Shown: positions 1 through 64,000 of the stretch, in pieces | How positions within the stretch are numbered: the stretch's first letter is position 1 | Layout of the letters: each line of letters opens with the position of its first letter | Assembly (NCBI GenBank): GCA_029011315.1 | Contig: JAQXLA010000017.1 | Coordinates: 62,001-126,000, forward strand | Length of the DNA stretch: 64,000 nt | Source of the DNA: Desulfovibrionaceae bacterium | Lineage (GTDB): Bacteria; Desulfobacterota; Desulfovibrionia; Desulfovibrionales; Desulfovibrionaceae | Direction: 5' to 3' | Made by a program: the position numbers and the translations under genes | Notes under the pieces: generated by a model | What the model was told of the DNA's origin: nothing | What the model saw: the letters and a program-made list of their open reading frames with translations, nothing else | Database searches by the model: none

Positions 1-479
1 ACACGCCTTCCCAACAGCATGGACAGAGCCATAGCGACGGCAAGATATGTCTTGCCAGTGCCAGCCGGACCGACGGCAAACGTAATTTCGTGCGATCGCA
101 GTGCTTCCAGATACGTTCGCTGCGCAATATTGCGTCCCATGATATTCTTTTTCGGGAGCTGAAGATTCACACCTCCGCGAAATGTCCGACGCAAATCCGC
201 ATTCGGGTCTTCTTCAAGCATGTCAAAGCCCTGTTCCAAATCGGACTCCCGGAATTCATATCCGTCACGGATCATGCCGTAAAACTGCGTAAAGACATGC
301 ATCAGACGGCCGCGAATAACTTCGTCTTCATGAGTGATCAGCAATTCTGATCCTCGGGAGTCAATTTCTGCTCCGCATCGCCGACCAAGATGATGCAGAA
401 AAGCATTCTGCGGTCCAAAAAGCCTGGCCGCAAGATCCGGATCCTGAAAATGCAGTATTTCTGTTTCGGGTATTCGCAT
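1..479 (-). CDS. phoH: PhoH family ATPase (5' part, runs off the window)
   Basis: PhoH-like P-loop ATPases are cytoplasmic nucleotide-binding proteins linked to RNA metabolism and stress; the exact substrate is not settled. The reverse-strand frame gives 159 residues before the window edge. An N-terminal region of about 105 residues, typical of the family, is followed by a Walker A motif GPAGTGKT at residues 137-144, preceded by EITFAV and followed by a hydrophobic helix. The ATG at 479 follows AAAGG with a 6-nt gap. The 3' two thirds, including Walker B, lie outside the window, so integrity cannot be judged. Family assignment is firm; role is family knowledge only. Confidence 0.85.
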   Translation of the reverse strand, partial: MRIPETEILHFQDPDLAARLFGPQNAFLHHLGRRCGAEIDSRGSELLITHEDEVIRGRLMHVFTQFYGMIRDGYEFRESDLEQGFDMLEEDPNADLRRTFRGGVNLQLPKKNIMGRNIAQRTYLEALRSHEITFAVGPAGTGKTYLAVAMALSMLLGRR

Positions 480-597
480 GAAGTGCCTTTTACAAAACGA
501 TCCGTCTGTTCCCAAACAGATCTCTGGATGTTTTCCCAGCCGCTGTAAAAATACGCCTGCTGTAGAAGAAAGCAAAGACAAAAGAAAAGTGATAAAA

Positions 598-639
598 AGA
601 AAAAAACCGGGAACTGGAAAAGTATCCGAATTCCCGGTT
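598..639 (-). terminator. Intrinsic terminator of tpx
   Basis: Inverted repeat AACCGGGAA (605-613) and TTCCCGGTT (631-639). On the minus strand the stem is followed directly by a run of T. It lies 22 bases beyond the tpx stop codon. Confidence 0.75.
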
Positions 640-661
640 GTTTTCAAATACCAGCAGATGG

Positions 662-1180
662 CTAGAACAGCGAAGCTACGGCCGCTTTAACCGCATCATA
701 ATCCAGATGAGTTTTGACTTCCGGAAGAACCTGCGCATAGGCAATCTTCCCGTCCCGATCGATCACAAAAGCCGAACGGGCTATGAGGCGCAATTCCTTA
801 ATCAGAACGCCAAATCCCTGGGAAAACTGCAGCTCCCGATAGTCGGACAGCGTTTCCACGCCTTCAATACCGGCAGCACCGCACCAGCGTTTCTGAGCAA
901 AAGGCAGATCGCAGCTGATAGTCAGCACAACCGCCTGATCACCATACATTCCGGCGATATCCTTGTTAAACCAGCGTGTCTGCGTATCGCAAATAGGCGT
1001 ATCCAGCGAAGGCACGCAATTGATAACCACAACTTTTCCGGCATAGTCGGAAAGAGAACGGGAAGTCATATCATTTGCAATTACGGTGAAATCAGGAGCC
1101 TTGTCACCAACCTGAACAGGATTGCCGACGAGAGTCATAGGGGTGCCGGCAAACGTAATGGCCTGAGGCCTTTCTATCAT
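662..1180 (-). CDS. tpx: Thiol peroxidase (Tpx, atypical 2-Cys peroxiredoxin)
   Basis: Reduces hydrogen peroxide and organic hydroperoxides with thioredoxin as electron donor. The protein is 172 residues. The N-terminal ITFAGTP hairpin, the peroxidatic cysteine C64 in DTPICDTQTR and the resolving cysteine C100 in DLPFAQKRWC are all present, matching the family layout (the Cys-Cys spacing is 36, against 34 in E. coli Tpx). An extra Cys sits at 55. A longer in-frame ORF exists, but the ATG at 1180 follows AAGGAG with a 7-nt gap and gives the normal Tpx length, so it is taken as the start. It is probably monocistronic, ending in its own terminator. Confidence 0.93.
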   Translation of the reverse strand: MIERPQAITFAGTPMTLVGNPVQVGDKAPDFTVIANDMTSRSLSDYAGKVVVINCVPSLDTPICDTQTRWFNKDIAGMYGDQAVVLTISCDLPFAQKRWCGAAGIEGVETLSDYRELQFSQGFGVLIKELRLIARSAFVIDRDGKIAYAQVLPEVKTHLDYDAVKAAVASLF

Positions 1181-1314
1181 AAGAGTCTCCTTGTCAAGGA
1201 TAGCTGCGGATACGGTGCAGAAATGCTGTTTCAACACAACTTCTGCCAACAGCTTTTGGCGTCATTATGCTGAATAATCCCATTTTTTTCAATCATATTT
1301 AAGAATAATTTTTA

Positions 1315-2640
1315 TTATTCAGCTATCTGTGGCTCACTTTTCCTCTTCCTTGACGCACGGGGCTTAGCCGGAGAGCCGACCGGTTCCTGCTCTGAGGGAT
1401 CAGCTGATTTTTTCCGTTTTGCGGCAGTTTTCGGAAATTCCGTCTCACTTCCCTGTTCCGCAGACGGCTTTGCGGCCTTTTTTCTCGCTGCCACTCTTTT
1501 CTTCGGGGAAGATTCCCCTTTATTGAGAGCCTCAATTAACGCATTTTTGGCTTCTTCAGGCAAAAAAGGAGAAGACGCAATCAACTGGCAATCGGATTGA
1601 TCGTCGGCATAATTCTCTGTTGATGCCAAGGGCTGAACGCTCTTCAGATCACCTGACGGATCTGACGGATTGTCAGAAGGAACGGCTTCTGCTTTCCGAT
1701 CTTCTTCTCCGGAGTCTCCAGATTGCCCGGCATCCGCCGGGCTGTTTTCATCCATTTTCTCCTCCCCGGGAACGGATTCTGCTTTCTCTGACTTTTCAGC
1801 TTTCTTTCCCTCTTCAGACCGGGCATCAGAAACTTCCAGAATCATATCCGGATTGACAGGCTTCTGCGGTTCAGGATCTGAAGCTCCACCTGGGAGCTGC
1901 CGCAGTTCCGTAGTCAAAGCATATCGGCCATCAAGGATAATCTTGCCTGTACGAATCAGAACTTCTTGACGAAATGCGTATTCTCTTTCCATCTGATGAG
2001 AACGATAGGCCAGCCAGGAACGGGTCACATAACTGACAATCCAGGCAGCTGCGAAACCGGCAATGCCCCATTGAGCGATTCCCAGAAAAGCATCTCCTAT
2101 TTTATTCAAAAAACTGATGAAATTATCGAGATAATAAATCAGTGCACCGATGATCAGCAGACCGGCCAGAAGAATAACCGTTGGAGCTCCACGGACAAGC
2201 GCATAAAAAGACTGTGCTCTTTGAGGAATTCCCTCCGCAGAAAGGCCTTCACCGTGTTCAGGATTAAAGACGTGGCGCATCAGCGTACAAATCAGCATCA
2301 CGATAACCGGAATCATAATTGCGGCGACACCATATCCCAGCCAGGGGAAATTGGTGGCATGCATTGATCCATCGTGCTTGGTATTGATGATTCCGTAAAT
2401 ACAGGCTCCGGCCAACGCGGCCAGTTCCATCAAGACGATGCCGATCACCAGGTACAGAAACAGTTCCTTCTGTTCCTTTTCAGAAAAACGATTGCCAAAA
2501 AAGGCCTCTACCGTTTCCCTGCGCGTTCTGTCCGCATCTGATTGTCGATTTTCAGTCGATTCCTCATCCCAACCGGCGGATCGATTTTCTTCGGAATGTT
2601 CCGCAGAGACTTCTCCGACCGATTTTTTTTCTTCAGTCAT
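1315..2640 (-). CDS. Membrane protein of unknown function, four TM helices and a charged C-terminal tail
   Basis: No family recognised. The 441-residue product has an acidic N-terminus (1-55), four hydrophobic stretches at about 61-85, 100-121, 152-172 and 183-206, an amphipathic segment to about 255, and then nearly 180 residues rich in Glu, Lys, Ser and Pro. The last 60 residues are strongly basic (for example KKRVAARKKAAK), resembling nucleic-acid- or protein-binding tails. The ATG at 2640 follows GGAG by 7 nt and is preferred over an in-frame start 96 bases upstream. It stands alone between tpx and a divergent carrier gene. Low-complexity composition makes remote homology hard to judge. 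Confidence 0.7.
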   Translation of the reverse strand: MTEEKKSVGEVSAEHSEENRSAGWDEESTENRQSDADRTRRETVEAFFGNRFSEKEQKELFLYLVIGIVLMELAALAGACIYGIINTKHDGSMHATNFPWLGYGVAAIMIPVIVMLICTLMRHVFNPEHGEGLSAEGIPQRAQSFYALVRGAPTVILLAGLLIIGALIYYLDNFISFLNKIGDAFLGIAQWGIAGFAAAWIVSYVTRSWLAYRSHQMEREYAFRQEVLIRTGKIILDGRYALTTELRQLPGGASDPEPQKPVNPDMILEVSDARSEEGKKAEKSEKAESVPGEEKMDENSPADAGQSGDSGEEDRKAEAVPSDNPSDPSGDLKSVQPLASTENYADDQSDCQLIASSPFLPEEAKNALIEALNKGESSPKKRVAARKKAAKPSAEQGSETEFPKTAAKRKKSADPSEQEPVGSPAKPRASRKRKSEPQIAE

Positions 2641-2883
2641 AGTTTTCTCCGTTGCTTTTGGAATCGGATGCCGCATGATGGCGTCGTACACGGCATGAAT
2701 ACCTTCAGTTGTATCTTGTGAACCGGTTCTGGTCAATTGATCCCCCGCTGAAGACCGCGTCTAAGGGCTGGAATTTTTTCCCAAACCGTTCTATGTTTGC
2801 CTGAACGCATGCCATTTGCGCTGCAGGCGTTTCAGCCGGATGCGCAAATCAATGAAAAATTTGCACGATGCTTCGAGAATGAG

Positions 2884-3855
2884 ATGGACAGACTCCTTTT
2901 TACCTTGGGTACCATATGCGTCAGCCTGACAGCAGGCTATTTCCTGCACGCAGCGGCATTGAAGGGTGTTGTCTCGTTCACAGAGGCGGGACTTGCCGCT
3001 TTCCGCGTCCGCATTCAGCGTTTTGCACTGTTCGCGCTCATCCCCGCATCGGCAATGCTTTCCATTTGGGGAATGCCCTCCTTTGATCCGCATCTTTTTC
3101 TTCTTCCCCTTCTCGGGCTCTGCGCATGGACGTGGGGCGGAACATTGGGAATTCTGATCGGCCGAATTCTTCATCTGAATCGCAAAGCTACAGGCAGCCT
3201 CTACTGCTGCGGCACATTTGCCAATATTGGTGCCGTAGGCAGTCTTGTCTGCGTAGTCTATATCGGCGAAAGCAGCATTGCTGTTGTTTCCATGTACCGG
3301 CTTTTTGAAGAGCTGTTCTTTTTCAGCATCGCCTGTCCCATCGCCCAATGGTTCGGCAGCACGCAAAACGGAGAACGTTTCTCCCTGAGAGGCATTCATC
3401 CAGATCCGGCTTTGGCCATTGTGCTTACTGCGCTGGTATGCGGCTTCGCATTGCGCCTGCTGCACCTGGAACGCCCGGCTTTCTGTGCGGATCTGGCTTC
3501 CGGACTGGTGATCGTCGGCACGATGCTTTTTCTCTTCGCCATCGGCCTGAGTCTGAAGCTGTCTTCAGTCAGGCTGTATCTCAGACCTGCTTTCGGCATG
3601 ATTCTGCTCCGATTCTGCGGAGTTCCTGTGGTCATCACTTCTCTGGCAGCTCTGCTTGGCATGGGATCGGTTGACGGAGGCACTCCTCTAAAAGTTGCCG
3701 CAGTCCTCAGCAGCATGCCGGTCGCCATGAATTCGCTCATTCCCCCATCTCTGTACGGTCTCGATTTGCATCTTGCCAATGCCTGCTGGATTTTGTCCAC
3801 AGCAGCTTTTATTTTTCTGCTGCCGATTTTGACGGCCATTCTTCCCTGCCTATAA
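2884..3855 (+). CDS. AEC (auxin efflux carrier)-type membrane transporter
   Basis: Probable secondary carrier of the AEC family, whose bacterial members move organic acids or amino acids; the substrate cannot be read. The 323-residue protein is almost wholly hydrophobic, with about ten helices in two halves separated by a hydrophilic linker near residues 155-170. The first half contains the Asn-Ile-Gly pattern (TFANIGAVGS) expected before a family helix. The start is uncertain: in-frame TTG at 2797 and ATG at 2809 lack a ribosome site, whereas ATG at 2884 places a helix at the N-terminus and gives a normal family length. It lies 69 bases before dctP with only a weak hairpin (3864-3880) between, so co-transcription with the TRAP genes is possible. 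Confidence 0.65.
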   Translation: MDRLLFTLGTICVSLTAGYFLHAAALKGVVSFTEAGLAAFRVRIQRFALFALIPASAMLSIWGMPSFDPHLFLLPLLGLCAWTWGGTLGILIGRILHLNRKATGSLYCCGTFANIGAVGSLVCVVYIGESSIAVVSMYRLFEELFFFSIACPIAQWFGSTQNGERFSLRGIHPDPALAIVLTALVCGFALRLLHLERPAFCADLASGLVIVGTMLFLFAIGLSLKLSSVRLYLRPAFGMILLRFCGVPVVITSLAALLGMGSVDGGTPLKVAAVLSSMPVAMNSLIPPSLYGLDLHLANACWILSTAAFIFLLPILTAILPCL

Positions 3856-3924
3856 GATTTCAGCGGGAATGGCTTTCCCGTCGGCGCAGTTTTTCTGTCT
3901 CGCAAACACTATTGAGGAGGTTTT

Positions 3925-5004
3925 ATGAAACATTTCTTGAAGCTGCTGTATGCAGCTCTGGCATTCTGCATGGTCGCCGGATCGGCAAATGCCCAGGATC
4001 TCAAAGGTGAATACAAGCTGAGTGTTGTTCCCGGTGCCAGCTCCGGATGGGGAAAGACGGCTACATATTTTGCCGATCTGGTTCGCGAACGCTCTCAGGG
4101 GCGCATTAACATCAAAGTCTACCATAACAGTCAGCTCATGGCCGGAAAACAGACTTCAGAATTTATGATGGTTCGTAACGGTGCCATTGATTTTGCCGTG
4201 GCTTCAACCATCAACTGGTCGCCCCAAATTAGAGAGCTGAACCTGACAGCCATGCCCTTTATGCTGGCTGTACAGCCCGATCGCTATAAGGCAGTTGATG
4301 CGATTCTGGACGGAAAAGCCGGCAGAATGATGACGGAAGCGGTCGAAAAAAAAGGCGTAACCGTTCTGGGATGGAGCGAAAATGGCTATCGCGAAATGAC
4401 GACCAGCGTCGGACCAATCACATCCCCCAATGATATGAAGGGATTGAAGATCCGCGTTGTCGGCAGCCCTATCTTCATTGAAAGTTTCCGTGCTCTTGGT
4501 GCCAATCCGCTGAATATGAATTGGTCCGAAGCGCAGACAGGATTTCAGCAGGGGCTTGTGGATGGTCAGGAAAACCCAACGAACGGCATCAATATTCCTT
4601 TGAAAATATGGAACTATCATAAGCATCATACCGACTGGCATTATCTGATCGATCCGCTGATCTTTGCTGTAAATCCGAAGATCTGGAAGACCTTTGCTCC
4701 GGCTGATCAGGAACTTATTCGCTCCTGCGTCCGCGATGCCGCCGTATACGGAAAGGCTCTTTCCCGGCTCGGCATGGACGACGGCACAGCTCTCTCCTAT
4801 CTGAAAGGCATCGGCATGGAACTGGAGTACACGGATCCTTATGCCTTCATGGAATCCCACGGCATGATTGTAACCAAACTCAGCAGCGATCAGATTCGCG
4901 CCTTCTATGAAGCGACCCAAAGCGTCCGGGACGCCTGGACCAAAAAAATCGGAGAACAGCTGATAAAAGCTGCCTTGGAAGATATGGCTGCAGCAGCCAA
5001 ATAA
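3925..5004 (+). CDS. dctP: TRAP transporter solute-binding protein (DctP family)
   Basis: Periplasmic binding component of a TRAP transporter, which delivers carboxylate-type ligands to a Na+-driven DctQM permease. It has 359 residues. The first 23 form a signal peptide with a hydrophobic core and ANA-QD cleavage site. The mature part shows the DctP pattern, including the region around GLKIRVVGSPIFIE where an Arg usually binds the ligand carboxylate, and TDWHYLIDPL further on. The start codon follows GAGGAGG at normal spacing. The ligand is unknown; in this type of organism taurine-, sulfonate- or C4-dicarboxylate-like compounds are possible, which is speculation. First gene of dctPQM. Confidence 0.92.
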   Translation: MKHFLKLLYAALAFCMVAGSANAQDLKGEYKLSVVPGASSGWGKTATYFADLVRERSQGRINIKVYHNSQLMAGKQTSEFMMVRNGAIDFAVASTINWSPQIRELNLTAMPFMLAVQPDRYKAVDAILDGKAGRMMTEAVEKKGVTVLGWSENGYREMTTSVGPITSPNDMKGLKIRVVGSPIFIESFRALGANPLNMNWSEAQTGFQQGLVDGQENPTNGINIPLKIWNYHKHHTDWHYLIDPLIFAVNPKIWKTFAPADQELIRSCVRDAAVYGKALSRLGMDDGTALSYLKGIGMELEYTDPYAFMESHGMIVTKLSSDQIRAFYEATQSVRDAWTKKIGEQLIKAALEDMAAAAK

Positions 5005-5017
5005 GTTATCTGTCTGT

Positions 5018-5039
5018 GCGGCGCGGCTTTCCGCGCCGC
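5018..5039 (+). other. Strong intercistronic hairpin between dctP and dctQ
   Basis: Perfect 9-bp GC stem GCGGCGCGG / CCGCGCCGC with a 4-nt loop, sitting in the 49-base gap and not followed by a T run. Such hairpins can protect the upstream dctP message from 3' exonucleases or attenuate the permease genes, matching the usual excess of binding protein over permease. The role is inferred. Confidence 0.6.
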
Positions 5040-5053
5040 CGAAGGTTTTTGCC

Positions 5054-5524
5054 ATGCTCCATTTTTTGCAAACCCGATTTGAAGAAGTGCTCAGCGCGAC
5101 TCTGCTTGCCATTATGGTCAGCATCGCATTTCTGAATGTCATCGTTCGCTACTGCACATCCTTTTCTTTCGCCTGGACAGAAGAGCTGACCGTAAACTTT
5201 TTTGTCTGGATTGTCCTGATCGGCACTGCCAGAGCCTTCAGGGATAATTCCCATCTGGGAATGAGCCTGCTGTATTCCGCGCTGCCCCGCCCATGGAGGC
5301 GCATCTGCCTGTTTATCTCTGCGGCGTTTACCATTATTTTCTTTGGCATTCTGGTACGCATGGGCATCGCCGAAGTGATTGATGAATATGAGCTGGAATC
5401 CATTTCCGAATCTCTTGGTATCCCTGTATGGTGGTATACGATTGCCACCCCCGTATTTTCCTGTCTGATTATCGTCCGCGCCATCCAGCGTCTATGCATG
5501 GATCTGCGCAGTGAACAGTATTAA
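5054..5524 (+). CDS. dctQ: TRAP transporter small permease subunit (DctQ family)
   Basis: Small integral membrane subunit that associates with DctM in the inner membrane. It has 156 residues and four predicted helices (about 15-36, 50-68, 88-110 and 128-148). The motif FAWTEELTVNFFVWIVLIGTA is the hallmark of the family, with the conserved Trp-Thr-Glu-Glu. The ATG at 5054 follows GAAGG. It lies between the binding protein and the large subunit, in the standard order. Confidence 0.92.
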   Translation: MLHFLQTRFEEVLSATLLAIMVSIAFLNVIVRYCTSFSFAWTEELTVNFFVWIVLIGTARAFRDNSHLGMSLLYSALPRPWRRICLFISAAFTIIFFGILVRMGIAEVIDEYELESISESLGIPVWWYTIATPVFSCLIIVRAIQRLCMDLRSEQY

Positions 5525-5538
5525 GGAGGCCGGTTCGC

Positions 5539-6837
5539 ATGGCTGCTTTCTCCGATCCGGTTTTCTGGATGCTGGCTCTCTTCATTATCCCTCTGGTGAT
5601 CCGGGTTCCTATCGCGATGGCACTGGGGCTGGCCGCAGCTCTTGTAGTCTGGAGATGCGATCTCGGCATCGAAATGCTGTCATACAACTTTTATGCAGGC
5701 ATAGCGAAATTTCCTCTGCTTGCCATTCCGTTTTTCATTCTTGCCGGCTACATTATGGAGCGCGCGGGTATTGCATCAAGGATCGTAACGTTGATGGAAA
5801 GGATGACGGGATCCATGACTGGTGGCTTAGCCGTGGCGACAGTCGCTGTTGCCACTTTCTGGGGAGCTGTCAGCGGATCCGGTCCTGCCACCGTCGCCGC
5901 GCTGGGACTCATTCTCATCCCCGGCATGACAAAAGCCGGCTATGACCGGGATTTTTCCGCTGCTACAGTCTCCGTCACCTCAGGACTTGCCATTGTCATT
6001 CCCCCGAGCATTGCCTTTATTGTGTACGGAGGAATTGCCGATGTTTCCGTCCCAGCACTCTTTGCGGCAGGATTTATTCCCGGCGTTGTGGTTGCGCTTT
6101 TCATTATGGGAGCCGTCCTGATCATCTCCTACAAACGCGGCTATCATAGTGCCGCAGCCAATGAACAGGGCACTCTCTTTCAGGCTTTCAAGGATGCCTT
6201 CTGGGGCGTCATGACCCCTGTCGTTATTCTTGGAGGAATATACGGCGGCATTTTTACGCCAACCGAGGCCGCTGCAGTTGCCGTATTTTACGGCCTTTTT
6301 GTCGGAGTCTTCATATACAAAACCATTCGCAGCATTTCGGATCTGTTCGAAATCTTAACCGAATCGGTCAAGGCAACAGCTGTTGTCATGATTGTCGTAA
6401 CCTGCGCAGGTCTCTATTCCTGGGTTGCCTCAACTATTGGACTGATTGAAAGGGAATCGGCAGCGATACTGTCGCTTTCCGATAATCCGATAGTCGTTCT
6501 GCTGATCATCAATATTCTTCTTCTGTTCGCAGGCATGCTGCTCGACGCCATTTCCATCTACTATGTCTTTTTGCCGTTCATGCTGCCTTTGATCACGCAT
6601 TTTGGCTGGGATCCGATTTGGTTCGGCGTCATGATGACTATCAATCTTGCCGTTGGACAGGTGACACCTCCTGTCGCGGTCAATCTTTACGTTGGAGCCA
6701 ATATCAGCGGCATCACCATGGAGAAAATCAGCAAGGCCGCAATGCCGCTTATCGGCGCGGCACTGCTCGCTCTCGCAACGATTACGCTTTTCCCATCTCT
6801 GTCAACATGGCTGCCCGGCAGACTTGGACTGAATTGA
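5539..6837 (+). CDS. dctM: TRAP transporter large permease subunit (DctM family)
   Basis: Main translocation subunit of the TRAP system, coupling solute uptake to the Na+ gradient. The 432 residues match the usual DctM length and form 11-12 helices. Family landmarks include PLLAIPFFILAGYIMERAG near residue 55, the GAVSGSGPATVAALG loop near residue 115, and GGIYGGIFTPTEAAAVAVFY near residue 232. An AAGGAGG site precedes the ATG by 9 nt, and the gene begins 14 bases after dctQ. The operon closes with a bidirectional terminator shared with uvrC. Confidence 0.94.
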   Translation: MAAFSDPVFWMLALFIIPLVIRVPIAMALGLAAALVVWRCDLGIEMLSYNFYAGIAKFPLLAIPFFILAGYIMERAGIASRIVTLMERMTGSMTGGLAVATVAVATFWGAVSGSGPATVAALGLILIPGMTKAGYDRDFSAATVSVTSGLAIVIPPSIAFIVYGGIADVSVPALFAAGFIPGVVVALFIMGAVLIISYKRGYHSAAANEQGTLFQAFKDAFWGVMTPVVILGGIYGGIFTPTEAAAVAVFYGLFVGVFIYKTIRSISDLFEILTESVKATAVVMIVVTCAGLYSWVASTIGLIERESAAILSLSDNPIVVLLIINILLLFAGMLLDAISIYYVFLPFMLPLITHFGWDPIWFGVMMTINLAVGQVTPPVAVNLYVGANISGITMEKISKAAMPLIGAALLALATITLFPSLSTWLPGRLGLN

Positions 6838-6856
6838 TACGGGCTTATAGCCCACA

Positions 6857-6884
6857 AAAAGGCAGAGCAATCGCTCTGCCTTTT
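6857..6884. terminator. Bidirectional terminator between dctM and uvrC
   Basis: Palindrome AAAAGGCAGAGC-AATC-GCTCTGCCTTTT. It gives a 12-bp stem with A/T flanks on both strands and serves the converging dctM and uvrC genes. The uvrC stop codon begins at the next base. Confidence 0.9.
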
Positions 6885-8852
6885 CTAGATTTGCTTCCAT
6901 CCTCGCACAGAAGGTGACTTCCGGGAGCTTTTTCCGGAAAAATCCGCTTGCTTCCAACTTGCAAGACGGCTTGCCAACTCTGCAGCTCTGCGCGCGCCGA
7001 TCCCCGGGATCGCACGCAATTCATCTTCTGTCGCGGCGATCATTGCCTCTACAGAAGAAAAATGATCCCAAAGACGGCGAGCCGCAGCCGGACCTATGCC
7101 CGGTATTCGCAGTAGTTCAGACTGCACAACAGCGTGTCCGCGAGCTTCTCGATGACGTCCTATGGCAAAATGATGCGCCGTATCGCGAATATGCTGCAGA
7201 TACAGCAATTCTTTCGATCCGTCCCGAAAAGGCAAAGCATTGACTCTCCCAGACACAAAAATGCGATCCGCCGTGTTTCCTGCTCGGCGATCACTGCGTC
7301 CATCTTCAGTTCTTGCTTTGGCAATGCCGGCCAGTATATGCGGTCTGTCTCCATCACAGTCCCTGAAAACGCGCTCAACTGACGATATCTGACCTTTTCC
7401 GCCGTCAATCAGCAGCAAGTCAGGCATGGGTTGCGCTTCCCGGCAACGCCGCTCTGCCCACATGGCCAATGCCGCAAAGTCATCGCCATCCGCACCGTCA
7501 ATACGGTAATTCCTCCAGGATTCCTTTACAGGACGCCCCTGCTCAAACACAACCATACCGGCTCGCGTATTCCGTCCTCCAGTATGGGAAATATCTACGC
7601 ATTCAATGCGTTCTATTGGCCGATTGGTGCCGAAAAGTCGCGCTAATGAACCGGCTAAATCCTGATTTTTTCTCAGTGCGGCTGACTCTGCCGCATTCCG
7701 CTCCGCCATATCCACCAAACTGATTTCATCTCGTTCTCCAGGCATGGCAATGCGCACAGTAAAACCCGCTCTGTCAGAAAGGGCATCCTCCAGAACGCCG
7801 ACAGATTCCTCTTCCGATCCGGGAAACCATGGCACAAGGATTTTAGAAGGCGGCTGAGGCGTATCGTCCGCCATATAAAACTGCCGCAGAAATACTCCGA
7901 CGAGATCTTCGCTGTCTTCAGTGCTCAAGCCCGGAAAAAAAAAAGTCCGGGCATCAATCAGGCAGCCATCACGAACCGACAGCAGTCCAAGCCCCAGCCC
8001 CTCTGCAATGCGGGCGATTCCTATGGCATCGACATCCCTGCCGTCATGAAACAGAACGCTTTGACGCTCCGCCGTTGCTTCAACAGCCCGAATGCGATCT
8101 CGAAAAACAGCAGCTTTTTCAAAATCCAGCTCATCGGACGCCTTTTCCATGTATTCATGTAGGACATGAAGCGTATCTTTTGTTCGCCCTGATAAAAGAC
8201 GCGTCACACTGCGGACGGTTTCCGCATACTGCTCCTCCGTAATCATGCCCGCACAGGGAGCAGGACAACGCCCCATGTGGTAATACAGACAGGGACGCAC
8301 CCTGTTGCGAAAGCTCCGATCAGAACAGCGGCGCATAGGAAAGAGTGCCCTGACGGTTTTCAACGTTTCAGCAGCCGATGAAGCAGAAGGAAACGGACCA
8401 AAATATGAAGCACCGTCTCTTCCAGCACGGCGCACGATTTCCAATCGGGGAAAGGCATCAGTACCGATACGGAACAGACAATACCTGCCGCCATCCTTCA
8501 GCAAAATATTATAATGCGGCCTGTATCTGCGGATCAGCTCCGCTTCAAGAATCAGAGCTTCCTTTTCAGTTCTGGTAATGATGGTCTCCAGATTCCTCGC
8601 ACACCGGAGCATCGCCTCCGTTTTCGGTGGAATATCATCACGAAAATACGAGAGAATTCGGCGGCGCAAATTGGAAGCCTTCCCGACATAGACGACAGTG
8701 CCGACAGCATCCTTATATAAATAAACTCCTGGAAGCTCTGACAGAGAATCCAGCGGAGGACGGGACATTTTCATGTCCGATCCGGAACCGTTCTGTGCAG
8801 ATTTTTTTACAGCATTGTCCGGCATCAGGGACTCCCCGTCACAAAACAGCAT
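6885..8852 (-). CDS. uvrC: Excinuclease ABC subunit C
   Basis: Makes the two incisions flanking bulky DNA lesions during nucleotide excision repair, together with UvrA and UvrB. The 655-residue protein has the expected order: GIY-YIG nuclease near residues 40-120 (ELPGVYLYKDAVGTVVYVGKA), a UVR (UvrB-binding) motif near 215-245, the RNase H-like endonuclease domain from about 400 (ECVDISHTGG with its Asp, and LLIDGGKGQ), and tandem helix-hairpin-helix motifs at the end (IPGIGPAAARRLWDHF, AIPGIGARRAAELA). The ATG at 8852 follows AAAGG. An N-terminal leader of about 35 residues is longer than usual, so an internal Met could also serve. Confidence 0.95.
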   Translation of the reverse strand: MLFCDGESLMPDNAVKKSAQNGSGSDMKMSRPPLDSLSELPGVYLYKDAVGTVVYVGKASNLRRRILSYFRDDIPPKTEAMLRCARNLETIITRTEKEALILEAELIRRYRPHYNILLKDGGRYCLFRIGTDAFPRLEIVRRAGRDGASYFGPFPSASSAAETLKTVRALFPMRRCSDRSFRNRVRPCLYYHMGRCPAPCAGMITEEQYAETVRSVTRLLSGRTKDTLHVLHEYMEKASDELDFEKAAVFRDRIRAVEATAERQSVLFHDGRDVDAIGIARIAEGLGLGLLSVRDGCLIDARTFFFPGLSTEDSEDLVGVFLRQFYMADDTPQPPSKILVPWFPGSEEESVGVLEDALSDRAGFTVRIAMPGERDEISLVDMAERNAAESAALRKNQDLAGSLARLFGTNRPIERIECVDISHTGGRNTRAGMVVFEQGRPVKESWRNYRIDGADGDDFAALAMWAERRCREAQPMPDLLLIDGGKGQISSVERVFRDCDGDRPHILAGIAKARTEDGRSDRRAGNTADRIFVSGRVNALPFRDGSKELLYLQHIRDTAHHFAIGRHREARGHAVVQSELLRIPGIGPAAARRLWDHFSSVEAMIAATEDELRAIPGIGARRAAELASRLASWKQADFSGKSSRKSPSVRGWKQI

Positions 8853-8869
8853 AATGAGACCTTTGAGAC

Positions 8870-8929
8870 AAAAAAACGGCTGATGATCGGAAAAAAGCGC
8901 ATGCCTCGCTTTTCAGAAAATCAGCCGTT
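8870..8929 (-). terminator. Intrinsic terminator of lysA
   Basis: AACGGCTGAT (8920-8929 read on the minus strand) pairs with ATCAGCCGTT (8875-8884) and is followed by a run of T. The 35-base loop contains a smaller partial hairpin. It lies just beyond the lysA stop codon. Confidence 0.75.
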
Positions 8930-8939
8930 CTACAAAAGC

Positions 8940-10199
8940 TTAGTCGTCAAGACCGGCGTAGGGCGCGATCAGATCTTCAATGGTTTCTCTGCGGCGGATA
9001 AGCTTTACGGATCCGTCATCACGGATCAGTACTTCAGCCGGCCGCGTACGCTGATTGTACGATGAAGCCATGGCAAAACCGTAGGCTCCAGCATCAAGGA
9101 TGCCGAGGATACTGTCTTCCTGAATTTCCGGGAGCATCCTCTGCCTGGCAAGGATATCTCCGCTTTCGCAGATATTGCCGACAATCGTCTGCTCCATCTC
9201 TTCTCCGCAATCTCCATAGATCTCAATGTCGTGAAAGGCATCATACAGTATGGGACGCATCAGCTGATTGAAGCCGATATCTGTGCCTACATACCTCGAT
9301 TTTCCATTGTTTTTCACAGCCGTTACGCGTCCAAGCAGCAACCCGCTTTCCGCAACGATGTACCGGCCAGATTCAACATGGAAAACGCCCGAATATCCCG
9401 TTTTTTCCGTCCAGGCTTCAAGACGCTCCTGCAGAAGTTTTCCCATAGCAGACACATCAAGGCGCGCCTGACCTTCATATTTATGATAGGGAATGCCGAA
9501 ACCGCCTCCGAAATCCAAAATTTTCAGATTCTTGAACCGATCCCCCAGACGTTCGGCATACTCTGTAAGAAAATCGACCGCGTGCAGATACCCGTCCGGC
9601 TCCAGGAAAAGCGATCCAATATGCTGATTGAATCCGGCAAGCTGCAGATTCCATGCATCACAAATCTTCAAAATTTCCGGAAGAGCATCGGGATCCACGC
9701 CGAATTTCGTTTCATGTCCGGCCGTAATGACCTTTTTGTGATGCCCGGCTCCGATACCTGGATTAATGCGCACCATCACCTGATGACCCGGACAATTCCT
9801 GCCATACCGTTCCAGCTGCGACAGAGAATCAAGACTGGGCAAGGCTCCGCTTTCTGCCGCAAAGATCATTTCCTCATCGGAAATGTTATTGCTGACATAC
9901 AGAATTTTTTTGGGATCAAACCCGGCCATCATATTCAAACGCATTTCCCCAGGAGACATGGCATCGGCCAGGCACCCTTCTTCACGGATAATGCGCAGAA
10001 GAAAAGGATTGGTATTCGCCTTGACAGAATAGCTGACATGGAAATTCGGGAGAGTGACCATGCCGGTCAAATCCCGGCAGCGACGCCGCAGAAGGGCTTC
10101 GCTGTATACATAAAGGGGCGATCCAAAACGCTCAATCAACTTCTGTGGAGAAATACCCCTGAAAAAATCCTGCTGTTCCGTATACGCTGCACGCGACAT
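8940..10199 (-). CDS. lysA: Diaminopimelate decarboxylase
   Basis: PLP-dependent decarboxylation of meso-diaminopimelate to L-lysine, the last step of lysine synthesis. The protein is 419 residues. The PLP lysine is K60 in SVKANTNPF, followed by the glycine-rich phosphate loop DFGGGFG, the HIGS motif and the CESGD motif that contributes the active-site Cys from the partner subunit. The ATG at 10199 follows AGGA. It sits 18 bases downstream of a small ORF, with which it probably forms an operon. The LL-diaminopimelate aminotransferase gene of the same pathway is also in this window near 50.4 kb. Confidence 0.95.
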   Translation of the reverse strand: MSRAAYTEQQDFFRGISPQKLIERFGSPLYVYSEALLRRRCRDLTGMVTLPNFHVSYSVKANTNPFLLRIIREEGCLADAMSPGEMRLNMMAGFDPKKILYVSNNISDEEMIFAAESGALPSLDSLSQLERYGRNCPGHQVMVRINPGIGAGHHKKVITAGHETKFGVDPDALPEILKICDAWNLQLAGFNQHIGSLFLEPDGYLHAVDFLTEYAERLGDRFKNLKILDFGGGFGIPYHKYEGQARLDVSAMGKLLQERLEAWTEKTGYSGVFHVESGRYIVAESGLLLGRVTAVKNNGKSRYVGTDIGFNQLMRPILYDAFHDIEIYGDCGEEMEQTIVGNICESGDILARQRMLPEIQEDSILGILDAGAYGFAMASSYNQRTRPAEVLIRDDGSVKLIRRRETIEDLIAPYAGLDD

Positions 10200-10217
10200 G
10201 TTTCTATCCTAACTCAC

Positions 10218-10415
10218 TTATTGTTTCGTTCGCCTTTGATGATACAGGCGACAGACATTCAGGCACCACCATTCCGTATGGATTGGTTTCTTCGAATCAC
10301 GAGCCACCCTTGCCGGATGCGATCCCGTCAAACTGCAGTCCAGCACATCGCACAGGATAATGTCCTGCACGTGCTCCGCGTGCTCACACTGCAGAGGTTC
10401 TTCGATTTCGGCCAT
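10218..10415 (-). CDS. Small conserved-looking protein upstream of lysA, function unknown
   Basis: A 65-residue ORF whose ATG at 10415 is preceded by GCGGAG with a 7-nt gap, and whose stop lies 18 bases before lysA. It contains Cys at residues 10, 22, 27, 51 and 55 and His at 12 and 15, including CEHAEH near the N-terminus and DVLDCSLTGSHPARVARDSKK in the middle. A metal-binding or redox role is conceivable but not shown. No membrane segment. The ribosome site, operon position and Cys/His content argue for a real gene; its small size and lack of a recognised family keep confidence moderate. Confidence 0.5.
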   Translation of the reverse strand: MAEIEEPLQCEHAEHVQDIILCDVLDCSLTGSHPARVARDSKKPIHTEWWCLNVCRLYHQRRTKQ

Positions 10416-10612
10416 GCCACACTCCGCAGGTTCCAGTTTTTATCTGCGCCGCGCCGTACGGGCAGTACCCCCGTTAATGACGGAAGTTTGATTTTTGAGA
10501 ACCTCAAGCGTTTATTTTGAAACAGATATAACTGAAACGCAACATTTTTCCTGTAAGCACACTGCTGTTTCGTTTTACAGCTACAGCCGTCCAATCTCTT
10601 TTCCGCCTTTGA

Positions 10613-10641
10613 TTGACGCAATGTCAAAGCCTTATTATGAT
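10613..10641 (+). promoter_or_regulatory. Sigma-70 promoter with operator-like dyad upstream of the MFS gene
   Basis: A -35 box TTGACG (10613-10618), a 17-base spacer and a -10 box TATGAT (10636-10641). The -35 region lies inside the dyad TTGAC-gcaat-GTCAA (10613-10627), widened by outer half-sites CTTTGA and TCAAAG. Such a dyad over -35 is a common repressor or activator site. The 310-base gene gap 10416-10725 otherwise shows no convincing coding frame. Confidence 0.65.
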
Positions 10642-10725
10642 GAACAAATTACCTGTCGCGAGCGCTCGTTCCGTTTTGAAATCGTACGCCCGGGATCATG
10701 TCGCCTTATGGGAGGTACGGTAGAC

Positions 10726-11949
10726 ATGCTGAATATTTTCTACGGCTGGAAGCTTTGCATGCTTTGCTCTCTTGGCAATCTTCTTATTCAGGGCGGAGCC
10801 ATGTATGGCATGAACGCCTTTCTGGAACCGCTTTGCGATGCATACGGATGGAGCCGCACCGCTTTAAGCCTGAGCATGGGAGCATCGGCTCTGTTCGGAT
10901 TTGCCAGTGCTCCGATTCTCGGCACTATAGCGATGAAAATTCCCCTGAAAATGATGATGGCTCTCGGAGCTGCCGCCGGAAGTTTATCGTTTGTCGGTAT
11001 GGGACAGACGGACAGCATCTGGCTCTTTACCTTTTTCTTCTGCCTGTTATGGGCGTCTGGCCAATGCTGCGGCGGTATGGTGGCCAATGCGCTGATGTGC
11101 CGCTGGTTTGCCCACCACAGGGGTGAAGCCTTCGGCCTGGCCGCTATCGGAACATCCCTGTCCGGAGCTGTGATTCCCTTTATTGCAATGATCTGCCTCT
11201 CCAATTTCGGCATCGGTCCGGCGTTTATCATCCTGGGCCTGATTACCGCCTCGATGATTCCGCTTTCTCTGCTGCTGGTTCAAGAACAGCCTGCGGATAT
11301 GAACCTTCACCCGGACGGCGCGGAAAACGATCCGCCGCATGGTTCCGTACAGGCAAAACCAACCGATATAAAAACAATGCTCCGCAGAAAAGAAATTTAT
11401 CTGATCGGCCTGTCTCTCGCTCTGGGGCTGATGTGCGCATCGGGCATCATGAGCCAGCTCAAACCGCGTTTTTCCGAACTGGGTCTGACGCCGTACCATT
11501 CCATGCTTCTCATGTCGCTTGCGGCACTGTGCTGCGGTCTGAGCAAATTCATATGGGGATGGCTGTGCGACAAGTTCAGTCCCATGCTGATCGCCCGCAT
11601 TTTACTGTTTGCAAACATGCTCATTCTGGCTTCTTCCATTTTACCTATGGGAAATTTTGCCGTCGCAGTATACAGCATCGTCCTTGGAACGGGATGCGGA
11701 GGATACTGGACTGTCATTCCGGCCGTTGTTTCATATTATTTCGGCAGCGCAAATTTTCTTTCAGCTTATCGACTCGTGAGTTTTTTCATTGTGTTGAAGG
11801 CTATGGCCTATCCCATCATAGGTCTGTCCTTTGATTTGACGGGAAGCTATAACAGCGGATATCTTGTATATTCCGCTCTGGTTGGCATGGGTTTTATTCT
11901 GATTCTGTTTGTTAATGAAAAAAAATCCGCCGAATATGGCTCACGCTGA
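10726..11949 (+). CDS. MFS transporter
   Basis: Major facilitator superfamily carrier of the inner membrane, 407 residues and 12 predicted helices in two six-helix halves joined by a polar loop near residues 190-222. The N-terminus FYGWKLCML and the following pattern resemble oxalate/formate-antiporter or monocarboxylate-type MFS proteins, but the substrate cannot be read. The ORF is open much further upstream, but GGGAGG lies 10 nt before the ATG at 10726 and a clear promoter lies at 10613-10641, which fixes this start. The next gene begins 40 bases downstream on the same strand. Confidence 0.85.
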   Translation: MLNIFYGWKLCMLCSLGNLLIQGGAMYGMNAFLEPLCDAYGWSRTALSLSMGASALFGFASAPILGTIAMKIPLKMMMALGAAAGSLSFVGMGQTDSIWLFTFFFCLLWASGQCCGGMVANALMCRWFAHHRGEAFGLAAIGTSLSGAVIPFIAMICLSNFGIGPAFIILGLITASMIPLSLLLVQEQPADMNLHPDGAENDPPHGSVQAKPTDIKTMLRRKEIYLIGLSLALGLMCASGIMSQLKPRFSELGLTPYHSMLLMSLAALCCGLSKFIWGWLCDKFSPMLIARILLFANMLILASSILPMGNFAVAVYSIVLGTGCGGYWTVIPAVVSYYFGSANFLSAYRLVSFFIVLKAMAYPIIGLSFDLTGSYNSGYLVYSALVGMGFILILFVNEKKSAEYGSR

Positions 11950-11989
11950 AGCACCGTCGGATTTTCAATAAAACAAAGGAGACCCGTTC

Positions 11990-12439
11990 ATGAAAAATGA
12001 ACAGCTTGAAGCCGTACTCAATGATCTCGGCTATGATCCGCATCCGGACAACAAAGGCAAAATCGGTTTTACTTACGAAGGCAGCACATATGTTCTGGTG
12101 CAGGATCCCAACGATGAAGAGCTTGTTTCCCTGTGCATTCGGGGATTATACGAAAACTGCGATATCTTTTCAGATGCCGATGCGATGGTGATGTGTCTTG
12201 ACGTCGCCCGCAGTTTCGCCTTCGGCAAGGCTGTTCCCCTGGACAGAGGCGAAAACGGATCCATCAATGTACTTTTTTACACCGAAGCCATTGTTGACAA
12301 TGAGGCTTATTTCCGCAAGATCCTGCCCAAGTTTTTGAAGACACTGCGTTCCATGGCCAGATTCTATATGGAAAGATTGCAGAACCTCGGCAATCTCCGT
12401 CATGAACGAGCTGAAGAAGCGAAAAAAAATATCAATTAA
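11990..12439 (+). CDS. Small acidic protein, YbjN / secretion-chaperone-like fold (tentative)
   Basis: A 149-residue soluble acidic protein with no signal peptide. The pattern of an N-terminal helix (QLEAVLNDLGYDPHP), beta strands (GKIGFTYEGSTYVLVQ), a central 'FSDADAMVMCLDVARSF' segment and a long basic C-terminal helix is reminiscent of the YbjN/type III chaperone-like fold; this is impression, not proof. AAGGAG precedes the ATG at 11990 with a suitable gap. It follows the MFS gene by 40 bases and may share its promoter. It converges on the heptosyltransferase gene with only 2 bases between stop codons. Confidence 0.6.
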   Translation: MKNEQLEAVLNDLGYDPHPDNKGKIGFTYEGSTYVLVQDPNDEELVSLCIRGLYENCDIFSDADAMVMCLDVARSFAFGKAVPLDRGENGSINVLFYTEAIVDNEAYFRKILPKFLKTLRSMARFYMERLQNLGNLRHERAEEAKKNIN

Positions 12440-12441
12440 TC

Positions 12442-13485
12442 CTATTCATCAGGAACCGGAGAAATATTTCCGGTTCCATCTCCTACGATTCGCAAAAGCT
12501 CCTGCACAGCCTGGTCAGGCTCATAAAGACATTTTCTCTGATGCGGACACACGGCATTGCCATGCAAAGAACAGGGACGGCAAGGCAGAGTTTTTTCCAA
12601 TATTCTGTTTTCTGATCCCTCAGGGAAAAATCCCCAGGCTCGAACTGTCGGACCAAAAACAGCTAAAACTGGCGTTTCCACAGCAGAAGCGAGATGCATG
12701 GGGCCGGAATCTCCTGTCATCAGCATACGGCATTCTCCAAGCAATGCCGCCAACTCCCGCAGCGTCGTGCTGTTGACGCAGCAAAATCCTGGCCAATGCC
12801 GAGATGGAACAGATCCCCTGCCAACAGTCAGGAGATTGTATCCCTGTTCAACCAGGCAGTCTGCTACCCTTTTCCAGACCTCCAAAGGCCATGTCTTTGT
12901 CTCATGAGCGGCAAAAGGATGAACGGCAATCCATGGTGCGTCCGGATACAGGGCATGCCGACGAAGAGCCTCTGAAGCAGCCATTTTTTCTTCCTGAGTC
13001 AGAAAAATGCTGGGTTTCAGCAAAGTACGCTCCGGAACGATGCCTTCAAGGGCCATCGCATACCGTTGCGGCACATTGGTATTTTCAAGCCAGCTCTGAA
13101 AAGGTCGACGAATGGCCGGAACGTTTTTGAAGTGCAGAAACATACGCCGTGCAAAAGCGTAATGCGGATAGCGCAGAATCCGCCCCTTCCACATTAGGGA
13201 AAGCAGATGAGTACGCAAGTTATCGTGCAAATCCAGAAGATCTCCCCCGCAGTACTGTGAGGCAATTTCTCGAAAAACACGAAAAATGCGCGGGAATTTC
13301 AACTCTTCATCTTCAAGGGCAATGACGGAATCAACGGCCGGATGATTCGCAAAAATCGGCGCAATCCCCTTCCTTGTCAGGATATCGAATTTGCGCCCGT
13401 GCATCCGGTGCCAATATTTGATGACACCTGTTACAAGAACCGCGTCCCCGATAGCACTCAGGCGCACAACCAGAGCTTTCTTCAT
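12442..13485 (-). CDS. Glycosyltransferase family 9 (heptosyltransferase)
   Basis: GT9 enzymes transfer heptose from ADP-heptose to the LPS core at the cytoplasmic face of the inner membrane. The 347-residue protein begins with the typical VVRLSAIGDAVLVTGVI strand-loop. It has the C-terminal donor-binding motif TGDSGPMHLASA followed by PVLAVFGPT, and a Cys cluster (CRPC...C...C) near residue 305, as seen in many heptosyltransferases. It starts within the last codons of the upstream sensor gene (ATGA overlap at 13482-13485), so the two are translationally coupled. A palindrome at 12452-12477 overlaps its 3' end. Which heptose position it adds is unknown. Confidence 0.88.
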   Translation of the reverse strand: MKKALVVRLSAIGDAVLVTGVIKYWHRMHGRKFDILTRKGIAPIFANHPAVDSVIALEDEELKFPRIFRVFREIASQYCGGDLLDLHDNLRTHLLSLMWKGRILRYPHYAFARRMFLHFKNVPAIRRPFQSWLENTNVPQRYAMALEGIVPERTLLKPSIFLTQEEKMAASEALRRHALYPDAPWIAVHPFAAHETKTWPLEVWKRVADCLVEQGYNLLTVGRGSVPSRHWPGFCCVNSTTLRELAALLGECRMLMTGDSGPMHLASAVETPVLAVFGPTVRAWGFFPEGSENRILEKTLPCRPCSLHGNAVCPHQRKCLYEPDQAVQELLRIVGDGTGNISPVPDE

Positions 13486-16400
13486 TCCAAACCAATCCCG
13501 CTCTTTCTGTCCGATACGCCGTGCTGCCTTTCCGGAACATCTCGAAGCAGAATGCAGAAAAACCGCGCACCGTTTTCATCTGCTGCCCAGAACCCCGTAG
13601 CCTCGCGAAACAGCCAGTTTCTGTTCATACCGGTTTCACGGAATCGGCAACCTACCTGAAAACCAGGACGGCGCATTGAAGTGCGCAGGATCTCCGGTGA
13701 GAAAAGCCGAATAATGTCCGGTCTGTCATCAGGATGCACCATTTTTTCCAAAAAAATTCTGAAAAACAATTCGTACTCGCCACGATTCGGCAAAAATACT
13801 CTCTTCTTTGACGAAGACGTCAACGGCGTGTACTCATACAGCCCCGTATCAGGATACACATGAACGACTCCGTCGCAGGCCATGGGAATCAGCAGACCTG
13901 AAAGTCGCTCAAAAGCCTTCTTTTCCTGTTCAAGAAGCATTTCCCGAGTGACATTCCGCATCAGGCACAGCAAAAGCGGCACCCCGTGCTCTGTGAAGGG
14001 AATCAGACGGCATTCCATCCACTCATAATTTTCTCCATCTGTTCTCGCGAGGCGGAATCGGCAAAGGGATTCCCTGCCGGATTCACACAATGCCTTCAGC
14101 TTGGAAAAGCGCAGCGTATCGCGCATAGCCTCCCAGTCATCCGGGTGCGCGGCGAATTCCAGCATTCTGCGGAACTGCGCCGCATAGTCTCCGCGTTCCG
14201 GAATCTGCATCATATTTTCACCGTCAGCCTGGCGCAGCACATATTCTCCGGAAAGCATATTGACCTCAACGGCAAAGGAGCAGGCATAACGCAACATGGT
14301 GCGAAGACGCCGTTCCAGCCGCTTCTGCTCTCCGACAAGCCGCCGTGATTCCGTTATGTCCCGACAAAGAATAAGCGCCTTTCCCGGTTCGCCGGCCAGA
14401 TCCAGAATGCGCGACTGGAAACAGCGAACCATGCCATCAGCACCTTGTATGGAAATATCCGTCGATGAGGTATCATCCTGGCCGCTTTTCCGATCATCGA
14501 GATACTGGGCGATCCGCCGCAAATCAAAGAAATCCAGAAAACGGCCACTCCCGTCCGAAGGCACAGCACCGTTTCTGACAGCGGAAAGAATGGCGCGGGA
14601 AAACGATGTTCCCTGCTGGATATGCTGAGCGACGCCATACAGATCCTGTATGACCGTGCCACGATCCGCCGCAACATCCAGCCGCAGGATCAGCGCGTAG
14701 CCGCTTTTCAAAGCTCGAACGAAATTATCGCTTGTCAAACTGGCCTTTGTTTCCGCCCTGGATCGGCGATCTTCATTTTCATGTCTGTCAGTGACATCCC
14801 GGCTGCAAATCAGAATATGCTTGCCGCCTTCGGGAACGCAGTACCCTGCCGCACGGCGTCTTTTCCAGCGGATCGCTCCGTTTTCATTCATGATGCGGTA
14901 TTCTCGAATAACTTCCCGTTCTCCAGAATCAAAACGGCTGTACAGACTGGGAAGAGAAAATTCCTTCTTCAGCGCATCGGCTTCCTGCGGATCGACGCAT
15001 TGTGCGCAAACATGGCTCAGACAATCCTCATACCGATCCGTATAAGGAAGATTCGGAGAGACCGACAGACGCACAAGACGGCCTGTTTCTGCGTCTACGT
15101 CGAGCACAGTGTCGTAAACCGATCGCATAGCGCGGAGAAGCGTATTCTGACGCTGACGCTGGATCTTTTCACCCTGAAGCATGACATGCGGCGTCACGCT
15201 GACAATGCGCAACGGAACACCGTTTCGCTGCATAGTGGAAGTGGCAATATCCATTCTCTCCCCGAACGGAGAATCTTCCATCATGACACTGCCGCATTCG
15301 CCGGCTTTATCGACAGGGCATGAAAAACATTTCTGCCCGTTGCCGCAAAAGGCCTGGTGACACGTCATGCCGAAAGCCGCGTGGGGAAAACGATCCCGAA
15401 CCGGTCTGTTGCAAAACGCCAGCTGCATGGTTCGCTCGTCTATGGCGTAAACATATCCAGGAAGGGCATCGATTATTCCAGCCAGATCATCGCTGATCCG
15501 ATAGGCTTCCTCAGCATCCTTAAGATTGGCCAGACGTTCTCCAAGCACTCCAGCCACAAGCCGAATCGCCTCGCATTCCCCTCGAGACCACAGGCGGCGG
15601 GATCCGCACTCCAGACCGATATGCCCGGCTGCCTCTCCCCTTTTCAGAATGCCACATTGCAGCAGGGCTCTGGCTCTGGGACTGCGAGGAGGAATGGAAC
15701 AATACTGCGGAAACATGGACAAATCCGGACAGCAGCACAATTCCAAACCATCCAGAACCGGATCTCCTCCGCTTCCGGGACAGCTCCAGCCGTTGCCGAG
15801 ACGCCATTCCGGGCGATCCGTCCACTCCGCATCCGGAAACTCCTGCCCGTTTTCAATTTTCGTAATAAAAATGCGGTCAACGTGAAAAAATGCTGCCAAA
15901 GCATTCAAAAGTCCGTTTTCGCCCTTCTGAACATTCATGAACAGAATTTCAAGAAGCTGCTGCAGATTAATATCTTTTTCCTGAGAGGAGGATCCTGTTT
16001 TTTCAGATACTCCGGATACAATGCCGTCTCCGTACACTTCATAGCGGTTGCGACCATTCATGCGGGCAATATACAAGGCGACATCGGCATGCCTGCGCAG
16101 ACGCTCATATCCCGATCCGGATTCCTCTGTAAAGGCAATCCCCACACTGACAGACACCCTCATGGCTGAGGCTTCGGAATCCGGATACAGATTCGCAACG
16201 GCTCTGCACAACGAAGCTGCGCGAGGACGCACAGTTTCCGGCTCAGCCGTAAAGATCTGAAATTCATCCGCACCGTCAAAGCCAATGACGGATCCAGGAA
16301 AAATCTCCCGAATGCATCCGGCAAGCTTCCTCAAAACGAGTTCCCCTGCCTGCACACCAAAATCCGCGCACAGGGCGTGAAAGCCATCCACATTGACAGC

Positions 16401-16916
16401 GATCAGAGCCGCGGAATGACCGCTGCGTATGCGACTCAATCCTGCCCGAATAACTTCTTCCGTTTCAGCCGTATCCGGAACTCCGTAGGGATGCGATCTC
16501 TGAAGCTCTACAGATTCCTTCTTTTCATTGTCAATATTGCGGAAAATACCGAAGACTTTGCGAGCTCCGGAAGGATCTCCGGCCGTTTTCCACAAAATAG
16601 AAAACCAGGCAGGCGTTCCATCCCACAGCAAAGCCCGGGCTTCAACCTTTCCTTCCTGATCCTGAGAAATAAAAATATCGTGCAGACGAACCCAGAGATG
16701 TTCAGCGGGAAGAGAATCAAGACTGACAGTCTGAAAGAAATGGGGCATTACCGTTGAGACGCCCAGAAGATCAGCACACGCATCCGACAGATACAGGCGA
16801 TCTCCAGCAAAATCATATTCAAAACAGAGAGCTTCTGGCAGGTGCATCACCATTTGCTGGGCAGCATCCGATTTTTCAGCACCTGAAACAGTAGCATTCA
16901 TCGTCCATTCATCCAT
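13482..16916 (-). CDS. Large multi-domain sensor: PAS, degenerate GGDEF, GAF and several PAS domains
   Basis: A soluble signalling protein of 1144 residues without predicted membrane helices. Reading along: a PAS-like domain (about 20-135), a GGDEF-type domain (about 145-305) with the active-site loop changed to GADEF and the preceding Arg changed, a GAF-like domain (about 320-465), a Cys-rich PAS-like domain (about 475-560, with CHQAFCGNGQKCFSC), then at least three further PAS/PAC-like units to the C-terminus. No histidine kinase, EAL, HD-GYP or DNA-binding domain was seen, so the degenerate GGDEF may be a nucleotide sensor rather than a cyclase. The ATG at 16916 follows AGGTGA by 9 nt. Its stop overlaps the heptosyltransferase start. 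Confidence 0.8.
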   Translation of the reverse strand: MDEWTMNATVSGAEKSDAAQQMVMHLPEALCFEYDFAGDRLYLSDACADLLGVSTVMPHFFQTVSLDSLPAEHLWVRLHDIFISQDQEGKVEARALLWDGTPAWFSILWKTAGDPSGARKVFGIFRNIDNEKKESVELQRSHPYGVPDTAETEEVIRAGLSRIRSGHSAALIAVNVDGFHALCADFGVQAGELVLRKLAGCIREIFPGSVIGFDGADEFQIFTAEPETVRPRAASLCRAVANLYPDSEASAMRVSVSVGIAFTEESGSGYERLRRHADVALYIARMNGRNRYEVYGDGIVSGVSEKTGSSSQEKDINLQQLLEILFMNVQKGENGLLNALAAFFHVDRIFITKIENGQEFPDAEWTDRPEWRLGNGWSCPGSGGDPVLDGLELCCCPDLSMFPQYCSIPPRSPRARALLQCGILKRGEAAGHIGLECGSRRLWSRGECEAIRLVAGVLGERLANLKDAEEAYRISDDLAGIIDALPGYVYAIDERTMQLAFCNRPVRDRFPHAAFGMTCHQAFCGNGQKCFSCPVDKAGECGSVMMEDSPFGERMDIATSTMQRNGVPLRIVSVTPHVMLQGEKIQRQRQNTLLRAMRSVYDTVLDVDAETGRLVRLSVSPNLPYTDRYEDCLSHVCAQCVDPQEADALKKEFSLPSLYSRFDSGEREVIREYRIMNENGAIRWKRRRAAGYCVPEGGKHILICSRDVTDRHENEDRRSRAETKASLTSDNFVRALKSGYALILRLDVAADRGTVIQDLYGVAQHIQQGTSFSRAILSAVRNGAVPSDGSGRFLDFFDLRRIAQYLDDRKSGQDDTSSTDISIQGADGMVRCFQSRILDLAGEPGKALILCRDITESRRLVGEQKRLERRLRTMLRYACSFAVEVNMLSGEYVLRQADGENMMQIPERGDYAAQFRRMLEFAAHPDDWEAMRDTLRFSKLKALCESGRESLCRFRLARTDGENYEWMECRLIPFTEHGVPLLLCLMRNVTREMLLEQEKKAFERLSGLLIPMACDGVVHVYPDTGLYEYTPLTSSSKKRVFLPNRGEYELFFRIFLEKMVHPDDRPDIIRLFSPEILRTSMRRPGFQVGCRFRETGMNRNWLFREATGFWAADENGARFFCILLRDVPERQHGVSDRKSGIGLE

Positions 16917-17043
16917 AAGAAAAATCACCTGAAGTAAAATCAATCAATATGAAAAATCACGGCGCTGTCTTATCAAAGAAGACATTGTTTTTCAATAATT
17001 GACCCTAAGCCCGATTTTTTTGCATGGATACGAGAAAAAAAGC

Positions 17044-17072
17044 TTGCACGAAAAAACTTTTTTCTATATAAG
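17044..17072 (+). promoter_or_regulatory. Promoter of tRNA-Leu
   Basis: TTGCAC (17044-17049), a 17-base spacer and TATAAG (17067-17072), placing the transcription start 5-8 bases downstream, close to the mature 5' end at 17082. The -10 box is flanked by a 14-base inverted repeat (17046-17059 and 17070-17083) with one mismatch. Confidence 0.75.
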
Positions 17073-17081
17073 TTTTTCCGT

Positions 17082-17166
17082 GCCTAGGTGGTGGAATTGG
17101 TAGACACGCTATCTTGAGGTGGTAGTGGGAATTCCCGTGGGGGTTCGAGTCCCCCCCTGGGCACCA
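17082..17166 (+). tRNA. tRNA-Leu (anticodon GAG)
   Basis: 85-nt class II tRNA. The acceptor stem GCCTAGG pairs with CCTGGGC, the anticodon stem CTATC/GGTAG encloses loop TTGAGGT (anticodon GAG), a long variable arm follows, the T loop is GTTCGAG, and CCA is encoded. It has its own promoter and terminator, so it is a single-gene unit. Confidence 0.95.
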
Positions 17167-17180
17167 GTTTCGAGAAGAAA

Positions 17181-17207
17181 AAAGGACGCTCAATGAGCGT
17201 CCTTTTT
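17181..17207. terminator. Bidirectional terminator after tRNA-Leu
   Basis: AAAGGACGCTC-aat-GAGCGTCCTTT, an 11-bp stem with a T run on the plus strand and A's on the other side. It also serves the converging flavoprotein gene, whose stop codon begins at 17220. Confidence 0.9.
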
Positions 17208-17219
17208 CATTTTCAACAC

Positions 17220-17765
17220 TTATTCAATATTTCTTCCCATATTATAAGCCTGTCGGATCACATCCTCATGCCTGGCGATCTCCCCCGGATTGGTAACGCC
17301 GCCTCCAAAAATACATCCTCGGTATTCCGCCTTTTCAAAACATTCTGTCCAGCCCTGCAGAGCGTTTTCTGCCCTTTCGGGGACGCTGCAATCATCTTCC
17401 GCAGCAGCGGCTACCAGATACACATCGCGAAAACGATACTCTCCTTCATACAGCGGCGTGCATCGATCCAGCAGGGTCTTCAGCTGCCCGCTTACTTCAT
17501 AATAATAAATCGGCGTAGCAAAAACCAGCACATCCGCATGCGCTATTCTCTCTACAATTTGATTCGCATCATCGTCCAAAACACATGCGTGTGTCCGTCC
17601 GCAGGCAAAACATCCCGTACAAAAGCCGATACTTTTTCCCCTCAGCGTAATAAACTCCACTTCATGTCCGGAATCTTCTGCGCCTCTGGCCAGTTCCCGC
17701 GCCATCAGTTCCGAATTGCTCTGCCCCCTCAAACTCGACGACACAATGAGAACATGTCTGCCCAT
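17220..17765 (-). CDS. NADPH-dependent FMN reductase / flavodoxin-fold protein
   Basis: A 181-residue flavodoxin-like protein of the FMN-reductase and iron-sulfur-flavoprotein group. The FMN phosphate loop is SSSLRGQSNS near residue 9, and ATPIYYYEVSGQLKTLLDR near residue 84 contacts the isoalloxazine ring. The motif CTGCFACGRTHACVLDDD (residues 49-66) has the C-x2-C-x2-C-x4-5-C spacing seen in this group, where it can hold a 4Fe-4S cluster or reactive cysteines. The ATG at 17765 follows GGGAGAG. It converges on tRNA-Leu and diverges from menF. The electron partner is unknown. Confidence 0.85.
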   Translation of the reverse strand: MGRHVLIVSSSLRGQSNSELMARELARGAEDSGHEVEFITLRGKSIGFCTGCFACGRTHACVLDDDANQIVERIAHADVLVFATPIYYYEVSGQLKTLLDRCTPLYEGEYRFRDVYLVAAAAEDDCSVPERAENALQGWTECFEKAEYRGCIFGGGVTNPGEIARHEDVIRQAYNMGRNIE

Positions 17766-17864
17766 TTAAGTCTCTCCCTTCAAACTGTGCATAACTGTCC
17801 GCGACAAAATACGGCAAAAAACCACCCAGAGCAACAACAGTGCTTCTTTTCCCTTCCATCATGT

Positions 17865-17893
17865 TTGCGCAGATTTACGTAATATGCTATGTT
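17865..17893 (+). promoter_or_regulatory. Putative promoter of menFDC
   Basis: TTGCGC (17865-17870), 17-base spacer, TATGTT (17888-17893), 64 bases before the menF start. The inverted repeat CGTAAT...ATTACG (17878-17883 and 17899-17904) spans the -10 box. Confidence 0.5.
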
Positions 17894-17956
17894 TTTCCAT
17901 TACGCTTTTAGAACTGTTGATGTCCCTGTGAGACATTGAACACCAAGGAGCTGATC

Positions 17957-19123
17957 TTGAATCACGATTTTTCCGACAATGCCTCAACGGATTATCTCCG
18001 TGAAGAGGATCTGCGCAAACGCATAGCCGAAGCCGCTGATGTGCTGTCGGACGAAACAGACTTTGCCCTGTGGCGTATACCCGGAGAAGATGTCCGTTTT
18101 GCCATGGGCAGTTCTTTGGAAAGCAATGGGCGAAATCCTGTCAACGCTCTTCTTGAAGGATCCGGATTCGTTCTGGCTCCGTTTACAACGGACTCCGATT
18201 CGTCACCCGTTTCCATTCTCCGATCCCAGAAGATGATCTGTGGCCTTCAAAACATTCTCGGCGTTCTGCTCCAATGCGCCTCTGATGGGACACACTGTCT
18301 GCATCACGACTCATTTCCTGATCATCTCGATGCGCTGCTCAATCAGGATCCTCTGCCAACTTATGTAAAAAAATTTCATGCCTTCCGAGATGCTCTCCGA
18401 TCCGGCAGATTCCTCAAACTTGTCCTTTCCCGCACATTGCATCTGCCATGCCGAATCTCTCCTGTTTCCGTTTTTTTCAAAGCCTGCAATCTGTATCCTA
18501 AAGCGATGGTTTCCCTCTGCCGAATGAAAAAAGCCGGCACGTGGCTTGGAGCTTCTCCAGAAATTCTTCTGGAAGGAGACGGCACGCGCTGGCACACAAT
18601 GGCACTGGCCGGAACCATGCCGTCAGGCACAATGGATCCATGGAGCGTAAAAAATCGTAGAGAACAGGCCTATGTTGCTGAATATATCCGCAAAAAACTG
18701 AAAAACTTGGGAGTATCTGCTCTTGAGGAACAGGGTCCATGTACCATTGCCGCAGGACCAGTACAGCATCTGCGCACGGATTTCTTCTTCACGCCTCTGA
18801 AGAATGTCCGACTCGGCGATATCGTCCAGGCTCTTCATCCAACTCCTGCCGTCTGCGGGCTTCCGGAACAGGAAGCCTCGGCATTCATTCTGCAGCAGGA
18901 GGGTTCTTCCCGGCGATACTATTCCGGTTTTCTCGGCCCATTCGATGAAACAGGCCGCACCAATCTGTACGTCAACCTGCGCTGCATGGAATTTACTCCC
19001 GAAGGCGTTATTCTGCATGCCGGAGGCGGCATTCTTCCGGCTTCAGAACTGCGATCCGAATGGGATGAAACCTGTCACAAGATGAAAACCATGCTTCGTC
19101 TTCTCAAACCTGGAGCGTGCTGA
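17957..19123 (+). CDS. menF: Isochorismate synthase (MenF)
   Basis: Converts chorismate to isochorismate, the entry step of the o-succinylbenzoate route to menaquinone. The 388-residue protein carries the chorismate-binding fold: LKLVLSRTLHL, KKAGTWLGASPEILL and MALAGTMPSG in the middle, and HPTPAVCGLPEQEA, SRRYYSGFLGP and HAGGGI towards the C-terminus. Related enzymes (TrpE, PabB, salicylate synthase) share this fold; adjacency to menD and menC decides for MenF. The start is TTG at 17957 because AAGGAG lies exactly 6 nt upstream. The stop overlaps the menD start (TGATG). Confidence 0.9.
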   Translation: MNHDFSDNASTDYLREEDLRKRIAEAADVLSDETDFALWRIPGEDVRFAMGSSLESNGRNPVNALLEGSGFVLAPFTTDSDSSPVSILRSQKMICGLQNILGVLLQCASDGTHCLHHDSFPDHLDALLNQDPLPTYVKKFHAFRDALRSGRFLKLVLSRTLHLPCRISPVSVFFKACNLYPKAMVSLCRMKKAGTWLGASPEILLEGDGTRWHTMALAGTMPSGTMDPWSVKNRREQAYVAEYIRKKLKNLGVSALEEQGPCTIAAGPVQHLRTDFFFTPLKNVRLGDIVQALHPTPAVCGLPEQEASAFILQQEGSSRRYYSGFLGPFDETGRTNLYVNLRCMEFTPEGVILHAGGGILPASELRSEWDETCHKMKTMLRLLKPGAC

Positions 19124-20838
19124 TGTATTCCGTAAAACCTGCCGTTGCCGAACTGATTGCTCTGTTAAAAGCCCACGGTGTCACCCACGCCGTTATTTGT
19201 GCGGGCTCCCGGAGTGCGCCTCTGGCGCACAGTTTCGCAAACTGTCCGGATTTGCATTGCCTGCCCATGACTGATGAACGAAGCGCAGCCTTTACAGCTC
19301 TCGGCATCAGCGAAGCTTTGGGCAAACCGACAGCGATCTGCTGCACATCCGGATCCGCTCTTCTCGATATCGCTCCCGCCGCAGCGGAAGCATTTTACCG
19401 GCATATTCCGCTCATCATTATCTCTGCTGACCGTCCCGCAGCCTGGATCGGCCAAATGGATGGACAGACGATGATTCAGCCTGGAGCCCTGCATCATGTG
19501 GTACGCCGCGAGGTCTTTTTGCCGGAACCTCATGACATGGAAAGCTCCTGGTTCTGCAATCGACTGATTAATGAAGCATTGCTCTGCTCCCGTGAGGGAG
19601 AAGGCGGCCCGGTTCATATCAATATCCCTTTATCCGAACCGCTTTTTGACATGAGCCTTGCGCAGCTTCCCTCTGTACGGACTATACGGAGGGATGATGT
19701 TTCCCGAACTTTCTGCACAGAAGCCATGCTGCATGAATGGCAAAACTCAGAACGCCCCCTTATCATTCCCGGACAGCTTCAGCCCAATCACGGCATGACT
19801 GAAATTCTGGCAAGACTCGCCGAATCAGGATGCGTTATCGCAGCCGAGCATCTGTCCAATACCTGTGAAATTCGAAGACATCAGAACGTAATCGGACTGA
19901 CGGAAACCATTTTGGCGGCACCAGACTGCGATCCTTTCAGCGTCAGAGGGCTTCAGGCTCCAGATTTTGTTCTGACGTTCGGAGGTCATATCGTCAGCAA
20001 ACGCCTGAAGCTGTTTCTTCGCGGACAGACACCATTTACGCATTGGCACATCGATATGGATGGCGGCAATGCTCCGGATCTTTTTCGTTCGCTTACCAGG
20101 GCTGTACGAGGCAATCCCCGGGATATTCTGGAAGATCTGTTACAGACGCGGCGAACGCATACGGATGAAACCTTTGCGCGAGGCTGGAGCTGCCGCAACG
20201 ATGCTGCCCAGCATCATCTTGACAGAGAAGATGACAGCGTATTCTCCGATATCGGCATCATGCGTCGCTTCATCCGTCATTTGCCTGAGGGATGCATGCT
20301 GCATCTGGCAAACAGTTCTCCCGTCCGCAATGCGCAGTTTTTCACGCTGCCGCAGGATACGCACGTGTCATGCAACCGCGGCATCAACGGCATCGACGGC
20401 TCTCTCTCCGCAGCCGCAGGCTATGCGACTGTTTCAAACCGTACGGTGTTCTCGCTCATAGGGGATCTGAGCTTCTTCTACGATCGCAATGCGCTGTGGC
20501 GGGAAACCGTTCCCAATAACCTCAGGATTCTTCTCTTCAACAATGGAGGAGGCGGCATCTTCCACATGCTTCCCGGTCTGAATTCCGAACACCGCAACCG
20601 ATTCATTGCCGGATCCAATACCATGAAGGCTGAAAAAACAGCTGAGGAAGCCCATATGACCTACCTCCATGCGGAAAACTATGACGCTCTGGAACAGGCT
20701 TTGGCGCATTTTTGCAGTGAAAAAGATGAACCTATGCTGCTGGAAACGACAACAGATATTACGGCTTCAGCCGAAGCCGCAAAAAAAGCAGTCCGTTTGG
20801 CCGCTCTTGCGGGAATGACTGCATCAGGGGCTGAATAA
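19123..20838 (+). CDS. menD: 2-succinyl-5-enolpyruvyl-6-hydroxy-3-cyclohexene-1-carboxylate synthase (MenD)
   Basis: Thiamine-diphosphate enzyme joining isochorismate and 2-oxoglutarate in menaquinone synthesis. Its 571 residues match the family. The catalytic Glu lies in TDERSAAFTALG near residue 50, the Mg/ThDP-binding segment begins GDLSFFYDRNALW near residue 448, and NNGGGGIFHMLPG follows. The ATG at 19123 overlaps the menF stop and has GGAG 7 nt upstream; an in-frame GTG six bases earlier is less likely. Second gene of menFDC. The usual MenH hydrolase gene is not between menD and menC. Confidence 0.93.
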   Translation: MYSVKPAVAELIALLKAHGVTHAVICAGSRSAPLAHSFANCPDLHCLPMTDERSAAFTALGISEALGKPTAICCTSGSALLDIAPAAAEAFYRHIPLIIISADRPAAWIGQMDGQTMIQPGALHHVVRREVFLPEPHDMESSWFCNRLINEALLCSREGEGGPVHINIPLSEPLFDMSLAQLPSVRTIRRDDVSRTFCTEAMLHEWQNSERPLIIPGQLQPNHGMTEILARLAESGCVIAAEHLSNTCEIRRHQNVIGLTETILAAPDCDPFSVRGLQAPDFVLTFGGHIVSKRLKLFLRGQTPFTHWHIDMDGGNAPDLFRSLTRAVRGNPRDILEDLLQTRRTHTDETFARGWSCRNDAAQHHLDREDDSVFSDIGIMRRFIRHLPEGCMLHLANSSPVRNAQFFTLPQDTHVSCNRGINGIDGSLSAAAGYATVSNRTVFSLIGDLSFFYDRNALWRETVPNNLRILLFNNGGGGIFHMLPGLNSEHRNRFIAGSNTMKAEKTAEEAHMTYLHAENYDALEQALAHFCSEKDEPMLLETTTDITASAEAAKKAVRLAALAGMTASGAE

Positions 20839-20842
20839 AATC

Positions 20843-21925
20843 ATGCTTTGGAAAACTGCCATTATTCCTTTTTCCGTTCCCTTTAAGGAACCTGCCAGAA
20901 CTTCCAGAGGCGTTTATCATAAACGCAGGGTTCGTTATATTCTGATTCAAAACGATGCCGGAGCGTTCGGCATTGGAGAATGTGCGCCGCTGGAAGATCT
21001 GAGCTGCGATGCAGGACCGGAATATGATCAGCGTCTTATCGCAGCCTGCCGCGCTTTTTCAGAATCCGGAAGCATCGATGATGCCGTACCTGCTTCACTG
21101 CCTTCTGTTCTATTCGGTCTGGAAACGGCCATGGCTCACGCAAAAGCCGGAACGGTGCGTTTTTTTGACACGCCGTTTTCACGCGGAGAGCAGGGCATTC
21201 CCATTAACGGATTGATCTGGATGGGCAGTTTTGATGAAATGCTCCGCCGTTTGGAGAACAAGCTCGCCGAAGGCTTCAGGTGTATCAAGATCAAAATAGG
21301 CGGTATTGACTTTGATCAGGAATGCGAACTGCTGCGCCGGATCAGAGAACGCTACCCCGATCCGGAAACTCTCGAACTGCGTCTTGACGCCAACGGATCA
21401 TTTTCTCCGGAAAACGCACTGCATCGTCTGGAACGTCTCGCCACATACAGGCCGCATTCCCTGGAACAGCCTGTCCGGCAGGGACAATGGAAAATCATGG
21501 AGAAAATCTGCCGGGAATCTCCCATTCCCATAGCGCTCGACGAAGAATTGATCGGCATCAATACGCCGGAAGAACGGCATGCGCTGATCAGTTCCATCAA
21601 ACCAGACTATCTGGTGCTGAAACCTTCTTTGCACGGAGGCATGAGCGGATCCGCAGCCTGGATCAGGGAAGCGCAGTCGTCAGGCGCAGGATACTGGATT
21701 ACCAGCGCACTCGAAACCAATGTTGGGCTGAATGCCATTGCTCAATGGACAGCGGCCTTTGGCAGCAGCATGCCACAGGGACTGGGAACCGGCCTGCTGT
21801 TTACTGAAAATATCAACGGCTTTCCCATTTTTATCAGAGGAAGCGAACTTTACTGCCGCGCAGACGGAGCAGAACCGACTTTTTCCTCCATATTAAGCCG
21901 ACAGAGTGCCATGATTGCACGTTGA
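20843..21925 (+). CDS. menC: o-Succinylbenzoate synthase (MenC, enolase superfamily)
   Basis: Dehydrates SHCHC to o-succinylbenzoate. The 360-residue protein has the enolase-superfamily layout: a capping domain (about 1-100), the catalytic Lys pair in CIKIKIGG near residue 155, metal ligands in LRLDANGSF, SLEQPV and ALDEEL, and the second Lys in YLVLKPSLHGG. N-succinylamino-acid racemases share this fold; linkage to menF and menD decides. It starts 4 bases after menD. The remaining genes (menE, menB, menA) are not in the window. Sequence composition drops in G+C right after its stop. Confidence 0.9.
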   Translation: MLWKTAIIPFSVPFKEPARTSRGVYHKRRVRYILIQNDAGAFGIGECAPLEDLSCDAGPEYDQRLIAACRAFSESGSIDDAVPASLPSVLFGLETAMAHAKAGTVRFFDTPFSRGEQGIPINGLIWMGSFDEMLRRLENKLAEGFRCIKIKIGGIDFDQECELLRRIRERYPDPETLELRLDANGSFSPENALHRLERLATYRPHSLEQPVRQGQWKIMEKICRESPIPIALDEELIGINTPEERHALISSIKPDYLVLKPSLHGGMSGSAAWIREAQSSGAGYWITSALETNVGLNAIAQWTAAFGSSMPQGLGTGLLFTENINGFPIFIRGSELYCRADGAEPTFSSILSRQSAMIAR

Positions 21926-21995
21926 TTATGCTATGTCCAGCATAAACATGATATACATTTACTATATTAAATTTAGAAACTAAGGAATTTTACTT

Positions 21996-22229
21996 ATGGA
22001 TGATTTTGCAAAAGAGCTCGAGCTTGATGATGACTGTGGCGAGACAGCAGAGTTTGACGACTATGATGATGACCTATCTAAAAAAGGCTATACCGCTGAT
22101 GGATGCTGTCTTAATTCGTTAGGCATGGAGCTAGGACTTGATGGCTGTGGCCTGACAGACGACGAAAAAGAGGTCTTCTGTTCTTATAAGGGAAGGTATT
22201 ATCAAATAAATAAGAACCCCATTAGCTGA
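21996..22229 (+). CDS. Small acidic Cys-containing protein, function unknown
   Basis: A 77-residue ORF with AAGGA 9 nt before the ATG. The protein is very acidic (runs such as EFDDYDDD), with Cys at residues 14, 37, 38, 51 and 62 and repeated LGMELGLDGCGL-type hydrophobic patches in the middle. No signal peptide, helix or known family was seen. It lies in AT-rich DNA just upstream of the IS element, with different composition from menC. It could be an antitoxin-, anti-restriction- or inhibitor-like acidic protein, but nothing in the sequence proves this. The ribosome site and biased composition make a real gene likely. Confidence 0.55.
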   Translation: MDDFAKELELDDDCGETAEFDDYDDDLSKKGYTADGCCLNSLGMELGLDGCGLTDDEKEVFCSYKGRYYQINKNPIS

Positions 22230-22267
22230 CAAAGAGATACGTGTTCCCTGTTTATTTTATATTTCTA

Positions 22268-22284
22268 GGGCGTGTCTGCAAACC
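22268..22284. repeat. Left terminal inverted repeat of the IS
   Basis: GGGCGTGTCTGCAAACC, preceded by the putative target duplication TA (22266-22267). Confidence 0.9.
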
Positions 22285-22402
22285 TGAAAAAGTTTCCAAC
22301 AGCCCAAAAATTTTCTGAACCTCCAAAGCCCGAAATTGGTGATTCCGCCTGATTCGTAGGCGAAAACGCCGGAAACGGCCCTGGCTTCCCTTTAAGATTC
22401 AA

Positions 22403-22445
22403 AAAGTGGTATACTGAAGTATGGACTACTGCAGTATACCACTTT
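22403..22445 (+). promoter_or_regulatory. Perfect 14-bp hairpin with the transposase start codon in its loop
   Basis: AAAGTGGTATACTG (22403-22416) is fully complementary to CAGTATACCACTTT (22432-22445). The 15-base loop contains ATG at 22421. In insertion sequences such hairpins hide the start codon when transcription enters from outside, limiting transposase synthesis; that role is inferred here. Confidence 0.75.
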
Positions 22446-23179
22446 CTCTATAGCAGCGAATCAAGGAAATCCTGCCGACTGAAGGTTCCCCAAAGGGTGG
22501 ACGCCCTTGTGGGGAGCTGCTGACGTTCATTACCGCCTTGCTCTGGATACTCAAGACTGGCGCGCCTTGGCGAGCTCTTCCTGAGCGTTTCGGTTCCTGG
22601 AAAACAGTCTATTCTCGCTTCCGTCGATGGCTTGCCAGAGGCTATTTCGATGCCATGTTTAGCTTCTTTACAGCTACAGAATCAGACCTCGAAACAGTGA
22701 TGATTGATGGTAGCTATGTCCATGTACACCAGCACGCATCAGGAGCAAGAGGCGGTAGCGCAGGACAAGCGATCGGCGTGAGTCGCGGAGGCAAAACTAC
22801 CAAAATCCATGCAGTAGTAGATGCGCTGGGTAATCTGCTGAAATTCGTGATTACCGCTGGCAACGTGTCAGACTATCGGGAGGCAAACGGTTTGTTGGAA
22901 GAGTTCCATGACTGCGAAGTGTTGGCAGACAAGGGATATGACAATGCTCCACTGGTGGAGCAGCTTGAGGAACAAGGCTGTACAGTTGTCATTCCTTCGC
23001 GGTCGATGCGACTACAACCTCGACCATTCGATAAATACGCCTATCGTGGACGACACCTCATCGAAAACTTCTTCCAAAAAGTGAAAGCTTATCGCCGGGT
23101 GGGTACTCGGTACGATAAGCTTTCGAAAGTGTTCGGTGGGTTTGTGACGCTGGCGGCGGTGTTTATTTGGCTACATTAG
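22421..23179 (+). pseudogene. IS5-family transposase with an in-frame amber codon
   Basis: DDE transposase. Starting at ATG 22421 the frame reads ten codons (ending in PLSL), hits TAG at 22451, and then continues without interruption as QRIKEILP, KGGRP, LLWILKTGAPWR to the stop at 23179. IS5 relatives have a Trp at about this point, so a TGG to TAG change is the simplest explanation. The catalytic residues remain: Asp in MIDGSYVHVHQ, Asp in LADKGYDNAP and Glu in HLIENFFQKVKAYRR, followed by RYDKL. A shorter product from TTG at 22538 (213 residues) would keep these but lose the N-terminal DNA-binding part. There is no frameshift of the two-ORF IS427 kind. The 3' end overlaps the NYN gene by 17 bases. 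Confidence 0.8.
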
Positions 23180-23978
23180 TAGTTGCTACTTCGTTTGATA
23201 TTTTTTCTCTTATTTTATTACGAAGTCTCTTTTTTTCTTCATTGCCAAGCATTCTTTTCATTGTACTTTTTGCAATATATAGTATTTCTTTATCTATATC
23301 TTGAGGTATATACATTTTGCTTGTTGAAATTATTACCTTTTTGGACTCGTCAAGTTTTTCAAGTATATTATCTACAAGTCTGTCTATCGACGGAGGCTCT
23401 TCTGGTGTATTATTATTAACAACGATAGTCTCTTTTGCATCTACTCCATGAGCAAAACTTTCAATTTCGTTTCTGCTCCATTCCCTATTCTGGTCAACTT
23501 CTTCGCATAAAACAGGAGAGGAAGCTTTCGAGCTGTACATTTCGAGTCTATGTATTCTTACACCTAATGCCTGAGCTGCTGAAATTCCAGGTACCAAGTC
23601 TGCATCACCTGACAAAATAAGGGCGTGCGTTATGGCTTTATTTTGTGCAAGAGAAATAAGATCAGACATCAAAAGGCCATCAACACCTTTCTGTTGGCCT
23701 TCTTTGTTTATACTTCCATAACGCATTTTGATATCATCAAGTTTACAAATGGCACGATGTTGTTCACTCGGAACTCCATTAGCTCCAACCCCATCATACC
23801 AGTATATACGCAACATAGAACAAGTAGGAAATTGTTTTTCAACCTCTCTAAGTAGAGATTCACGCATAAGTTCTGCATTTAGAATAATATCTTCACGCTT
23901 TTTTCTCTCACTAAATAATATATGAGATACTTGAATCCAAAAATATCCTGCATCTACGAATACAGCAACGCGCTCCAT
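23163..23978 (-). CDS. NYN-domain (LabA/DUF88, PIN-like) putative ribonuclease
   Basis: NYN domains are Mg-dependent PIN-like nucleases, mostly acting on RNA. The 271-residue protein shows the acidic active-site pattern: VAVFVDAGYF (Asp9), QKGVDGLLMSDLISLA in the middle and LILSGDADLVPGISAAQALG, all within residues 1-165. A linker follows and then a basic helical C-terminal part containing IPQDIDKEILY and EKKRLRNKIREKI, found in other LabA-type proteins. The ATG at 23978 follows GGAG by 8 nt; an in-frame start 33 bases upstream lacks a better site. The gene is clearly AT-richer than the chromosome, lies inside the IS ends, and its final codons run antisense into the transposase gene. Confidence 0.85.
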   Translation of the reverse strand: MERVAVFVDAGYFWIQVSHILFSERKKREDIILNAELMRESLLREVEKQFPTCSMLRIYWYDGVGANGVPSEQHRAICKLDDIKMRYGSINKEGQQKGVDGLLMSDLISLAQNKAITHALILSGDADLVPGISAAQALGVRIHRLEMYSSKASSPVLCEEVDQNREWSRNEIESFAHGVDAKETIVVNNNTPEEPPSIDRLVDNILEKLDESKKVIISTSKMYIPQDIDKEILYIAKSTMKRMLGNEEKKRLRNKIREKISNEVATTNVAK

Positions 23979-23996
23979 TTCAATCACTCCATAAGG

Positions 23997-24050
23997 GAAG
24001 AAGCCTCCCAAAAGAGAGGCTTCTTCTAATTAAAAGTGTCTTTGGGACAC
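23997..24050 (-). promoter_or_regulatory. Two hairpins in the leader of the NYN gene
   Basis: GAAGAAGCCTC / GAGGCTTCTTC (23997-24007 and 24016-24026) is a perfect 11-bp stem. GTGTC / GACAC (24036-24040 and 24046-24050) is a smaller one. Both lie between the NYN promoter and its ribosome site and lack a T run on either strand, so leader structure or translational control is more likely than termination. Confidence 0.5.
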
Positions 24051-24101
24051 CGAGGTAACATCAATAAATCTGAAATTTTCAAAAAATCTTCAGATAAAAT
24101 T

Positions 24102-24130
24102 TAAATATACGCTAATCTTCAGAATGTCAA
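24102..24130 (-). promoter_or_regulatory. Promoter of the NYN gene with repeated TTCAGA half-sites
   Basis: On the minus strand: TTGACA (24130-24125), then TATATT at a 15-base spacing or TATTTA at 17. Three copies of the half-site TTCAGA/TCTGAA surround it (24069-24074 inverted, 24089-24094 and 24118-24123 direct). AATCTTCAGA occurs twice, 29 bases apart. This suggests an operator for a regulator bound around -10. Confidence 0.55.
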
Positions 24131-24422
24131 GACTACTCTAGTCGATGATAAGCAAAACAGATTATGATCCAGCCATAACAATATTTTGGGTAGCATCTCC
24201 TCTAACCAAGGATAACGTGGCAGGAAGTGCTACCAACACTCCTTCCCCTTTTTAAATAGTGTTAATATTGTTGGCTGTCAATCAGAGTGTTTAGCCACTG
24301 CTGGAAACTTTCTCTCGCAAGGGCTTTCTTTTTGTTGAATCCCACTTGGTCAAGGAAGGCTGCTTGCCGACATAGTTTAACTCAAAAGCCCCGCCTGATT
24401 TCTCAGTCGGGGCTTCGTTTTT
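24131..24422 (+). ncRNA. Candidate structured non-coding RNA inside the IS element
   Basis: About 290 bases without a convincing ORF but dense in helices. GACTA/TAGTC forms a 5-bp hairpin (24131-24143). A junction is closed by AGCC+AACAATATT (24171-24185) pairing with AATATTGTT+GGCT (24264-24276), with only a 2-base bulge. Inside, GGTAGCA/TGCTACC (24189-24195 and 24228-24234) and AACACT/AGTGTT (24235-24240 and 24258-24263) abut each other and the closing stem, giving a compact three-way junction. Then come CAGAGTG/CACTGCTG (24283-24303), GCAAG/CTTGC (24317-24321 and 24363-24367), and a final GC-rich terminator. No known RNA class was recognised. Plus-strand orientation is inferred from the terminator; no clear plus-strand promoter was found. 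Confidence 0.45.
24386..24422 (+). terminator. Intrinsic terminator at the end of the structured segment
   Basis: AAGCCCCG / CGGGGCTT (24386-24393 and 24408-24415) with inner CTGA-tttc-TCAG, followed by CGTTTTT on the plus strand. The other strand also has a T4 run, so it could act in both directions. Confidence 0.7.
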
Positions 24423-24433
24423 GGGCAGAGTAG

Positions 24434-24450
24434 GGTTTGCAGACACGCCC
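24434..24450. repeat. Right terminal inverted repeat of the IS
   Basis: GGTTTGCAGACACGCCC, the exact reverse complement of the left end, followed by TA (24451-24452). Confidence 0.9.
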
Positions 24451-24451
24451 T

Positions 24452-24484
24452 AAAAAAAGGGCATCTTCCGATGCCCTTTTTTTT
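24452..24484 (-). terminator. Intrinsic terminator of lysC
   Basis: A7-GGGCATC-TTCC-GATGCCC-T8 palindrome, active in either direction. It begins at the base pair where the IS ends, so the element lies directly against the lysC terminator. Confidence 0.9.
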
Positions 24485-24495
24485 AGCTGAACAGA

Positions 24496-25716
24496 CTATT
24501 CAGCTGTTTTATCAAGCTCGAACGTATCATGAAGCGTTCTCACGGCAAGCTCCACGTACTTTTCCTCAATGAGACAGGAAATTTTGATTTCTGAGGTACT
24601 GATCATCAGAATATTGATATTTTCCCGGAAAAGCGCATCAAATGTTCTGGAAGCGACACCGGAATGATTGCGCATACCGACGCCTATTACCGAAACTTTC
24701 GCTACATTGGTCGCCGTATCAATGCCAACTCCGAAACTGTCCACCAGAGGCTTCACAATGGCAGTGGCATCCTCCATAGACTTTTTCGGCACTGTAAAGG
24801 ACATATCAGTCACGCCATTTCTGCTGGCTGTCTGCACAATCATATCGACGACGATGCCGTTTTCCGCAAGCGCAGAAAATACTGAAGCGGATACGCCGGG
24901 GCGATCCGGCAGATCGCAGAGCGTGATGCGGGCCTGATCGCGATCATAAGCAATTCCGGAAACAAGCACTGACTCCATCATGGCGTCCTCCTGAGTGACG
25001 AGCGTTCCCGGATGATCATTGAATGTGGAGCGAACCTGCACGGGAACGTTGTACTTTTTTGAGAACTCCACAGAACGGATTTGCAAGACCTTTGCACCCA
25101 TGGATGCCATCTCCAGCATTTCATCGTACGAAACGCGATCCAGTTTGCGCGCAGAAGAACAGAGATTAGGATCTGTCGTATAGACCCCATCGACATCCGT
25201 ATAAATGTCACAGGGGCATGAATCAAGTGCCGCAGCCAACGCCACGGCAGACGTATCGGATCCGCCACGCCCAAGAGTGGTGATCCGTCCGTCTTTCGTC
25301 ACGCCCTGAAATCCTGCGACGACCAGGACGTCATTATCTTCAAACGCTTTCAGAATGTATTCCTTGGAAATGGACAAAATGCGCGCCATTCCGAAAGAAT
25401 CATCAGTCAGGATGGGAATCTGCCAGCCGAGAAGAGATTTCGCACGAATACCGCTGTCTTTCAACATCATGCTGAAAAGGACGATCGAAGCCTGTTCTCC
25501 AGTCGACAGAAGGCTGTCAAGTTCAGCAGGATCGGGTTTTTTAGCCCAACGCCCAGCCAGTTCAATCAGCTTATTGGTTTTTCCGGATCGGGCGGACAGA
25601 ACGACAAGAACCTTATAGCCCTTATCCAATTCAGCGCAAACCTTACCGCGAACCATCTTCAGGCGATCGATATCGGAAACGGATGTGCCGCCAAATTTCT
25701 GCACTAGAATTCGCAT
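24496..25716 (-). CDS. lysC: Aspartate kinase
   Basis: Phosphorylates L-aspartate, the committed step to lysine (and diaminopimelate), threonine and methionine. The 406-residue monofunctional enzyme starts with the nucleotide-binding VQKFGGTSVSD and carries TLGRGGSDTSAVALAAAL near residue 150 and DIYTDVDGVYTTDPN soon after. Two ACT domains occupy about 265-406 (including DRPGVSASVFSALAENGI and GVGMRNHSGVASRTFDAL), the usual site of lysine/threonine feedback. The ATG at 25716 follows AAGGA by 7 nt; a longer in-frame ORF is rejected for lack of family match. It lies 43 bases after tsaE, probably in one operon. Confidence 0.95.
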   Translation of the reverse strand: MRILVQKFGGTSVSDIDRLKMVRGKVCAELDKGYKVLVVLSARSGKTNKLIELAGRWAKKPDPAELDSLLSTGEQASIVLFSMMLKDSGIRAKSLLGWQIPILTDDSFGMARILSISKEYILKAFEDNDVLVVAGFQGVTKDGRITTLGRGGSDTSAVALAAALDSCPCDIYTDVDGVYTTDPNLCSSARKLDRVSYDEMLEMASMGAKVLQIRSVEFSKKYNVPVQVRSTFNDHPGTLVTQEDAMMESVLVSGIAYDRDQARITLCDLPDRPGVSASVFSALAENGIVVDMIVQTASRNGVTDMSFTVPKKSMEDATAIVKPLVDSFGVGIDTATNVAKVSVIGVGMRNHSGVASRTFDALFRENINILMISTSEIKISCLIEEKYVELAVRTLHDTFELDKTAE

Positions 25717-25759
25717 TGCTGTTTCCTTAAGAAAGTAAAGACGTCGGCGCAATCTTCCG

Positions 25760-26272
25760 TTATGCGAACGACGCATCAGCGTTAAAAAAACGACGGCTCG
25801 GCTCCTCGGGATCCGGTAAAAATGAAGACGGAATTCCGCGAGACGTCATTATGATTATGCGTCCCTTATGCCACGATCTTATATGAATGTCCAGCCTTTC
25901 CCTACACAGAGCCGCCTCTGCGAGCCTTTCAGGCCATTCAATGAGGACGCAGGCACCTCGATCCAAAGCTTCTTCAGCCTCTTCCGGAAGATCGCCGGAA
26001 GTTCGATACAAATCGCAGTGAAGAATTTCAGGACGCGTTGGATAGCTGTTGCATACAGTAAAACTGGGCGAAGACACCTCCGCTTCACTTCCTCCGGGAA
26101 GAGCACGAACCAGACCTCTGACAAAGCATGTTTTGCCTGCTCCAAGCTCTCCATGCAGGAGCATCATGCCCGGACGATTTTCCGCGTCAGCCAGTTTCCG
26201 CCCCAGGGCTTCCCCCAGGGCTTCAGTGCCTTCTTCATTTGGCGCAAAATAACGCCGGACTTCACTATCCAC
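25760..26272 (-). CDS. tsaE: tRNA threonylcarbamoyladenosine biosynthesis ATPase TsaE
   Basis: Small P-loop ATPase that works with TsaB and TsaD in making t6A37 on ANN-decoding tRNAs. The 170-residue protein has Walker A LLHGELGAGKTCFVRGL, SSPSFTVCNSYPT with its conserved Ser-Pro-Thr-type loop, the family HCDLYR motif and IEWPERL. GTG at 26272 is chosen because GGAGG lies 6 nt upstream; a TTG two codons earlier touches the ribosome site. The C-terminus is about 15 residues longer than in many homologues. It precedes lysC on the same strand. Confidence 0.9.
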   Translation of the reverse strand: MDSEVRRYFAPNEEGTEALGEALGRKLADAENRPGMMLLHGELGAGKTCFVRGLVRALPGGSEAEVSSPSFTVCNSYPTRPEILHCDLYRTSGDLPEEAEEALDRGACVLIEWPERLAEAALCRERLDIHIRSWHKGRIIIMTSRGIPSSFLPDPEEPSRRFFNADASFA

Positions 26273-26389
26273 GCCCAACCTCCATCCTCACGCATTTCGG
26301 CTAACATACCGCCCTGCGGAAAGCAAGGCAAGTCGTGTAAATCTTTGTTCTGGACGGAAGTTTCTTTTTCAGGTACAAAAACAGCGCGT

Positions 26390-27280
26390 ATGGAACAGCT
26401 TAACGGTCTTGTGATTCTGAATAAGCCGAAGGGGCTTTCTTCCGCACAATGCGGAAGCCGCCTGAAACGTCTGGGACAAAAAAAAATCGGACACGCGGGG
26501 ACGCTTGATCCGATGGCAACAGGCGTGCTCCCTCTTCTTTTGGGGCATGCTACGAAAATTTCCGGATTTCTTCTTGAAGAAGGAAGAAAGACCTATCTCG
26601 GCACAGTACGTTTCGGCATGGAAACAGATACATGGGATGCAGAAGGCGTTCCCGTGCGGGAAAGCATTCCGCCCAGAATGTCTGAAGAAGATCTGAAAAG
26701 GGCAATCGCCTCCTGGATTGGCGAAACAGAACAGATTGTCCCGCCCTATTCCGCTGCAAAGCATCACGGCAAAACGCTGTATCAGCTGTCAAGAGCAGGT
26801 CTTGAAGTGCCGCTCAAGACAAAACGCATCACCGTTTACGACGCAGAAATCGTCAGGGTCGATTTTCCCTGCGTCACTTTCCGGATTACCTGCGGTTCCG
26901 GCACCTACATACGTTCCCTGGCCCACAGCTTGGGGATCTGTTTTGGATGCGGAGCCGTCCTGACATCGCTAACCCGGGAATACAGTCACCCGTTTGGCCT
27001 CGATCGGGCTGTGCCTCTGGAAAAAATTCTGGAATGTCCGGAAATGCTTCCTCAGATCGTCATTCCCGTTACGGAGGCTCTGAACTGGCCGCTTATCACT
27101 GTCACAGCAGAAGAAGCGCAGGATATCCGCAACGGCCGTCCGCTTATCCGTCATCAAAATGCGAATGAAACGGAACGGCATGCAGTGGCAGTTGATTCGG
27201 AAGGAACTCCCATCGCGCTGATGGAGCGCAATGAATACGGAATTCCGCATGTTCTCCGGGGACTTTGGACAACACCCTGA
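26390..27280 (+). CDS. truB: tRNA pseudouridine-55 synthase
   Basis: Isomerises U55 in the T loop of tRNAs. The 296-residue protein has the catalytic Asp40 in [19 protein letters not shown], the preceding [10 protein letters not shown] motif, the KTYLG strand and [18 protein letters not shown], followed by a C-terminal PUA-like region (about 230-296). The ORF is open some 520 bases upstream, but that part is antisense to tsaE and has no TruB match, so ATG 26390 is the start; only a weak AGGT lies upstream. It is followed 22 bases later by rpsO, a common truB-rpsO-pnp arrangement. Confidence 0.93.
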
Positions 27281-27302
27281 AAACCCTACGGAGGTTACCG
27301 CT

Positions 27303-27572
27303 GTGGCTATGGATTCCGCTCAGAAGCAGGCTGTTATCGAAGCACATGCAAAACATGAAGGAGATACCGGTTCTCCTGAAGTCCAGATCGCTCTTCTTAC
27401 TGCGCGTATTGAGGATTTGACGCAGCATTTTCAAACGCATAAGAAGGACTTTCATTCCCGCCGCGGCCTGCTGAAAATCGTCGGCCGCCGCCGCAACCTG
27501 CTCAACTACCTGAAGCAGAAGGATATTCAGCGTTACCGCGCTCTGATTGAAAAGCTCGGACTGCGCAAGTAA
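27303..27572 (+). CDS. rpsO: 30S ribosomal protein S15
   Basis: Binds the central domain of 16S rRNA early in small-subunit assembly. It has exactly 89 residues, the standard length, with the conserved [43 protein letters not shown] and [15 protein letters not shown] at 27303 is taken as the start because GGAGG lies 8 nt upstream, while the ATG two codons later is too far. S15 often represses its own translation by binding its leader; the leader here is only 22 bases after truB, so any such site would overlap the truB end. Confidence 0.96.
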
Positions 27573-27585
27573 CAATGCTTCTCAT

Positions 27586-27620
27586 ACGGGGAGAGCTCAG
27601 GCTTTCCCCGTTCCATTTTT
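27586..27620 (+). terminator. Possible terminator or processing hairpin between rpsO and pnp
   Basis: ACGGGGA / TCCCCGT (27586-27592 and 27605-27611), followed after four bases by T5. In related rpsO-pnp regions such stems can also be RNase III processing sites for pnp autoregulation. Confidence 0.45.
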
Positions 27621-27743
27621 CGGAAAATCCGTCTGCCTCAGGAGTTTCCGCGAATAGCACCGCAACGCGGCGCATTCCGCGGAGTCTCCGAAGCAGCGGG
27701 AACCTGCCTTATTATTTTATTATTTATCGTTAGGAAATCATTC

Positions 27744-29972
27744 ATGAGTTTCAGAAAAGATCCCGTTCGCGTCAGTGCGACTGTCGGCGGTAAGGAATAT
27801 ATCCTCGAAACAGGCCGTATCGCTACGCAGGCCGGAGGATCCGTCACGATTCAGCTTGGCGGAACGCTAGTGCTGGTAACCGTCTGCTCCCAGCACCTTG
27901 AAGCTGAAAGAGACTTCTTCCCCCTGACTGTTGACTATGCCGAACGCATGTATGCCGCCGGTCGAATCCCCGGAAACTTCTTCCGCCGGGAAATCGGCCG
28001 TCCTTCCGATCATGAGACACTGGTTTCCCGTCTGATTGACCGGCCAATCCGTCCTCTTTTTCCCAAGGGACTTCCTGAAGATGTGCAGGTGCTTGCCAAT
28101 GTACTGTCTTCAGATCGTGAAAATGAATCTGATGTACTTTCCATCACTGCGGCCTCAGCAGCGGTCATGCTTTCTTCTCTTCCATTTGCCGGTCCTGTCG
28201 CCGGCGGCAGAATCGGCCGCATCGGAGGACAGCTTGTTTTGAATCCCACGGTCAGGGAAATGGCGGAAAGCGATTTGAACCTTGTTTTCGCCGCGTCCGC
28301 AGATGCCCTGGTGATGGTTGAAGGTGAAGCCAGATTCGTACCGGAATCCGACATTATCGCCGCTCTCGAATGGGGACGACAGGAAATTCAGCCGCTGATC
28401 GAAGCGCAGATCAGGCTGCGTGAACTGGCTGGCAAGCCGAAGATGGAATACACAGCACCCGAAGATGATCCGGCTCTGCTCGCAAAAGTGGAAAAGCTGG
28501 CTGAAGCAGCCGGCCTGGCCGAATCCATGCGCGTTCCGGCGAAAATGGATCGCAAGGAAGCCCGCAAGGCCGTTAAGGAAAAAATTCTGACGGCACTGGC
28601 AGAAGATCCCGAATACGCAGAAAACGCCAAAGCACTGGCCTCTGTCGGAGAAATTATCGGACATCTTGAAAAGAAGGTTGTACGCCGTCGCATCATTGAA
28701 GAGGGCATCCGCATCGATGGCCGCGATGTGCGTACTGTGCGCCCCATTGCTATCGAACCCGGATTTCTGCCTCGTACACACGGATCTGCGCTCTTTACAC
28801 GAGGCGAAACACAGGCTTTGGCCGTCACGACGCTCGGCAGCACTTCCGATAACCAGATGCTGGATTCTCTCACCGGCGATGTTACCAAAAGCTTTATGCT
28901 GCATTACAACTTCCCTCCATTCTGCGTTGGAGAAGTGAAGCCCGTGCGCATTTCACGGCGTGAAATCGGCCATGGAGCTCTGGCGGAAAAAGCCCTGAGA
29001 CCCATTCTGCCTTCTGCAGATCGCTTTCCCTTTACCATCCGCGTCGTTTCTGAGACGCTGGAGTCAAACGGTTCTTCTTCGATGGCGGCCGTCTGCGGCG
29101 GATGCCTTTCGCTGATGGACGCCGGAGTACCGATTTCCGCTCCAGTTGCCGGGGTCGCTATGGGACTGATTAAGGAAGGAGAAAATTTCATCGTTTTGAC
29201 CGATATTCTCGGCGATGAAGACGCCCTTGGCGATATGGATTTCAAGATTGCCGGCACAGCGGATGGCGTAACAGCCGTGCAGATGGACATCAAAATTACC
29301 GGTTTGACAACTGAAATCATGAGCCGCGCCATGCAGCAGGCCAAGGAAGCCCGTCTGCACATCCTCGGCTTGATGAAAGAAGCCATTGACGGCCCCCGTC
29401 CCGAACTGTCTCCTTATGCTCCACAGCATGAAGAGCTGTGCGTCAATCCTGATGTGATTCGTATGATTATCGGCCCTGGCGGGAAAAATATCAAAAACAT
29501 TACCGCGACCACCGGTGCTACGGTCGATATTGAAGACAGCGGACGTGTTTGCATTTTTGCTCCAAATCAGGAAGCGCTGATTCAGGCCAGAGATATGGTG
29601 CTGTATTATGATCAGCATGCTGAATTGGGCAAAAATTATGACGCTGTGGTCAAAAAAGTGCTGGAAATCGGTGCTATCGTTGAGCTGATGCCCAATGTTG
29701 AAGCTCTGGTGCATATTTCGCAGCTCGATACAGGCCGTGTTGCTCAGGTTACCGACGTGGCAAATCCCGGCGATACAATAAAGGTCAAGGTCATTGAAAT
29801 CAACGGGGATCGCATCCGCGCCAGCCGCAAAGCTGTTCTTCTTGAAGAACAGGGAATCGAATGGAATCCTGAAGATACGGCCCGTCCGGCTCGTCCTCCT
29901 CGGGAACGCAGAGAACGCAGCGATCGGGAGGATCGCCGTCCTCGCAGAGGACGCGGGCATGCTGACAGCTAG
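27744..29972 (+). CDS. pnp: Polyribonucleotide nucleotidyltransferase (PNPase)
   Basis: Phosphorolytic 3'-5' exoribonuclease, forming a trimeric ring and often part of the RNA degradosome. The 742-residue protein has two RNase PH-like domains (about 5-230 and 305-545), the linking alpha-helical domain, a KH domain near 555-615 (IGPGGKNIKNI) and an S1 domain near 620-690. The catalytic region around LTDILGDEDALGDMDFKIAGT is intact. A short Arg-rich tail ends the protein. The ATG at 27744 follows AGGA. It has a 171-base leader after rpsO. Confidence 0.96.
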   Translation: MSFRKDPVRVSATVGGKEYILETGRIATQAGGSVTIQLGGTLVLVTVCSQHLEAERDFFPLTVDYAERMYAAGRIPGNFFRREIGRPSDHETLVSRLIDRPIRPLFPKGLPEDVQVLANVLSSDRENESDVLSITAASAAVMLSSLPFAGPVAGGRIGRIGGQLVLNPTVREMAESDLNLVFAASADALVMVEGEARFVPESDIIAALEWGRQEIQPLIEAQIRLRELAGKPKMEYTAPEDDPALLAKVEKLAEAAGLAESMRVPAKMDRKEARKAVKEKILTALAEDPEYAENAKALASVGEIIGHLEKKVVRRRIIEEGIRIDGRDVRTVRPIAIEPGFLPRTHGSALFTRGETQALAVTTLGSTSDNQMLDSLTGDVTKSFMLHYNFPPFCVGEVKPVRISRREIGHGALAEKALRPILPSADRFPFTIRVVSETLESNGSSSMAAVCGGCLSLMDAGVPISAPVAGVAMGLIKEGENFIVLTDILGDEDALGDMDFKIAGTADGVTAVQMDIKITGLTTEIMSRAMQQAKEARLHILGLMKEAIDGPRPELSPYAPQHEELCVNPDVIRMIIGPGGKNIKNITATTGATVDIEDSGRVCIFAPNQEALIQARDMVLYYDQHAELGKNYDAVVKKVLEIGAIVELMPNVEALVHISQLDTGRVAQVTDVANPGDTIKVKVIEINGDRIRASRKAVLLEEQGIEWNPEDTARPARPPRERRERSDREDRRPRRGRGHADS

Positions 29973-30024
29973 CCTTGTCTGAATCGCCGGATTTTATCCT
30001 GATATTTATTTTTCATTTTGGAAT

Positions 30025-30053
30025 AAGGAGAAGCGATGCTTCTCCTTTTCCTT
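30025..30053 (+). terminator. Intrinsic terminator of pnp
   Basis: AAGGAGAAGC-gat-GCTTCTCCTT, a 10-bp stem followed by TTCCTTTTT. Confidence 0.85.
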
Positions 30054-30077
30054 TTTACCCAAGCTTAAGGATCGTAT

Positions 30078-32075
30078 ATGGATCTCTCTCTTGTCAATGA
30101 TATTTCGCTGACTTTTGCATTGTCTGTAGTTGTCATGATTGTCTGCCATAAGATCCGCATACCATCCATCGTCGGACTTCTGATCACAGGCGTTCTCTGC
30201 GGTCCATCAGCCTTCGGCCTGATTGAACAGACTGAAGCGGTCAATATTCTTTCTGAAATCGGCATTGTTTTTCTGATGTTCACCATCGGTCTTGAATTAT
30301 CCGGCGAAGAAATGCTACGGCTTCTCAGGCCAGTTTTCGTCGGTGGAACGGCTCAGGTGCTCATGACGACCGGTCTTTTCACCGCCGTAGCCATGTTTGG
30401 AACGGGAATTGGCTTCGGTCAGGGCGTACTCTGGGGCTTCCTTGCTTCGCTGTCCTCAACGGCTATCGTTCTCAGCCTGCTCCAGCAAAAAGGACAAAGC
30501 GACTCTCCTACAGGACGGCTGACTCTCGGTTCGCTTATTTTTCAGGATTTGGCCATTGTTCCCATGATGCTCCTTATTCCGCTTCTTGCAGGCAGACTTG
30601 AAGCGGACTTGATCAGTCTGACCCAATCGGCCGTTATCACCGCACTGATTCTCGGAGGCGGCGTTTTCTTGGCAAAATCCGCAGTCCCGAGGATCATGCA
30701 TACTGCACTGCACACCCGCAACAGAGACATCGTTTTAATGACGACGCTGGTACTCTGTATGGTCGTTGCGCTTTGTACAGAAAAGCTTGGTCTCTCTCTA
30801 TCTCTCGGTGCTTTTCTGGCCGGGCTTCTCCTTTCCGGATCTGAATACAGCCTGAATGCCATCGAAGGCATTCTGCCCTTCAAAACAGTTTTTTCCAGCA
30901 TATTCTTTATCTCGATTGGCATGCTTCTGGATATCAGCTTTGTACTGGAAAACTGGCTGATGATTTTCAATGTCATGATTCTTTTGATCGTTCTCAAAAT
31001 TCTTGCCGCATTTCCCGCTATGCTGCTTTCCGGATATCCTGTCCGAGTCTGCCTTGGTGCGGCCATGTGTCTTGCGCAAATTGGAGAATTCTCTTTTGTT
31101 CTGGCAAAAGTCGGTATGGATAACGGCCTGATGAATTTCAAAAGCTATCAGATTTTCCTGGCCAGCAGCATTTTTACGATGATTATAACGCCTGCCGTTA
31201 TCGGTTCCGTTCAGCCCATCACGAAATGCTTTACTAAACTGTTATGGAAGCTGTTCCGAATCAATACAGGAGAAAAAGACAATCTTCCTGAAGCATCGAA
31301 ACTGACTGATCATCTCCTGATCATCGGATTTGGCATCGGCGGAAAGCAATTAGCCAGAACGGCAAGGAAATCCGGTATTCCCTATGTCATTCTGGAAATG
31401 AATCCGGATACCGTTGCCCGTTTTAAAGAAAAGGAACCTATCTTTTACGGAGATGCTTCGCGAACTCTTGTCCTGGAGCATTTCGGCGTTCAGGAAGCGC
31501 GGGCGATGGCCATTGTGATTTCCGATCCGGCAGCCGTTCGGGAAACAGTCAAAAATGCCAAACAGATCAATCCCAATCTCCATATCATAGCCCGAACCAG
31601 ATTTTTCGGAGAAGTGGAATCTTTGAAGGAACTGGGAGCTGACGACGTTATTTCCGAAGAATTTGAAACCTCTGTCGAAATTTTTACCAGAGTTCTGGAC
31701 TACTATCTCATTCCCCGACAGAAAATCGACACATTCATCGCTACCGTCAGACATGAAACGGAAATGGAATCGACGCAGACGCGCTTTTTTCACAAAAGCC
31801 CCATTCCAAGCCTTCAGGACTCGCTGCCGAACGTCAAACTGGCTTCCTATATGCTGGAGGACGGCGCACCCCTGTGCGGCATGAGTCTGGCCGAATCAGA
31901 ATTGCGTAAAAACTATGGCATTACTCTGATTGCTCTGCGACGCGAAGGCGAAACTTTTTCATCGCCTGCTGCCGACATGCGCATGTTCGGAGGCGATACG
32001 CTCATCCTGCTTGCTTCACCTGAAGCGCTTATCCGACATGCAGATCTGTGGAAGAAAAGAAAAACATCCTTCTGA
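30078..32075 (+). CDS. CPA2-family monovalent cation:proton antiporter with RCK (TrkA) domains
   Basis: Inner-membrane K+/Na+:H+ antiporter of the KefB/KefC/YbaL type. The 665-residue protein has about 12 helices in residues 1-390 (including GFLASLSSTAIVLSLL and GSLIFQDLAIVPMMLL), then a Rossmann TrkA-N domain (about 405-525) starting LLIIGFGIGGKQLARTA, and a TrkA-C domain (about 575-660) ending in GGDTLILLASPEALI. AAGGA lies 7 nt before the ATG. The ligand-gating nucleotide or glutathione and the cation cannot be read. It is flanked by the pnp terminator and the M16 peptidase gene. Confidence 0.9.
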   Translation: MDLSLVNDISLTFALSVVVMIVCHKIRIPSIVGLLITGVLCGPSAFGLIEQTEAVNILSEIGIVFLMFTIGLELSGEEMLRLLRPVFVGGTAQVLMTTGLFTAVAMFGTGIGFGQGVLWGFLASLSSTAIVLSLLQQKGQSDSPTGRLTLGSLIFQDLAIVPMMLLIPLLAGRLEADLISLTQSAVITALILGGGVFLAKSAVPRIMHTALHTRNRDIVLMTTLVLCMVVALCTEKLGLSLSLGAFLAGLLLSGSEYSLNAIEGILPFKTVFSSIFFISIGMLLDISFVLENWLMIFNVMILLIVLKILAAFPAMLLSGYPVRVCLGAAMCLAQIGEFSFVLAKVGMDNGLMNFKSYQIFLASSIFTMIITPAVIGSVQPITKCFTKLLWKLFRINTGEKDNLPEASKLTDHLLIIGFGIGGKQLARTARKSGIPYVILEMNPDTVARFKEKEPIFYGDASRTLVLEHFGVQEARAMAIVISDPAAVRETVKNAKQINPNLHIIARTRFFGEVESLKELGADDVISEEFETSVEIFTRVLDYYLIPRQKIDTFIATVRHETEMESTQTRFFHKSPIPSLQDSLPNVKLASYMLEDGAPLCGMSLAESELRKNYGITLIALRREGETFSSPAADMRMFGGDTLILLASPEALIRHADLWKKRKTSF

Positions 32076-32198
32076 AAAATGACATAAGAACGTAAAAAAC
32101 TCAGAAAACATGCTGCCGCAGTCTTTTCTTTATGCGAAAGCGGATTATCTTTTTTTCAGTACAATTAGGGATTCATATTGATTCCTGAAGGAGCCACG

Positions 32199-35105
32199 TT
32201 GAATACTCACGGCTTTGAACTCATCAGGGAAGAACATCTTCCCGAAATTTCCGGTACGGCACGACTCTGGCGTCATCCGGCGTCAGGAGCTGAACTTCTT
32301 TCCATCGTCAATCACGATGAAAACAAATGCTTCGGCGTAACCTTCCGCACGCCTCCCGAAAACTCAACAGGCGTTGCGCATATCATGGAGCATTCCGTAC
32401 TCTGCGGTTCTGAAAAATATCCCGTCAAGGAACCGTTCGTCGTTCTGCTGAAGGGATCTCTCAATACGTTTCTGAATGCCTTCACCTTCCCGGATAAAAC
32501 CTGTTATCCCGTCGCCAGTACCAATCTTCAGGATTTCCGCAATCTGGTTGATGTTTATCTTGACGCTGTGTTCTTTCCCAAAATCACACAGAGCACCTTT
32601 GAGCAGGAAGGCTGGCATATTGAAACGGAAGATGCACAGTCTCCGCTACGCTATAAAGGCGTAGTCTTTAATGAAATGAAAGGTGTCTATTCGTCTGCAG
32701 ATGCGCTTCTTGCGGAAAAATCCCAGCAATCCCTCTTTCCGGATATGACTTACGGTCTGGATTCGGGCGGAGATCCGGCCGAAATTCCCTTTTTAACGTA
32801 CAAAGCTTTCAGGGAATTCCACGAACGCTACTATCATCCATCCAATGCCCGCTTCTTTTTCTGGGGTGACGATCCAGAAGAAGAGCGCTTTGCCATGCTG
32901 GATCCGTACATCAGTCGTTTTACCGCCCGTTCTGCCGCAACCAGCAGAATACCGCTTCAGCCCTGTCCGGATCTGCCACGGCAACTGGAATATCCCTACG
33001 CATCCGGAGATGAAGAAGGAGACAAGGAACATATCACGGTCAACTGGCTCATCTGCGAAACATCGGATATCCGCACAGTCATGACTCTTGAGGCACTGTC
33101 GCATATTCTGCTTGGAATGCCTGGCTCTCCTCTGCGCAAGGCTCTCATCGAATCCGGCCTGGGAGAAGACATTTCCGGTTCCGGCCCGGAAACCGATCTG
33201 CGCCAAACCTATTTTTCCGTCGGAATGCGTTCCGTAACTCCCGGATCCTGCTCGGAGGTGGAACAGCTTATTTTTGAGACGCTGGCGGACCTTGCAGAAA
33301 AAGGCATTCCGCAAAAAGCTGTCGAAGCGGCTGTAAACAGCTTGGAATTTTCTCTGCGTGAAAACAATTCCGGCCGTTTTCCCCGAGGTCTTGATGCTAT
33401 GCTGCGCAGTCTGACTTCATGGCTGTATGACGGCGATCCCTTTGCCCCGCTGGCCTGGGAGAAGCCGCTTGCCGAACTCAAACAGCGCATTCAATCCGGA
33501 GAACCTGTTTTTAAAGATGCCATCCGCAGATTCTTCATTGACAACAGACACCGTACCGTCGTGATGCTAAAGCCTGATTCCGGTCTTGCCGAACGAAGAG
33601 AACAGGAAGAGCAGGCAAAGCTTGAACGCATCGCCTCAGCGCTGACCAAAGAAGACCGAGAGGAACTTGCACGGCATACTGCGGAGCTGATAGCGGCGCA
33701 GAAAGCCCCGGACGATCCTGAAAATCTGGCAAAAATCCCTTCTCTCCATGTATCGGATCTGCCCCAAAGGGCTTCGGAAATTCCTTCAGAAATCGGTCAT
33801 GACGAAGATACGGAAATTCTTATCCATGATTTGGAAACGTCGGGCATTCTGTATTCCGAGCTGCTTTTCCCCATGGAACAGGTTCCGGACAGGTTGATGC
33901 CGCTTGTGCCGCTTTTCTGCCGCTGTCTGACAGAAATCGGCACAACTCGCCAAAATTATGTGGATCTTGGTGCCGATATTGCTTCCAAAACAGGGGGCAT
34001 TGCCGCAGACATATTGCGTAATACTGTCATTGCTACCCGCGAACCGGTACTAAAACTCTGCATTTCCGGCAAGGCCACGGCAGATCATATTGAAGATCTG
34101 TTCCGTATCGAACGTGAAATTATTCTGGAAACAGATTTTGACAATCGAGAACGCTTCACGCAGATGCTGACTGAAGAACGTGCCCGCATGGAGCAGTCTG
34201 TAATTCCTAATGGACACCGCATCGTACTGTCCCGTCTCCGGGCTTCGGCCTGCCTGACAGGGCATATTGAAGAGCTGACCGATGGTATCAGCTATCTCTC
34301 CAGTCTTCGAGAGCTCTGCAGCCGTATCGAAACCAAATGGGAAAGCATTCTGCAGGATCTGCTGATACTGAAAGATATTCTTCTGAAAGCTGACAATATC
34401 ACGGTAAACCTTACCGGCACTCCGGATTTGACATCCCGAGCTGTCAGAGAAGCTCTGGCACTGCGCAGCAATCTGCCTCGGGGAAGAGATCACGGTATGG
34501 TGCAGCGCATTATGCCTTCAGCTATTATTGACGAAGCATTCATTACTCCGGCGCAAATCAATTATGTCGGCAAAGGAGCTAATCTCTTTACCCTCGGATA
34601 CAGCTGGCACGGTTCGGCTCCAGTTATTGCCCATTATCTCCGCACAAGCTGGCTGTGGGATCAGGTTCGAGTCGTCGGCGGAGCTTATGGCGCGCTCTGT
34701 TCTATCGACGGTGCAACCGGTGCCATGGCCTTTGCCTCATATCGGGATCCAAATGTACGAAGAACGCTCAATGTTTACGATGCGACCGCCATCCATCTGC
34801 AAACCATGAAGCTGAGCCGACATGATCTTGAACTGGCTATTATTGGAGCTGTTGGAGATATTGACGCCTATCTGCTTCCCGATGCTCGAGGATTCCGAGC
34901 CTTGATCCGCCATCTGACAGGCAATACTGCCGAACGCCGTCAGACGCTTCGGGAAGAACTTCTCGGTACCACGGCAAAGCACTTCGAAGATTTCAAAGGC
35001 GTGATGGAAGAATTTGCTGCCAGGGGTACGATCTGCGTGCTGGGCGGCAGTGAAACTGAACGGGAAGCCGATTTGCGCGGATGGCATAAGCAGCGGATTT
35101 TATAA
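32199..35105 (+). CDS. M16C metallopeptidase (presequence-protease-like)
   Basis: Large single-chain zinc peptidase of the pitrilysin superfamily, which degrades short unstructured peptides inside a closed chamber. The 968-residue protein has the inverted zinc motif HIMEH (His61, Glu64, His65), the distal ligand Glu159 in VFNEMKGVYSS, and four repeated alpha/beta domains across its length, including the R/Y-type substrate residues near the C-terminal quarter. TTG at 32199 is chosen because AAGGAG lies 5 nt upstream; another TTG 21 bases earlier has no such site. No signal peptide, so it is cytoplasmic. Preceded by a 123-base gap. Confidence 0.92.
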   Translation: MNTHGFELIREEHLPEISGTARLWRHPASGAELLSIVNHDENKCFGVTFRTPPENSTGVAHIMEHSVLCGSEKYPVKEPFVVLLKGSLNTFLNAFTFPDKTCYPVASTNLQDFRNLVDVYLDAVFFPKITQSTFEQEGWHIETEDAQSPLRYKGVVFNEMKGVYSSADALLAEKSQQSLFPDMTYGLDSGGDPAEIPFLTYKAFREFHERYYHPSNARFFFWGDDPEEERFAMLDPYISRFTARSAATSRIPLQPCPDLPRQLEYPYASGDEEGDKEHITVNWLICETSDIRTVMTLEALSHILLGMPGSPLRKALIESGLGEDISGSGPETDLRQTYFSVGMRSVTPGSCSEVEQLIFETLADLAEKGIPQKAVEAAVNSLEFSLRENNSGRFPRGLDAMLRSLTSWLYDGDPFAPLAWEKPLAELKQRIQSGEPVFKDAIRRFFIDNRHRTVVMLKPDSGLAERREQEEQAKLERIASALTKEDREELARHTAELIAAQKAPDDPENLAKIPSLHVSDLPQRASEIPSEIGHDEDTEILIHDLETSGILYSELLFPMEQVPDRLMPLVPLFCRCLTEIGTTRQNYVDLGADIASKTGGIAADILRNTVIATREPVLKLCISGKATADHIEDLFRIEREIILETDFDNRERFTQMLTEERARMEQSVIPNGHRIVLSRLRASACLTGHIEELTDGISYLSSLRELCSRIETKWESILQDLLILKDILLKADNITVNLTGTPDLTSRAVREALALRSNLPRGRDHGMVQRIMPSAIIDEAFITPAQINYVGKGANLFTLGYSWHGSAPVIAHYLRTSWLWDQVRVVGGAYGALCSIDGATGAMAFASYRDPNVRRTLNVYDATAIHLQTMKLSRHDLELAIIGAVGDIDAYLLPDARGFRALIRHLTGNTAERRQTLREELLGTTAKHFEDFKGVMEEFAARGTICVLGGSETEREADLRGWHKQRIL

Positions 35106-35122
35106 AAAGAACCGTATGTTTA

Positions 35123-35151
35123 TTGCCAGATTTTCCGAAAAGCATTATGCT
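35123..35151 (+). promoter_or_regulatory. Promoter of the universal stress protein gene
   Basis: TTGCCA (35123-35128), 17-base spacer, TATGCT (35146-35151), 43 bases before the ATG. Confidence 0.6.
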
Positions 35152-35193
35152 TAATAATGCAACAACTTATGAACTCTTTCGGAGGAGATTATC

Positions 35194-35640
35194 ATGCGTT
35201 CTGTGAAGAAGATTATCTGTGCCGTTGATCTTTCTGATCAAAGCCGAAAGGTTGCTGAATACGCCAACATGATGGCGAAGCTGACTGGAGCTGACCTGCT
35301 TGTAGTCTATGCGGCTCCGACTCTTACCCAGTATACCGGATTCCATGTTCCGCCGAATACGATTGACAACTTCGTCGGAGAAATCGTTTCCGGAGCAGAA
35401 CGCTCAATGCAGGATTTCGTGGCTGAAAATTTCAACGAAATCAAGGCCACCGGCAAGGTCGTAGTGGGATATGCCGCAGAAGAGATCCTGAACATGGCTG
35501 AAGAGGAAGAAGCTGATATGATTATCATGGGAACGCGCGGCCGCAAGGGGCTCGATCGAATTCTTTTCGGATCCGTAGCAGAAAAGGTTGTCAAAAACGC
35601 TTCGTGCCCTGTGCTGACGATTCGTCCCTGCAGCGATTAA
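35194..35640 (+). CDS. Universal stress protein (UspA family, ATP-binding type)
   Basis: Small cytoplasmic nucleotide-binding protein of the Usp family, induced by stress in many bacteria. The 148-residue single domain begins with IICAVDLSDQSRK and ends with the ATP-binding signature G-x2-G-x9-G-S in MGTRGRKGLDRILFGSVAEKVV, then PVLTIR. This places it in the ATP-binding subgroup. The start follows GGAGGAG. It is a single-gene unit with its own promoter and a strong terminator. Confidence 0.93.
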   Translation: MRSVKKIICAVDLSDQSRKVAEYANMMAKLTGADLLVVYAAPTLTQYTGFHVPPNTIDNFVGEIVSGAERSMQDFVAENFNEIKATGKVVVGYAAEEILNMAEEEEADMIIMGTRGRKGLDRILFGSVAEKVVKNASCPVLTIRPCSD

Positions 35641-35664
35641 GATTAGCTTCCGTTATAAAAACTT

Positions 35665-35700
35665 AAGGGCGTTCCCCATCATACGGAACGCCCTTTTTCT
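35665..35700 (+). terminator. Intrinsic terminator of the Usp gene
   Basis: AAGGGCGTTCC / GGAACGCCCTT with a 9-base loop and T5 on the plus strand. Confidence 0.9.
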
Positions 35701-35713
35701 TAGGAAAACGCCT

Positions 35714-36700
35714 ATGCAGGACGACACGCTGCTGTCCGTAGAGCACCTGACGGTATCTCTGCAACAGGATTTTCGTACAATTCCCCTGATCCATGATGTT
35801 TCGCTGTCTGTCAAAAAAGGCAAGGTCCTCTGTATCGTTGGCGAATCCGGATGCGGCAAAAGCTTAACCGCTCTTTCCATTTTGCGTCTTCTTCCGCAAT
35901 CCCTCACCATGACCTCTGGCAGCATACGCTTTGATGGCATCAATCTCCCCGATCTCTCTGATCAGGAAATGCGACATCTTCGAGGGCGGAAAATCGGTAT
36001 GATTTTTCAAGAGCCGATGACGGCTCTGAATCCTGTCCTGACCATTGAAGAGCAAACTGTCGAAGCTTTGACCGCTCACGGGCTTCTTCCCTCTCAAACA
36101 GGCCGTGCAGAAGCCATCAGACTTTTGCGAGAAACGGGGATTCCTGCTCCGGAAAAACGCCTGTCCGACTATCCGCACAGATTCTCCGGAGGCATGCTTC
36201 AGCGAGTCATGATTGCCGCGGCACTGGCCTGCCGTCCAGATCTGATCCTTGCCGATGAGCCAACGACAGCTCTTGACTCGACTGTTCAGGCTCACATTCT
36301 GAAGCTTCTCTGCGATCTCGTCAAAGAACGTCAAATGAGCCTTATTCTGATTACGCATGATCTTCAGATTGTGAAATCTATCGCTGATGACGTCGCTGTC
36401 ATGTATGCAGGCTACGTGCTGGAACAGGCTCCTGTATCCGCGCTGTTTACAGAGCCCCTCAGCCCATATACCCTGGGTCTGATTCAATCCAACCCTTCTT
36501 TTTCCTGTCTTCCGGGAAAAAGCGCGCGTCTCCATGTCATTCCCGGTTCCGTTCCACCTCCATCACGTCTTGCTTCAGGATGTCCGTTTCGGGATCGATG
36601 CTTTCGCAGTTCTGCAGATTGTCTCCGCCTTCCTCCTCTGCTGTCTCACCTCGACGGGCACCTTGTCCGCTGCGCACATCCTGGAGGTTTTTCATCTTGA
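35714..36700 (+). CDS. Peptide/nickel ABC transporter ATP-binding protein (OppD/DppD type), orphan
   Basis: ATPase of a peptide-type ABC importer. The 328-residue protein has Walker A GESGCGKS (near residue 44), Q loop FQEPMTALNP, signature FSGGMLQRVMIA, Walker B LILADEPTT, the H loop THD, and the C-terminal oligopeptide-transporter extension with the Cys cluster CPFRDRCFRSSADC...CAHPGG, which can hold an iron-sulfur cluster. The partner genes (binding protein, two permeases, OppF) are not adjacent: upstream is the Usp gene with its terminator and downstream is grpE. It is either split from its operon or serves a system elsewhere. Confidence 0.9.
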   Translation: MQDDTLLSVEHLTVSLQQDFRTIPLIHDVSLSVKKGKVLCIVGESGCGKSLTALSILRLLPQSLTMTSGSIRFDGINLPDLSDQEMRHLRGRKIGMIFQEPMTALNPVLTIEEQTVEALTAHGLLPSQTGRAEAIRLLRETGIPAPEKRLSDYPHRFSGGMLQRVMIAAALACRPDLILADEPTTALDSTVQAHILKLLCDLVKERQMSLILITHDLQIVKSIADDVAVMYAGYVLEQAPVSALFTEPLSPYTLGLIQSNPSFSCLPGKSARLHVIPGSVPPPSRLASGCPFRDRCFRSSADCLRLPPLLSHLDGHLVRCAHPGGFSS

Positions 36701-36765
36701 CGGATTGCCATCTCGCTCTGTAATCTGCTACGGATAAATATTGTTTAATTTCAAGGATGAATACC

Positions 36766-37323
36766 ATGTCAGAAAATGAAAACAAGACGATGAACAATGA
36801 TGAAATGACAGAAAATGAAGCGCAAACTGCAGAAAAAGCGGATAAATCGCCCGAAGAACTGTGCCGGGAACTGTGCTGCCCGACATGTAATGTCAAGGCC
36901 GAAGCTGAGGACATACGGCTTCGGGCTCTTGCGGAAATGGACAATTTCAAGAAGCGCCTGCAGAGAGACTATGACGAACGGATGCAATACGCAGCTGAAA
37001 AAGTGCTTGCCGATCTGATTCCCTCTCTGGACAGCCTTGATTTGGCAATCCGCTATGCGGATCAGAGTCCGGCAAGCAAGGATATGCTGACCGGCATTAC
37101 AATGACTCGCAAACTGCTACTTGATGCTCTCAAACCACACGGATTTGAACGGATCGGCTCTGAAGGCGAAGCCTTTGATCCTGAAATTCATGAAGCCGTA
37201 GCCTATGAAGAACGAAATGATATGGATGCCGGATTAGTCAGCACACTGCATCAATCCGGATACAAACTCAAAAACCGCCTGCTGAGACCGGCAAAAGTCT
37301 CCGTCAGCAAAAAAGAAGAATGA
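36766..37323 (+). CDS. grpE: GrpE nucleotide exchange factor
   Basis: Exchanges ADP for ATP on DnaK in the Hsp70 cycle. The 185-residue protein has a charged N-terminus, a long coiled-coil helix (about 45-100, with LRALAEMDNFKKRLQRDYDE) and the C-terminal beta domain with FDPEIHEAVAYEE and VSTLHQSGYKLKNRLLRPAKV. A Cys cluster CRELCCPTC precedes the coiled coil, which is unusual for GrpE in general. ATG 36766 is chosen since AAGGA lies 8 nt upstream; the ATG nine bases earlier touches the ribosome site. dnaK is not nearby. The stop overlaps the mlaE start (ATGA). Confidence 0.93.
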   Translation: MSENENKTMNNDEMTENEAQTAEKADKSPEELCRELCCPTCNVKAEAEDIRLRALAEMDNFKKRLQRDYDERMQYAAEKVLADLIPSLDSLDLAIRYADQSPASKDMLTGITMTRKLLLDALKPHGFERIGSEGEAFDPEIHEAVAYEERNDMDAGLVSTLHQSGYKLKNRLLRPAKVSVSKKEE

Positions 37324-38468
37324 ACGTTTCACCTTCAATCAGAGAAATCCGCGAAGGCAACCACTGCACTATTGTGCTTGCCGGATCCTGGAGCATTTAC
37401 GGTACAAAAAACTCTGACTCTGCGGCAATCCCAGAAGCAGATCGAATTGTTGTGCGTCTGCAGGAGCAAAAAGCTGATGCCGTCATTTTGAAAAACGGCG
37501 GCATCAGCGCATGGGATTCTTCTCTGATCAGCATATGCCTGAAAATCATACGTGCTTGCGACAGCCTCGGGATTTCAGCAGATGACTCTGATCTTCCCGA
37601 TGGCGTCCGGAGCCTGCTCCGTCTGGCATTGGCGGTTCCTCCACGGAAAGATGCTGAACACGCCAGAAACAAAATCCGCATCTTGGAACGGCTTGGTCAT
37701 GCCGTGCTACGGATTCCTGAAATCAGCAGGAATACGCTGGAGTTTCTTGGAGAAACCACGCTGGCCGTAAGACGACTGATTACAGGCCGATCTGCCTGCA
37801 CGGCGGAATCTATTTGGTCCTGCCTGCATGAAGCAGGGTCATCGTCTCTGCCTATCGTATCGCTCATCAGTCTTCTGGTTGGACTGATTCTCGCTTTTGT
37901 CGGTGTCATTCAGCTCAAGATGTTCGGTGCTCAGGTCTATACGGCCAGTCTGGTTGCCATAGGCATGACGCGCATCATGGGTGCGATCATGACCGGAATC
38001 ATCGTGGCGGGACGAACCGGAGCTTCCTATGCGGCTGTTATCGGAACAATGCAAGTCAATGAGGAAATTGATGCGCTCAGAACGCTTGGAATTTCTCCTG
38101 CCGACGCGCTGGTTCTTCCCCGGGTTCTCGCACTGACCTGCATGACCCCTTTGCTTGTCATTTATGCCGATTTCTGCGGCATGCTCGGCGGATTTCTCGT
38201 AGGCGTAGGCGTACTGGGACTGAATCCTGTTGAATACATGACCTTTACGCAAAAGGGATTCATGTTTATCAATCTTGGCGTTGGCGTGTTTCACGGCGCT
38301 GTTTTCGGCTTTATCATTGCCATGACCGGATGCTATCAGGGATTGAAGTGCGGAAGAAATGCGGAAGCTGTCGGTTTGGCTACAACATCTTCCGTAGTTT
38401 ACTCCATTGTCGGCATCGTACTGGCGACTTCCATCATCACCGTTATCTGTAACATCCTGCAAATCTGA
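37320..38468 (+). CDS. mlaE: MlaE-family lipid ABC permease with N-terminal STAS domain
   Basis: Inner-membrane permease of the Mla/MCE phospholipid transport system, which moves lipids between inner and outer membranes. Of 382 residues, the first 115 or so form a STAS-like domain (IREIREGNHCTIVLAGSW...ISAWDSSLISICLKII); in E. coli this function is the separate MlaB, and the fusion is common in other phyla. The rest is the MlaE domain with six helices, GRTGASYAAVIGTMQVNEEIDALRTLG and the conserved GCYQGLKCGRNAEAVG near the end. The start lies inside the grpE stop; the stop overlaps mlaF. Confidence 0.92.
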   Translation: MNVSPSIREIREGNHCTIVLAGSWSIYGTKNSDSAAIPEADRIVVRLQEQKADAVILKNGGISAWDSSLISICLKIIRACDSLGISADDSDLPDGVRSLLRLALAVPPRKDAEHARNKIRILERLGHAVLRIPEISRNTLEFLGETTLAVRRLITGRSACTAESIWSCLHEAGSSSLPIVSLISLLVGLILAFVGVIQLKMFGAQVYTASLVAIGMTRIMGAIMTGIIVAGRTGASYAAVIGTMQVNEEIDALRTLGISPADALVLPRVLALTCMTPLLVIYADFCGMLGGFLVGVGVLGLNPVEYMTFTQKGFMFINLGVGVFHGAVFGFIIAMTGCYQGLKCGRNAEAVGLATTSSVVYSIVGIVLATSIITVICNILQI

Positions 38469-39259
38469 TGAACGATCCCATTATCCATGTTGAAAATCTG
38501 ACCGTTGCCTATGGAAGCCGTGTTGTTCAGGGCAATTTGACGTTCAGTATCCAAAGCCAGGATGTGTTTATCATCATGGGTCCCAGCGGATGCGGAAAAA
38601 GTTCCCTGCTTCGTGTTCTTGTCGGGTTGCTTGAACCGGCTGGAGGAGCCATGTTCTACGGTGGAGAAAATTTCTGGCAGCAGACAGAAGAACGCCGTCA
38701 GGAGATTCTCGGAGGTGTCGGACTGCTGTTTCAGAATGGAGCACTGTGGAGTTCCATGACGCTGGCTGAAAATATTGCCGTTCCGCTTACCCGCTATACG
38801 AAGCTGACGCCCCATGAAATCCGGGACATCGTAGCCCTCAAGCTTTCTCTGGTAGGTCTTGCTGGCTTCGAAAACTATTATCCCTCAGAAATCAGCGGTG
38901 GCATGCGCAAGCGAGCCGGCTTAGCCAGAGCACTGGCTCTGGATCCGAAAATCGTGTTCTTTGATGAACCCTCCGCAGGTCTGGATCCTCTCAGCGCCGC
39001 ACGTCTTGATGAACTGATTTTGGAGCTGAAAGAAAATTTGGGGATGACCGTTGTCGTTGTCACTCATGATCTTGACAGCATTTTCACCATCGGCAACAAC
39101 AGCGTCTTTCTCGATACGGACACCAGAACTATGCTTGCCTGCGGCGATCCCCATGATCTGCTTCATGATGCGTCGCATCCGGATATCATGCAATTCCTGC
39201 GCAGGGGCGGCAATTTTTCTCCGAGGGGAGGTTTTCATCATGGCCCAAACAGCAAATAA
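38468..39259 (+). CDS. mlaF: MlaF-family lipid ABC transporter ATPase
   Basis: Cytoplasmic ATPase driving the MlaE permease. The 263-residue protein has Walker A MGPSGCGKS (near residue 38), signature ISGGMRKRAGLARALAL, Walker B KIVFFDEPSAGLDP and H loop VTHDLDS. The start ATG overlaps the mlaE stop (TGATG) and the 3' end overlaps mlaD by 20 bases, indicating coupled translation of the whole operon. Confidence 0.93.
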   Translation: MNDPIIHVENLTVAYGSRVVQGNLTFSIQSQDVFIIMGPSGCGKSSLLRVLVGLLEPAGGAMFYGGENFWQQTEERRQEILGGVGLLFQNGALWSSMTLAENIAVPLTRYTKLTPHEIRDIVALKLSLVGLAGFENYYPSEISGGMRKRAGLARALALDPKIVFFDEPSAGLDPLSAARLDELILELKENLGMTVVVVTHDLDSIFTIGNNSVFLDTDTRTMLACGDPHDLLHDASHPDIMQFLRRGGNFSPRGGFHHGPNSK

Positions 39260-40220
39260 GACCGCTATCGGAGCATTCGTCGCGGGCTCCATCACACTTT
39301 TGATCGCGGCTGTCATATTTTTCGGATCCAATCGCCTTTTTGCAAGCAATCTACAGGTTGTCTTTCTCTTCGACTCTTCTATCGCTGGACTTTCCGTCGG
39401 ATCCCAAGTGGTCCTGAAAGGTGTTCCCATAGGTCGAGTCAAAAAGATTCTGGTCAAACCGGATTTCAACAATCTGGAATACACCATGCCGGTTATCGCC
39501 GAAATTGATCTGGACAACTCCGATCAGAGCATGATGGACGATCCAGAAAGGGAACTGAATATCCTGGAACGGCTAATCGCCAAGGGGCTTTATGGCAAAC
39601 TGGGCGTACAAAGCATTCTTACAGGGCAGCTGCTCATTGAACTCCAGCTTGCTGAAACCCCTCCGGAAGTTCCTCTGAAAATGCGCCTGTATGAAAAATA
39701 TCCCGTCATTCCAACCAAAGCCTCGATTTTGGATGAGGCTATTACCAAGCTTTCCTCCATTCCTGTGACCTCCATTGCCAAAAACATGCTGGAAATTTCC
39801 GAGAAATTGAATGCTGTCCTCGACTCTATCAATCAGTCCGAAATGGTTCCCCATCTGACCAGCATTATTCAGCGTCTGGATCATATCGCACAGGAATCAC
39901 AGAAATTGCCATCAGAAGTGCAAAAGACGCTGGCTTCCGTCCGGTATCTGTCCACGTCTACCGGACAGTTCTTCAAAAATACAGAACAGAATTTCGGAGA
40001 TACCTCAAGGTACCTTCAGAATTCTCTCAAAACTGCGTATGACGCCATACAGCATATCGAAAAAATTCTGGTCTCCGTATCCTCATCGATGAATCCGAAC
40101 AGTCCAATGATGTATTCTCTGAACACATCTCTCCAGGAAATTACCGCTACCGCCGAGGCCATCCGGGAATTAACGCAATTGCTGACATCCCGTCCAGAAG
40201 TCCTGATTCGAGGCAAATAA
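39240..40220 (+). CDS. mlaD: MCE-domain lipid-binding protein (MlaD family)
   Basis: Periplasm-facing, membrane-anchored ring-forming subunit that receives or donates lipid. The 326-residue protein has one N-terminal helix (about 10-32), an MCE domain (about 38-118, with SIAGLSVGSQVVLKGVPIGRVKKI), and a long helical region (about 185-320) that could form the coiled-coil barrel seen in extended MCE proteins. The start ATG 39240 follows GGGAGG by 8 nt; a longer in-frame ORF covers the end of mlaF and is rejected. It is longer than E. coli MlaD (183 residues), closer to PqiB/YebT-like single-MCE types. Confidence 0.9.
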   Translation: MAQTANKTAIGAFVAGSITLLIAAVIFFGSNRLFASNLQVVFLFDSSIAGLSVGSQVVLKGVPIGRVKKILVKPDFNNLEYTMPVIAEIDLDNSDQSMMDDPERELNILERLIAKGLYGKLGVQSILTGQLLIELQLAETPPEVPLKMRLYEKYPVIPTKASILDEAITKLSSIPVTSIAKNMLEISEKLNAVLDSINQSEMVPHLTSIIQRLDHIAQESQKLPSEVQKTLASVRYLSTSTGQFFKNTEQNFGDTSRYLQNSLKTAYDAIQHIEKILVSVSSSMNPNSPMMYSLNTSLQEITATAEAIRELTQLLTSRPEVLIRGK

Positions 40221-40245
40221 CTCTTTTTACAGCAAGGGACATAAC

Positions 40246-40863
40246 ATGCGTACGTATCGGATCCGCTTCATTATAAAAGCCCTGTTGCCCGTTCTTCTTT
40301 TCATGATGTCAGGCTGCATGACACGCAGCTCCATTCCATCCTATTATATGATGCCGACAGAAGATCCTGTGCTTCAACCGGAAAACAGAACGGCAACAGG
40401 ATTACTGGTCTCTGTGGGACCTATCATGATCCCTGATTATTTGAAAACCCGTTCCATTGCCATGCGCAGCGGCGCAGAAAGCTCCATAGCTTATGAATCG
40501 GATCATCTGTGGAGCGAAAGCATGGAAAGCGGCATCACTCGCATTCTTTGCAATACGCTGTCCGCATCTCTATGCAAATCCGGAGGCATGGCTGTGCCTA
40601 TGCAGTCCAGAGGCGACGCGACAGTCCGCTTAAGCATCTCTATTCTTCGTTTTGATGGCATTCCTGGAGGGGATACGGTGCTTGATGCAACGTGGACATT
40701 ATACGGTAAGATGCATGAAACAATAGCGACGGGGCGTTTCTGCCAATCCATGCCTTCAGGAAAGGATTTGGAAAGCATGGTCAGAACTCATGGAGCATTG
40801 ACGGCTCAGCTTGGCTACACATTGGCACAAAAAATTCTCGGTCAATCAGGCTCCCTCTTGTGA
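40246..40863 (+). CDS. ABC-type transport auxiliary lipoprotein (PqiC family)
   Basis: Outer-membrane lipoprotein partner of MCE systems. The 205-residue protein has a lipoprotein signal peptide with lipobox MSGC (Cys24), a short disordered stretch with the YYMMP motif typical of this family, and an alpha/beta domain ending in helices. It lies 25 bases after mlaD, in the place where the E. coli mla operon has mlaC. In pqi-type systems PqiC is the analogous partner. The operon ends with a long palindrome at 40867-40916. Confidence 0.82.
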   Translation: MRTYRIRFIIKALLPVLLFMMSGCMTRSSIPSYYMMPTEDPVLQPENRTATGLLVSVGPIMIPDYLKTRSIAMRSGAESSIAYESDHLWSESMESGITRILCNTLSASLCKSGGMAVPMQSRGDATVRLSISILRFDGIPGGDTVLDATWTLYGKMHETIATGRFCQSMPSGKDLESMVRTHGALTAQLGYTLAQKILGQSGSLL

Positions 40864-40866
40864 TGC

Positions 40867-40916
40867 GCATACAGAAAAGCCGGATGCGTCAGGCAACGCA
40901 TCCGGCTTCTGTATGC
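40867..40916. terminator. Long palindrome between the PqiC-like gene and prfA
   Basis: An inner stem of AGCCGGATGCGT / ACGCATCCGGCT (40878-40889 and 40896-40907) is extended by outer arms GCATACAGA / TCTGTATGC, giving over 20 paired bases. It separates two converging genes. There is no long T run on the plus strand; the minus strand has TTTT inside the stem. Confidence 0.6.
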
Positions 40917-40930
40917 AGAAATCAAGCCTT

Positions 40931-41998
40931 TTATTCAGCCTGTGCCTTCAAGGCCTCAGTCTGCGCAAATGTGACCAGGGCATCGACCAGTTCCTGAATT
41001 TCTCCCTCCATCACTCTATTGAGGGAATACAATGTCAAATTCACACGATGATCAGTCACACGCCCCTGAGGGAAATTATAGGTGCGAATGCGTTCAGAAC
41101 GATCTCCAGTTCCAACCATAGAACGTCGGGCATCAGCCTGTTCAGAATTCCGACGTTCCTGCTCTGCCTGCAGCAGTCGAGAATACAAAACCTTCAGAGC
41201 CTTTGCCTTATTCTTATGTTGCGATTTTTCATCCTGACAGGTTACCACAAGCCCTGTGGGAATATGCGTCACTCGAACGGCTGAGTCCGTAGTATTGACA
41301 CTCTGTCCTCCCGGACCGGATGAGCGGTACACATCGAAACGCAAATCTTCCGGACGAATATCAATATCGACTTCCTCGGCTTCCGGCATGACCGCGACCG
41401 TTGCCGCAGAAGTATGAATACGCCCCTGGGATTCCGTAGCGGGCACGCGCTGCACACGATGCGTTCCGGACTCAAATTTAAGACGGCTATAAACTTTTTC
41501 CCCGGAAATCAGAGCGATTATTTCCTTATATCCTCCGGAATCCGATGGGCTTTCACTCATAATCTCCACTTTCCAGTGCATCAGTTCCGCATAACGGCAG
41601 TACATACGGAACAAGTCTGCAGCAAACAGAGCCGCTTCCTCGCCGCCGGTTCCTGCACGAATTTCAAGAAGGATATTTTTTTCATCCAGAGGATCAACAG
41701 GAAGCAGCAGCACTTTAAGCTCATGCTCCAATTCTGGCAGTTTTTCCTCGATCTGACGTATTTCACCGTGTGCCATTTCCCGAATATCCGCATCGGAATC
41801 GCTAAGCAGCTCTTTATTTTCTTCAAGCTGCTGCTGCAAAGAACGATAGCGGCGGAAAGTTTCGACAACCGGCTTCAAATCGGCAAACGCCTTAGTCAGT
41901 TTGCGATATTTTTCCTGATCATTAAAAATATCAGGATCCGCCAAATCCTTTTCGAGATCCATATAATTGCGTTCAAGGCCTTCAAGTTTTGCAAACAT
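40931..41998 (-). CDS. prfA: Peptide chain release factor 1
   Basis: Reads UAA and UAG stop codons and triggers peptide release. The 355-residue protein has the GGQ loop in [23 protein letters not shown] and the anticodon-like region (PAT type) in [17 protein letters not shown], which marks RF1 rather than RF2. The ATG at 41998 follows CGGAG. It starts 3 bases after the stop of the DUF1385 gene, so the two are in one operon with rpmE upstream. Confidence 0.96.
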
Positions 41999-42001
41999 GG
42001 G

Positions 42002-42955
42002 TCACTCCGATTGAAATGTATCAGCATCTGCTTTTCTGTGCAGCACGGTTCCTATCGCAGCTACGGCAACTTCTTCCTGTGCGAAATCAGGCTCCCACGC
42101 CGTCAATCTCTGCAGAGCCAAACCTGGCGCACGCAGAACGGGCCCCCAAAAGGAATGCGTCAACCGTGAAGAAAAACGTACGGCTTCATAGGCCACAGTA
42201 CTGATGGGAATAAAAAGGAACAGCTTCAGCAGCATCACGATGCCATGTCGGACAAGAGTGTCGTCCGTAGACCACACGCTCAGAAAAGCCGGCAAAAAAA
42301 TGGCATGCAAAGTAATGGCTATTCCCATAACCAACAGCAAAAACGTCGTTCCGCATCGAGGATGAAGACGGGAACAGCCCAACGCCGCTTCCGCATTCAG
42401 CCCCATACCCAATTCATAGGCATGAATAGCCTTATGCTCTGCGCCATGGTACCGGAATACTCTCCGTATTTCCGGAAAGCAGGCAATGCCTGCAATGTAG
42501 CCGATAAAAATAAGCAGCTTAAACAATCCGTCCCATAAATGAAAAACAAAGCCATTCATGCTACCGCCGATGCCTAGTGTTTCCATTCCAAGAGAAAGCA
42601 GATGCGGCGCCACAATAAAAAGGCCTGCTGTCAACACAATCGAAAGCGTCATAGACAGAATCAGCTGCCCTGAAGAGAGAGAGGGTTCATCCTCCGCAGA
42701 CGAAAGTTCAGCAGAACGATTCAATGCCTGAATGCCGTTTATCAATGTTTCCACAAGCAATGGAAATCCCCTGACAAACGGTTTATTCATCCACGGATGC
42801 CGACTGATGCGAAACCATGGGCGCACTTCTGTTGCAATGCTGCCGTCCGGACGACGCACAGCAAGCGAATATTCATCGCCTCTGCGCATCATAACTCCTT
42901 CTATAACCGCCTGGCCACCTATGGACGGACAATCTCTGCCCTGATTTTCAGACAT
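42002..42955 (-). CDS. DUF1385 family membrane protein
   Basis: Function not established; homologues are often next to prfA and prmC, and may act as metal-dependent membrane enzymes. The 317-residue protein begins with the family hallmark GGQAVIEGVMMRRGD and has four to five helices (about 105-130, 140-165, 200-222, 235-260), with the conserved ACFPEIRRVFRYHGAEHKAIHAYE and CSRLHPRCGTTFLL. The His/Glu/Cys pattern in these motifs suggests metal binding. The ATG follows GGAG by 6 nt. It is followed within 3 bases by prfA. Confidence 0.9.
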   Translation of the reverse strand: MSENQGRDCPSIGGQAVIEGVMMRRGDEYSLAVRRPDGSIATEVRPWFRISRHPWMNKPFVRGFPLLVETLINGIQALNRSAELSSAEDEPSLSSGQLILSMTLSIVLTAGLFIVAPHLLSLGMETLGIGGSMNGFVFHLWDGLFKLLIFIGYIAGIACFPEIRRVFRYHGAEHKAIHAYELGMGLNAEAALGCSRLHPRCGTTFLLLVMGIAITLHAIFLPAFLSVWSTDDTLVRHGIVMLLKLFLFIPISTVAYEAVRFSSRLTHSFWGPVLRAPGLALQRLTAWEPDFAQEEVAVAAIGTVLHRKADADTFQSE

Positions 42956-42968
42956 GACGTCTCCGGTA

Positions 42969-42999
42969 TAAAAAAGCCTCCCGAAATATTACGAGAGGC
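42969..42999 (-). terminator. Intrinsic terminator of rpmE
   Basis: On the minus strand GCCTCTCG pairs with CGGGAGGC and is followed by T6. It lies between rpmE and the DUF1385 gene and may act as a partial terminator. Confidence 0.7.
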
Positions 43000-43064
43000 C
43001 AGAACAAACAGTATGGATTCGGTCTGTTGTCCCGCGCTGAACGCAGAACCAGAGACCTGCCGTA

Positions 43065-43277
43065 TTACTTGTTGCTGAATTTAGCGTACTTCTTACGGAA
43101 ACGGTCAATACGGCCGGCCGTATCAAGAAAACGCTGTTTGCCGGTAAAAAACGGATGGCAGTGAGAACAGATTTCCACATGCACATTTTCACCCTTGGTC
43201 GAGAAGGCTTCAACTTCAAAGCCGCAGGCGCAGGTGATTTTTGCTTTATAAACGGTAGGATGAATTTTATCTTTCAT
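43065..43277 (-). CDS. rpmE: 50S ribosomal protein L31 (zinc-binding type)
   Basis: Bridges the large and small subunits. The 70-residue protein starts [16 protein letters not shown] and has the four zinc-ligand cysteines C16, C18, C37 and C40, so it is the C+ (zinc) form; a zinc-free paralogue may exist elsewhere. The ATG at 43277 follows GAGGAG; the longer in-frame ORF is not supported. It is followed by its own terminator and then the DUF1385-prfA pair. Confidence 0.96.
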
Positions 43278-43406
43278 GATCAGGCTCCTCAATAAAATCG
43301 GACTTCGATTTATACTAAAACAAAATAATTTTGGCAAGGGGAAACCTGCTGCAGTCAGGAGTTTCTTCAAAGCCCCGAAGAGATTTTCCCCTTTTCTCAC
43401 AAGATT

Positions 43407-44552
43407 TTACAGCAGACGCATCAGTTCTTCGGCAAAGGCACGGGTTCCGAGCGTCTTCGCATCAGGCATCTGGGATGCAAGATCCTCTGTGACCGTTCGA
43501 TTTGCAATCGCCCTGCTCAAAGCTCCTTCAATGCGATCTCCCGCTTCATTCCAGCCCAGTTCCTTCAGCAGCATCGCTCCGCATAAGATCAGGCTTCCGG
43601 GATTGGCACGATCCTTGCCGGCCAGAGTCGGAGCTGTGCCATGAGTCGCCTCATAGAAAGAAAGCGTTTCAGACTGATTCAGCCCTGGAGCCAGGCCCAG
43701 GCCGCCAACTTGAGCGGCAATGGCGTCAGACAGATAGTCACCGTTCAGATTGGGCGTTGCCAGTACGCTGTACTGCTCCGGATGAATCAGAACTTCCTGA
43801 AACATGGCATCGGCAATGCGATCCTTGATCGTCAGTTTTCTTCCAGGAAGATTTTCCGCCTCCGTCGTCGTCACATCTGCAAATTCCTGAGCCGCCACTT
43901 CATATCCGAAACGACGAAAGGCGCCCTCAGTATGCTTCATGATATTGCCTTTGTGCACCAGCGTCACATTGGGCAGTCCGCGATCCAGCGCATAGCGGAT
44001 AGCAGAACGAACCAGACGTTTCGAGCCGCGTTCCGTCATCGGCTTAATGCCTACAGACGCCAGCGGATCCACATCGGCTTTCAATTCATCCCGCAAAAAG
44101 GCAATGAGGCGTCTGGCTTCATCTGTTCCGGCATTGAATTCGATGCCGGCATACACATCTTCAGTGTTTTCTCTGAAAATCGTGACATTCACCCGCTCGG
44201 GATGCTTTACAGGAGAACTGACGCCTTCAAAATACCGAATGGGCCGAATACAGGCATATAAATCAAGAGTACGCCGAAGCGTTACGTTCAGACTGCGGAA
44301 GCCCGTGCCGACAGGCGTTCCCAAAGGCCCCTTGATTGCAAAGCGGGCATTTCGAAGCGCATCAATGGTTTCCTGCGGCAGGCGTTCGCCGGTTTCACTC
44401 TGTGCCTTTTCTCCAGCCAGCAGTTCTTTCCACTCAATGGAATTGGCCTCGCCGTACACCTTACGAACGGCCTCATCAATGACTGGTCTGGCGCCTTTCC
44501 AGACATCGGCTCCGATTCCATCTCCCTCTATCCAATACACTGTCGCGCGCAT
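43407..44552 (-). CDS. icd: Isocitrate dehydrogenase (NADP-type)
   Basis: Oxidative decarboxylation of isocitrate to 2-oxoglutarate. The 381-residue protein belongs to the E. coli-like dimeric class: substrate Ser and Arg in FRSLNVTLRRTLDLYACIRPIRYF, NVTIFRENTEDVYAGIEF, the metal-binding Asp region NGDYLSDAIAAQVGG, and the cofactor loop ATHGTAPTLAGKDRANPGS. His-Gly-Thr-Ala-Pro and the following Lys suggest NADP rather than NAD. It is about 35 residues shorter than E. coli Icd. AAGGAG precedes the ATG by 6 nt. It lies 33 bases after the mutY stop on the same strand. Confidence 0.93.
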   Translation of the reverse strand: MRATVYWIEGDGIGADVWKGARPVIDEAVRKVYGEANSIEWKELLAGEKAQSETGERLPQETIDALRNARFAIKGPLGTPVGTGFRSLNVTLRRTLDLYACIRPIRYFEGVSSPVKHPERVNVTIFRENTEDVYAGIEFNAGTDEARRLIAFLRDELKADVDPLASVGIKPMTERGSKRLVRSAIRYALDRGLPNVTLVHKGNIMKHTEGAFRRFGYEVAAQEFADVTTTEAENLPGRKLTIKDRIADAMFQEVLIHPEQYSVLATPNLNGDYLSDAIAAQVGGLGLAPGLNQSETLSFYEATHGTAPTLAGKDRANPGSLILCGAMLLKELGWNEAGDRIEGALSRAIANRTVTEDLASQMPDAKTLGTRAFAEELMRLL

Positions 44553-44585
44553 GTTCCGCTCCTTATGGCTTAAACTGCGCCAATT

Positions 44586-45773
44586 CTATCCGTTCCAAAC
44601 CTGATTTGGGTTCTGGAACAGCTGCAATCGGCCTTCCCGCGTGTTGTACAATGCCTGAATCATATCCGCAAGTTTTCTATGTGGCGCCGGCATAGCCGGG
44701 TTCTGCAAAGTTTCCGGACTGATCCAGACAAAATCATCCGAAGCGGTCTGCAAAGGTGGCGAAGGATACCCGGCATTTTTCTGATCAGCTGGCAAAGTCA
44801 GAACAAAACCGTGCAGAAGCATTCTGTATACTGTGTAGGAATGCCGAATAGGTTCCATCCTCTTGACAATCTGCACTTGAAATCCTGTTTCCTCTCTCCA
44901 TTCCCGTATAACAGCCTCTTCCGGGGTTTCTTCCGGCTCAACGCAGCCTCCAGGAAACTCCCACAGTCCTCCCCAGACGTCTCCCGGAAGACGACGCTGA
45001 AGAAAAATACAGCCGCGATGTATCAAAATGCCACAGACCGTATCCATCCGGACAATGCGCGAACTGCGTCCGGAGACAGGGATTCTGTCCGTACATGCTG
45101 CAGCCAAGGCACTGCAGCAGGAAGCCACGGGGCACTGGCTGCAAAGCGGCTTTTTCCTGCATATCAGTGCCCCGAGTTCCATCAAAGACTGATTCAGTTC
45201 ACGAGCGCGGCCTTCCGGTATCAGATCTCGGGCGAAACGACGAAGCCAGCCTTTGGCAGGATTTTCCCGAACCGGCGTTTCAATGCGGCATATTCGAGAC
45301 AGCACGCGTTCCGCATTGCCATCTATGCAAGGCTCAGGCAAATTGAATGCCGTACTGGCAATTGCCCCAGCCGTATACGGTCCGATTCCCGGCAGACTGA
45401 GTATCGCCTCAAAAGTTTCTGGAAAAATACCGCCGTACTGCGTCATGATCCGACGAGCCGCCTGCTGAATATACCGCACGCGACGGTAGTATCCGAGTCC
45501 CTCCCAGGCTTTGAACAATCGCTCCTCTGAAGCTTCAGCTACGGATGCAATGTCAGGAAACATACGCATCCAGCGTTGAAAATATTCAACGCCTCGATCC
45601 ATTTGCGTCTGCTGCATCATCATTTCAGCAATCCATGTACGATATGGATCGGGATTATCCCTCCAGGGAAGCGGCCGCTTTTCTCTGGAAAACCACTGCA
45701 GAAGCGCATTCTGCAAAAAAGGGACATCCGGAACGTCCGGAAGAAATGCCTTCTTGCGTTTCACAGTATCCAT
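44586..45773 (-). CDS. mutY: A/G-specific adenine glycosylase (MutY)
   Basis: Removes A mispaired with 8-oxoG or G. The 395-residue protein has the HhH-GPD core: catalytic Glu in IAEMMMQQTQ, the helix-hairpin-helix LPGIGPYTAGAI and Asp in CIDGNAERVLSR. It has a cysteine cluster for the 4Fe-4S centre and a C-terminal Nudix-like 8-oxoG recognition domain (about 245-370, with VWGGLWEFPGGCVEPEETPEEAVIREWREETG). In the cluster the first spacing is C-x5-C, one shorter than the usual C-x6-C. The start is unclear: TTG at 45788 or ATG at 45773, neither with a good ribosome site. Divergent from the cyclophilin gene. Confidence 0.9.
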   Translation of the reverse strand: MDTVKRKKAFLPDVPDVPFLQNALLQWFSREKRPLPWRDNPDPYRTWIAEMMMQQTQMDRGVEYFQRWMRMFPDIASVAEASEERLFKAWEGLGYYRRVRYIQQAARRIMTQYGGIFPETFEAILSLPGIGPYTAGAIASTAFNLPEPCIDGNAERVLSRICRIETPVRENPAKGWLRRFARDLIPEGRARELNQSLMELGALICRKKPLCSQCPVASCCSALAAACTDRIPVSGRSSRIVRMDTVCGILIHRGCIFLQRRLPGDVWGGLWEFPGGCVEPEETPEEAVIREWREETGFQVQIVKRMEPIRHSYTVYRMLLHGFVLTLPADQKNAGYPSPPLQTASDDFVWISPETLQNPAMPAPHRKLADMIQALYNTREGRLQLFQNPNQVWNG

Positions 45774-45817
45774 AGGTATGATGTTCAACTAAATTTTCAG
45801 CTTAAGGAGTTTCAGAC

Positions 45818-46333
45818 ATGGAGAAAAAAAATCCTACCGTGCTGCTGGAAACAACTTCCGGGGATATTCTTATCGAGCTGTATCCTGACAAGGCCCCGAA
45901 AACTGTTGCGAATTTTTTGAACTATGTCAACGAGGGGTTTTACGCCAATACGATCTTCCATCGCGTCATTCGCGGCTTTATGGTGCAGGGAGGCGGAATG
46001 ACCATGCGCATGGAGCAGAAACCGACTCACGATCCTATTGAAAACGAAGCGGCAAACGGGCTGAAAAATGAACGAGGCACGATTGCCATGGCCCGGACCC
46101 CCGATCCGCACAGTGCGACGGCGCAGTTCTTTATCAATACCGTTGACAATGATTTTCTGAATTTCACCTCTCCTGATCCATCCGGCTACGGCTATTGCGT
46201 TTTCGGCCGGGTTATCGACGGCATGGATGCAGTGGATAAAATGGAAAAAGTGAAAACCGGAAATCGCGGGATGCATTCCGATGTTCCGGTCGATATGATT
46301 TTGATTACCTCCGCCAGTGTTTTTGATGACTGA
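45818..46333 (+). CDS. Peptidyl-prolyl cis-trans isomerase (cyclophilin)
   Basis: Catalyses proline isomerisation in the cytoplasm (no signal peptide). The 171-residue cyclophilin matches E. coli PpiB in size and motifs: the active-site [14 protein letters not shown] with its Arg, [17 protein letters not shown] and [19 protein letters not shown] precedes the ATG. Divergently arranged with mutY, and closed by a strong terminator. Confidence 0.94.
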
Positions 46334-46337
46334 TTCT

Positions 46338-46365
46338 CAGCGGTTCGCCATACGGCGAACCGCTG
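46338..46365 (+). terminator. Hairpin terminator after the cyclophilin gene
   Basis: CAGCGGTTCGCC-atac-GGCGAACCGCTG, a perfect 12-bp stem followed by ATTGTTCT. The T run is short, so termination may be partial. Confidence 0.65.
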
Positions 46366-46386
46366 ATTGTTCTAATCGAGGCCTTC

Positions 46387-48360
46387 ATGACCAAGCCTGA
46401 AATTCTTGCCCCTGCCGGGGATATGCCTTCTTTTCTTGCGGCTCTGGCAGCTGGAGCCGATGCTGTGTATCTTGGACTGAAACATTTTTCAGCCCGCATG
46501 CAGGCCGACAACTTCAGCACAACCGAACTGTCGCGCATGGTCAATCTGGCGAATCAGGAAAATCGCCGCATCTATGTCGCGTTCAATACCGTTATCAAGC
46601 AAAACGAACTGCCTGCAGCCGGAAGGCTGATAGCCCGCCTTGCCCGAGACGTACATCCGCACGGATTGATTGTGCAGGATCCCGGAATGCTGGATGTGAT
46701 TCGTCAGACGGGATACGAAGGAATAACAGCTCTTTCCACACTTGCCAATCTCACACATCCTGCCGCGCTTGCAGCTGCAGCTGACCTTGGAGCAAGGAGA
46801 GTCATTCTGCCCCGAGAACTCTCAATTGATGAAATCCGCAGCATTGCCGCTTCCTGCCCAGACGGTCTGGAGCTGGAAATGTTCATCCATGGTGCTCTGT
46901 GCTGGTGCGTATCCGGACGATGCTACTGGTCAAGCTATATGGGAGGCAAAAGCGGACTCAGGGGACGCTGCGTCCAGCCGTGCAGACGCATGTATGCCCA
47001 GCAGTCCAGAAAAGGCCGTTTCTTTTCCTGTCTTGATTTTTCTCTGGACGTGCTCGCCCGTACGCTTTGTGATATCCCCCATCTGGCATGCTGGAAAATA
47101 GAAGGCCGCAAAAAAGGTCCTCATTATGTTTATCATGCCGTGACCGCCTACCGCATTCTCAGAGATGAAGGCGATGATCCTCAGGCCAGAAAAGAGGCGG
47201 TGCGCATTCTGGAAATGGCTCTCGGACGTCAAAGTACCCGGGCGAAATTTTTGCCGCAGCATGCTGCAGAACCAACCAATCCCGATCTTCAGACGAGTTC
47301 CGGCCTGGCTGTCGGAAAAATCAAGGCTGACGGAGAGGGGCGCGTTGCCATTCGTCCCTATATTGACCTGATTCCAGGTGACTATCTGAGGATCGGCTAC
47401 GAAGACGAAGACTGGCATGCTACCATTCCCGTCACACGAAGAACCCCGAAGGCGGGAACTCTGGTGCTGAAAACAGCAAAGCACAAGACTCCAGGATCCG
47501 GAACACCCGTTTTTCTCATTGATCGTCGGGAGCCTGATCTTATGAGAGTTCTCGGAACATGGCGCAAAAAACTGGAATCTCAACCGTCCCGGGAAGCTTC
47601 ACCTATTGAATTTTCACTGCATATGCCGCGCGCTATCCGTTCCCGAAAGGCACCAGACATTATTGTTCGATCCGTTCTGCCGACCGGTACTGAAACCCGC
47701 CGCAGACGCGGCAGCATCACAGGAATCTGGCTGACTCCGAAGTCAGTTCGTTCTGTTTCCCGCACGGTCGCTCCGGATATGTCATGGTGGCTTCCGCCAG
47801 TCATCTGGCCAGATGAAGAGGATCTTTGGCGACGTATTCTCCGGGAAGCATCAATGATTGGAGCCAGAAACTTTGTCTGCAACGCTCCCTGGCAGGCCAG
47901 GCTATTTGACTCTGTCCGCGATGCGCGACTTACTGCCGGACCTTTCTGCAACATCTGCAACGCAATGGCTATTGCTGAATTGCAGAAAATGGGATTTACA
48001 GCGGTTTTCGCCAGTCCGGAGCTGAATGCGGAAAATTTTCTTGCCTTGCCCAAATGCAGCCCTCTGCCGCTTGGAATGCTTCTCTCCGGCTTCTGGCCCA
48101 TGGGCATCAGCCGCCATACGCCTACGGGCATCAGGGATAACGAACCTTTCAAGAGTCCAAAGGGAGAAGTTTTCTGGACCCGCAGATACGGCAAAAACAC
48201 CTGGATCTATCCGGGATGGCCCATCGATCTTTCTGCACACAGAGAAGAACTTGAAAACGCCGGATATTCCTTCTTCGCCCGTTTTGAAGAAATGCCTCCG
48301 GCATCGCTTCCCCAGGCAAAACGGCCCGGGCTGTTTAACTGGAACGGAGATTTATTATGA
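46387..48360 (+). CDS. U32 family peptidase (RNA-hydroxylation type)
   Basis: U32 proteins such as RlhA and TrhP act in prephenate-dependent hydroxylation of rRNA or tRNA; the peptidase label is historical. The 657-residue protein starts with EILAPAGDMPSFLAALAAGADAVYLGLKHFSAR and has the Cys-rich signature CWCVSGRCYWSSYMGGKSG followed by RCVQPCRRMY (near residues 177-203), probably iron-sulfur ligands. A C-terminal extension from about 430 resembles a second barrel half. Which RNA it modifies cannot be read. Its stop overlaps the ispDF start (ATGA). Confidence 0.88.
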   Translation: MTKPEILAPAGDMPSFLAALAAGADAVYLGLKHFSARMQADNFSTTELSRMVNLANQENRRIYVAFNTVIKQNELPAAGRLIARLARDVHPHGLIVQDPGMLDVIRQTGYEGITALSTLANLTHPAALAAAADLGARRVILPRELSIDEIRSIAASCPDGLELEMFIHGALCWCVSGRCYWSSYMGGKSGLRGRCVQPCRRMYAQQSRKGRFFSCLDFSLDVLARTLCDIPHLACWKIEGRKKGPHYVYHAVTAYRILRDEGDDPQARKEAVRILEMALGRQSTRAKFLPQHAAEPTNPDLQTSSGLAVGKIKADGEGRVAIRPYIDLIPGDYLRIGYEDEDWHATIPVTRRTPKAGTLVLKTAKHKTPGSGTPVFLIDRREPDLMRVLGTWRKKLESQPSREASPIEFSLHMPRAIRSRKAPDIIVRSVLPTGTETRRRRGSITGIWLTPKSVRSVSRTVAPDMSWWLPPVIWPDEEDLWRRILREASMIGARNFVCNAPWQARLFDSVRDARLTAGPFCNICNAMAIAELQKMGFTAVFASPELNAENFLALPKCSPLPLGMLLSGFWPMGISRHTPTGIRDNEPFKSPKGEVFWTRRYGKNTWIYPGWPIDLSAHREELENAGYSFFARFEEMPPASLPQAKRPGLFNWNGDLL

Positions 48361-49556
48361 ATCTCTGGGCTGTCCTTCTTGCTGCTGGCAGCGGTACACG
48401 ACTGGCACAACACACCGGAGGCATCCCCAAGCAGTTTCTCCAGTGGAAGGGGATGGACATTTACCAGCATGCTGCGCTGGCACTGGCGCGCTGCCCGCAA
48501 CTGCGAGGTCTTGTCTTTGTCTTTCCGCCGGATATGACAGATGAAGATCGCCACCGCTTTGAAAACTTCATCAAAGGCGAAGCTGTCAGACTGCCTCATC
48601 GCGAAACGACCGGCGGGGCAAGGCGGCAGGATTCCGTCCGAAACGGGCTGCTGCTTCTGCCGCCTGACTGCACACATGTGATGATTCATGATGCTGCCAG
48701 GCCTTTTGTTCCACCGGATCTCCTCGCGCGCCTTACCGATGCTCTGGTACATTCGGATGCCGTCATTCCCGGCATTCCCGTTACAGATACCGTCAAGATG
48801 CTCGATAACTCCGGTCATGTTGCCTACACCCCGAATCGCAGTGCGCTGAGAGCTGTGCAGACACCTCAGGCATTTACACTGCGATCGCTGATGCAGGCTC
48901 ATGAAAAGGCTCTGAAAAATGGCATGGACGTCACAGATGACGCAATGCTGATTGAGCAATGCGGAGGACGAGTGCTTGTGATTGACGGAGATCCGGTCAA
49001 TAAAAAAATTACGACGCCGGAGGATCTCAGCATGCTTGAAGAATATTCCGTCCCGCTTCCATGTGTCGGCTATGGTTATGATGTGCACCGATATGCTGAA
49101 GGACATGAAGCAGATTGCCGCCCTCTCCGCCTCGGAGGCGAAGACATTCCCGGCGGATACGCCGTCCTGGCTCACTCCGATGGAGATGTTCTGCTGCATG
49201 CACTGGCAGATGCTCTGCTCGGATGCGCGGGAGAAGGAGACATTGGACAGCATTTTCCAGACAGTGATCCGACTCTGGCCGGCTGCAGCTCCGCAGCGAT
49301 GCTCGTGCAGGTGCTCGATCTGACACGAAGCAAAGGACTGAGGCCGATACATGCGGATCTGACGATTATTGCTCAGGAACCGAAGCTCGGTCCGCATAAG
49401 GAGCGCATCCGCCAAAATATCGCCCGTCTCATGGCACTGCCCGATGAAGCTGTCAATGTCAAAGCGACCACAGAGGAACGACTCGGATTTACTGGACAAC
49501 TCCTCGGCATTAAGGCCGTAGCCGTGGTCACGATGCTCAGACATACAGTCTTTTAG
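48357..49556 (+). CDS. ispDF: Bifunctional IspD/IspF of the MEP isoprenoid pathway
   Basis: Fusion of 2-C-methyl-D-erythritol 4-phosphate cytidylyltransferase (residues about 1-228) and 2-C-methyl-D-erythritol 2,4-cyclodiphosphate synthase (about 232-399). IspD motifs: LLAAGSGTRLAQ with PKQFL, IHDAARPFV and AVQTPQAF. IspF motifs: GYGYDVHRYAEG with the zinc ligands Asp and His, HSDGDVLLHALADALLG and GDIGQHFPDSDP. The skipped step (IspE) is not in the window. Such fusions occur in alpha- and epsilon-proteobacteria and in some Desulfobacterota. Coupled to the U32 gene by an ATGA overlap. Confidence 0.95.
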   Translation: MNLWAVLLAAGSGTRLAQHTGGIPKQFLQWKGMDIYQHAALALARCPQLRGLVFVFPPDMTDEDRHRFENFIKGEAVRLPHRETTGGARRQDSVRNGLLLLPPDCTHVMIHDAARPFVPPDLLARLTDALVHSDAVIPGIPVTDTVKMLDNSGHVAYTPNRSALRAVQTPQAFTLRSLMQAHEKALKNGMDVTDDAMLIEQCGGRVLVIDGDPVNKKITTPEDLSMLEEYSVPLPCVGYGYDVHRYAEGHEADCRPLRLGGEDIPGGYAVLAHSDGDVLLHALADALLGCAGEGDIGQHFPDSDPTLAGCSSAAMLVQVLDLTRSKGLRPIHADLTIIAQEPKLGPHKERIRQNIARLMALPDEAVNVKATTEERLGFTGQLLGIKAVAVVTMLRHTVF

Positions 49557-49687
49557 CCGCGGAAGGCCATTATGATGTTACGCATCTCGTTCAATACCCG
49601 TATCTGCACCATAGACGGTACTCTGCAGGTCAGGCCCCATGGCGGTTCGGCAATCCAGAATACAATAATTCGCCCCGGAGGAATGTG

Positions 49688-50407
49688 ATGCTTCGCAAGC
49701 TCCATGCCGCACTGCTTTCATGCGGACTGCTTCTTGCCTGCAGTGGAGGATTGATTCGGGGAACGGCAGAAGGCATGTTTGTATCTCCAGCAAGGCCTGC
49801 CGTCGCCGTCCGGCCGGCAATCGGGTTCAGAGAAATCGACGTCCGCCGAGCGGATCTGTCCTGCCGTCCATCGATGTTTGGGAGCGCTCTTGCTCCTCAG
49901 TCTGTTCCTGCAGTCTATGCTCTTTTCGAACGGCCGGAAGGTGCCAGACTGACGGCAATGCTGGCTGTAACGGAATCGGATCATCTGAAATGGGCCGTCA
50001 ATCCGGAGACGGAAAACCTTGCTGTCCTGCGCAGAGAGACGCTCATAAAGGACGGTTTCTCCGCATGTGCAGAAACCTGCCTGCTGCCTGCAGACAAGGA
50101 CTGGGCCGACTTTGACACTGAAAACACATCCTCTGTCAGTATCATGCGCCGCTTCCGCATCAATCTTCTGGTCAACAGAGCCCAGCTGATTGTCGAATAC
50201 AGGGAAAAACTTCCGCCTTTGCTCCTGTCAGTCAAAGACAATCTGCCGTTCCTTTCCTCGTTCGAAACACGGGCTGAAATGGCCTTTATTATTCTCAATG
50301 GAGACCATATCACTTTGCCACGTCCGAATATTCGTCCTTCTTACCCGCCGAGCAGCGTCAGCCGATCTCTCCTGACGACTGTTCCCGGCCAACTTGTTTC
50401 TCATTAA
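49688..50407 (+). CDS. Putative lipoprotein of unknown function (possibly DUF4851-like)
   Basis: A 239-residue protein with a signal peptide and lipobox LLAC (Cys19), so probably anchored in the outer membrane. The sequence after it (GLIRGTAEGMFVSPARPAVAV) resembles a lipoprotein family often seen in Desulfovibrio, which I recall as DUF4851; this link is tentative. The body is predicted mostly beta, with no further membrane segment. GGAGG lies 6 nt before the ATG, which is preferred over an in-frame GTG three bases earlier. It lies between ispDF and dapL, probably sharing dapL's transcript (25-base gap). Confidence 0.75.
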   Translation: MLRKLHAALLSCGLLLACSGGLIRGTAEGMFVSPARPAVAVRPAIGFREIDVRRADLSCRPSMFGSALAPQSVPAVYALFERPEGARLTAMLAVTESDHLKWAVNPETENLAVLRRETLIKDGFSACAETCLLPADKDWADFDTENTSSVSIMRRFRINLLVNRAQLIVEYREKLPPLLLSVKDNLPFLSSFETRAEMAFIILNGDHITLPRPNIRPSYPPSSVSRSLLTTVPGQLVSH

Positions 50408-50432
50408 GCCGCTTATACAGCAAAGGCCTGCC

Positions 50433-51662
50433 ATGACTCAGCTCAACCCTTTTTTAAAGACCATCCCAGCAGGATATCTCTTCGAGGAAGTCGCTCATAA
50501 GGTTGGCAAATACAGAAATTCCCATCCGGATCAGACTATTATCGATCTTGGATGCGGTGACATATCACGCCCTCTTGTTCCCGCTATTCTGGAAGCTCTT
50601 CAGACGGCAGTCGAAGAAATGGGGCAGGAAGAAACCTTTCGCGGCTACGGCCCGTCGCAAGGCTATGCTTTTTTGCGTGAAACAATAGCCAGATACCGCT
50701 ACGGCGTACGCAATGTAAATATTTCTCCAGATGAAATTTTCATCGGCGACGGCACCAAAAGCGATATCGGCAATTTTCAGGAGCTTTTCGCGCCCACAGC
50801 CTTTGTCGCCGTCACCGATCCCTCCTATCCGGTATACGTCGATTCCAACTCTCTTTGCGGAAGAGCCGGACAGCTGTCAGACTCAAAATGGAACAGAATC
50901 ATTTACATGCCGGTCAACCCAGGCAATCAGTTCATTCCCGACTTTCCCAAACAAAAACCCGACGTCATCTATCTTTGCTGCCCGGCCAATCCTACCGGAA
51001 CGGTCATGTCCCGGGAGGTTCTCAAAAGCTGGGTGGATTATGCGCTGCAGCAGGACTGCGTGATTCTGTTTGATGCCGCTTATGAGGCATTCATTTCCGA
51101 ACCTGACGTGCCGCACAGTATTTATGAAATCGAAGGGGCGGAAAACGTCGCCGTCGAATTCCGCAGCTTCTCCAAAACTGCAGGCTTTACGGGATTACGC
51201 TGTTCTTACGTCGTTATTCCCAGCACACTGTCTGTAGGCGATGGCATGGGGTGCCGTATCGGCCTGAAAAACATGTGGGAACGGCGCCAGAATGCAAAAT
51301 ATAACGGCTGTCCGTACATCGTACAGCGCGCTGCAGAAGCGGCCTGCCTTCCCAAAGGACGCGCTCAGCTCCTGGAAAACATCGCCATCTATCGAGCCAA
51401 TGCGCTGTCACTGCTCGAAGCCGTGCGCAAGCTCGGACTGAATGCCAGCGGAGGAACCAATTCGCCCTATGTCTGGGTTGAAGCCCCAAAAGGAATGAAC
51501 TCCCAAAAATTCTTTGACCGTCTTTTGCAGCAGACCGGAATCGTCTGCGCTCCTGGTTCGGGGTTTGGTCCGGGCGGTGACGGTTTTGCCAGGCTGTCAG
51601 GTTTCTCTACGCCCGAAAAGACGACTGAAGCCGTCAGCAGGCTTACAAGCCTGACACTGTAA
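50433..51662 (+). CDS. dapL: LL-diaminopimelate aminotransferase (DapL)
   Basis: Converts tetrahydrodipicolinate directly to LL-diaminopimelate, bypassing the succinylase and dehydrogenase routes. The 409-residue class I/II aminotransferase has the PLP lysine in SFSKTAGFTGLRCSYVVIP, the Tyr/Asp of CCPANPTGTV and ILFDAAYEAFI, and the DapL-typical N-terminus NPFLKTIPAGYLFEEVAHKV and DISRPLVPAIL. Length and these motifs favour DapL over general aspartate aminotransferase. The ATG follows AAAGG. With lysC and lysA it covers much of the lysine pathway in this window. Confidence 0.94.
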   Translation: MTQLNPFLKTIPAGYLFEEVAHKVGKYRNSHPDQTIIDLGCGDISRPLVPAILEALQTAVEEMGQEETFRGYGPSQGYAFLRETIARYRYGVRNVNISPDEIFIGDGTKSDIGNFQELFAPTAFVAVTDPSYPVYVDSNSLCGRAGQLSDSKWNRIIYMPVNPGNQFIPDFPKQKPDVIYLCCPANPTGTVMSREVLKSWVDYALQQDCVILFDAAYEAFISEPDVPHSIYEIEGAENVAVEFRSFSKTAGFTGLRCSYVVIPSTLSVGDGMGCRIGLKNMWERRQNAKYNGCPYIVQRAAEAACLPKGRAQLLENIAIYRANALSLLEAVRKLGLNASGGTNSPYVWVEAPKGMNSQKFFDRLLQQTGIVCAPGSGFGPGGDGFARLSGFSTPEKTTEAVSRLTSLTL

Positions 51663-51677
51663 AAAGACTGTTGCAGG

Positions 51678-51715
51678 CTCACAACAGGGGAATAACCAGA
51701 TCTCTCTGTTGTGAG
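51678..51715. terminator. Terminator between dapL and the MFS gene
   Basis: CTCACAACAG / CTGTTGTGAG (51678-51687 and 51706-51715), followed on the plus strand by TTTCATCATT. It lies between converging genes. Confidence 0.75.
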
Positions 51716-51720
51716 TTTCA

Positions 51721-52917
51721 TCATTCCTCATCAAGACTGTTGCAGCGACGAGCTGCACAGGTAACGGCAAAAGTCAGCGCCAAAGCGCACAAAGCCAGCA
51801 TATCATAGGCTACCAGTCCCCAATGTGTATACACGACAACGGGGAAATAGGTCGCCGTACTGCCAAGAATATAATAGACTGAAAGATAAACGCTGTTGGT
51901 CAGTCCCTTTGCCATATGGCTGGATCGATTCAGCAGTCCGGGAACCATGCCATTGATCAGCGTAAAGAAAAAAGACGTAAAGAGCATGGCAATGAAGCAG
52001 CACAGCACATTATGCAGAAAGAGCCCCTGCAGGCACAGGGCAAATCCGCACAGAGCCACCAGAATAACGTTCCATTCTCCCCTGCAAATCCGAATTGCCT
52101 GACGGCCGAGAAGTCCGGCTGCCGCGCTGATGAATCCGCTCATATACACCAGACCGATGACAGCATCGCTGATCAGCGGATCGACGGTTTTCAGGTAAAA
52201 AGGCAAAATAGCTACCATGGACGCATTGCAAAAGACAGCCAGCGGCGTAATGAGAATAAGCAGCAAAAGTGGCTTGCTCTTGAGCACATTCAGAATATCA
52301 CGCAGATTGAAATCATCATGCCCGCTTTTTTCATGAACTTCCCTGACAAACAGCAGGACAAAAATCAGAACCGCCAGCTCCATCGATCCGAAAACACGAA
52401 AGGCATTGCGCCAGCCGATTTCTGTTGAGATCCAGCTTCCAAGCACACGCCCGCCAAACGCACCGAGCAGCGTCGTAGCCGCATAAAGAACCATCCCTTT
52501 CTGCAGCGCCTGATGTCTGTAGCGTAGTGCAATGTATGCCGTAATGCACATCAGGATTCCGGGCAGCATCATTCCCTGCACAAAACGAAATCCCAGCAGA
52601 ACCGGATAAACATCGACAAGAGATGCCCCTAGCAATGCCAGCGATGCGGTCAGCATCAGCACCACAAGAAGCTTGCGAAGCGTCAGATATCGCAGAAGGC
52701 TACCGTATACAAAAGGTCCGACGGCAAAAGGAGCAATAACCACAGTGATGCACAATCCGGCATCGGAAGGAGAAACCTGAAACGCCTCTGCCAGTGTCGC
52801 CAGAAGCGGCTGAGGAAAATAAAAACCGCAGTATGTTGTAAATGTTACGAGCAAAAGCGTCAAAAATTCAAAGCGGAAATCTTCTGTGGAAGATTTCCGC
52901 CGCAGCACACTCAACAT
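51721..52917 (-). CDS. MFS transporter (YnfM/Bcr-like)
   Basis: Inner-membrane carrier of 398 residues with 12 predicted helices. Motifs ITVVIAPFAVGPFVYGSL (helix 2 region) and RFVQGMMLPGILMCITAYIALRYR (helix 4 region) are typical of drug- or metabolite-exporting MFS members; the substrate is unknown. The ATG at 52917 follows GGGGAGG (10-nt gap), whereas the longer in-frame start has none. It is probably monocistronic and converges on dapL. A 95-base gap separates it from the LolB-like gene upstream. Confidence 0.85.
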   Translation of the reverse strand: MLSVLRRKSSTEDFRFEFLTLLLVTFTTYCGFYFPQPLLATLAEAFQVSPSDAGLCITVVIAPFAVGPFVYGSLLRYLTLRKLLVVLMLTASLALLGASLVDVYPVLLGFRFVQGMMLPGILMCITAYIALRYRHQALQKGMVLYAATTLLGAFGGRVLGSWISTEIGWRNAFRVFGSMELAVLIFVLLFVREVHEKSGHDDFNLRDILNVLKSKPLLLLILITPLAVFCNASMVAILPFYLKTVDPLISDAVIGLVYMSGFISAAAGLLGRQAIRICRGEWNVILVALCGFALCLQGLFLHNVLCCFIAMLFTSFFFTLINGMVPGLLNRSSHMAKGLTNSVYLSVYYILGSTATYFPVVVYTHWGLVAYDMLALCALALTFAVTCAARRCNSLDEE

Positions 52918-53012
52918 GTTTTGCCAACCTCCCCTGCGCAATGCTTTACTTCTGCATTGCCGGGCTCAACATGGTAGCGAATCAGAGAAAAGTCAACTGA
53001 GGCAAAGCCCTC

Positions 53013-53804
53013 CTAGCGTCTGTCAGGATGAAGCTCCACGACTGGCGTCTGCGGAGGAAGTTTGAGAGCAAGACGATCCGAACGATACGGTTCAGGATGC
53101 AAACGTTTTTTGACAGCCAGAACAGCCCGATACCCGTCTGGATGCTCAAGAAACAAATCAGAAGGAACGTCATCGTTCTCGGAATAGCGCAAGGAGATCA
53201 TCCACCCATTTTCCGCACGCCATTGCTTCGGTAATCCGGATCCATTCAGTTCGAGTTCTCCACGGGACGAACGACAGCGCACCAGATCTGCCGAAACAGC
53301 TTTGGCCTGTTCCGGATCCAGCCTGCCGAACACCTCCCCGTAATCACCGAGAATCAGTGCGGTAAGCTCTCTCAGCGTTAAAGGAACAGGTCTGCCGAAA
53401 CGCAACGTAACCCGTCCTTTTCCTCCGTAAACGTAGGCTTTTCCGAACTGTCCCTCCATGGGCGCAAAAATCGTCAATCCGGAGTCTGCGGAATCCTGAA
53501 TGCGGGCGACAAGCGCACCAATGCCTGCCGAGACATCCAGACGAATATCCCGACGATCCCCGTTGCCCCATATCAGACTTGTGACACGGCGGGTTTCTCC
53601 CTCCCGTCCGTAGCTCAGACTGGCCTGAATCAAAAATGGACGGCGATCCGAACTGTGTCGCGTCCTTATATCCTCGTACAGCATGCAGCGTTCCGAAGCC
53701 TCACGCGAAACAGATTCCGAATGTATTCCCCCTTTTGGGGCACAGGAAACCAGAGACAGCACGGCAAATGCCGCCAGTGCTATGCGCATGACGTGAACGT
53801 TCAT
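53013..53804 (-). CDS. LolB-like outer-membrane lipoprotein
   Basis: A 263-residue lipoprotein with signal peptide and lipobox LVSC (Cys21). The body has the alternating-strand pattern of LolA/LolB-type folds (QASLSYGREGETRRVTSLIWG, LTIFAPMEGQFGKAYVYGGKGRVTLRFG), which receive lipoproteins from LolA and insert them into the outer membrane. This call rests on pattern and context, not on a diagnostic motif. GGAG lies 5 nt before the ATG at 53804; a second ATG three bases earlier is too close to it. It begins 10 bases after the TPR lipoprotein gene, in one operon. Confidence 0.65.
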   Translation of the reverse strand: MNVHVMRIALAAFAVLSLVSCAPKGGIHSESVSREASERCMLYEDIRTRHSSDRRPFLIQASLSYGREGETRRVTSLIWGNGDRRDIRLDVSAGIGALVARIQDSADSGLTIFAPMEGQFGKAYVYGGKGRVTLRFGRPVPLTLRELTALILGDYGEVFGRLDPEQAKAVSADLVRCRSSRGELELNGSGLPKQWRAENGWMISLRYSENDDVPSDLFLEHPDGYRAVLAVKKRLHPEPYRSDRLALKLPPQTPVVELHPDRR

Positions 53805-53814
53805 CATTTCTCCG

Positions 53815-55524
53815 CTACTGTTCTGCAGATTGAATTTTTTCAAGAAGGACACCGGTATTTTCAGGATTCAGGCTCAAAGCTTTTTTCCATCCCCTGACAG
53901 CTTCTTTCACCCGACCGGAAGCAAACGCAATATCCCCGTAATGCTCCCAGATTACCGCATCACTGGAATCCGGCAACGAGACGCTTTTGCGAATCGTACT
54001 CCAAGCTTCATCAATCTGGCCGCTCTTCAACTGAGCCCAAGCCAGAGAATCAAGAATATAGCTCAAATCAGGACGAAGAGAAACGGCATGCTTCAGTAGA
54101 GTCAGAGCCCTTTCAAGATCTCTGCCCTGTTCAGCCAGGGAATAGCCAATATAGTTCAAAGCCTGATATGAATCCGGATTTGCCTTTAAAATCCGTTCCA
54201 TTACGGCAAAAGCTTCTTCCTTTCTGCCGATCTTATCCAAAAAAGTCGCGTGCAAAAAAAGAATCGTCTCATCTTCAGGCAAAATCATGAGTGCTTCCGC
54301 AGAGGCTTCCAGGGCTTCCGCATACTGAAGATGATCCCAAAGAATATACAATTCTGCAAGACGAAAATCCCGATCTTCGGGATACAGCGTCTTGCCCTGC
54401 ACCGCGTACGCAAGAGCTTCATCCAGGAGACCTGTTTCCACATTGATCTGAATCAGAAGCTTCAATGCCCGATCGTACAGAACGGATGATGAAGAAATCT
54501 GCGACAGCAAATCGGCCGTTGAATGCATATCTCCATGCAGTTCAAAAGCAACAGCCGCTCTCAGAAAAAGACGTTCTTCAGGGGCTCCAGGCATCGTATC
54601 AAGACGATCCAAAAGCTTTTCCGCCTCCCTGTATGCCTTGGCATCCAAAAGCCTTGCACAGGCGGCGATAAGAAAATCCCGGTTTTCTCCGCCTTCATCA
54701 ATCAGCTTTACGGCTCCAGGTACGTCGCCAAGCCGAAGGGCGCAGGATACGGCTCGAAGCAGAATTTCCGCATCCTCAGGCTCTCTCTCCAGAAACTCCA
54801 AATATACTTCAAGCGCGGAAGCATCATTCTTTTCCTGTTCCAGAAGGCGCCCGAGTTCCATCACAGCTTCCCGGAAATCCGGCAAATCCTCAATGGCGGC
54901 ACGCAATTCTCTTTTGGCAGCAGCCGATCGTCCCATGGCCGAAAGAGCTCCGGCATGACAGTATCTCGTATGAGGATCCTGATATTTTACAGGAATCTGA
55001 CGAAACATTTTGTCAGCGATGTCATACCGCCCCATTCTGGTATGCAGAACAGCAAGTTCACGAGATACCGCTATAGAATCAGGATGACGGGATCGAAATT
55101 GTTCCAGCACCTCAAAGGCACCGGCATCATTGTTTTTGCTTTCTGCCAGAATAGTTTCAGCCAGAGCGATGACGATATCAGAGTTATCCGGAAATTTCGC
55201 AACGGCTTCGGCAAGTAAAGTTCTGGCCGCACCGGGAGCGTCATGGTTCAAAAGCCAGGCGCCGGCTTCAAGAAAAAAACGCGGCTGCGAATCCCTGAGA
55301 GACAGCAAAACCCGGCAAGCTTCGAGAACTCCATCCTGATCTCCACTGGGCATAGACTGCTCAAGCAGGAGAATGCCGTATGTCAGCGAAGCCTCTTCCG
55401 TCAGCTCCATATGTTTCATTTTGGGAACGACGGGAGCCCCTGCGCAGCCGATAGACGGGAGACAGATCCCTGCGCAGCAGGCCAAAAATAAGCAGTGTCG
55501 TATGATGAAGGAAAAAGACGGCAC
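53815..55524 (-). CDS. TPR-repeat lipoprotein
   Basis: A 569-residue protein with a signal peptide and lipobox SIGC (Cys27). About a dozen tetratricopeptide-type helical hairpins follow, several with recognisable consensus (for example ANPDSYQALNYIGYSLAEQG and YILDSLAWAQLKSGQIDEAW). TPR arrays bind partner proteins; here probably on the outer membrane's periplasmic side. The start is GTG at 55524 with GGAG 10 nt upstream and no better candidate. It is transcribed with the LolB-like gene, suggesting envelope assembly. Upstream is the tRNA-Pro terminator. Confidence 0.85.
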   Translation of the reverse strand: MPSFSFIIRHCLFLACCAGICLPSIGCAGAPVVPKMKHMELTEEASLTYGILLLEQSMPSGDQDGVLEACRVLLSLRDSQPRFFLEAGAWLLNHDAPGAARTLLAEAVAKFPDNSDIVIALAETILAESKNNDAGAFEVLEQFRSRHPDSIAVSRELAVLHTRMGRYDIADKMFRQIPVKYQDPHTRYCHAGALSAMGRSAAAKRELRAAIEDLPDFREAVMELGRLLEQEKNDASALEVYLEFLEREPEDAEILLRAVSCALRLGDVPGAVKLIDEGGENRDFLIAACARLLDAKAYREAEKLLDRLDTMPGAPEERLFLRAAVAFELHGDMHSTADLLSQISSSSVLYDRALKLLIQINVETGLLDEALAYAVQGKTLYPEDRDFRLAELYILWDHLQYAEALEASAEALMILPEDETILFLHATFLDKIGRKEEAFAVMERILKANPDSYQALNYIGYSLAEQGRDLERALTLLKHAVSLRPDLSYILDSLAWAQLKSGQIDEAWSTIRKSVSLPDSSDAVIWEHYGDIAFASGRVKEAVRGWKKALSLNPENTGVLLEKIQSAEQ

Positions 55525-55542
55525 GGGAAAAATGCTCCGCCT

Positions 55543-55575
55543 AAAAAAGCCCCCACACCAAAGCGATGTGAGGGT
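55543..55575 (-). terminator. Intrinsic terminator of tRNA-Pro
   Basis: On the minus strand CCCTCACA pairs with TGTGGGGG (one G-T pair) and is followed by GCTTTTTT. Confidence 0.8.
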
Positions 55576-55589
55576 TATACATTCTTAGT

Positions 55590-55665
55590 GGTCGGGATGG
55601 CGCGATTTGAACGCGCGATCTCTGCGTCCCGAACGCAGCGCTCTACCAAACTGAGCCACATCCCG
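55590..55665 (-). tRNA. tRNA-Pro (anticodon CGG)
   Basis: 76 nt including encoded CCA. The acceptor stem is CGGGATG/CATCCCG with discriminator A, the anticodon stem-loop is CTGCG-TTCGGGA-CGCAG, and the T arm has GTTCAAATC. The anticodon CGG reads CCG codons. It is followed by its own terminator. Confidence 0.95.
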
Positions 55666-55753
55666 TTGGCACCGTTTTACGCATTTCACAGCTTTTTGCA
55701 AGTTTTTTTTTAACAGCTTCCCAATAAACATCTTTATTATCAATGATTGAACT

Positions 55754-55781
55754 TGACCTGCAATCCCGTTACCATAATAAA
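55754..55781 (+). promoter_or_regulatory. Putative promoter of the NSS symporter gene
   Basis: TTGACC (55754-55759), 16-base spacer, TAATAA (55776-55781), 26 bases before the ATG. Confidence 0.5.
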
Positions 55782-55807
55782 AAATTTGTGACAGGAGCGA
55801 TTTTTTC

Positions 55808-57178
55808 ATGCGCATACGAGAGACTTTCAGCTCCAGGCTGGGTTTTATACTTCTATCTGCAGGATGCGCCATAGGTCTGGGTAATGTCTGGCGTTTTCCC
55901 TATGTGACCGGCAAATGCGGTGGAGCGTTTTTTCTTTTTACCTATCTTGGAATGCTTCTGCTAATAGGACTGCCAATTCTTATTATAGAATTTTCTATTG
56001 GTCGAGGTTCAGGTCTCAGCATGGGAAAAGCAATGCGCAAACTCTCTCCATCTTACTCTTTCTGGCATCATTTCGGTCCAATCAGCATCATCGGCAGCTA
56101 TCTGCTCATGATGTTCTATGTTCCAATCACTGGCTGGATTTTTTCCTATTGCCTGCAAATGATGAGTGGCTCTCTTTTTTCCCTGAGCACAGCAGAAGTC
56201 AGCCAATGTTTTACAGACATGCTTAAGGATCCCCTGTCCATGTATGGCTGGACAGCTCTTTCTGTCATCATAGGCTTCTCGATCTGCGCCGCAGGCCTGC
56301 GCAACGGCATCGAACGAGTCGTAAAAATTCTGATGATAGTTCTATTGGGCATCATGATCCTGCTCATGATGCGCGCGCTGTTTCTGCCAGGGGCTGGAGA
56401 AGCCCTGAAATTCTATCTGGCACCGAATTGGGAACAGGTACAGAAAATCGGCATCGGCACTCTGCTCAGCGAGGCCATGAATCAGGCCTTTTTCACTCTT
56501 AGCATCGGCATCGGTTCCATGCTCATTTTCGGAAGCTATCTTAATAAGACACAAACTCTGACCGGAGAGGCATCGCTTGTGGTTGGTCTGGATACGCTGA
56601 TCGCTCTCATTGCCGGAGCTATTATCTTTCCTGTCTGCTTCAGCTTCGGCGTCCAGCCGGATGCCGGTCCGTCACTGCTGTTTATTACGTTGCCCAATAT
56701 GTTTCGGGAAATGAACGGAGGCCTGTTCTGGGGCAGCGCATTTTTCATCTGCATGCTTTTTGCCGCATTGACGACGGTTATTGCCGTTTTTGAAAATATT
56801 GTGTCGTACTGCATTGACGTTTTTCAATGGAGCAGGACAAAAAGTACCGTATGCAATGCCCTGCTGATGCTGATTCTTGTTCTGCCGTGCATTCTCGGAT
56901 TCAATGTCTGGTCCGGTTTTGAACCGCTCGGCAGCGGTACAAATATCATGGATCTTGAAGATTTCTGCATCAGCAACAATATTCTCCCGGGAGGGGCACT
57001 GCTCCTGGTGCTTTTCTGCACGTCCAGAAAAGGCTGGGGGTTTCACAACTTTATCCGTGAAGCGGATACGGGGCGCGGTCCGAAATTTCCCTCTTTTCTG
57101 CGTCCGTATCTCTCCAGCGTCCTGCCCTTTCTTATTCTGTTTCTTATTTTTCAGGGATACATGCGGTACTTCTCATGA
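55808..57178 (+). CDS. Neurotransmitter:sodium symporter (NSS/SNF) family transporter
   Basis: Na+-coupled symporter, mostly for amino acids in bacteria (LeuT fold). The 456-residue protein has the family start FSSRLGFILLSAGCAIGLGNVWRFPYVTGKCGGAFFLFTY with the sodium- and substrate-binding unwound helix 1, 11-12 helices in all, and TLSIGIGSMLIFGSYL in helix 6. The substrate is not readable. AGGAG precedes the ATG by 9 nt. Its stop overlaps the rsmA start (ATGA), so the two are translationally coupled. Confidence 0.93.
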   Translation: MRIRETFSSRLGFILLSAGCAIGLGNVWRFPYVTGKCGGAFFLFTYLGMLLLIGLPILIIEFSIGRGSGLSMGKAMRKLSPSYSFWHHFGPISIIGSYLLMMFYVPITGWIFSYCLQMMSGSLFSLSTAEVSQCFTDMLKDPLSMYGWTALSVIIGFSICAAGLRNGIERVVKILMIVLLGIMILLMMRALFLPGAGEALKFYLAPNWEQVQKIGIGTLLSEAMNQAFFTLSIGIGSMLIFGSYLNKTQTLTGEASLVVGLDTLIALIAGAIIFPVCFSFGVQPDAGPSLLFITLPNMFREMNGGLFWGSAFFICMLFAALTTVIAVFENIVSYCIDVFQWSRTKSTVCNALLMLILVLPCILGFNVWSGFEPLGSGTNIMDLEDFCISNNILPGGALLLVLFCTSRKGWGFHNFIREADTGRGPKFPSFLRPYLSSVLPFLILFLIFQGYMRYFS

Positions 57179-58002
57179 AATACAGATCTTCTCTTCAGGA
57201 ACCCCCAAGGGCAAAAAAAAGCCTCGGTCAGCATTTTCTCTCCGTTCCGGCCATTTCAGAACGCATTGTGAAGCTGCTTGATCCGCCTTATGACGGAGAA
57301 CGCATCCTTGAAATCGGACCGGGACCAGGAGCCCTTACAAGCCTGCTGAGAAATCGGCACCCTTCCGTCCTTCGGCTTTTGGAAAAAGATGATTACTGGG
57401 CCGCTCATCACGCTTCCATTTCCTGCGATGACAACGGCATTCAGGAAGTCATCCATGGCGACGCATTGGTCTATCCCTGGGAGCAGCTGGAATCAGACTG
57501 GAAAATTATCGGCAATCTTCCGTACAACATCGCCTCGCCGCTGATGTGGGACATCGTTTCCCGCATACAAAAGCTGAACACGGCCGTATTCATGATTCAG
57601 AAAGAGGTTGCACAGCGTGTCTGCGCTCTCTCCGGATGCCGTGAATATGGAGCCCTAAGCGTCTGGATTCAGAGCTATGCTTCAGCTTCTTTCTGCTTTT
57701 CAGTTGCTCCAGGGGCTTTTTCTCCGCCTCCAAAAGTTGATTCCGCCGTTATTCTCCTTCGGGGACTTCCGCCTGAACAACGTCCCTCACGACCACATGC
57801 TCTTTCAGAGACATTAAAACTATGCTTCCGGCTGCGCCGCAAACAGCTGGGATCGATTCTCTCCCGTGTAACACCGAATGGACGGGAGATCCCGGCGAGG
57901 CTGAATCTCTGTCCGGAAATACGCCCGGAAACACTGTCGCCAAGGGATTTTCAACGTCTGGCTGCAGAGCTCTTCCCGGATGCAGACGGCGATGTCCATT
58001 GA
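57175..58002 (+). CDS. rsmA: 16S rRNA (adenine1518/1519-N6)-dimethyltransferase
   Basis: Dimethylates two adjacent adenines near the 3' end of 16S rRNA. The 275-residue protein has KKSLGQHFL near the N-terminus, the SAM-binding ILEIGPGPGALT and the catalytic motif IIGNLPYNIASPL, with the C-terminal helical domain (FRLRRKQLGSIL). It is coupled by overlap to the NSS gene, a functional mismatch that probably only reflects shared transcription. Confidence 0.94.
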   Translation: MKYRSSLQEPPRAKKSLGQHFLSVPAISERIVKLLDPPYDGERILEIGPGPGALTSLLRNRHPSVLRLLEKDDYWAAHHASISCDDNGIQEVIHGDALVYPWEQLESDWKIIGNLPYNIASPLMWDIVSRIQKLNTAVFMIQKEVAQRVCALSGCREYGALSVWIQSYASASFCFSVAPGAFSPPPKVDSAVILLRGLPPEQRPSRPHALSETLKLCFRLRRKQLGSILSRVTPNGREIPARLNLCPEIRPETLSPRDFQRLAAELFPDADGDVH

Positions 58003-58065
58003 CTTGCGACATCAAACAGGATTAAAAAATGGCAGTAAGATCTTTTACTACTGCGAGGCGTCCTT

Positions 58066-58296
58066 ATGTTGCACGGAGAAACAATTCACAGTGCCCTTCC
58101 TCAAGATATTCCCTGGTGGCAACCTGATTTTGCTATTTTCTTCGGCGTGCTGTACACAGTACTGCTTTTTTTGCTCTGCGGTCTCATTTGGGTCGGCATC
58201 CGCACCGTCTGGGATCTGTACAGGGAAAATTGTCCGGGGCAAGCCTGCTTTGACGCAAAAACATGGCGAAAATTCTTGCCTTTTTCCAAGGCCTAA
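58066..58296 (+). CDS. Small membrane protein of unknown function
   Basis: A 76-residue protein with one clear hydrophobic helix (about 22-46, FAIFFGVLYTVLLFLLCGLIWVG), a charged C-terminal tail (VWDLYRENCPGQACFDAKTWRKF) and two Cys in the tail. A GAGG site lies 8 nt before the ATG, and the gene sits 63 bases after rsmA, just before the rpsU promoter. Family not recognised. Confidence 0.65.
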   Translation: MLHGETIHSALPQDIPWWQPDFAIFFGVLYTVLLFLLCGLIWVGIRTVWDLYRENCPGQACFDAKTWRKFLPFSKA

Positions 58297-58311
58297 GTTA
58301 TAAAAGCAACC

Positions 58312-58341
58312 TTTACAGAAATGTAAAAAAATTCTTAATAT
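58312..58341 (+). promoter_or_regulatory. Promoter of rpsU with dyad over the -35 box
   Basis: TTTACA (58312-58317), 18-base spacer, TAATAT (58336-58341). The -35 box is part of the perfect dyad TTTACA-gaaa-TGTAAA (58312-58327). It precedes an unusually strong ribosome site AGGAGGTGA. Confidence 0.6.
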
Positions 58342-58371
58342 CATCAAGTTTCTTCTGAGGAGGTGATTTGC

Positions 58372-58575
58372 ATGCCCGGAGTCTTTTTGAATGAAGACGA
58401 TTACAATTTTGACATTGCTCTGCGCCGCTTTAAGAAGCAGGTGGAAAAGGCCGGCATTCTTTCCGAAATGAAGAAACGCCAGCACTTTGAGAAACCCAGC
58501 GTGATGCGCAAAAAGAAAAAGGCAGCTGCCCGCAAGCGTCTGCTCAAGAAAATGCGCAAGATGAACGTGGCGTAA
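58372..58575 (+). CDS. rpsU: 30S ribosomal protein S21
   Basis: Small basic ribosomal protein near the anti-Shine-Dalgarno end of 16S rRNA. The 67-residue protein has the S21 core [31 protein letters not shown] and a Lys/Arg-rich tail. The start ATG 58372 lies 5 nt after GAGGAGGTGA, which is complementary to the 16S 3' end over nine bases, consistent with very high expression. It is followed by a strong terminator before yqeY, yet rpsU-yqeY-mutS2-dnaG-rpoD is a widely conserved order. Confidence 0.95.
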
Positions 58576-58649
58576 CGCAGTGCCATGAGAAGGCATTCCG
58601 CACCGTGTATGGATGCAGGAATCGCTTTCCATCAGAAAAAAGAGCGTAT

Positions 58650-58710
58650 GGACGCTCCATCATTCAAAAAACGGATCTCCGATATTTTGAAGATGGAGCG
58701 TCCTTTCTCT
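58650..58710 (+). terminator. Intrinsic terminator of rpsU
   Basis: GGACGCTCCATC / GATGGAGCGTCC (58650-58661 and 58692-58703) with a 30-base loop and TTTCT after it. It may be a partial terminator, setting rpsU apart from the downstream replication and transcription genes. Confidence 0.75.
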
Positions 58711-58756
58711 GTTTTCTTAAAAACACTTACTTTCGCAGCATGTCAGGAGATTTGTC

Positions 58757-59212
58757 ATGACGCTTCAGGAACGCATCGAACATGATTTTATTACAGCCTA
58801 CAAAGCAAAGGACGCTCTGCGCACAGGCGTTCTGAGGCTGCTGAAAACAGCCGCGAAAAATCGCCAGATTGAAAAAATGGCTCCTCTTTCAGAAGAAGAT
58901 CTTTTGGCTGTCGTGCGTAAGGAAGCCAAACAGCGCCGAGACTCCATCGAACAGTATCGTGCTGCCAACAGAAACGATCTGGCAGACAGGGAGCAGCAGG
59001 AACTGGATATTCTGGAAGAATATCTTCCAAAGGCTCTAACGGATGCTGAACTGAATAAACTCATCGCCCAGGCTGCGACCAATACCGGAGCATCTGCTCT
59101 TGCCGACATGGGCAAAATGATCAGGGAAGCCATGAAGCTGGCAGCAGGCAGAGCTGACGGAGGAAGAATCAGTGCCGGAGTCAAAAAATATCTTCAGGGC
59201 GGCAATGAATGA
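58757..59212 (+). CDS. yqeY: GatB/YqeY domain protein
   Basis: Related to the tRNA-binding C-terminal part of amidotransferase GatB. The 151-residue protein begins MTLQERIEHDFITAYKAKDALRTGVLRLLKTAAKN and has the second half EEYLPKALTDAELNKLI and GKMIREAMKLAAGRADGGRISAGVKKYL typical of YqeY. Its function in vivo is not settled. AGGAG precedes the ATG. Its stop overlaps the mutS2 start. Confidence 0.92.
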   Translation: MTLQERIEHDFITAYKAKDALRTGVLRLLKTAAKNRQIEKMAPLSEEDLLAVVRKEAKQRRDSIEQYRAANRNDLADREQQELDILEEYLPKALTDAELNKLIAQAATNTGASALADMGKMIREAMKLAAGRADGGRISAGVKKYLQGGNE

Positions 59213-61539
59213 ACAGCCGGACTTTGCGGGCACTGGAGTTTGGCAAAGTTCTGGAACATCTGGCATCTTTTTGCGTTTCAGAAGCCGGAAAGCAGGTCTG
59301 TCTGCAAACGGTACCGCTGAATACGCCGAAAGAAGTCACCGCTGAACTGGCTCTTTTTGACGATGCGCGGACTTTTTTCTCCCGCAGCGGCTTCCGTCTG
59401 CGCGAATTTCCCGATCTTTCAAGCTTTCTCTCTGTCTTTGCTCATTCCGATGATCCGATCCGAAGCGTATCCGTACCGGATACCGATGCTTTTTGGGCTG
59501 TACGGGATGCATTTGGACTGCTCAAGGAAGCCATTGCGGCAATTCATGAAGAATCCTCTTCAGGATGGCCTCATCTGGAGCGTCTGTGTGCTGAAACGCC
59601 GTTTCCGGACATGTCGCTTGCCGCTCTGCGCCGCTGTCTTGACGACAGCGGCATGATTCGTGACGAAAGTTCGCCGGAGCTTCTTTTTGTACGCAGTGAG
59701 CTGCGCCGACTACACACGCAGTGTCTGCGTAAGGTCAAGGATTTCGCCTTGCGCTACAATCTTACGCAGTATTTGCAGGACGATTTCATGACTTTGGCGT
59801 CAGATCGCTATGTTCTGCCTCTAAAAAGCAACTTCAAGGGACGCGTTCAGGGAATTATTCACGACTATTCCAATACGGGAGAAACCTGTTATTTTGAGCC
59901 GATATTTCTCATCGAGCTCAACAATCGCCTGCAGGATCTGAAAAAGGAAGAGCGGGAAGAAGAATATAATATCCTCCGCTATCTCCAGGGCGTTCTTGTT
60001 CAGGAAAAAGATCGGCTTTTGGCCTCATGGAAACTGCTCATACGCCTTGATGCAGAGTCAGCCAAAACGGGCTTTGCTGCATTTCTTGATGCGACATGCG
60101 CTTCAGTGGATGAATCGGAAAACGCGCCTCTTTCTTTGCTGAAGGCACGGCATCCGCTTCTTGCCTTTGACCGGGAACTTCAGAAAAAAGGCGGCCCTCA
60201 TCCCATTGATCTTATCTTCCGCTCTGAAGACAGAGCCCTTGTAATCAGCGGAGGCAATGCCGGAGGCAAAACCGTTTGTCTGAAAACTCTCGGGCTGCTT
60301 ACCATCATGACGCTTTCCGGTCTGCCGATCCCGGCAGCCAGGGGCGCTGTCGTCCCATGGTGGCCCAGGATACAGGCTTTCATCGGAGACGAACAGAGCC
60401 TTGATGATCATCTGTCCACGTATACGGCTCAGATCCGGCATCTTTCTGCATCATGGGAACACACAGACAGTCGGACACTTGTCCTGCTGGATGAATTTGG
60501 TGCCGGTACGGATCCCACGCAGGGAGCCGCTCTCGCGCAGGCCGTTCTGGACGGTTTGCTTGAACGCGGAGCGCATATTGTCTCGGCAACGCATTTTCCA
60601 GCTTTAAAAAATTATGCGTTAAGCCGCGAACACGTGCGCGCCGCTTCCGTGCTTTTTGATCCCGGTACAAAAAAACCGCTGTTTCGTCTGGCTTATGATC
60701 AGGTTGGTGCCAGCCAGGCACTGGATGCGGCACGTGAACATGGTCTGCCGGAATCTGTTCTGCGCCGTGCGGAACAGTATATGCTTCTGGACGGAGAGGA
60801 TTCCGGTGCTGTTCTGAACAGACTGAATGAACTGGCGGCACAACGGGAACGGGATCTGGAAAAGCTGGAAGAAGAACGGCGTCGATATGAAGAAAAACGC
60901 CGCTCTCTACAGGAACGCTTTGAAAAGGAGCGGTTGCGTCTCCAGGAAGATCTGCAGCGGCAATCTGCCGATATTATGAAAAAATGGCAGGAGGGACGAA
61001 TTGCACACCGTCAAGCCTTAAAGGAAATGGCCAGACTGAAGGCTGAAGCTTCGCCGCAGACGGAAAAGCCGCAGCCAACCATTTCCCCGGAGCAAATTTG
61101 CCCCGGACAGACGGTTCTCCATCGGCCATGGAATCGCAGGGCTATTGTTCAGGAAATTGATTCCGGAAAAAAACGCGTGCGCCTTGACATGAACGGCGTA
61201 ACGATGTGGGCAGACATTTCCCTTATTGAGCTGGCCGATCCCTCTCCTGCGCCGGCTTCTTCCGGAGCGACAGTCCGCACAGCACAGAAAAATCCTGTCT
61301 TTCTTCGCCTTGATCTGCGTGGAAAGCGAGTGGATATCGCGTTGGGTGAACTGTCTCAGTTCCTCGATCGGGCACTGCTTTCTGGACAGGACGGAGTTGA
61401 AATCCTCCACGGCCGGGGTACTGGCGTCTTACGCCGTGAAGTGCATGCTTTCCTAAAAACCTTTCCCGGTCTTGCCTCCTTTGCTACGGCAAAAGAGGAT
61501 CAGGGAGGAGACGGCGTAACGATCGCCTCTTTTCGGTAA
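59209..61539 (+). CDS. mutS2: MutS2 family protein with C-terminal Smr domain
   Basis: MutS2 proteins suppress recombination or split collided ribosomes, not mismatch repair. The 776-residue protein starts with RTLRALEFGKVLEHLASF, has Walker A ALVISGGNAGGKTVCLKTLG (near residue 343), Walker B TLVLLDEFGAGTDP and the coiled coil (about 540-620), and ends with an Smr domain (about 695-776) including LRLDLRGKRV and ILHGRGTGVLRREVH. All expected domains are intact. Coupled to yqeY by overlap and 10 bases before dnaG. Confidence 0.93.
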   Translation: MNSRTLRALEFGKVLEHLASFCVSEAGKQVCLQTVPLNTPKEVTAELALFDDARTFFSRSGFRLREFPDLSSFLSVFAHSDDPIRSVSVPDTDAFWAVRDAFGLLKEAIAAIHEESSSGWPHLERLCAETPFPDMSLAALRRCLDDSGMIRDESSPELLFVRSELRRLHTQCLRKVKDFALRYNLTQYLQDDFMTLASDRYVLPLKSNFKGRVQGIIHDYSNTGETCYFEPIFLIELNNRLQDLKKEEREEEYNILRYLQGVLVQEKDRLLASWKLLIRLDAESAKTGFAAFLDATCASVDESENAPLSLLKARHPLLAFDRELQKKGGPHPIDLIFRSEDRALVISGGNAGGKTVCLKTLGLLTIMTLSGLPIPAARGAVVPWWPRIQAFIGDEQSLDDHLSTYTAQIRHLSASWEHTDSRTLVLLDEFGAGTDPTQGAALAQAVLDGLLERGAHIVSATHFPALKNYALSREHVRAASVLFDPGTKKPLFRLAYDQVGASQALDAAREHGLPESVLRRAEQYMLLDGEDSGAVLNRLNELAAQRERDLEKLEEERRRYEEKRRSLQERFEKERLRLQEDLQRQSADIMKKWQEGRIAHRQALKEMARLKAEASPQTEKPQPTISPEQICPGQTVLHRPWNRRAIVQEIDSGKKRVRLDMNGVTMWADISLIELADPSPAPASSGATVRTAQKNPVFLRLDLRGKRVDIALGELSQFLDRALLSGQDGVEILHGRGTGVLRREVHAFLKTFPGLASFATAKEDQGGDGVTIASFR

Positions 61540-61549
61540 AGGATAGCTT

Positions 61550-63307
61550 ATGATGATACGACGCAGCGCGGACGCAATCAGGGAAATCAAATCTCGGCTC
61601 AGTCTTGTGGAACTGGCAGGACGATACGTTGAACTTCGGCGAAACGGAACCCGCTGGGTAGCTCCCTGCCCCTTTCATCAGGAAACCAAGCCTTCCTTTT
61701 CCATCAATGAGGAAGAGGGCTTTTTCTATTGCTTCGGCTGTCAGGCATCTGGCGATCTCTTTGATTTTTACGGACGCATCAACGGTCTGGATTTCCGGGA
61801 ATCGCTGGAACAGCTGGCAGAGGAAACTGGCGTTGCGCTAGATATGCAGCAGAGTTTTGGCGAAACTCAAAAGACATCGAACCGAAGCCGGCTTTTAAGA
61901 ATTCAGGAGCTGGCCGCAGCTCATTTTGCCTCCTGCCTGTCCGAAAAGACAGAGGGAGCGGAATGCCGCCACTACATTGCCGAGAGAGGACTTTCAGACG
62001 AAATCATTCGTTTTTTTCATTTAGGCTGGAGCCCGCGAACCTGGCAAAGTTTGACGGAATCTCTGCGTCGAGCCGGATTTCAGGATGATCTCGGCATAGA
62101 AGCCGGCGTCCTGTCCAGGAACAAAGAGTCCGGACGAGTGTACGATCGTTTTCGCGGGCGTCTGATGTTTCCCATTCGCAATCTGTCCGGTTCCGTTATC
62201 GCCTTTGGCGGGCGTATCATCCGGAATGAAGACGACGCAAAATACGTCAATACGGGAGATACGCCGCTATATAAAAAGGGAGATAATCTGTACGGTCTCC
62301 AGCAGGCACGACAGTCCATAGGCAGACGAAACTCCGTCATGCTCACCGAGGGCTATATGGATGTTTTGACTCTGCATCAATTCGGCTATACACAGGCCGT
62401 AGGCGTTCTCGGCACAGCCTTTACGCCAGAGCAGGTCAAGCGTATTTCCGGCTTTACATCTCAGGCGGAATTGCTATTTGACGGAGATGGAGCAGGACGC
62501 AAAGCGGCTTACAGAGCCTGTGAAATGCTTCTGTCCCGGGGATTGAACTGTAAGGTTATCTTATTTCCTGAGGGAGAAGATATTGATAGTCTGCTCCGCA
62601 AAAGCGGAACGCAAACCTTTGAAAAACTGCGCTCTCAGGCTACAGACGGCTTAACCTTCTGTATCCGAACACTGCAAAACATGGCTCCCAGGGACGCTGT
62701 CGATCGCGTTCATGCCTTCCTTGATCAGGTTGCCATTCCGGAGCTCACCAGCCGTTTTGCAACGCGATTCAGTCAGGAATTAGGGCTTTCTGAAGCGGAT
62801 CTTCGCCGTGGACTGCATTCTGGTTCTGAAGAACCAGAACCGCTTTCTCGCCAAACATCAGCAGCCGCAACCCGATCCGGATTTGATCGGGAAATCCTGA
62901 TGTTTGCCGTTCGCTATCCTGATGCGCTGCCCAGACTTCAGGATATTGGAGCCAGAACCTGTCTGGTATCTTCTGAAGCCAGAGATTTCTGGGATCATTT
63001 GGCATTAGCTTCGAAATCGGATCTGCCGGACTGTCTGAGTGAACAGGAAAAGGCGTTCTGGTTTCGCTGCCGTACAGGGAATGTTCCCCCTTTGACGAAC
63101 GAAGATGGAGAATTTCAAGCGGTCTCATCTCTCCTGCAAAAAAGGGATATTGATCAGCAAACCGCTTCAATCTCCAGAGCTCTGCGCTCCGGAGGAGGAA
63201 GTTTTTCTTCGGATTTAGAATATCTCAAGGCACTGAGGGATGCTCTGGCACAACGGAAGACAGACTCTTCCGCTCAGACGCCGAGCGCCTCAAATAATGA
63301 AAACTGA
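61550..63307 (+). CDS. dnaG: DNA primase
   Basis: Makes RNA primers for replication. The 585-residue protein has the CHC2 zinc finger (CPFHQETKPSF, then CFGC; near residues 40-65), the RNA-polymerase catalytic core with the TOPRIM acidic residues in LTEGYMDVLTL and LLFDGDGAGRKAA, and a helicase-binding C-terminal domain. AAGGA lies 6 nt before the ATG. Directly followed by rpoD after 70 bases. Confidence 0.95.
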   Translation: MMIRRSADAIREIKSRLSLVELAGRYVELRRNGTRWVAPCPFHQETKPSFSINEEEGFFYCFGCQASGDLFDFYGRINGLDFRESLEQLAEETGVALDMQQSFGETQKTSNRSRLLRIQELAAAHFASCLSEKTEGAECRHYIAERGLSDEIIRFFHLGWSPRTWQSLTESLRRAGFQDDLGIEAGVLSRNKESGRVYDRFRGRLMFPIRNLSGSVIAFGGRIIRNEDDAKYVNTGDTPLYKKGDNLYGLQQARQSIGRRNSVMLTEGYMDVLTLHQFGYTQAVGVLGTAFTPEQVKRISGFTSQAELLFDGDGAGRKAAYRACEMLLSRGLNCKVILFPEGEDIDSLLRKSGTQTFEKLRSQATDGLTFCIRTLQNMAPRDAVDRVHAFLDQVAIPELTSRFATRFSQELGLSEADLRRGLHSGSEEPEPLSRQTSAAATRSGFDREILMFAVRYPDALPRLQDIGARTCLVSSEARDFWDHLALASKSDLPDCLSEQEKAFWFRCRTGNVPPLTNEDGEFQAVSSLLQKRDIDQQTASISRALRSGGGSFSSDLEYLKALRDALAQRKTDSSAQTPSASNNEN

Positions 63308-63377
63308 TAACTATTTTATCCGCGTGGAAAACAGAAAATTTTTTCTCCGCGCATGCTAAGACTTCCGGAGCTTGTTC

Positions 63378-64000
63378 ATGAGTGAGAAAAAGAAAACAAT
63401 AGAGCATATGCGTCATCTCCTGCGCAGAGCCGAAGATGAAGGACAACTCAGCTATACTGAAGTATCAACTCTCTCTGCAGAACTCAGTATTTCAGAGCAG
63501 GGTCAATTTCTCGCATTCTGTCAGGCACAGAAGATTCTTATCGTCAAGGAAAACGGAATGGTGCTGACAGCGGAGGAAATTACGGACAGCAGAGGTGCCT
63601 TTCTTGCTGATGATGGAAACCGGGGAGTCAAAGCCAAAAAATCTCGCAGAGCCGCGAGAGAAATTTCTGAAAAAGAAGACAGCGTTTTTTCTGATTCAGA
63701 GCTGTATGACGCTGTCACCATTGACGATGTCATGACAGAGGAAAGCATTCACAAGCGCAGTCCGAAGCACGCAGCCGATGACAGTTCCGATTCCCGTGTG
63801 GATGATGAAGATTCTTTTGAGGATCCGGATGAAGATTTTCCGCAGCAGACTGAAGCGGAAAAAAACAGAGAAATAAAAAGGCTGATCGAAAAAGGAAAAA
63901 AAATAGGCTACATGAGCTACGACGAATTGTTCGACTCTCTTTCCCCCTATATGAATTCTTCGAAGCAAATGGATGAAATTATGGCCTGCTTTGAGCAGAA
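63378..64000 (+). CDS. rpoD: RNA polymerase primary sigma factor RpoD (5' part, runs off the window)
   Basis: Principal sigma factor recognising -35/-10 promoters. The first 207 residues are in the window. Residues about 163-207 match region 1.1 (EIKRLIEKGKKIGYMSYDEL). A preceding segment, residues about 8-60, shows the same pattern (RHLLRRAEDEGQLSYTEV...FCQAQKI). A highly acidic, low-complexity linker lies between. The ATG at 63378 follows CCGGAG by 7 nt. The identity rests on position after dnaG and on region 1.1, since regions 2-4 lie outside. Confidence 0.85.
   Translation, partial: MSEKKKTIEHMRHLLRRAEDEGQLSYTEVSTLSAELSISEQGQFLAFCQAQKILIVKENGMVLTAEEITDSRGAFLADDGNRGVKAKKSRRAAREISEKEDSVFSDSELYDAVTIDDVMTEESIHKRSPKHAADDSSDSRVDDEDSFEDPDEDFPQQTEAEKNREIKRLIEKGKKIGYMSYDELFDSLSPYMNSSKQMDEIMACFEQ

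Follow-up and report, generated by a model that had tools for sequence, protein, structure and literature searches.

The loci of type III toxin–antitoxin systems can be recognised by a short check-list of parts, namely a promoter, a repeated RNA, a terminator and an RNase gene (PMC8860590). The RNA-antitoxin system AbiF/RCd22 of Clostridioides difficile (Rfam RF03085) has a promoter, two hairpin motifs, a terminator and a toxin gene, with no promoter between, and is borne on a prophage (PMC12373285). Here, we describe a locus of similar layout from a Desulfovibrionaceae bacterium, located in a window of 64,000 nucleotides (the whole stretch of DNA that was analysed), in which an RNA leader and a gene for a NYN ribonuclease lie within the ends of an insertion sequence (IS). 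In most relatives of the NYN gene the parts come, by sequence, in the same order as in the type III systems ToxIN, CptIN and TenpIN (PMC8860590), but the toxins there are ToxN/AbiQ-like whereas the toxin candidate here is a NYN protein, and the type III repeats are more regular and form pseudoknots whereas the NYN leaders comprise one to four imperfect hairpins. AbiF/RCd22 differs in its toxin, which is of the HEPN-type Abi_2 kind, and in its RNA motif, that of the NYN locus having no Rfam match; its function has been demonstrated, whereas that of the NYN module is a proposal.

The protein shares its fold and catalytic aspartates with the NYN/LabA-like ribonucleases, such as VPA0982 (2qip) and a CRISPR-associated NYN nuclease (PMC11346440), but has an extra helical C-terminal domain and an RNA leader. 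Transporter ISs likewise hold a passenger gene between cognate IS ends (PMC3129680); the window unit differs from these in showing no sign of mobility, a broken transposase and no second copy. It has the short terminal inverted repeats (TIRs) and TA target duplication of IS427-like elements but, where these are intact, about 0.8–1.1 kb in length and hold transposase only, it is 2183 bp long, has a passenger and contains an in-frame TAG. The features are as follows.

22268–22284, plus strand: left TIR with its TA flank at 22266–22267, read from the sequence; IS relatives have the same ends
22421–23179, plus strand: IS5-family transposase gene, from profile matches, with an in-frame TAG at 22451–22453 (codon 11), Trp in relatives
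23163–23978, minus strand: NYN ribonuclease gene, 271 aa, from Pfam NYN, the predicted structure and a fold match
23997–24026, minus strand: terminator-like hairpin whose stem has 13 bp, 18 nt upstream of the NYN start; most relatives have an equivalent hairpin
24035–24051, minus strand: covarying leader hairpin GGTGTC-CCAAA-GACACT, from covariation and a covariance model
24068–24095, minus strand: first leader hairpin ATCTGAA...TTCAGAT, from folding; two hairpins are also seen in relatives, e.g. L012–L015
24104–24130, minus strand: candidate leader promoter TTGACA - 15 nt - TATATT with a short spacer, a putative assignment read from the sequence
24128–24419, no strand assigned: helix-rich stretch, from folding, that includes a bidirectional terminator-like hairpin (about 24381–24419)
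24434–24450, minus strand: right TIR with its TA flank at 24451–24452, read from the sequence

A preliminary description of this DNA had reported perfect 17-bp TIRs with TA flanks around 2183 bp, with the transposase confined to the left half, and both points hold. The left TIR, GGGCGTGTCTGCAAACC, has its exact complement at the right end (by chance, a 17-mer would be expected to find a perfect partner within about 3 kb roughly 1e-7 times), and the transposase and NYN genes enclosed by the pair are convergent. The TIRs of IS relatives in the family match the window ends with one to four mismatches. The transposase scores 253.7 bits against the IS5-family profile NF033580 (cut-off 110) and has the Pfam domains DDE_Tnp_1 (the DDE domain) and DUF4096. 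Its codon 11 is an in-frame TAG, Trp in most relatives (L021, L024, L026, L027), and a start at 22538, where the next common start codon lies, would cost about 40 residues. This makes it probable that the transposase is inactive; the IS is probably dead. To the left of the IS, 21996–22229 holds a 77-aa acidic ORF without a Pfam or NCBIfam match.

Six further genomes of the family carry relatives of the transposase, with 41–61% identity. The six IS relatives in which both ends could be measured are 821–859 bp long, carry no passenger and mostly have a CTAR target; their right TIR lies close after the transposase. In the window the cognate TIR is found 1.27 kb past the transposase and, because the right TIR of the relatives so closely trails the transposase stop, the native right end of the IS is missing here. 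Its short ends and TA target mark the unit as a degenerate, IS427-like element of the IS5 family. A second, more distant IS5-type transposase adjoins the L027 element (L027:2042–2751), and the same is seen beside L020.

Two histories are compatible with the ends of the unit: a transporter IS, once the carrier of the module and now dead, or a collapsed pair of IS copies. That a working element moves the NYN module as a passenger, in one unit, as had been proposed in the preliminary description, is improbable: perfect TIRs with TA flanks do enclose both halves, the target resembles the CTAR of the relatives and ISs of that kind are known (PMC3129680), but the transposase has its in-frame nonsense codon, the unit is single-copy in the 1.49 Mb genome rather than present at several loci, it was not found in 99 relatives and the six IS relatives, at 0.82–0.86 kb, are without a passenger. 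Two of the three findings that the preliminary description had itself named as speaking against such transport were made, in that the IS is short elsewhere and the NYN/RNA segment occurs without it, an IS5 transposase fragment being found near NYN in just 1 of 110 loci scanned, at a contig edge. It is plausible, though we would stop short of calling it probable, that the module was once flanked by two IS copies, each the source of one TIR, and that a deletion then removed the left copy's right end and almost the whole of the right copy. The missing native right end argues for such an origin, as does a 15/17-nt inverted match between left subterminal sequence (22286–22302) and 24298–24314, the score of which was seen in 0 of 300 shuffles, but this comparison was picked after the match had been seen, the match is not adjacent to the right end but 136 nt inward of it, and the right TIR has no transposase or collinear subterminal sequence alongside. 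No empty site could be demonstrated; congeners carry other genes beside aspartokinase. We take the IS to be a bystander or past vehicle of the NYN module, not its working carrier.

The gene on the opposite strand, which takes up a large share of the right half, was correctly described as an AT-rich NYN gene. G+C content is 50% in the IS, 36% in NYN and 33% in the NYN leader, and because of the drop at the border the module can be taken as foreign to the IS; the space between the transposase and the right TIR holds a horizontally acquired NYN module. At its own 3′ end the NYN gene overlaps the transposase gene, its last five codons plus stop being complementary to the 3′ end of the latter. The protein scores 36 bits against Pfam NYN (cut-off 24.2) and its predicted structure is of high confidence, with a mean pLDDT of 92.9, the best structural match being 2qip, a NYN protein, at an identity of only 12%. 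Residues D9, D100 and D125 are invariant in 58 sequences and correspond, as judged by motif, to the aspartates that form the active sites of VPA0982 and of the NYN nuclease from B. fragilis; the catalytic aspartates of the gene are thus intact.

NYN relatives in the family are 30–53% identical over the gene and none adjoins this transposase. Single-protein queries of bacterial genome contigs and viral contigs found no NYN relatives; an alignment query succeeded, yielding 233 in bacterial genomes (80 of the 233 were retrieved) and 15 in viral contigs. In phage contigs the NYN gene lies among tail or antirepressor genes, and relatives are found also on plasmids and prophages, those on rhizobial plasmids beside a RES–Xre pair. 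Most are chromosomal and have no obvious defence neighbours. The single IS5-type transposase fragment mentioned above (L093:2–160) lies about 300 bp upstream of its NYN gene. The Desulfovibrio NYN proteins of L009, L010 and L011 are 480–500 aa in length and have the C-terminal helical domain three times over.

The preliminary description had also reported a helix-rich stretch with a terminator and had suggested an RNase-plus-RNA module, possibly a toxin–antitoxin or defence unit. The stretch is real, with 24128–24380 folding strongly (z about −4 on either strand) ahead of its terminator-like hairpin, but relatives of it were found in none of Rfam, plasmids or phages, and comparison with 288 family genomes gave generic terminator-like similarity only. 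The module, too, is present, with relatives laid out in the manner of RNA-antitoxin or defence units, but the telling RNA is a different one: a minus-strand leader directly before NYN, at about 23997–24104. This leader and the in-frame transposase stop had both been missed. The window copy carries two unlike leader hairpins rather than repeats of one. It may be decaying, since the terminator-like hairpin has a weak U tail and the promoter spacer is 15 nt, and a fold test of the 60 nt before that hairpin gave a weak z of −0.6. Rfam returned only sub-threshold chance matches in the region, and the abiF motif RF03085 gave nothing at gathering score in the window and nothing at E ≤1 in the region.

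The relatives in the family share an upstream plan that runs from a TTGAC-type promoter through at least one hairpin and the terminator-like hairpin to a ribosome site and NYN. A strong hairpin ending 10–36 nt before the start is present at 71 of 100 distinct NYN loci, compared with 37 of 573 other genes at the same loci (6.5%), and a stem with at least six G–C pairs within 130 nt is found in 88 of 101 distinct leaders, compared with 9 of 303 shuffles. Relative to shuffles, the 60 nt before the terminator-like hairpin have a mean z of −1.8, against −0.1 further upstream. In the NYN clade to which the window gene belongs, the hairpin has the form GGYGYC-CCAAA-GRCRCC and occurs in one to four tandem copies (L048 has four, about ten other loci have two and others one), followed by the terminator-like hairpin. 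In this motif 98.5% of cells are paired and 19 cells are changed on both sides, against a shuffle mean of 5.8, with both-side changes at four of the six pairs. For the alpha/gamma leader class, in which MAFFT misaligned the 5′ arms, no covariation is claimed.

A degenerate pattern, GGYGYCCMRAAGRCRYY, occurred at background level genome-wide and a covariance model was therefore used instead. All 22 of its matches at E ≤0.05 in 653 kb are on the sense strand and lie upstream of NYN, a result that tests position rather than detection, the model having been trained on most of them. In the window's own genome there is one convincing match, at 24028–24054; a second falls inside a LysE-type transporter gene and was taken as chance. 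In 18 of 19 rows this class of hairpin goes together with a single NYN protein clade, which spans four phyla, these being taken from family and record names and several rows being MAGs in which binning errors are possible. Such coincidence is as expected for a cognate RNA–protein pair, and on these alignments the leader hairpin is an RNA motif that covaries and that accompanies one protein clade through several phyla. The arrangement varies. In L060, a Magnetococcales MAG, the hairpin and terminator-like hairpin occur twice, at 44–110 and 257–313, with NYN directly behind the second only; in L009 and L011 the leader and terminator lie about 100 nt from the NYN gene; some relatives (L053–L055) have just one hairpin or lack a terminator; and the L067–L080 types form a group without such a leader.

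Our best guess, held with a little less than even confidence, is that NYN is an RNase restrained by its leader RNA and acting in toxin–antitoxin or abortive infection; we favour this because of the type III and AbiF/RCd22 layout and the phage-contig and plasmid settings. The leader would be made mostly as a short RNA ending at the terminator-like hairpin, and its hairpins would bind and restrain the ribonuclease, with occasional read-through providing NYN mRNA. If the RNA disappeared, as might happen on shut-off of host transcription by a phage, unrestrained NYN would cut RNA and growth would stop. The module would then work in the manner of type III toxin–antitoxin systems or AbiF/RCd22, but with an unrelated RNase. 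Counting against this are the loci with a single hairpin or no terminator and those with no leader, the decaying look of the window copy and the mostly chromosomal location of the relatives, and a leader acting in cis would conserve much the same features.

The main rival is indeed that the leader acts in cis only, with NYN binding or cutting the hairpins of its own mRNA, or the hairpin attenuating transcription, such that NYN is kept low and in fact serves the processing or decay of RNA. We regard this as possible, if somewhat doubtful. The leader runs directly into the terminator-like hairpin and this into the gene, and the gap between hairpin and start is too short to hold a promoter. RNases that regulate themselves through leader hairpins are well known, RNase III and RNase E among them. 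The CRISPR-associated NYN nuclease, moreover, trims RNA and does not kill (PMC11346440). An independent RNA, however, fits better with the spread on prophages and plasmids, and the tandem copies of the hairpin, the second hairpin-plus-terminator copy of L060 with no NYN directly behind it and the approximately 100 nt separating leader and terminator from the gene in L009 and L011 also speak against a role solely in cis.

For the family at large, the reading of the RNase as RNA-restrained leads to a suggestion that we offer with some reserve, namely that a widespread and undescribed family of more than 200 loci, in several phyla and on plasmids and prophages, may use hairpin repeats and a terminator as the RNA antitoxin of NYN RNases, which would constitute a new toxin class in type III-like toxin–antitoxin or abortive infection. 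In the literature covered, which was mostly open-access, no description was found that links NYN to type III systems, to defence RNAs or to structured RNAs. The IS itself adds just one probable relic of a passenger-bearing IS. Even if the leader acts only in cis, it provides a covarying RNA motif that is absent from Rfam and belongs to one protein clade in several phyla. If the RNA-antitoxin reading is true, one more RNase fold would have arrived at the RNA-antitoxin principle, and this in a NYN family common enough for direct testing, and short leader hairpins would offer a way to find such systems.

Follow-up and report, generated by a model that had tools for sequence, protein, structure and literature searches.

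The 64,000-nt stretch of Desulfovibrionaceae DNA analysed here (the window) carries a gene for an NYN ribonuclease beside non-coding DNA that folds strongly, which raises the question of whether an RNA is encoded there, on which strand, and what it might do with the nuclease. A first-pass annotation had proposed a plus-strand RNA divergent from the NYN gene, built as a compact three-way junction followed by a terminator, that might guide, inhibit or be cut by the NYN protein, and had drawn a comparison with type III toxin-antitoxin systems and mobile-element-linked RNAs. In a 2016 review, type III systems comprise three families of ToxN-like proteins and are ordered as promoter, RNA, Rho-independent terminator and endoribonuclease gene (PMC5086642). 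From the features collected in Table 1 and from related loci, we think it somewhat more probable than not that the locus is a type III-like RNA-antitoxin/NYN-ribonuclease module, with the RNA as the putative antitoxin, although on the other strand and with another structure than had been proposed.

Table 1 Features of the window and of two related loci (L109 and L112)
Feature	Position	Strand	Basis or remark
IS5-family element, 2183 bp, with NYN-RNA passenger	22268-24450	.	DDE transposase between inverted ends
Left terminal inverted repeat GGGCGTGTCTGCAAACC	22268-22284	+	perfect 17 bp; 0 matches expected by chance in the window
Transposase ORF, DUF4096 and DDE_Tnp_1	22538-23179	+	upstream part of the frame from ATG 22421
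NYN ribonuclease gene	23163-23978	-	Pfam NYN 1.2e-8; start agrees with homologues
Predicted NYN-associated RNA	23990-24096	-	ends inferred: start expected of the promoter, tail of the terminator
Terminator-like hairpin, 13 bp, UUUU loop	23997-24026	-	fold; 18 nt before NYN ATG
Class A hairpin GGTGTC-CCAAA-GACACT	24035-24051	-	held-out R2 match and covariation
5' hairpin of the RNA, ATCTGAA...TTCAGAT	24068-24095	-	fold; sequence not conserved
Promoter, TTGACA 24130-24125, 17 nt, TATTTA 24107-24102	24102-24130	-	9/12 consensus bases
Three-way junction of the first-pass annotation	24170-24277	either	fold; homologue searches, none found
Distal second promoter-like site TTGACA-17-TATTTA	24253-24281	-	consensus match only; overlaps closing stem of three-way junction
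Terminator-like hairpin with T run	24385-24422	+	near right end of IS element
Right terminal inverted repeat	24434-24450	-	perfect 17 bp
Hairpin-unit arrays	L112:3435-3533, L112:3757-3953, L109:1069-1140		

Results and discussion

The flagged three-way junction

Refolding of the flagged region returned the pairs that had been described, namely a closing stem of 14 pairs with a 2-nt bulge (24170-24175 and 24178-24185 with 24264-24277 of the plus strand; 13-14 pairs had been claimed) enclosing two hairpins, 24189-24234 and 24235-24263, each of which abuts the other and the stem. The GC-rich terminator with its T run was also recovered on the plus strand, and the statement that no ORF explains the region holds, since the ORF list contains none of 60 aa or more across the structure on either strand. 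The hairpins said to flank the junction fared less well: the left one is present with 5 bp only, and the right flank (24280-24385) shows nothing out of the ordinary (z = -0.62). As a computation the fold is real, and it is unusual, not unique, and without strand preference; the segment 24160-24290 gave z = -4.04 for the plus strand and z = -3.65 for the minus strand (200 shuffles per strand), and z of -4 or below was reached by 5 of the 246 130-nt tiles in a plus-strand tiling of the window.

The claim that this structure is the NYN-linked RNA had to be abandoned. The flagged region is single-copy in its own genome, the only match elsewhere in the genomes of 59 relatives (own included) is 27 nt long and lies outside the junction, nothing matching the junction was found among the PLSDB plasmids, and blastn against 196 loci gave it no relative. 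It was not found at the other NYN loci, and neither of the two covariance models described below (R1 and R2) matches it. A sigma-70-like promoter scan of 23900-24600 returned no site on either strand. Although the stable fold (z about -4) and the plus-strand terminator would suit a plus-strand RNA ending at 24422 and acting on or with the NYN protein, we consider such an RNA very improbable, as the 196 loci gave no homologue and the scan no plus-strand promoter, and as the structure folds about equally stably on the minus strand and has a closing stem that overlaps a minus-strand promoter-like site. A reading of the junction's 14-bp inverted repeat as a MITE was likewise rejected because the region is single-copy.

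The three-way junction is not the conserved part of the locus and sits upstream of the module's promoter. Its region may hold a second minus-strand promoter, as judged from the distal TTGACA-17-TATTTA site. The flagged structure could be an inverted-repeat operator or a second, degenerate minus-strand RNA unit read from this site (24281-24253); the latter would have a parallel in the tandem RNA units of a related locus, L064, but neither R1 nor R2 matches the structure, which is not followed by a minus-strand terminator having a long T run. We regard this interpretation, which concerns the flagged structure only and is compatible with the module proposed here instead of competing with it, as doubtful.

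The predicted NYN-associated RNA of the window

That a conserved RNA is encoded on the minus strand, between the flagged structure and the NYN gene, is nearly certain. The annotation was therefore right to give the NYN protein an RNA partner but chose the wrong strand and structure, the conserved RNA running from about 24096 to 23990 of the minus strand. Its region (23991-24100, minus strand) folds with z = -5.35, and it is co-directional with the NYN gene. The promoter was found by a 9-of-12 scan and missed by the stricter sigma-70-like scan. The RNA carries a single class A hairpin, closed by a G-U pair, and the tail of its terminator-like hairpin (CCTTAT) is only moderately U-rich. Above gathering scores, Rfam models matched two tRNAs only in the window and one tRNA in 20 related loci; the matches obtained with lax thresholds were all far below gathering scores.

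Layout and RNA classes at related NYN loci

Single-sequence queries with the NYN proteins of the window and of L067 found nothing in genomes and viral contigs, and alignment A1 used as the query of the same collections yielded 99 loci. Upstream regions were compared in 85 loci, comprising 73 of these 99, the window and 11 others (L052-L058, L062-L064 and L066); most Streptomyces loci, L098, L113, L131 and L165 were left out. Four sets of loci are near-identical (L062, L065, L089 and L113; L149 and L150; L151 and L154; L094 and L153).

By reading, the common order at these loci begins with a promoter, which is followed by a short RNA and then by a terminator placed 9-76 nt ahead of the NYN start. 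A scan placed a terminator-like hairpin directly before the NYN gene in 70 of the 85 loci; its end lay 5-35 nt from the NYN start in 67 of these 70, against 5 of 425 mononucleotide-shuffled sequences, and a promoter agreeing with the consensus at 9 or more of 12 bases was present in 34 of the 70 loci against 6.2% of the shuffles. The carriers of this layout span several phyla, plasmids and phages. It is absent from the remaining 15 loci (a Rhodanobacteraceae/Lysobacterales group, Streptomycetaceae and some singles), so NYN proteins of the family can exist without it.

Two classes of RNA were recognised. Class A, the type found in the window, has a 6-bp hairpin with a CCAAA loop, and class B, found in alphaproteobacteria, phages and other phyla, is built on an 11-bp helix whose loop often contains CUAC, followed by CAUAC and the terminator. 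L070 and L072 have two tandem hairpins. Short UA motifs flank the hairpin in both classes (CUAC or CUAU in the loop or before the helix, AUAC or CUAN after it); these recurring motifs are possible cleavage or binding sites of the NYN protein.

Covariation and model searches

The covariance analysis that the first-pass annotation had called for had no homologues to work on at the flagged junction, and succeeded for the minus-strand RNA, whose homologues stand beside NYN genes and show compensatory changes. In nine class A sequences 98.1% of cells were paired and four of the six pairs had changes on both sides, with a covariation score of 0.574 against 0.335 when shuffled (reached in 0 of 500 shuffles) and at most 0.204 in slid controls. 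The ten seeds of class B had 95.0% paired cells against 89.7% shuffled, and 13 both-side changes against 5.0. When the covariance model R1 was used to align 38 class B sequences, both-side changes occurred in every one of the 11 pairs of the long helix, the number of both-side cells was 113 against 33.3 shuffled, and 95.1% of cells were paired against at most 59.9% in slid controls; this alignment was fitted to R1, and the R1 seeds match by construction. Both models hold nested pairs only.

R1 misses the RNA of the window, where its best match was at 24428-24484 of the plus strand (E 0.16), and none of its matches in the whole genome was significant; a separate class A model was therefore needed. 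This model, R2, was built from seven class A hairpins with the window excluded. In the 64-kb window its sole match was 24061-24027 of the minus strand (E 6.9e-5), and in the 1.49-Mb genome the same site was the best match, with a modest E of 0.0016, the next being at 0.10. Across 80 sources, the best 10 of 16 R2 matches all lay just upstream of NYN genes and included four held-out loci (the window, L054, L069 and L068).

R1 gave 44 matches at E of 0.001 or below in 90 sources: the 10 seeds, 33 upstream of NYN genes (in 32 further loci, some of them near-identical) and one at L118. An RNA-first search with R1 of 397 genomes of one order returned 13 matches at the same threshold. NYN was encoded directly downstream of seven of the eight matches above 35 bits (two of these seven being seed loci), and the eighth, of 51.5 bits, was without NYN and lay 130 nt from a contig end. 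Between 30 and 33 bits one match in five had NYN, and the other four resemble plain terminators. Since 12 candidates were scored per genome, misses are likely.

The pattern of variation bears on whether the RNA could instead be a cofactor or guide with which NYN forms a ribonucleoprotein that recognises phage or other RNA. Wide variation of the helix sequence between constant flanking motifs, together with the phage and plasmid contexts, would suit such a role, but the variable helix keeps its pairing, which leaves neither strand available for pairing with a target, and no spacer-like or target-matching stretch was noticed. We judge a guide or cofactor improbable.

The NYN protein

The NYN gene starts at ATG 23978; the TTG at 24011 given in the ORF list falls inside the terminator hairpin. 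The AlphaFold2 model of the protein has a pLDDT of 91.8, and its best fold match in the PDB is the NYN protein 2qip (VPA0982; E 1.7e-6), a structural relative of the Bacteroides fragilis NYN RNase according to PMC11346440. PF01936 (NYN) is the sole Pfam match in 33 of 33 members, and the catalytic aspartates D8, D99 and D124 (numbering of alignment A6) are invariant in all 33. The protein gave no match in a PDB sequence search, has no name in NCBIfam, and found no convincing match in PADLOC (HEC-09 at E 0.0022; the protein is not named there); it matches PHROG 5783, which is of unknown function there.

An NYN ribonuclease of B. fragilis, associated with CRISPR, offers an enzymatic precedent. 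According to PMC11346440, it is an RNase whose activity is lost in the D13A variant, works beside a type III CRISPR system and is proposed to trim crRNA. It shares with the window protein the NYN fold, three conserved aspartates and the spacing of the last two (25 residues for D99-D124, equal to D118-D143 of the B. fragilis enzyme; PMC11346440), whereas no dedicated upstream RNA is described for it in the sections of that paper considered here. No CRISPR system was noticed in the examined part of the window and no reverse transcriptase, as a retron would carry, among the ORFs of 19-30 kb.

Within the phylum of the host the NYN gene is rare and patchy, occurring in 3 of 395 genomes, its own included, at a threshold of 1e-15. 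A quick tree was made of the 79 NYN proteins that remained when lengths of 200-420 aa were kept. Loci were labelled A, B or none by reading their RNAs, B meaning that the terminator layout is present and not always a covariance-model match. The class A loci form one clade with a support of 99, requiring 1 change on the tree against 8.7 when shuffled, although Rhodocyclaceae, a gammaproteobacterium, Acidobacteriota, Synergistota and the family of the window are all represented in it. The class of the RNA is inherited along with the clade of the NYN protein.

Mobile contexts, arrays and additional RNA units

On three viral contigs the NYN gene stands among structural genes, between a tail tube gene and the tape measure gene in L151, between tail genes in L155 and near the terminase in L148, a placement to be expected of an accessory 'moron'. 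A phage integrase adjoins the NYN gene in L056, and on conjugative plasmids of Sinorhizobium (L062 and L065, about 3941-5026) a RES toxin and its Xre/MbcA/ParS antitoxin lie beside the NYN module.

Two Rhodothermales loci have tandem arrays before the NYN gene, each unit being a hairpin plus a linker. The array of L112 repeats a 31-nt unit 6.4 times, and that of L109 a unit of about 30 nt 2.4 times. L112 has another array farther from the NYN gene on the upstream side, with 2.8 copies of 35 nt and then a terminator-like hairpin; in L109 one such unit was recognised by eye. Array copy number differs between these two related species, and TRF found no other such array close to NYN in the 85 loci (83 without). 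L064 has two RNA units and a single NYN gene. In L118 a class B unit (4912-4986, minus strand; 42.5 bits) lies on the opposite strand, downstream of NYN. The sequence just upstream of NYN in that locus looks like a degenerate unit in which A runs replace the UA motifs.

The main rival to an antitoxin is a cis-acting leader, that is, an attenuator through which NYN would bind or cut its own 5' region and tune its own expression, with the enzyme serving in housekeeping or defence. A terminator just before NYN in 70 of 85 loci and an RNA that is nearly always in cis are what such a leader predicts, and the layout alone fits attenuation. Against this, the two units of L064, the opposite-strand unit of L118 and the arrays of L109 and L112 point to a product that acts as RNA, and alignment A5, which was fitted to R1, shows no conserved antiterminator pairing. 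We hold a cis-acting leader to be unlikely, while granting it more weight than a guide or cofactor. L064, L118 and the arrays likewise lend some, if thin, support to an RNA acting in trans, as a type III-like antitoxin would.

Proposed function and relation to known systems

In the module that we favour, a small structured RNA that has a promoter and a terminator of its own is followed directly, on the same minus strand, by the gene of an NYN ribonuclease with an intact active site. Most transcripts would stop at the terminator and provide the RNA, while a minority would read through and provide the nuclease. By binding the NYN protein, the RNA would hold it inactive, as happens in type III systems and in AbiF-RCd22. 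Loss of the RNA, with plasmid or phage loss, infection or stress as the presumed trigger, would free the putatively toxic nuclease.

Type III toxin-antitoxin systems, to which the first-pass annotation had pointed, are the closest working model. The NYN-RNA module is built like one and probably works like one. With ToxIN, CptIN and TenpIN (PMC5086642) it shares the gene order, and it is found on phages and plasmids; the tandem repeat arrays of type III RNAs have counterparts in 2 of 85 NYN loci. Judged from sequence, the single promoter of type III systems and the Rho-independent terminator between RNA and toxin gene have counterparts here (terminator-like hairpin in 70 of 85 loci; 24026-23997 in the window), and the window adds the distal promoter-like site. 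Unlike type III systems, the module encodes a Rossmann-fold nuclease of NYN type and no ToxN homologue (Pfam NYN only; fold 2qip), and its RNA is usually a single hairpin, as in the window, with one hairpin and no tandem array. A pseudoknotted RNA that neutralises the toxin by binding it is a further mark of type III systems. Lacking ToxN and, usually, an array, the NYN-RNA module falls outside the strict type III definition.

An RNA-neutralised case later than the type III review is AbiF-RCd22, in which an RNA some 100 nt long, containing a small motif twice and equipped with its own promoter and terminator, precedes the toxin gene in a prophage (PMC12373285). The NYN module shares the RNA with promoter and terminator and the protein gene that follows but differs in its components: AbiF-RCd22 combines an Abi_2 protein with an RF03085 RNA, whereas the members of the NYN module have Pfam NYN only (33 of 33), RF03085 had no match in the window or in 20 related loci, and no Abi_2 match was found.

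Taken beyond this locus, the data suggest, with about even confidence on our part, a broadly distributed and so far undescribed class of NYN/PIN-like RNA-antitoxin modules, borne by phages, conjugative plasmids and an IS element, with at least two co-evolving RNA classes and with repeat arrays in Rhodothermales. No paper on an NYN-RNA module was found in the collection of openly accessible papers that was searched. If the proposal is correct, RNA antitoxins have evolved on another nuclease fold, and the common annotation 'NYN domain-containing protein' and PHROG 5783 would gain a function.

The IS5-family element carrying the module

The link to a mobile element made in the first-pass annotation proved sound, as the NYN-RNA module is the passenger of an IS5-family element. 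This has the DDE transposase, terminal inverted repeats and short target duplication of the family, the flanks CTA and TAA indicating a probable TA duplication at 22266-22267 and 24451-24452. Like other members, it combines a DDE_Tnp_1/DUF4096 transposase with 17-bp ends; it is IS427/IS1031-like. Related elements from the same bacterial family (L171 and L173) have near-identical ends (GGGTGTGTCTGCAAACC) and are simple elements of about 825-860 bp, in contrast to the window element, in which the transposase stop (23179) is separated from the right end by some 1.25 kb of passenger DNA, comprising the NYN gene and the flagged region. Carriage by an IS suggests a route by which NYN-RNA modules could spread.

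In the upstream part of the transposase frame, an in-frame TAG (22451-22453) occupies the place of a Trp codon in a simple relative, so that the element may have lost the ability to move on its own and may depend on transposase supplied in trans. The element adjoins the aspartokinase gene (lysC); in a genome of the same genus (G002) a different gene lies downstream of lysC, and no such element was seen there. On another contig of the window's own genome (C13; L059:1-47) another element end, whose terminal repeat is near-identical, stands at the contig end, and further IS copies may therefore hide in assembly gaps.

Two further repeats were noted within the element. A 19-bp near-perfect palindrome (22403-22445) covers the start of the transposase frame and the sequence immediately before it. 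A second inverted repeat, matching in 15 of 17 bases (22286-22302 and 24298-24314), lies next to the left end and 119 nt away from the right end, and may be the scar of a rearrangement.
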